The notes: generated from the letters alone by a model not told the origin. Shown: positions 1 to 17,265, counted from the stretch's first letter. The stretch: DNA of 17,265 nt from Deltaproteobacteria bacterium (GCA_013151235.1 JAADIO010000043.1:1-17265); one strand, 5' to 3'. Numbers and translations: made by a program.

Positions 1-1
1 G

Positions 2-163
2 ATCCGGCTCAAAAAAGGCGATTCCATAGACATCCCAAGGGGGGGGGTCCATCGCATTGAGAATACGACAACGGAAAACATGGCCTTTATCGAGGTACAA
101 ATGGGAGACTATTTCGGCGAGGATGATATTGTAAGGATTGAGGATGACTTCGGTCGAACGTAG
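2..163 (+). CDS. Mannose-1-phosphate guanylyltransferase / mannose-6-phosphate isomerase, C-terminal cupin end (partial)
   Basis: The 5' end lies outside the window. The visible 53 residues read in frame from base 2 to a TAG at 161-163. They show the hallmarks of the type II mannose-6-phosphate isomerase cupin: IPRGGVHRIEN (residues 11-21 of the fragment), then FIEVQMGDYFGEDDIVRIEDDFGR at the C-terminus. In the bifunctional GDP-mannose pyrophosphorylase/isomerase family this cupin follows the nucleotidyltransferase domain and interconverts fructose-6-P and mannose-6-P, while the N-terminal domain makes GDP-mannose from mannose-1-P and GTP. The fragment could also be a stand-alone cupin isomerase; the missing N-terminus decides. 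It ends 11 bases before the next gene's preferred start, so an operon with the GH130/GT4 genes is likely. A run of nine Gs (39-47) lies in the IPRGGV coding segment; the frame through it agrees with the family. Confidence 0.85.
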   Translation: MRLKKGDSIDIPRGGVHRIENTTTENMAFIEVQMGDYFGEDDIVRIEDDFGRT

Positions 164-168
164 AGGAG
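163..168 (+). promoter_or_regulatory. Ribosome binding site that decides a TTG start
   Basis: GAGGAG at 163-168 directly abuts the ATG at 169, which leaves no spacer for that codon. It lies six bases before an in-frame TTG at 175, which is optimal spacing. The TTG also gives the cleaner N-terminus MKNPTVKRYGQNPIL. The site overlaps the last base of the upstream stop codon, which suggests coupled translation. Confidence 0.6.
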
Positions 169-174
169 ATGGTT

Positions 175-1110
175 TTGAAAAATCCGACGGTTAAACGATA
201 TGGGCAAAACCCCATTCTGACCCGGCGGGATATTCCCTATCCCGTTTCCACGGTTCACAATGCCGGGATGGTCAAGCATGACGGAAGGTATGTGATGCTC
301 TTCCGCTCCCATCTTTTAAACGGCCGGTGCGTCATCGGCCTGGCGGAAAGCGAAGACGGTTACGCATTCACCGTAAATCCGGAGCCTTTCCTGGTTCCTG
401 CAACCCAAGGCGTCTTCGCCGAATACGAAGAGTTCGGGGTCGAGGACCTTCGTATCTGCGCCATGGATGATCAGTACCTGCTCACCTACAGCGCTTATTC
501 CAGGCATGGCGTTAGGATCGCCCTGGCGCGGACCCGGGATTTCAAGAGTGTCGAGCGGATCGCACTGATCTCCCAACCGGATATGCGCAACGTGGTGATC
601 TTCCCTCAGAAGTTTGACGGCCGCTATGTCCGTCTGGATCGTCCTCATTCCGAAATCTCTCCCTGGTCCATTTACATTTCCTATTCTCCCGACCTGGTCC
701 ATTGGGGAGACTCGAAGGTGGTCATAAAACCGGTGACCTATCACTGGGATGAGCTGAAGATCGGCCCCGGAGCTACACCCTTCCGGACGGACCAGGGGTG
801 GCTGAATATCTACCACGGGGTCTACCGGACCATGTCGGGAGCGGTTTACCGGTTAGGCGTGGCGCTGCACGACCTGGAGGATCCATCCAGGATAATCGGC
901 ATCTCCGATGACTGGATACTGGAACCGGAAGATCCCTGGGAGACCGTCGGCTATGTTCCCAATGTCGTGTTCACCTGCGGCGCCGTCCCGGAAGAGGACG
1001 GTACGGTAAAGATTTATTGGGGAGGGGCCGACACCGTCATGTGTGCCGGGTCCGCCCGAATCACGGACCTTGTGGAGATGTGCCTCAACCATTCAAGGGC
1101 ACCCTATTAA
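175..1110 (+). CDS. GH130 family beta-mannoside phosphorylase-like protein (short form, TTG start)
   Basis: A 311-residue protein (313 if the ATG at 169 is used) with the five-bladed propeller repeat style of glycoside hydrolase family 130. Visible landmarks are NPIL near residue 12, HNAGMV near 28, the family's G-x-E-D-x-R element as GVEDLRI (88-94, D91 the expected proton donor), an RLDRP basic segment (153-157) and YHGVYR (213-218), which match positions that bind phosphate in characterised members, and GYVPNVVFTCGA (259-270). Known members phosphorolyse beta-mannosides to alpha-mannose-1-phosphate, reversibly. The proline usual in EDPR is leucine here, so it is not a standard subfamily 1 or 2 enzyme, and substrate and linkage cannot be read from sequence. 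No signal peptide is seen, so it is cytoplasmic. It sits between a GDP-mannose/mannose-6-P enzyme and a second GH130, with only 11 bases to the next start. Confidence 0.85.
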   Translation: MKNPTVKRYGQNPILTRRDIPYPVSTVHNAGMVKHDGRYVMLFRSHLLNGRCVIGLAESEDGYAFTVNPEPFLVPATQGVFAEYEEFGVEDLRICAMDDQYLLTYSAYSRHGVRIALARTRDFKSVERIALISQPDMRNVVIFPQKFDGRYVRLDRPHSEISPWSIYISYSPDLVHWGDSKVVIKPVTYHWDELKIGPGATPFRTDQGWLNIYHGVYRTMSGAVYRLGVALHDLEDPSRIIGISDDWILEPEDPWETVGYVPNVVFTCGAVPEEDGTVKIYWGGADTVMCAGSARITDLVEMCLNHSRAPY

Positions 1111-1121
1111 AGGAACATACG

Positions 1122-2591
1122 ATGCATCAGGAATCTCTGCGGATCAGAAGAAAGAAAAAACGGATCGAGTCAAAATCGTCCAGGGTGATCACCAAATTCT
1201 TCATGCCCGGCAGTCGGGAACAGATCGGTCATATGATTGATCGCGTACTGGGTCTCTCGGAAGAGGAAGTCAAGCAGAACCTGAACCGGGTCATTGCCGA
1301 CTTTTCCACACGCCACAAGAACATCCGGCAAGTGTTCGACAGGAACTATCATGCCGTCAAAGATTATCTCCCGAACGGCAAAGAGATCTCCGGCGAAAGG
1401 CGGTGCTTGATCGGGTCTTTTTTTACCCATGAATACTCGATACAGGCGGCCGCCTTTTTTAATCCCTCCATCGTGGCACATCCGGACCAGAGCAATCTGC
1501 ACCCGGGATCCATTCGGGTGATCCTGAGTTTTCGTTCCACCGGCGAAGGGCATATCTCTTCCATTGAATTTAGAAGCGGCATTCTGGACGAAACGAATAA
1601 CATGCACTTTGACGAAGTAGGCCGCTTTGTGGAGACCCCGGAAGTCATCAACAACCCGACGTATGACAAATACGTCTTTCAATTAAAGCTGGAAGATATG
1701 GGGTCGAAGAACAACGTCTCCGAAGAAATCCTGAAGGACCTGCCCGACAGGTTTTCCTTTGTTGAACTGCAAACCGCGATCCGGAAGAAGACCCATACCT
1801 GGTATGAAGAACCGCCTGCTTTACTCCATGAGACGACAGAGAAGATGCTCTGGCTTGCCGGATCCAATTATGCATTACGATTCAGAAAGGACCGGAGGAT
1901 CTCGGAGAAAGTCATCTTTCCGGTCTCCGAAAACGAAAGCCGGGGAATTGAGGATGCACGGTTCGTTCGCTTCTGCGATGATCGAGGATCTGCCACATAT
2001 TATGCAACCTACACCGCCTACAACGGTTTCGATATCCTTCCGATGCTTCTGGAAACCCGGGATTTTGACAACTTTAAAATCAGGACCCTCAACGGCAAGG
2101 CGGTACAGAACAAGGGAATGGCTCTCTTCCCGAGAAAAATCAATGGGAAATATATGATGATCTCCCGTCAGGATGGAGAAAATATCTATATCATGTCTTC
2201 GGATAACCTGCATTTCTGGCACGAAGCCCAACTCCTTCAGAAACCGGAATACCCATGGGAATTCATACAGATCGGGAACTGCGGTTCTCCCCTTGAGACC
2301 GAGTCGGGATGGATCCTGTTGACCCACGGCGTCGGCCCTATGAGAAAATACTGCATCGGAGCCTGTCTGCTGGACCTGGAAGACCCGACAAAGGTAATCG
2401 GCCGCCTGTCCGAACCGCTTCTTTCTCCCACGGAAGAAGAGCGGGAAGGTTATGTACCGAACGTGCTGTATACCTGCGGCGCCATCATTCACAACAAGGA
2501 ATTGGTTATTCCCTATTCCATGTCGGATACCTCGTCGGGAATTGCGGTTGTTTCGGTTAAGAATTTGCTGTCCCGGATGCTGGACAGATAA
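1122..2591 (+). CDS. GH130 family protein with a long N-terminal extension
   Basis: A 489-residue protein. The start at 1122 is chosen for AAAGGAA seven bases upstream and for lying just after the previous stop (1108-1110); an open frame extends further upstream but overlaps the preceding gene. The C-terminal half is GH130: GIEDARF (275-281, D278 in the proton-donor position), LFPRKINGKY (335-344), SRQDGENIY (348-356), GWILLTHGVG (396-405) and EGYVPNVLYTCGA (442-454). Residues 1-220 are an extra region absent from the 310-residue neighbour. It has a very basic start (RRKKKR), a helical stretch, and a conserved-looking block NPSIVAHPDQ (114-123) to GEGHISSIEF (141-150). The activity is presumably phosphorolysis or synthesis of a beta-mannoside, but the EDAR variant and the extension mean the exact reaction is unassigned. 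No signal peptide or membrane segment is seen. Confidence 0.85.
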   Translation: MHQESLRIRRKKKRIESKSSRVITKFFMPGSREQIGHMIDRVLGLSEEEVKQNLNRVIADFSTRHKNIRQVFDRNYHAVKDYLPNGKEISGERRCLIGSFFTHEYSIQAAAFFNPSIVAHPDQSNLHPGSIRVILSFRSTGEGHISSIEFRSGILDETNNMHFDEVGRFVETPEVINNPTYDKYVFQLKLEDMGSKNNVSEEILKDLPDRFSFVELQTAIRKKTHTWYEEPPALLHETTEKMLWLAGSNYALRFRKDRRISEKVIFPVSENESRGIEDARFVRFCDDRGSATYYATYTAYNGFDILPMLLETRDFDNFKIRTLNGKAVQNKGMALFPRKINGKYMMISRQDGENIYIMSSDNLHFWHEAQLLQKPEYPWEFIQIGNCGSPLETESGWILLTHGVGPMRKYCIGACLLDLEDPTKVIGRLSEPLLSPTEEEREGYVPNVLYTCGAIIHNKELVIPYSMSDTSSGIAVVSVKNLLSRMLDR

Positions 2592-2602
2592 CAATCCAGT
2601 AC

Positions 2603-2608
2603 AGGAGG
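2603..2608 (+). promoter_or_regulatory. Ribosome binding site that decides a TTG start
   Basis: A perfect AGGAGG five bases before TTG at 2614. The frame is open upstream to 2452, but that part overlaps the GH130 gene out of frame. The N-terminus KKIAIIGNYLPRQCGIATF, typical of GT4 enzymes, begins exactly at this TTG. Confidence 0.75.
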
Positions 2609-2613
2609 AACCA

Positions 2614-4869
2614 TTGAAAAAAATAGCAATCATCGGTAATTATCTTCCCCGTCAGTGCGGAATTGCAACCTTTACCAGCGATCTGTGTGACGCACTTGCA
2701 GGACATATAAAAAAAAGCGATGAACACCTGATCGTCGTTGCCATGGATGATGTGGAAGAAGGGTATGACTATCCGGGCCGTGTCAAGTTCCAGATTCGGG
2801 CAAATGTCCAGCGTGACTATATCCGCGCCGCCGATTTTCTGAATGTCCACAAGTTCGACATTGCCGTCCTTCAGCATGAATTCGGGATTTTTGGGGGAAG
2901 GGACGGAGCCTACATTATCAGTTTAATCAAGAACCTGAGAATGCCGGTGATAACAACTTTGCATACCGTGCTCCAGAATCCTTCCGACGGACAGCGTATC
3001 ATCATGCAGGAACTGGCAAAATATTCCGAATCCTTTGTGGTCATGGCTCACAAAGCCCATTCGATTCTGCAGGAAGTATACGGCATCGACAATTCAAAAA
3101 TAGCATTCATCCCGCATGGAATCCCGGATACCCCTCTCGAACGTTCCGACACATTTCGCAGGCAAATCGGGTTAAAAGAGAAAAAAATTCTTTTAACCTT
3201 CGGTCTGCTGAGTCCGGGGAAAGGCATTGACATAATGATTCAGGCTTTGCCTGAAATTATCGAACGCCACCCCGAGGCAGTCTATATTGTTTTGGGCGAG
3301 ATCCACCCCTATATCGTGAAGGAGTCCGGGGATTCCTATCTTCAGGGCCTTTACCAGATTGTCAACCGGCTCGGTGTCAACGATCATGTGTTGTTCCGAA
3401 ACCGTTTTGTCGGCCTGAAACCGTTGATGCAATACGTCCGGGCCACTGATATTTATATCACACCCTACGTCAATGAGCAGCAGATCGTATCCGGCACGCT
3501 TGCCTATGCCGTGGGCATGGGGACCCCTGTTGTTTCCACCCCCTACTGGTATGCACAAGAACTGCTGGCCGACGGGAGAGGACGCCTTGTTCCTTTCAAC
3601 GACCCACACGCCATCGCGGAAGCCGTCAACCATTTGCTGGATCACGAGGAAGAACGAATGGAGACACGCAAAAAGTGTTACCAATTCGGTCGGTCAATGA
3701 TCTGGGAGGAAGTGGGCCGAAGCTATCTTCAACTAACCGGCAAGGTACTCAAGCAGACCTATGACCGGGCCATACAACAATTTACGGAAAGACCGGATGC
3801 CCGAATCGTCAGTGAACTTCCCGACATCAACTTGCAACATTTGAGAATCATGACCGACACCACGGGGATGCTCCAGCACGCAAAATATTCCATCCCCGAC
3901 CGTACCCACGGCTACTGCGTAGACGATAATGCCAGAGCACTCATTGCGGTCTGTCTGTACTACTCCCTGCGCAAGGATAAAGGCATGGTCCCCTTGATCC
4001 AGACCTACCTTTCTTTCATGAATGACTCTTTTAATCCGGAGAACGGACGCTTCCGGAACTTCATGTCCTATGACAGACGATGGCTCGAAGAGATTGGAAG
4101 CGAAGATTCCCATGGCCGGTCCATCTGGGGGCTGGGTACCACCGTAAAATATGCACCGAGTGACTCGATTCTGAAAATGGCCGCAGGCCTTTTTTCGGAC
4201 GGATTGCCTGCCGTCGAAAACTTCATATCACCCCGGGCATGGGCCTTTACCATTGTCGGTCTGCAAGCCTATATGGAAATCTTCGGCGGGGATGCAACGG
4301 CCCGCCGGTTGCGTACGGATCTTGGGGGGAAACTATTTAACCTCTTCCAGGAAAGGGCCTCGGAGGACTGGCCGTGGTGTGAAGATCAGGTAACCTATGC
4401 CAATGCCAAATTGCCCCATGCACTGATCCTCGCCGGCCAATGGATACCAAACCCGGAAATGTTCGCAATGGGAATCAAAAGCCTGAAGTGGCTGCTCGCC
4501 AGACAGACGGCACCGGATGGTCACCTCTCCATCATCGGGAATTCCGATTGGCACAACCGGAAAGGCGATTCATCGACCTTTGATCAACAACCGATCGAGG
4601 CGATGTCTCTGATAGAAGCCTGCGCCGAGGCCTTTCGTGCCACTGGAGAGAGGACGTGGATCGAAGAGGGACAGCGGTGCCTCACCTGGTTTCTGGGACG
4701 AAACGATCTGAATGCACAGATCTATGATTTTGAAACAGGAGGCTGCTGTGACGGGATTCAGCCTACCGGCGTGAACGCGAATCAGGGCGCAGAGTCCACC
4801 CTTTCCTGGCTTATTTCCCTCCTCACCATGTATAAAATCCTTGAACAGGAAGTCCTCGTTCGCAAATAA
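2614..4869 (+). CDS. GT4 glycosyltransferase fused to a C-terminal alpha/alpha-barrel-like domain
   Basis: A 751-residue protein starting at TTG 2614. Residues 1-380 form a GT-B glycosyltransferase of family GT4. The N-terminus is KKIAIIGNYLPRQCGIATF, with LQHEFGIFGG (86-95) and TLHTVLQNP (115-123). The donor-binding half has FIPHGIPD (165-172), FGLLSPGKGID (196-206) and the G-TPVVST...AQELLADGRG segment (301-323) carrying the family's glutamate. Residues 400-745 are a second domain rich in paired helices with aromatic and acidic motifs (HGYCVDDNARA 432-442, DSHGRSIWGLG 498-508, WPWCEDQVTYANAKLPHAL 586-604, STFDQQPIEA 654-663), resembling a six-hairpin glycosidase or epimerase toroid. GT4 enzymes are retaining and often use GDP-mannose, consistent with the upstream GDP-mannose gene. 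There is no signal peptide. Acceptor, donor and the C-terminal activity are unknown. Confidence 0.85.
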   Translation: MKKIAIIGNYLPRQCGIATFTSDLCDALAGHIKKSDEHLIVVAMDDVEEGYDYPGRVKFQIRANVQRDYIRAADFLNVHKFDIAVLQHEFGIFGGRDGAYIISLIKNLRMPVITTLHTVLQNPSDGQRIIMQELAKYSESFVVMAHKAHSILQEVYGIDNSKIAFIPHGIPDTPLERSDTFRRQIGLKEKKILLTFGLLSPGKGIDIMIQALPEIIERHPEAVYIVLGEIHPYIVKESGDSYLQGLYQIVNRLGVNDHVLFRNRFVGLKPLMQYVRATDIYITPYVNEQQIVSGTLAYAVGMGTPVVSTPYWYAQELLADGRGRLVPFNDPHAIAEAVNHLLDHEEERMETRKKCYQFGRSMIWEEVGRSYLQLTGKVLKQTYDRAIQQFTERPDARIVSELPDINLQHLRIMTDTTGMLQHAKYSIPDRTHGYCVDDNARALIAVCLYYSLRKDKGMVPLIQTYLSFMNDSFNPENGRFRNFMSYDRRWLEEIGSEDSHGRSIWGLGTTVKYAPSDSILKMAAGLFSDGLPAVENFISPRAWAFTIVGLQAYMEIFGGDATARRLRTDLGGKLFNLFQERASEDWPWCEDQVTYANAKLPHALILAGQWIPNPEMFAMGIKSLKWLLARQTAPDGHLSIIGNSDWHNRKGDSSTFDQQPIEAMSLIEACAEAFRATGERTWIEEGQRCLTWFLGRNDLNAQIYDFETGGCCDGIQPTGVNANQGAESTLSWLISLLTMYKILEQEVLVRK

Positions 4870-4931
4870 GAAAAGAGGAAAGGATCTACATAAAAGACTG
4901 GTTCAAAGATCAAGCCACACGAATATTTTGC

Positions 4932-4960
4932 TTGACAGGAGTCGATCAAAGATGTTAGCG
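4932..4960 (+). promoter_or_regulatory. Candidate sigma70 promoter for the DEAD-box helicase
   Basis: A perfect -35 TTGACA at 4932-4937 is followed, after 16-17 bases, by a weak -10 (TGTTAG 4954-4959 or TTAGCG 4955-4960). Transcription would begin near 4966, leaving a leader of about 95 bases before the helicase start. That leader contains the palindrome CGAATATTCG (4995-5004) and the terminator hairpin at 5009-5035. Confidence 0.5.
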
Positions 4961-5008
4961 TGGCTTATTAATTAACGCTGTTCCTGGTAAAAAACGAATA
5001 TTCGAAAG

Positions 5009-5035
5009 CCCCGGAATGCATCCGGGGTTTTTTTT
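5009..5035 (+). terminator. Intrinsic terminator hairpin, possibly a leader attenuator
   Basis: A perfect 7-bp stem (CCCCGGA / TCCGGGG) with a 5-base loop is followed by eight Ts. It could simply end the GH130/GT4 transcript. However, it lies after a TTGACA promoter and only 15 bases before the helicase ribosome binding site (AAGGAG 5051-5056), so it would also sit inside the helicase leader and could attenuate it. Confidence 0.85.
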
Positions 5036-5060
5036 ATGGGAACAAGAAAGAAGGAGTTTT

Positions 5061-6296
5061 ATGGATTTCAACGTATTTGATTTACACCCCAAGGTCAAAG
5101 CCGGTGTCACAGCGGAAGGTTTTGTCACCCCCACACCGATCCAGGCAGAAGCCATCCCCAAGGTTTTACAGGGGCACGACGTCATGGGTCTGGCACAAAC
5201 CGGCACAGGCAAGACAGCCGCCTTCGTCCTCCCCATTCTGCACCGACTGATGGAAGGCAAACGGAGATGTGTCCGAGCCCTGATCGTCACCCCTACCCGT
5301 GAGCTGGCCGAGCAGACACATGAGGCCATCGGGAAATTCGGGGCCGGGACCGGCATCCGGAGCGTAACCGTTTATGGAGGTGTGGGCATTCATCCACAGG
5401 CACAAAAACTTCGGCAGGGCCCTGAGATCGTTGTCGCCTGTCCCGGCAGAATTCTGGACCATATCGGACGGGGAACGATTGATCTCCGCCATGTGGACGT
5501 CCTGGTCCTTGACGAGGCGGATCATATGTTCGACATGGGTTTTCTCCCGGACATCCGGAAAATACTAAAGAATCTTCCCCGGAAACGCCAGACCCTGCTT
5601 TTCTCGGCCACCATGCCGAAGGTCATCCGGCATCTTGCGCAGGATGTCTTGACGGATCCGGTAACCGTTCAGGTAGGAACCACCGCCCCGGCAGTCACGG
5701 TTCATCATGCGGTCTACCCGGTCGAACCGCACCTTAAGACCCGTCTCCTGTTGGAACTGTTACGCAGTACCGACACCGAATCTGTGCTGGTCTTCACCCG
5801 CACCAAGCATCGAGCCAAGCGACTGGGAGAACAACTCACCAAAGCGGGCTACCGGGCGACCTCGTTGCAGGGCAACCTGTCGCAGTCACGACGCCAGGCC
5901 GCACTGGAGGGCTTTCGACGGGGCAAGTTCCAGATCCTCGTTGCAACCGATATCGCCGCCCGCGGGATCGACGTGGCCCGGATCTCACACGTCATCAACT
6001 ACGACATCCCCAACACCACCGAAGCCTATATCCACCGCATCGGCCGGACAGGCCGGGTGGCGCGGAGTGGTGATGCTTATACGCTGGTAACGGGGGAGGA
6101 CAAAAATATGGTACGATCCATTGAGCGGATTCTGAACCGCCCGATCGATCGCCGCACCGTAGCTGACTTTGATTACAAAGCTCGCAAAACGGGCAAGACA
6201 GATCGACCGGTTCAAAAACCGGTTCGAGGCGGCAAAAGGACCTGGAACCGAACAAGAAGTGAACAGACATCTTTCAGCATGCCTCACCCGTCATAG
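5061..6296 (+). CDS. rhlE: DEAD-box ATP-dependent RNA helicase, RhlE type
   Basis: A 411-residue protein. The start at 5061 has AAGGAG four bases upstream; a longer open frame from 5016 begins inside the terminator hairpin and is rejected. All core motifs are visible: Q motif (F21 and PTPIQ 24-28), motif I AQTGTGKT (45-52), Ia PTRELAEQ (78-85), Ib CPGR (127-130), II DEAD (151-154), III SAT (182-184), IV VLVFTRTKH (242-250), V ATDIAARGID (295-304) and VI HRIGRTGR (325-332). A short basic C-terminal tail follows residue 372. Enzymes of this type unwind short RNA duplexes in ribosome assembly, RNA decay and cold adaptation; ATP binding and hydrolysis drive the cycle. The family is certain; the RhlE subtype is inferred from compact length and N-terminal pattern. 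The gene stands alone, with a repeat element 28 bases after its stop. Confidence 0.93.
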   Translation: MDFNVFDLHPKVKAGVTAEGFVTPTPIQAEAIPKVLQGHDVMGLAQTGTGKTAAFVLPILHRLMEGKRRCVRALIVTPTRELAEQTHEAIGKFGAGTGIRSVTVYGGVGIHPQAQKLRQGPEIVVACPGRILDHIGRGTIDLRHVDVLVLDEADHMFDMGFLPDIRKILKNLPRKRQTLLFSATMPKVIRHLAQDVLTDPVTVQVGTTAPAVTVHHAVYPVEPHLKTRLLLELLRSTDTESVLVFTRTKHRAKRLGEQLTKAGYRATSLQGNLSQSRRQAALEGFRRGKFQILVATDIAARGIDVARISHVINYDIPNTTEAYIHRIGRTGRVARSGDAYTLVTGEDKNMVRSIERILNRPIDRRTVADFDYKARKTGKTDRPVQKPVRGGKRTWNRTRSEQTSFSMPHPS

Positions 6297-6324
6297 ATCC
6301 GTAAGTCTTTATGATCTCAAAAGC

Positions 6325-6562
6325 TTGATGAAGTCGTAAAAAGTTGTTTTCCGGATTCCGTTCATGGTTCGGCAAGCTTCCGAGTATGGTGAGCTTGCCG
6401 AACCACATGCTCGGAAGCTCGCCGAACCACACGAACGGGATATCAATAACTTACACCGTTCGTCCTGAGCGGGCCTGTGCTGAGTTTATCGAAGCATCGA
6501 AGGACCTGTCCTGAACCGGCTGAAGGGTCGAAAGGCTTTGTGACTTTTTACGAGACCATCAA
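6325..6562. mobile_element. MITE-like element, copy 1 (238 bp)
   Basis: Terminal inverted repeats: left TTGATGAAGTCGTAAAAAGT (6325-6344) and right the complement of TTGATGGTCTCGTAAAAAGT (6543-6562), with 17 of 20 bases matching. There is no coding capacity. The inside contains a perfect 13-bp hairpin (GGTTCGGCAAGCT 6366-6378 with 6392-6404), a 16-base direct repeat AGCTYGCCGAACCACA (6392-6407 and 6416-6431), and segments of the type CGTTCGTCCTGAGC...TCGAAGG. The dinucleotide GC flanks both ends (6323-6324, 6563-6564). It lies between the convergent helicase and cytochrome genes, filling most of a gap of about 280 bases, and may serve as a bidirectional transcript end. The same ends occur at 16059-16193 and 9924-9953. 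Confidence 0.7.
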
Positions 6563-6579
6563 GCTTCACGGGATCCTCT

Positions 6580-7119
6580 TTACATGACATGGCAGGCCAG
6601 ACAGAGATCGGTCTCCCTCGGCCCCACCGTCAGGCTGCCCCATTCCGCCAGGCAGCCATCAGCGGCATTGTCGCTAAATTCCGCGTCCACGATTCTCTCC
6701 GGATCAAGCACCCCCGGACGGAGTTTATGACAGGAGATACAGGTTACCTTTCCCTCCTCCAGACGGACATCCTGAGGCAAGGCATCGGAAGGTGTGTAAT
6801 GATTCGGTTTTGCAAGGGCATAACGGTCGTAACTCATTCCGATGGGGTGATTGACCGTCTGGTGCCCCCGGTACTGTATCGGGGTCCCGACTTCCCGGAC
6901 GACGATCAGACTGGCCGTCGCGCCATCATGACAGGCGATACATTGAGCCGAAACGCCGCCAGGGGGAACAACAGGGGCCGATGGAGCCACGCCATAGGCT
7001 TCAGCATCCGTTCCTACAATAAATTTCCGAAAAGCATCTGCAAAACGTCCGGCGTATGCCGTCTCAACGAACATCAGCACCAACGTTAAGAAAACCAAGA
7101 GGACTTTGTGGAGTTTCAT
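6580..7119 (-). CDS. Periplasmic triheme c-type cytochrome
   Basis: A 179-residue protein. It has a Sec signal peptide with a hydrophobic core at residues 6-18 and a likely cleavage after AYA (21-23). There are three haem-binding CxxCH motifs: CIACH 60-64, CISCH 127-131 and CLACH 173-177. Spare histidines (H86 in YRGHQ, H91 in VNHPIG, H107 in PNHYTP) are candidate distal ligands. The last CxxCH is two residues from the C-terminus. This arrangement fits small periplasmic electron-transfer cytochromes of metal- or sulfur-respiring bacteria; no specific named family is recognised. Purine-rich GGGAGGGAGGGAAGA precedes the ATG at 7119. The gene is preceded by a GEMM riboswitch and an intrinsic terminator, so expression is probably switched by a cyclic dinucleotide. 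Confidence 0.85.
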   Translation of the reverse strand: MKLHKVLLVFLTLVLMFVETAYAGRFADAFRKFIVGTDAEAYGVAPSAPVVPPGGVSAQCIACHDGATASLIVVREVGTPIQYRGHQTVNHPIGMSYDRYALAKPNHYTPSDALPQDVRLEEGKVTCISCHKLRPGVLDPERIVDAEFSDNAADGCLAEWGSLTVGPRETDLCLACHVM

Positions 7120-7186
7120 GCTTCTTCCCTCCCTCCCAGTCCGGAAACAAAGGAACGAAAGAGGGGGAAGCGCCGTACGGGCGAGG

Positions 7187-7226
7187 ACAAAAAAAGACCT
7201 GTCCCGGATCGGAAACAGGTCTTTTT
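7187..7226 (-). terminator. Intrinsic terminator, expression platform of the riboswitch
   Basis: On the minus strand a 12-bp perfect stem (AAAAAGACCTGT with ACAGGTCTTTTT) encloses a 12-base loop and ends in seven Ts. It lies about 20 bases after the aptamer and about 70 bases before the cytochrome start, the usual place for a transcriptional riboswitch terminator. The hairpin is nearly symmetric, so it may also work on the plus strand. Confidence 0.8.
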
Positions 7227-7244
7227 CTCCCGTAATACTTCATC

Positions 7245-7343
7245 GGTCTCTCCGGCAGCCCCTCTACCGTAACCTTTCGGTCCCAGGCAGGTAGCTTTGC
7301 GCCCTGCACCTTTCGGAGCAGGTTGCCATTGTCACGAAACATC
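7245..7343 (-). ncRNA. GEMM-I riboswitch (cyclic di-GMP / cGAMP class)
   Basis: Read on the minus strand, the segment matches the GEMM-I aptamer by eye. GGCAACC is followed by the P2 hairpin CCTGC-TCC-GAAA-GGT-GCAGG with its GAAA tetraloop (7303-7322). Next comes the invariant-looking GCGCAAAGC (7294-7302), then the P3 arm, then GGTAGAGGGGCTGCC, which closely parallels GGTAGCGGGGTTACC of the Vibrio Vc2 aptamer. GGCA (7324-7327) can pair with TGCC (7254-7257). GEMM-I RNAs bind c-di-GMP; a subset in Geobacter binds 3',3'-cGAMP and controls cytochromes. The position equivalent to Vc2 G20 looks like G here, favouring c-di-GMP, but a one-base gap next to it makes this unsure. A terminator and a cytochrome gene follow. 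Confidence 0.8.
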
Positions 7344-7400
7344 TTCTCTATCCAGAACTATCGGATGAGACAGCGTAAAACTTTAGCTTTTTTTAAAAGG

Positions 7401-7460
7401 GGTCATTAAAAGGGGTCAAGTCTGCTCTTGGGTCATTAAAAGGGGTCAAGTCTGCTCTTG
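7401..7460. repeat. Tandem 30-bp repeat, two exact units
   Basis: Units 7401-7430 and 7431-7460 are identical; a trace of a further unit (GGTCA) follows at 7461 and AAAAGG precedes at 7395. The core GGGGTCAAGTCTGCTCTTG is typical of REP-like palindromes spread by Y1 (IS200-type) transposases, but no transposase is present here. Confidence 0.85.
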
Positions 7461-7520
7461 GGTCACCTTACGAAAAATTTTTCTGGATCAAGGTGAGTCA
7501 AGAGCAGACTTGACCCCTTT
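7439..7520. repeat. Long inverted repeat (REP-like hairpin)
   Basis: Arms 7439-7469 and 7490-7520 match at 29 of 31 positions, around a 20-base AT-rich centre. The left arm is the second unit of the tandem repeat; the right arm is the inverted copy. It lies between two divergently transcribed cytochrome genes, upstream of both, and may insulate them or act as a bidirectional terminator. Confidence 0.85.
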
Positions 7521-7534
7521 CGTCCGGAAAATCC

Positions 7535-7563
7535 TTGATTCAGAGCAAAGGATTATGTTAATA
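7535..7563 (+). promoter_or_regulatory. Weak candidate promoter for the hexahaem cytochrome
   Basis: TTGATT (7535-7540), a 17-base spacer, then TTAATA (7558-7563) in an AT-rich stretch. A TATACT lies slightly further on (7567-7572) without a matching -35. The leader to the ATG at 7682 would be about 110 bases; no known riboswitch was recognised in it. Confidence 0.3.
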
Positions 7564-7681
7564 TTTTATACTTTTGCAAGTGGCTTAACACAAAACCGAT
7601 AGCACTCTGACGCCAGGAGCAGGCAGGTTTTTCATATCCCGATGCCGGTTTATTTAATGATCTCAGAAGGAGAGATTTTCC

Positions 7682-8437
7682 ATGTGCAACTTCTGTGGGA
7701 CATTGTTGATTTGTCTCTTGTTTGCCCTTCCGGCCTATGCCCGGCAGTCCATGTTCGATCTCCCTCCCGTCGCATCGCCTCCTCTCTACGGAAACATCCT
7801 GATCAACCGGATCTCCACGAAAAATCATCAGCTCCCCGTCGTTTTTTCCCATTGGGAACATCGAGCAAAAGATACCTGCCGCGTCTGCCATTTTGAATTA
7901 GGCTTTATGATGCAGAAAAACACAACGGAGATCACGGAAGAGGCAAACCGGAGGGGGAAATTCTGCGGAGCATGCCACAATGGAAAAATCGCCTTCGGCC
8001 ACACCAAAAAGAACTGCAAAAAGTGCCACAACGGAAACCGGACGTACGGCTGGCAGAAGTTTACGGCCTTCTCGGCAAAACTGCCCCAGGCTCCGACGGG
8101 CAACAAAATCGACTGGGTCAAAGCGGTAGAGGAAGGCTTGATTAAACCACGACAAAGCCTGACGGACAAAAACTATACACCTATGCCCTACAACAAGGAG
8201 CTTCAACTCCGGGCAGAGTGGAACATGATTCCTCCCGCCTTCTTCCCGCACAAGAAACATAATCTGTGGCTTGATTGTGCAAACTGCCATCCGGACATTT
8301 TTAATATCAAAAAGAAAACGACAAAGCATTTCTCAATGGTCAACAACTTAAAGGGGAAATTCTGCGGGGTCTGTCATCTAAAGGTCTCCTTCCCCATGAA
8401 TGATTGTGGCCGATGCCATCCCAAGATGGCATACTGA
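7682..8437 (+). CDS. Periplasmic hexahaem c-type cytochrome made of two triheme (c7-like) modules
   Basis: A 251-residue protein. AAGGAG (7667-7672) lies nine bases before the ATG. A short signal peptide (hydrophobic 6-18) ends at AYA (18-20). Six CxxCH haem motifs occur in two sets of three: CRVCH 66-70, CGACH 95-99, CKKCH 112-116, then CANCH 199-203, CGVCH 228-232, CGRCH 242-246. Each set is introduced by a F-x-H-x-x-H element (FSHWEH 55-60, FPHKKH 188-193) and has a middle motif in the context GKFCGxCH, so the protein looks like a duplicated c7/c3-type triheme unit with a linker of about 80 residues. Expected role: multi-electron carrier in the periplasm. The partner redox system is not in the window. 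The two cysteines at positions 2 and 5 of the signal peptide are not haem sites. Confidence 0.88.
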   Translation: MCNFCGTLLICLLFALPAYARQSMFDLPPVASPPLYGNILINRISTKNHQLPVVFSHWEHRAKDTCRVCHFELGFMMQKNTTEITEEANRRGKFCGACHNGKIAFGHTKKNCKKCHNGNRTYGWQKFTAFSAKLPQAPTGNKIDWVKAVEEGLIKPRQSLTDKNYTPMPYNKELQLRAEWNMIPPAFFPHKKHNLWLDCANCHPDIFNIKKKTTKHFSMVNNLKGKFCGVCHLKVSFPMNDCGRCHPKMAY

Positions 8438-8511
8438 AATGTGCAGGTCCTATAAGATCTGTTCCGCCTGCATGGTGCATCTTCTCAATACTCAAACGGA
8501 CAATCAACAGC

Positions 8512-9897
8512 ATGCGTGACAACCATATCAAATTCACTGCTCTGGGGGGGTGCGGCGAGATCGGCGCCAACGCCTATCACCTTGAGCTCGATGGAACCGG
8601 AATCCTTCTGGATGCAGGAATTCACCCCAAGAAGTACGGAAAAGACAGTCTTCCCCTGCTGGAAGGACTTCGCAAAAAAGAGATTCATGCAATCCTGATC
8701 AGTCATTGCCATATCGACCACTTAGGCGCCCTTCCGGTCGTCCTGAAGTATTTTCCGACGCCGAGGATCTTCATGACCGGCCCCTCCTTCCCCATCTCCA
8801 TGCGGATGCTGCACAACACGGTCACCGTTATGGAACGGCTGAAGGAAGAAAAGGGCGTCTCCGAGTATCCCTTCTACACACACCAGGAAATCGACATGAT
8901 CGCCAACCTCTTTCAGGCGATGGAGTACGGGAAGGCCTTCCGGATTCCCTCCATGAACGGCTATCATCGGGAGGAACTGGAAGGTCTTTTTCTGGATGCC
9001 GGGCACATTCTCGGATCTGCCGGGACCCTGATCCGGGGCAGAGAAAGGACGGTCTTCTATACGGGAGACACCTGCCGGCATGACCAGACCGTCATCAAAG
9101 GCGCCCTCTATCCCAAAGAAGCGATCGATCTTTTGATCCTCGAGAACACCCTCTGCTCCAGTCCGGAAGCGGAACGAAAAAAACGGGGGAATGAAATCCA
9201 GCGTCTCGCTGCGGAAATCCGTCGGGTCATCGACCGGGGAGGAACGGTCCTGATTCCGACCTTTGCGCTGGGCCGGACCCAGGAACTCCTCTCGATTCTT
9301 AACCGGTTGAAAAAGCGGGACCGCATCCCCGATGTCCCGATCCTGGTCAGCGGTATGGGCAAGGTCTTCTCCAAAATCTATGATCGGTTCGCCCTCCATA
9401 CACGCAGGAAGGACCCGGAACTCCTCTTTAAAGATATCCCAACCCGGTCGCTGAACTCCAGAAACTCGCTGACGAAGAAAAGCTTCAAAAACCCGAGCAT
9501 CATCGTTGCCACCTCAGGAATGTTGAGCGAAAAAACACCCGCCAATCAGCTCTCCTGGGGAATGGTGGAAAACCCGAAGCATGGGATTTTCTTCGTCGGA
9601 TACCTCGATGAAGACACCCCGGGATTTCAACTCCTGAATACTCCCCAAGGTCAGGAGGTCACCATCGACAGATTGCTTCCCCCCCGCAAGAAGGTCTGCG
9701 ATGTCCTCACCTTCCGATTTTCAGCCCATTCTCACCGGCAAGAGATCCTGCAGATTGTAGAGGACCTGACGCCTAAAAAGGTGATTCTCGTTCACGGAGA
9801 AACCGGATCGGTCGGTTGGACGGCGGAGATGATCCGGCAGATGGAAAAGGGGATCGAGGTGATCATCCCGGAGTTGGGAAAGGAGATCTGCTTGTAG
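8512..9897 (+). CDS. Beta-CASP metallo-beta-lactamase-fold RNase-like protein
   Basis: A 461-residue protein. Metal-binding motifs: HCHIDH (65-70), DAGHILGSAG (162-171), GDT (185-187); beta-CASP region with LENTL (210-214), PTFALGRTQELL (249-260), ATSGML (333-338), FSAHSHRQE (403-411) and the C-terminal LVHGE (426-430). This is the architecture of CPSF73-like nucleases, which cleave RNA using two zinc ions; the bacterial members are mostly uncharacterised. The start at 8512 matches the conserved opening IKFTALGGCGEIGANAYHLEL. The frame is open further upstream but overlaps the cytochrome gene. No good ribosome binding site is seen before 8512, so translation may depend on the upstream cistron 74 bases away. 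Confidence 0.87.
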   Translation: MRDNHIKFTALGGCGEIGANAYHLELDGTGILLDAGIHPKKYGKDSLPLLEGLRKKEIHAILISHCHIDHLGALPVVLKYFPTPRIFMTGPSFPISMRMLHNTVTVMERLKEEKGVSEYPFYTHQEIDMIANLFQAMEYGKAFRIPSMNGYHREELEGLFLDAGHILGSAGTLIRGRERTVFYTGDTCRHDQTVIKGALYPKEAIDLLILENTLCSSPEAERKKRGNEIQRLAAEIRRVIDRGGTVLIPTFALGRTQELLSILNRLKKRDRIPDVPILVSGMGKVFSKIYDRFALHTRRKDPELLFKDIPTRSLNSRNSLTKKSFKNPSIIVATSGMLSEKTPANQLSWGMVENPKHGIFFVGYLDEDTPGFQLLNTPQGQEVTIDRLLPPRKKVCDVLTFRFSAHSHRQEILQIVEDLTPKKVILVHGETGSVGWTAEMIRQMEKGIEVIIPELGKEICL

Positions 9898-9923
9898 AAA
9901 CAGAAGATCGCCAAGAGCAAAAA

Positions 9924-9953
9924 CCGGAAAAGGACTTTTTACGACTTCATCAA
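9924..9953 (-). repeat. Solitary end of the MITE-like element
   Basis: The complement of 9934-9953 is identical over 20 bases to the left end of the two longer copies (TTGATGAAGTCGTAAAAAGT). Similarity continues through CCTTTTCCGG (28 of 30 overall against copy 2). No partner end was found nearby, so it is a decayed or partial copy. It sits 26 bases after the RNase stop, between two convergent genes. Confidence 0.7.
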
Positions 9954-10043
9954 AGGTAAACTTGCAACAGATTTTGATTTTGACCAAGATTTGAATATGC
10001 AGTTGCAGTTCTTGGGATCCTTCGTGTGTTTGGCGAGAGGCGG

Positions 10044-11015
10044 TTATCTTTTTTCCCGGATCATCTCCAGCGCTACACCCGCAGCACCAATGAGACCGGC
10101 GTTGTCTCCTAATTTCGCCTTCAAAATCTTCGCCCGTTTCCTGGGCACGACAAAGGCCCGGGCCCGCACTTCTTCGTTAACAATTTCTATAAAATCCTTC
10201 CAGGCCGCCGTCACACCGCCGGAAAGGACGACCATGTCGGGATTGAAGAGATTTACCAGGTTGGCAATCCCGATCCCGAGGTAGCGTCCCATCTGCTCGA
10301 TCACCTTCAGGGAGACCCGGTCCCCTTTCTTCGCTGCCCGAAAGACATCTTCAGCCCGGAAGAAATCCTCCCGTCCCTGGAAACTTTTTTTCAAAAGGGA
10401 ACCTTCCCTTTTCATACGCCGCCGAACTTCACTAACGATCCCGGTGGCCGAGGCATACACTTCCAGGCAACCCGTATTTCCGCACTTGCATTGGGGGCCG
10501 TCCGGATTGACCGTGGTATGACCTACCTCGGCGGCCATCCCATCTTCCCCATGCCAGACCTTCCCGTCAAGAATGATTCCACCCCCGACACCGGTCCCAA
10601 GCGTCAGGCATATGAGGCTGTTGGCTCCCTTGCCGACGCCGACCCATTTTTCCCCAAAGGCCGCCGCATTGGCATCATTCTCTACAACAACAGGGAGAGC
10701 AAATTCCTTTCGGATCATTTCTTTCAGGGGGACATTCAGCCAGTCGGGCAGGTTGGGAGAAGAAACGATGATTCCCCGACGGGCCAGGATCACACCGGGG
10801 ACGCCGACGCCGATAGCCACCGCTTTGCGCCCCTCCCGCTTTTCCCGTTCCAGAGCATGCCGGATCCTTCGGACCAACTTTTCGATGACGGCATCTTTCC
10901 CGCACTCCCCTTCCGTTGAAGCCTTGCGACGCTGGAAGATCTCTCCCCGAAAGGAGATCCCGGCGACCCGGATATTCGTCCCGCCGAGATCGACACCGAT
11001 TAATGATTTACGCAT
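10044..11015 (-). CDS. ROK family sugar kinase, probable glucokinase
   Basis: A 323-residue protein. ATP-binding DLGGTN (9-14), catalytic ENDANAA (112-118, D114 as base), LGTGVGGG (139-146), and the ROK zinc site EVGH (163-166) with CKCGNTGCLE (176-185). There is no N-terminal helix-turn-helix, so it is a kinase rather than a ROK repressor. Glucose is the most likely substrate (EVGH motif, partner genes), giving glucose-6-phosphate from ATP; N-acetylmannosamine or mannose kinases of the same family cannot be excluded. Its ATG follows the GH57 stop codon with no gap (TGA then ATG), and its GGAG lies inside the end of GH57, so the two are translationally coupled. It is last in the minus-strand block. 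Confidence 0.87.
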   Translation of the reverse strand: MRKSLIGVDLGGTNIRVAGISFRGEIFQRRKASTEGECGKDAVIEKLVRRIRHALEREKREGRKAVAIGVGVPGVILARRGIIVSSPNLPDWLNVPLKEMIRKEFALPVVVENDANAAAFGEKWVGVGKGANSLICLTLGTGVGGGIILDGKVWHGEDGMAAEVGHTTVNPDGPQCKCGNTGCLEVYASATGIVSEVRRRMKREGSLLKKSFQGREDFFRAEDVFRAAKKGDRVSLKVIEQMGRYLGIGIANLVNLFNPDMVVLSGGVTAAWKDFIEIVNEEVRARAFVVPRKRAKILKAKLGDNAGLIGAAGVALEMIREKR

Positions 11016-13211
11016 TCACACACTCCACATGATCGCTTCAAAATCCTTCGAAGGGACCTCAAAGGAGAGATAGGCACCCAACGGCCATTTTTCCAATTCC
11101 ATCTGTTCCCGTTTGACGAGAACAAAAAAACTAACCTGCTGACCAACGGGCACGTTCAAGGCAACAAAGGGAATTCCCATCTCGATAATCCGGTCATAGG
11201 CGACCCTGGAAAGTTCTTGTTCCTGATTCTCTCCGCGGAGGAATTTGGCCCGCAATTTACCTTTTTCAAAAAACGCAACGATACGAATCCCGGGTGGCCC
11301 GACAAAATGAATCTCGAAAGTTAAGGATTGGAAGAGTTCCGCATCGAGATTCCGCGTCGGATCCATGCGAAGATAGAAGGTATCAAGGTCAAAGCCGTAG
11401 TAGATCCGCCGGATCAGGGAATCCGCTTGGTGCATGGTACCGCCCACGGTGGATACATCATAGAGGGCGGCGGGAATCCATTCGTAATAATTCGTCACCT
11501 GTCCGTCGATCTCGGGATACATGAAGGCGGTAATCTCCGATGTAATCTCCACCCTCTTCTCCCGAAGAATGGGCAGGAAGAGATGGTCCGGAGGGTCCTC
11601 CCCCATCAGGGTGTAGACATTGGCCAGATGTTTCCGGTAGAGTTCATCGAAATCCCGGTCGTTCTGGGAGGAATGGTCGTCCCCGTACCACCAGTTCCAG
11701 TCGCTTCCTTCGGCAATAAAGATCTCCTTCCAGGCCCGCTCTAATTTCTCCGGATCGATATTCCCCTTCTTTTCCTGTTCCGTACGCACCAGAAATTCCC
11801 GCGTTTCGTAGAGAGCATCCCAGGAAAGATTGTCTTCCTCATGCCCGATCCAGACACGAAAGTTATGGTTGATCCAGGAACCGGCATGAAGGCGGGATAA
11901 GGTTGTCTCCGGTGGAAAACGATCGAGATAGCTGCGAACTGTCGTGGTCTCGATCAGGGGATCATGACTCAAGCGGGTGTAGAGTTCCGTGAAGAAGTCC
12001 CAGCCGTCGTTCCTGTAGTGCTCCCATGCATTTTCCCCGTCAAGAATGATCGTTACCAGCGGCGCCTTTCGGCTCCCCAGCGCGGCATCCCGGATCTGAT
12101 GCAGGTGATGGAGAAAGTCCTTCGCCGCATCGGCCGGATCCCACCGGGAATAAACGAACCCGATGAGATCCGAAAGTCCGTGATCCCGGAAGAGGATATC
12201 GAGTTCCCGGCCGTCTACCTTCACCCGGTAGGGCTGAAAAAGAAAATCCTTCTTTTCCTTCTTCGCCTTCACCAAGTCCGGGAGAAGGGAACAGGTCAGA
12301 ATCTCCTCGTCGGTGGCGATCCAATGAATTCCGGCATCGGAGATAATCGGGATGATCTCCTCCGACACGGAGCCCTCCGAAGGCCACATCCCCACAGGTT
12401 TCGACCCGAACAGTTTTTCATGGTAGGCCGTGGCCATCTCAATTTGTTTACGTGCATCTTCGGGATGGATGAAGGTCCGCCGGGGCAGGGTAATCTGCGG
12501 ACAGGCATCCCGGGCGCGATCGGTGTTGCAGAGAAGCGGCAGGATCGGATGATAAAATGGCGTGGTGGAGATCTCCACCTGCCCGGTTGCGGAAAGAGCC
12601 CGGTACTCGGGAACAATCCTCCGCAACACCTCAATCTGCTTCTGCATCAAAAGGCCCTTCTCTTCTTCGGTAAAACCTTCTCCCTTTCGCAACAGATTCT
12701 TCAGAAAGGGGTCATTCTTTTTAAAGAGCGGGTCGAACCAGGTAAGATTGAACCAGACCTGGAGGTCGAGAAAGTCCTGTTCATTAAAAATCTTTTCCAC
12801 CTGTTCCAGCCGGTTTTCATCCGCCCGGAAGCCCCGTTTCTTCAGCAGGTGCCAGTAGCGAGGCCAGGGCTTGATCATATTCTCCCACTCGGCGAAAAAG
12901 AAATTGTGGAGGATGGAAATACGTTCCGCCTTTTTCAAATCCTTCGCCGGTTTCAGGGAGAGATCGGCAAAGAAATCTTTGGCCTGATGGTCGGTGTAAT
13001 CTTCGAGCTGTTCAAGGAGGCAGGGAACGAGATTGAAGTTCTGGTGGATCGAAGGAAACTCCCGAAGGATGGAGACCATATCGAAATAATCTTTGATCCC
13101 ATGCATCCGCACCCAGGGAAGACGGTACTCCCGCGTAACCAGATCTTTGTAGTAGGGCTGGTGCATGTGCCAGATGATCGCGAGATAAATGGGATCCCGG
13201 CTCGTGGGCAT
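11016..13211 (-). CDS. Glycoside hydrolase family 57 protein (alpha-amylase/glucan-active type)
   Basis: A 731-residue protein. GH57 motifs in the N-terminal catalytic domain: HMHQP (15-19), GMWPSEGSVSEE (274-285, E279 in the nucleophile position), DGENAWEHY (391-399, D391 the likely acid/base), and the region WINHNFRVWIGHEEDN (446-461). GSDWNWWYGDDHSSQND (502-518) precedes a beta-rich C-terminal region of about 180 residues. Family members cleave or transfer alpha-1,4 glucan bonds by a retaining mechanism; this long type is annotated as amylase, amylopullulanase or simply GH57, and its true substrate is not settled by sequence. No signal peptide, so cytoplasmic glycogen or maltodextrin is the likely target. 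AGGAGG precedes the ATG at 13211. Encoded between ftsB and the ROK kinase. Confidence 0.87.
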   Translation of the reverse strand: MPTSRDPIYLAIIWHMHQPYYKDLVTREYRLPWVRMHGIKDYFDMVSILREFPSIHQNFNLVPCLLEQLEDYTDHQAKDFFADLSLKPAKDLKKAERISILHNFFFAEWENMIKPWPRYWHLLKKRGFRADENRLEQVEKIFNEQDFLDLQVWFNLTWFDPLFKKNDPFLKNLLRKGEGFTEEEKGLLMQKQIEVLRRIVPEYRALSATGQVEISTTPFYHPILPLLCNTDRARDACPQITLPRRTFIHPEDARKQIEMATAYHEKLFGSKPVGMWPSEGSVSEEIIPIISDAGIHWIATDEEILTCSLLPDLVKAKKEKKDFLFQPYRVKVDGRELDILFRDHGLSDLIGFVYSRWDPADAAKDFLHHLHQIRDAALGSRKAPLVTIILDGENAWEHYRNDGWDFFTELYTRLSHDPLIETTTVRSYLDRFPPETTLSRLHAGSWINHNFRVWIGHEEDNLSWDALYETREFLVRTEQEKKGNIDPEKLERAWKEIFIAEGSDWNWWYGDDHSSQNDRDFDELYRKHLANVYTLMGEDPPDHLFLPILREKRVEITSEITAFMYPEIDGQVTNYYEWIPAALYDVSTVGGTMHQADSLIRRIYYGFDLDTFYLRMDPTRNLDAELFQSLTFEIHFVGPPGIRIVAFFEKGKLRAKFLRGENQEQELSRVAYDRIIEMGIPFVALNVPVGQQVSFFVLVKREQMELEKWPLGAYLSFEVPSKDFEAIMWSV

Positions 13212-13256
13212 TGATTCCTCCTCATCCCCCGGCTTTCATCCGGGCGACGACCGTCA

Positions 13257-13643
13257 TCAGGGAACATCCTTCTTCGGGGACAACGCCCCCTCCACATCAT
13301 GGATCCGGTCGGAATGAAAGAGATAAACGATCTCATCCTTCCGGACCATCCCCAACTCATCCCGGGCGATCTTCTCCACCACAAAAGGATCGTGACGAGC
13401 CGATTTGATCTTCACCCTGAGTCCCCCGTTCTCCTTCACCAGGGCGGCGTTCTCCCGAACCCACCACTGACGGGCCTGTTCCATTCTATGCAACTGGAAA
13501 AGACTTTTATCCCCCAACAACGAGGTAAAAAGGAGAAAAACGGCGGAGAGAAAAGCAATCATCGCCAGGGCAAACTTTAGATTCCGCTGTTCACGGGCCG
13601 GGTTCTTCCTTTGACTTCCCCTGGACGAGCGTTGTTTCTTCAT
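13257..13643 (-). CDS. ftsB: FtsB/DivIC-like septum formation protein
   Basis: A 128-residue protein. The basic cytoplasmic tail (1-22) is followed by one membrane helix (about 22-43), a coiled coil (about 50-82) and the family's closing block DPFVVEKIARDELGMVRKDEIVYLF (85-109, key residues D85, E90, R94, G98, E104). FtsB forms the FtsQLB complex at the division site and signals for septal wall synthesis. The N-terminal tail is longer and more basic than in E. coli FtsB (about 100 residues in total). The start at 13643 follows AGGGGA with a short spacer. The gene lies 15 bases after phosphoglucomutase and 45 before GH57 on the same strand, an unusual carbohydrate-enzyme context for a division gene. 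Confidence 0.82.
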   Translation of the reverse strand: MKKQRSSRGSQRKNPAREQRNLKFALAMIAFLSAVFLLFTSLLGDKSLFQLHRMEQARQWWVRENAALVKENGGLRVKIKSARHDPFVVEKIARDELGMVRKDEIVYLFHSDRIHDVEGALSPKKDVP

Positions 13644-13658
13644 TTTCCCCTGACCGGA

Positions 13659-15077
13659 TCAGTTCAGAATAAAATCCCGACCGGCCGATGTCAAAGCATC
13701 GAGCGTTGCCTCCGATGCGGCATCGATATAAAACCGGGCGACCGGTTCCGTCCCCGAGAGACGCATCAAGACCCAACTGCCGTCATCCAGAATCAACTTC
13801 ATCCCGTCAATCGTCACCACTTGCGCGACCTTTCGGCCGGCAAAGGATACCGGAGGATCCGACATTTTTACGGCAAGGTTCTCTTTCACGGACGGTGTCA
13901 GTTTCAGGTTCACCCGGCGGGTCAGGACGGTACCCACTTTCTCGTAGATCGCTGCAAGAAGTTCCCCGACGGATTTTCCCTCCCGGGCCACCATCTCGGC
14001 CACCAGAAGACCGGCAAGAATTCCGTCTTTCTCCGGGACATGTCCCCGGATGGTGAGGCCGGAACTCTCCTCGCCTCCAATCACCACCTTTCCATGAGCG
14101 ATCAGATCGCCGATATACTTGAATCCCACCGGGGTCTCATAAACCTTCCGGCCGTGAAGTTCCGCCACCCGGTCGATCAGGTGGGAAGAGGCCACGGACC
14201 GGGCTACCCCTCCTTCCCAGCCGCGGGTTCGGATCAAATAATCGAGGAGAAGGGCGATGATCATGTTCGCTTCGATATATTTTCCACCCCGATCAACGAT
14301 CCCGAAGCGGTCGGCATCCCCGTCGGTTCCGAGGCCTAAGTCGAGCCCCTCTTCCCGGACGGCGGCAATCATCTCGTGAATATGCTCTTCCGAAGGCTCG
14401 GGCGGCTTTCCGCCGAAATAGGGATCCCGCCGGTTATGCAACAGGCGGACCTTCAAACCGGTCTCTTCCAGCAAACGGTCCAGGTATCCCCGGCTGGTCC
14501 CGAACATCGGATCAACAGCCACCTTCAGACCGGACGAACGGATCACCTCGAAGTCAACCAGTTCACGGATTCTCTTCAGGTAAGCCTTCCGGCCATCGAA
14601 AAAGCGGATCAATCCCTGCTTTCTCCCCTCCTCAAAAGGGAGGAAGGCAAATCGTTTCCCGACCATCCCGGCACGGGCAAGCGCCTCGATCCGTTTCGTC
14701 GTCTCCGGCAGGGCCGGCCCACCCCAGGCGGGGGAAAATTTCAGCCCGTTGTATTGGGAAGGATTATGACTCGCGGTAAAGTTGATCGCCCCTGCCGCGG
14801 CACATTGCAGAATCTCGTAAGAAAGGGCCGGTGTCGGGATGTCCCGGTCACTGAGAAGGATCTGAATCCCGTTTCCGGCCAGGACAGAGGCCGCCGCTTC
14901 GGCGAACCGATCCGACAGAAAGCGGGGATCATAGCCGATGAGGATTCCCTTGCTTTTCAATCCGGACTCAACAATATGGTCGGCGATTGCCTGGGTGACG
15001 ACCTTCACATTTTCGAAGGTAAAATCATCAGCAATCACTCCCCGCCACCCGGACGTACCAAAGTGGATCTCCGCCAT
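13659..15077 (-). CDS. Phosphoglucomutase (alpha-D-phosphohexomutase family)
   Basis: A 472-residue protein. Start 15077 is chosen for GAGGGGG about six bases upstream and the typical N-terminus IHFGTSGWRGVIADDF; an in-frame ATG at 15119 lies upstream, at or before the promoter -10. The four family loops are present: catalytic TASHNP (101-106, S103 phosphorylated), metal loop DGDADR (252-257), sugar loop GEESSG (335-340) and phosphate loop SGTEP (441-445). GEESSG with LTIRGHVPEKDG is closer to phosphoglucomutases than to the GEMSG-type phosphomannomutase/phosphoglucomutases, so glucose-1-P/glucose-6-P interconversion is most likely. A dual role with mannose phosphates is possible and would link it to the GDP-mannose genes at the start of the window. 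Confidence 0.88.
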   Translation of the reverse strand: MAEIHFGTSGWRGVIADDFTFENVKVVTQAIADHIVESGLKSKGILIGYDPRFLSDRFAEAAASVLAGNGIQILLSDRDIPTPALSYEILQCAAAGAINFTASHNPSQYNGLKFSPAWGGPALPETTKRIEALARAGMVGKRFAFLPFEEGRKQGLIRFFDGRKAYLKRIRELVDFEVIRSSGLKVAVDPMFGTSRGYLDRLLEETGLKVRLLHNRRDPYFGGKPPEPSEEHIHEMIAAVREEGLDLGLGTDGDADRFGIVDRGGKYIEANMIIALLLDYLIRTRGWEGGVARSVASSHLIDRVAELHGRKVYETPVGFKYIGDLIAHGKVVIGGEESSGLTIRGHVPEKDGILAGLLVAEMVAREGKSVGELLAAIYEKVGTVLTRRVNLKLTPSVKENLAVKMSDPPVSFAGRKVAQVVTIDGMKLILDDGSWVLMRLSGTEPVARFYIDAASEATLDALTSAGRDFILN

Positions 15078-15114
15078 TCTTTCCCCCTCTATGGTTCTCT
15101 GAAATTCAGATGAA

Positions 15115-15142
15115 ATCATAGCACAACAAGGGGAGGATGCAA
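15115..15142 (-). promoter_or_regulatory. Sigma70 promoter for the pgm-ftsB-GH57-ROK block
   Basis: On the minus strand, TTGCAT (15137-15142), a 16-base spacer, then TATGAT (15115-15120). Transcription would start near 15108, about 30 bases before the phosphoglucomutase ATG. No other strong promoter was seen before the downstream genes. Confidence 0.65.
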
Positions 15143-15234
15143 ACGGATTTTTCGGATTCGAGCCTGACCAGTCCGGCAGACGGACCTTCTACTGATCTGT
15201 TTACGTTATGTGAACGACAGGGGAAAGCACTCCA

Positions 15235-15963
15235 TCATCCATGATCATTTACGGCCCAGTCGACCTGCCGGAGGATCCCCCGGAGGATCCGCACCTCCCG
15301 GTCATTTAATTTTGCCCGGCCGAAAATCCGCCGGAGATCCCGCATGATGTGCCGGGGATTCTCCCGATTTAGAAAGCCGATCCGGGACAGGGTCTCTTCC
15401 ATCTGAGAAAACATCTGCTCCTGTAGTACGGAATCAGCAATAGAGCGATCCGCCCTTCCCGACGCACCTCCATCCACGGCATAGATCTCGTAGGCAATCA
15501 CCATAACCGCATGGGAGAGATTGAGGGAGGGAAAGGCCGGGTGCGACGGGATCGTCACGAATTCATGGCAGAGATCGAGTTCCTCGTTGGAAAGGCCGTG
15601 ATCTTCCGTCCCGAAGAGAAGAGCGATCCGGTCGTCGGGATGGACCGTCAAAAGGCGTTTTGCCATCTCCCGGGGCAAACGGCTCTCTCCCTGAAAGCGG
15701 GGCCGGTCGGGGGGAACGGTCCCCACAACAAGATTGCATCCGGCAAGAGCCGCAGGAAGATCGACGAAGACCTCCGCCCGGTGGAGGATCTCCTTCGCCG
15801 ACACAGCCATCCACTCGGCAATCTCGGCCCTGTGATCGCAGGGTTGGACAAGCCGGAGCCTCGACAACCCCATGTTTTTCATCGCCCGCACAACGGAACC
15901 GACATTGCCGGGATGGAGGGGGTGGGAGAGTACAACAGTGATCCGGTCAAGATGTTCTTTCAT
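15235..15963 (-). CDS. TrmH/TrmJ-like SPOUT RNA 2'-O-methyltransferase
   Basis: A 242-residue protein. Start 15963 is preferred to an in-frame ATG at 16002 because AAGGA lies six bases upstream and the family's opening RITVVLSHPLHPGNVGSVVRAMKNMG begins here; the longer form would add 13 residues upstream of this site. SPOUT motifs: PGNVGSVVRAMKNMG (18-32, R26 catalytic candidate), LLFGTEDHGLSNEEL (115-129, E120), and PSLNLSHAVMVIAYEI (145-160), which form the trefoil knot binding S-adenosylmethionine. TrmJ-type enzymes methylate the ribose at tRNA position 32. The C-terminal 75 residues (from about 165) form the helical extension typical of TrmJ. It is separated from phosphoglucomutase by 157 bases containing a new promoter, so it is probably a separate transcript. 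Confidence 0.85.
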   Translation of the reverse strand: MKEHLDRITVVLSHPLHPGNVGSVVRAMKNMGLSRLRLVQPCDHRAEIAEWMAVSAKEILHRAEVFVDLPAALAGCNLVVGTVPPDRPRFQGESRLPREMAKRLLTVHPDDRIALLFGTEDHGLSNEELDLCHEFVTIPSHPAFPSLNLSHAVMVIAYEIYAVDGGASGRADRSIADSVLQEQMFSQMEETLSRIGFLNRENPRHIMRDLRRIFGRAKLNDREVRILRGILRQVDWAVNDHG

Positions 15964-15990
15964 TTTTTTCCTTGGAAAAAACCTCAAGGA

Positions 15991-16019
15991 TTGCAATTGC
16001 ATCTTTTGCAGTGTATAGT
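15991..16019 (+). promoter_or_regulatory. Sigma70 promoter for selD (with a possible overlapping divergent promoter)
   Basis: TTGCAA (15991-15996), a 17-base spacer and TATAGT (16014-16019) give a strong plus-strand promoter starting near 16026. On the other strand TTGCAT (16033-16038) with TATACA (16012-16017), 15 bases apart, could serve the methyltransferase gene. The two -10 boxes would overlap. Confidence 0.6.
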
Positions 16020-16058
16020 TTTTTCAGAAGGGATGCAAGATCCGACCTGCTCTAAACA

Positions 16059-16193
16059 TTGATGAAGTCGTAAAAAGTCGTTTTCCGGATTCCGTTCATG
16101 GTTCGACAGGCTCACCACGAACGGAATATCAATCACTTACACCGTTCGCCTGAGCTTGTCGAAGGGCTTCGTGACTTTTTACGACACCATCAA
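16059..16193. mobile_element. MITE-like element, copy 2 (135 bp)
   Basis: Ends TTGATGAAGTCGTAAAAAGT (16059-16078) and the complement of TTGATGGTGTCGTAAAAAGT (16174-16193); 18 of 20 bases match. CA flanks both sides (16057-16058, 16194-16195), a possible 2-bp target duplication as with GC in copy 1. The inside holds paired segments CCGTTC/GAACGG (16092-16097, 16119-16124) and TTCGACAGGCTCA with TGAGCTTGTCGAA (16102-16114, 16151-16163), so the whole element can fold on itself. It shares the subterminal TTTTCCGGATTCCGTTCATG with copy 1 but is about 100 bp shorter. Its right end is 10 bases before the selD ribosome binding site. Confidence 0.72.
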
Positions 16194-16213
16194 CATTGTA
16201 CCAGGAGGAATGA

Positions 16214-17265
16214 ATGGGACTTTTCAACAAAAAGACGCGGCTCATGAGTCTTTCCAGCGGCGCCGGCTGAGCCTGCAAACTCAGTCCTTCGGACCTGGCC
16301 CAAGTTCTGGGACAGCTGCCCAAAATCGATGATCCCAATGTTCTGATCGGGAGCAACACCGCCGACGATTGTGCCGTTTATCGCATCAACGATCACCAGG
16401 CCCTGGTACAGACCGTCGACTATTTCACCCCGGTAGTGGACGACCCCTTCCGGTACGGGGAAATTGCGGCCGCCAACGCCCTCTCCGATATTTACGCCAT
16501 GGGGTGTAAACCATTAATCGCACTCAACATCATCGGATTCCCAGGGAACCTCCCCATGGGAATCATGGCAAAAATTCTCCAGGGAGGGGCATCCAAAGCG
16601 GCCGAGGCGGGAATTCCCATTGTCGGGGGCCACACCATCAACGACCGTGAACCCAAATACGGCCTTGTCGTCACGGCCATCGCAAAGATCGAAGAGATCC
16701 TGACCAACGCCGGAGCAGAAGTGGGCGACGAGCTGGTCCTGACTAAGCCACTGGGATCGGGAATCGGGATCACTGCAACAAAAGCCGGGGCCGGAGGAGA
16801 GGCACTGGTGGAAGAAATCACCAGCCTCATGTCGACGTTGAACAAAGATGCAGCAACGGCCATAAAATCCGTCTCCCCCCATGCCGTAACCGACGTAACC
16901 GGATTCGGTCTTTTAGGACACCTCCATGAGATGACGGCGGCCTCGAAAGTCGGCGCCGAAATCCTGTTTGATCAGGTGCCGCTGCTTCCCTCGCTTCCGG
17001 ACCTGGCCCGGAAAGGATATATCCCCGGCGGAACCAGGACCAATCTGAAATTTCTCGATGGGGACGTTCTCTGGGAAGAGGGAGTCTCCGAGATCGACCG
17101 TCTCATTCTCTGCGATGCACAGACTTCGGGAGGCCTTCTAATCTCCGTTCATCCTGGGGAAAGTGATCAGCTGATCAAAGAATTACAGAAGGTGGGAGCC
17201 CTCGCCTCCCACCGGATCGGAACCATTATTGACGATCCTTCGGGAAAGATCCGGGTTCGCTCAAA
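16214..17265 (+). CDS. selD: Selenide, water dikinase (selenophosphate synthetase) with selenocysteine, 3' end cut by window
   Basis: The reading frame runs from ATG 16214 (AGGAGG at 16203-16208, five-base spacer) to the window edge with one interruption, TGA at 16268-16270. This TGA falls at the catalytic position in GAG-U-ACK (residues 16-22; U19, K22), where E. coli SelD has Cys17 and Lys20, so it is read as selenocysteine. Further SelD motifs: NTADDCAVY (near 50), VDYFTPVVDDP, NALSDIYAMG, GGHT (138-141), DVTGFGLLGH (227-236) and QTSGGLLI near the end. About 350 codons are visible and full proteins are close to 345-350 residues, so little is missing. The enzyme makes selenophosphate from selenide and ATP for selenocysteine and selenouridine synthesis. 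A standard gene caller would truncate it or start at 16499. Confidence 0.92.
16271..16300 (+). other. Candidate bacterial SECIS hairpin
   Basis: Just after the UGA, CAGTCC-TTC-GGAC-c-TG (16282-16297) can form a small stem-loop whose loop lies 18-20 bases from the UGA, inside the range used by bacterial SECIS elements for SelB. The loop is small and lacks an obvious G at its start, so the fold is tentative; the need for a SECIS follows from the in-frame UGA. Confidence 0.35.

Follow-up and report, generated by a model that had tools for sequence, protein, structure and literature searches.

Two GH130 genes and two GT4-like genes form a conserved bacterial module, probably for a mannose-containing sugar made inside the cell

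The window, that is, the whole stretch of DNA analyzed (17,265 nt), begins at base 1 of contig C43 in a genome of 2.62 Mb with a completeness of 99.25%. Three whole genes and one fragment were found on the plus strand between positions 2 and 4869, with spacings of 5, 11, and 22 bases between the four genes (Table 1). They had previously been read, from the sequence alone, as a GDP-mannose guanylyltransferase gene, two GH130 genes, and a bimodular GT4 gene. Four adjacent genes on one strand, two of them GH130 and the last a GT4 with a C-terminal domain, were indeed observed, and the first gene is most likely of another kind. Both GH130 products, here GH130-A and GH130-B, scored well above the curated PF04041 cut-off of 26 bits, and a third GH130 gene was not found in the genome. 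Since contig C43 starts at base 1, just 53 amino acids (aa) of the first gene, GT4-I, lie in the window.

Table 1. Genes and domains at the locus, with positions in the window and supporting evidence
Feature	Position	Strand	Length	Evidence
GT4-I 3' end, cupin (MannoseP_isomer C-terminal) tail	2..163	+	53 aa	PF01050 E 1.1e-11
GH130-A	169..1110	+	313 aa	PF04041 E 1.9e-55, 188.5 bits
GH130-B	1122..2591	+	489 aa	PF04041 E 6.1e-32, 111.3 bits
GT4-II, bimodular GT4-like, whole gene	2614..4869	+		PF13692 63.8 bits
GT4-II N-terminal GT-B domain, residues 1-382	2614..3759	+		structure comparison and residue alignment
GT4-II C-terminal helical domain, residues 403-748	3820..4869	+		hmmsearch and structure; no Pfam match

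The PF01050 cupin encoded at the start of the window is also the C-terminal part of GMP-PMI, a guanylyltransferase, and a guanylyltransferase was the identity proposed earlier for this gene. The 53-aa tail was, however, 88% identical to a GT4-cupin fusion of Bacterium BMS3Bbin09 (L006:6158-7555) and 94% identical to a GT4 plus PF01050 fusion of genome G003 (L037:15532-16965), compared to 48% identity with the GMP-PMI of the same genome. The whole close relatives of the first gene are GT4-cupin fusions of 449 to 477 aa, and such fusions also occur in L012, L014, L015, and G389; the GT4-I proteins of L009, L099, and L101 have 342 to 346 aa, which leaves no room for a cupin. The domain that precedes the cupin falls outside the contig in the window and is GT4 in the orthologues. 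A search of the window's assembly for the GT4-I body returned only GT4 paralogues of lower similarity besides the cupin tail, and because the body is absent, GT4-I is identified in the window from its close relatives by way of the tail. On this comparison, the first gene is most likely the end of a GT4-cupin glycosyltransferase, and a guanylyltransferase was set aside as the less likely identity, as the relatives carry a GT4 domain ahead of the cupin. The complete GMP-PMI of the genome was located on another contig (C26:27139-28539, 706.8 bits). The step from mannose-1-phosphate (Man-1-P) to GDP-mannose, formerly placed within the operon, therefore lies outside it as far as seen.

The GT4-I proteins of the relatives were 42 to 45% identical to the glucosylsucrose synthase TeGSS (tll1591, 7fg9; PMC9909042) and retained its donor and catalytic residues, namely, Tyr18, Glu74, Arg179, Lys184, and the EPFG...E motif. 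In contrast, the sucrose-site residues were altered in all eight relatives compared, nearly always to the same residues (W10 to A/S, Y70 to P, Y97 to F, R117 to F, T119 to S, N122 to I, and W254 to F), and this replacement suggests another acceptor. The cupin tail, added in many GT4-I relatives, is a further difference from TeGSS.

In GH130-A, the Glu-Asp-x-Arg motif (EDLR, Glu-Asp-Leu-Arg, in the window) was present in 12 of 12 aligned sequences, and so was Arg-Asn at the site of Lys-Asp in the beta-1,2 enzymes. The equivalents of R168, K212, and H231 of Uhgb_MP were kept in every readable one of the 12, one of which ends before the H231 position; GH130-A thus has the three basic ligands of GH130 mannoside phosphorylases, and this activity is predicted for it from the residues. 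An Arg occupies the position of BT3780 Lys199, so the beta-1,2 lysine is missing. Because a Glu before the Asp, as in beta-1,2 enzymes, is mixed with an Arg-Asn resembling that of beta-1,4 phosphorylases, the linkage is not readable from the sequence. In the tree, GH130-A formed a separate clade with a support of 1.000 and no characterized member inside.

GH130-B kept the invariant GH130 catalytic Asp (Asp142 of BT3780, Asp104 of Uhgb_MP) within E-D-x-R in all readable sequences, with EDAR in the window. The deviation of both proteins from EDPR, pointed out in the sequence-only reading, is real, but it is not unusual and carries little weight, because EDAR is also the sequence in Lin0857, whose beta-1,2-mannobiose phosphorylase activity is proven; the deviation was rejected as a sign of new chemistry. 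GH130-B has the lysine equivalent to BT3780 Lys199, the determinant of beta-1,2 specificity in GH130 (PMC4599007). The R168 and H231 equivalents were kept. At the K212 position, where mannoside phosphorylases have Lys or Arg, 17 of the 20 readable sequences had Gln (Gln383 in the window), and the other three had Ile, Leu, and Lys, respectively, so that the set of three basic phosphate ligands is incomplete. The Glu pair of the GH130 beta-mannosidases was absent from the phosphate-ligand positions of both GH130-A and GH130-B, and a hydrolase reading based on this pair was rejected for both. The predicted model of GH130-B (pLDDT 83.9) showed a five-bladed propeller with additional N-terminal helices and a helical insert at about residues 183 to 247. 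It matched 7fir with a Z of 34.9, the beta-1,2-mannobiose and oligomannan phosphorylases Teth514_1788/1789 and Lin0857 with a Z of 34 to 35, mannosylglucose phosphorylases with 31, and hydrolases with 29. Like GH130-A, GH130-B formed its own well-supported clade with no characterized member, and a placement of both in a clade of proven catabolic linkage, which would have spoken against an internal role, was not observed.

The N-terminal domain of GT4-II has a GT-B fold (VIA Z 35.8 to 6kih and 35.2 to MshA, 3c4q). In the alignment to MshA and PimA, Leu198 replaces the Arg of the GR..KG motif and Tyr298 replaces the second Glu of EX7E; both replacements were invariant in 19 homologues, and the motif lysine and His117 were kept. 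With Leu198 and Tyr298, the donor site departs from the GT4 standard. The description of the gene as a bimodular GT4 accordingly holds for the fold, the PF13692 match, and the fused domain, and not for the two lost motif residues. The C-terminal domain matched YPO2471 of Yersinia pestis (7tem) in hmmsearch (E 2e-12) and in structure (VIA Z 31.2 over 323 residues, rmsd 3.4), sharing its helical fold and the DD.AR and GAES motifs; acidic and aromatic residues in it were strongly conserved. YPO2471, which is named an exported protein, has one domain, whereas in GT4-II a GT-B domain precedes the helical one in the same chain. Neither a described activity for this domain type nor a paper on YPO2471 was found. 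In G138, the two domains of GT4-II are encoded by two separate neighboring genes.

The order GT4-I, GH130-A, GH130-B, GT4-II was found in L006, L037 (G003), L118, L009, and L021, and the same four genes were rearranged in L012, L014, and G389. All four genes are complete in L006, L037 (G003), L014, and G389, and the contigs of L015 and L121 stop before GH130-A would be reached. In L099 and L101, two loci from the phylum of G021, GH130-B was missing, and GT4-I, GH130-A, and GT4-II were accompanied by another GH130 gene and one more GT4-like gene. GT4-II was recorded, mainly in metagenome-assembled genomes, from Nitrospirae, Deltaproteobacteria, Gammaproteobacteria, Nitrospinota, Hydrogenedentota, Eisenbacteria, Planctomycetota, Chloroflexi, and others. 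The cohesion of the genes, claimed earlier from a single locus, was confirmed by this recurrence in several phyla, in order or rearranged, and by co-occurrence across genomes. A GH130 gene was present in 16 of 17 genomes picked by GT4-II. Within the taxonomic order of G015 (235 genomes), GH130-B occurred in two genomes and GT4-II in the same two, adjacent in both. The link was weaker in the phylum to which G021, a Phycisphaera record, belongs: among 149 genomes sampled there, 7 had GH130-B, 17 had GT4-II, and 4 had both, adjacent in 3 including the center genome; the co-occurrence without the center genome gave a p of ~0.017. The module is not obligatory, because GT4-II was often present without GH130-B in this phylum sample, and the patchy spread suggests horizontal transfer. 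Four extra genes in G003, for a PIG-L deacetylase, a GT4, a GH100-like, and a NagB-like protein, were rejected as core parts, since GH130-B and GT4-II have nothing of the kind between them in the other intact loci; a single search of the window's genome gave no match to the GH100-like gene. In the open-access literature, no report on this gene set was found.

No importer gene was found in the window, and neither an importer nor a guanylyltransferase was present in the conserved units of the loci read, the upstream side of the window itself being cut. A search for one Pfam family, SBP_bac_1, returned a single protein in the genome, the phosphate binder PstS, located beside PstC, PstA, and PstB. 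The earlier remark that no importer is linked was thus upheld, and an internal role appears likelier than uptake of mannan; the missing importer favors the proposed internal glycan and does not prove it.

GT4 enzymes are retaining and give alpha linkages from GDP-alpha-mannose and the usual donors, and GH130 enzymes are inverting and act on beta-mannosides. A GT4 should consequently not build the linkage that a GH130 cleaves, and within one product each of the two kinds of enzyme should have a linkage of its own. The build-and-recycle loop put forward in the sequence-only reading, with synthesis and breakdown of one linkage, does not close for the same reason.

The closest described neighborhood is Teth514_1785-1796 of Thermoanaerobacter sp. 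X-514, where Teth514_1788/1789 are beta-1,2-mannoside phosphorylases (PMC4264767). Two adjacent GH130 genes near a GT4 gene are common to both loci, and the structures nearest to GH130-B, which has the beta-1,2 lysine, are those of Teth514_1788/1789 and Lin0857. By analogy with the proposal for strain X-514, imported beta-1,2-(oligo)mannosides would be phosphorolyzed to Man-1-P that feeds GDP-mannose. We consider such salvage quite improbable here: the Thermoanaerobacter cluster includes an ABC importer, a GH5, and a Man-1-P guanylyltransferase, all three missing from the conserved unit, and the only SBP_bac_1 protein of the genome is assigned to phosphate. Compared with Teth514_1788/1789, moreover, GH130-B carries additional helices and an altered phosphate ligand, GH130-A is without the beta-1,2 lysine, and neither falls inside their branch.

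An intracellular beta-mannan made and mobilized by the module, a bacterial counterpart of Leishmania mannogen, would agree with the phosphorylase signature of GH130-A, the lack of a linked importer, and the GDP-mannose synthase in the genome. The Leishmania GT108 enzymes (MTP/MPT-1, -2, and -4; 6q4w, 6q4y, and 6q50), to which the module had been likened, share the five-bladed propeller with GH130-B and perform beta-mannosyl chemistry with Man-1-P or GDP-mannose. Their Z to the GH130-B model was, however, ~21 with 11 to 14% identity, on par with GH43 enzymes and far below that of the bacterial beta-1,2 phosphorylases; GT108 membership was rejected, and the parallel, as judged from the model, would hold at the level of the fold only. 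No polymerase was identified, a retaining GT4 would yield alpha linkages, and the GDP-mannose gene lies outside the operon as far as seen, so this reserve polymer is likewise very doubtful. Somewhat less doubtful, yet still unlikely, is a role in a surface glycan, with the module decorating or trimming the intermediates that lead to an exopolysaccharide or lipopolysaccharide. Pathways of this kind often include GT4 enzymes, and YPO2471, to which the C-terminal domain of GT4-II is related, has the name of an exported protein, but none of the neighbors checked by family was a gene for a flippase, polymerase, or priming transferase or for export.

The four genes make up a small enzyme set that recurs widely among bacteria and probably serves to build and modify an intracellular sugar that contains mannose. 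Our tentative preference, a serious possibility short of an even chance, is a conserved, patchily spread module, probably in the cytosol, whose product would be a soluble oligosaccharide or glycoside containing mannose; a cytosolic location is predicted from the sequences as probable, and an internal mannoside is a plausible product. We infer this product, the direction of the reactions, the donors, and any role as a reserve or protective solute. In the most likely picture, GT4-I would form an alpha-linked core, on which the GH130 enzymes would place or remove beta-mannosyl units. GH130-A may add or remove such a unit with Man-1-P or phosphate, and GH130-B, a beta-1,2-type GH130 with an altered phosphate pocket, may handle a second beta-mannosyl linkage. 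GT4-II would contribute a modified GT-B domain and a helical domain that possibly binds or trims the product. A bolder variant, in which GH130-B no longer has phosphate as its main partner and acts as a beta-mannosyl transferase or transglycosylase, producing with GH130-A and GT4-II an undescribed beta-mannosyl oligosaccharide in environmental bacteria from many phyla, is rather unlikely.

GH130 phosphorylases are known chiefly from breakdown pathways. Here, two GH130 clades with no characterized member go together with two glycosyltransferase-like genes, in organisms of several phyla that show no evident mannan diet. If a soluble mannoside is made, GH130 would have a biosynthetic or turnover role in bacteria, possibly for a new protective or reserve sugar. 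The phosphate ligand lost in GH130-B and the altered donor site of GT4-II are precise, testable changes.

The fusion in the bimodular GT4-II protein of a GT-B domain and a C-terminal helical domain can be split, since each domain has its own gene in genome G138 and the two genes are neighbours (L111:3645-5944). In the relative genome G003, the four genes inserted into the module locus look like an amino-sugar glycoside pathway. GH130-B was missing from L099 and L101, two module-related loci in the phylum of genome G021, which carried a further GH130 of the Lys-Asp type and also a protein, 405-428 aa long, with weak likeness to GT4.

Downstream of the module, the multihaem c7-type cytochrome and the second CXXCH protein fit a respiratory organism, perhaps an anaerobic one. 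The beta-CASP protein scored 207 bits against its best-matching model, under the model cut-off of 580. The opposite-strand sugar genes look like glucan metabolism, outside the module.

Genes flanking the module in the window and inserted in G003
Feature	Position	Strand	Remark
Second CXXCH protein	window 6580-7119	-	CXXCH
Multihaem cytochrome, c7 triheme type	window 7682-8437	+	TIGR04257, 112 bits
Beta-CASP metallo-beta-lactamase protein	window 8506-9897	+	best likeness: archaeal aCPSF1 ribonuclease model
GH57 protein, ROK-family glucokinase, phosphoglucomutase/phosphomannomutase	window 10044-15119	-	strand opposite to module
PIG-L deacetylase, GT4, GH100-like, NagB-like deaminase	L037:9081-12877		between GH130-B and GT4-II
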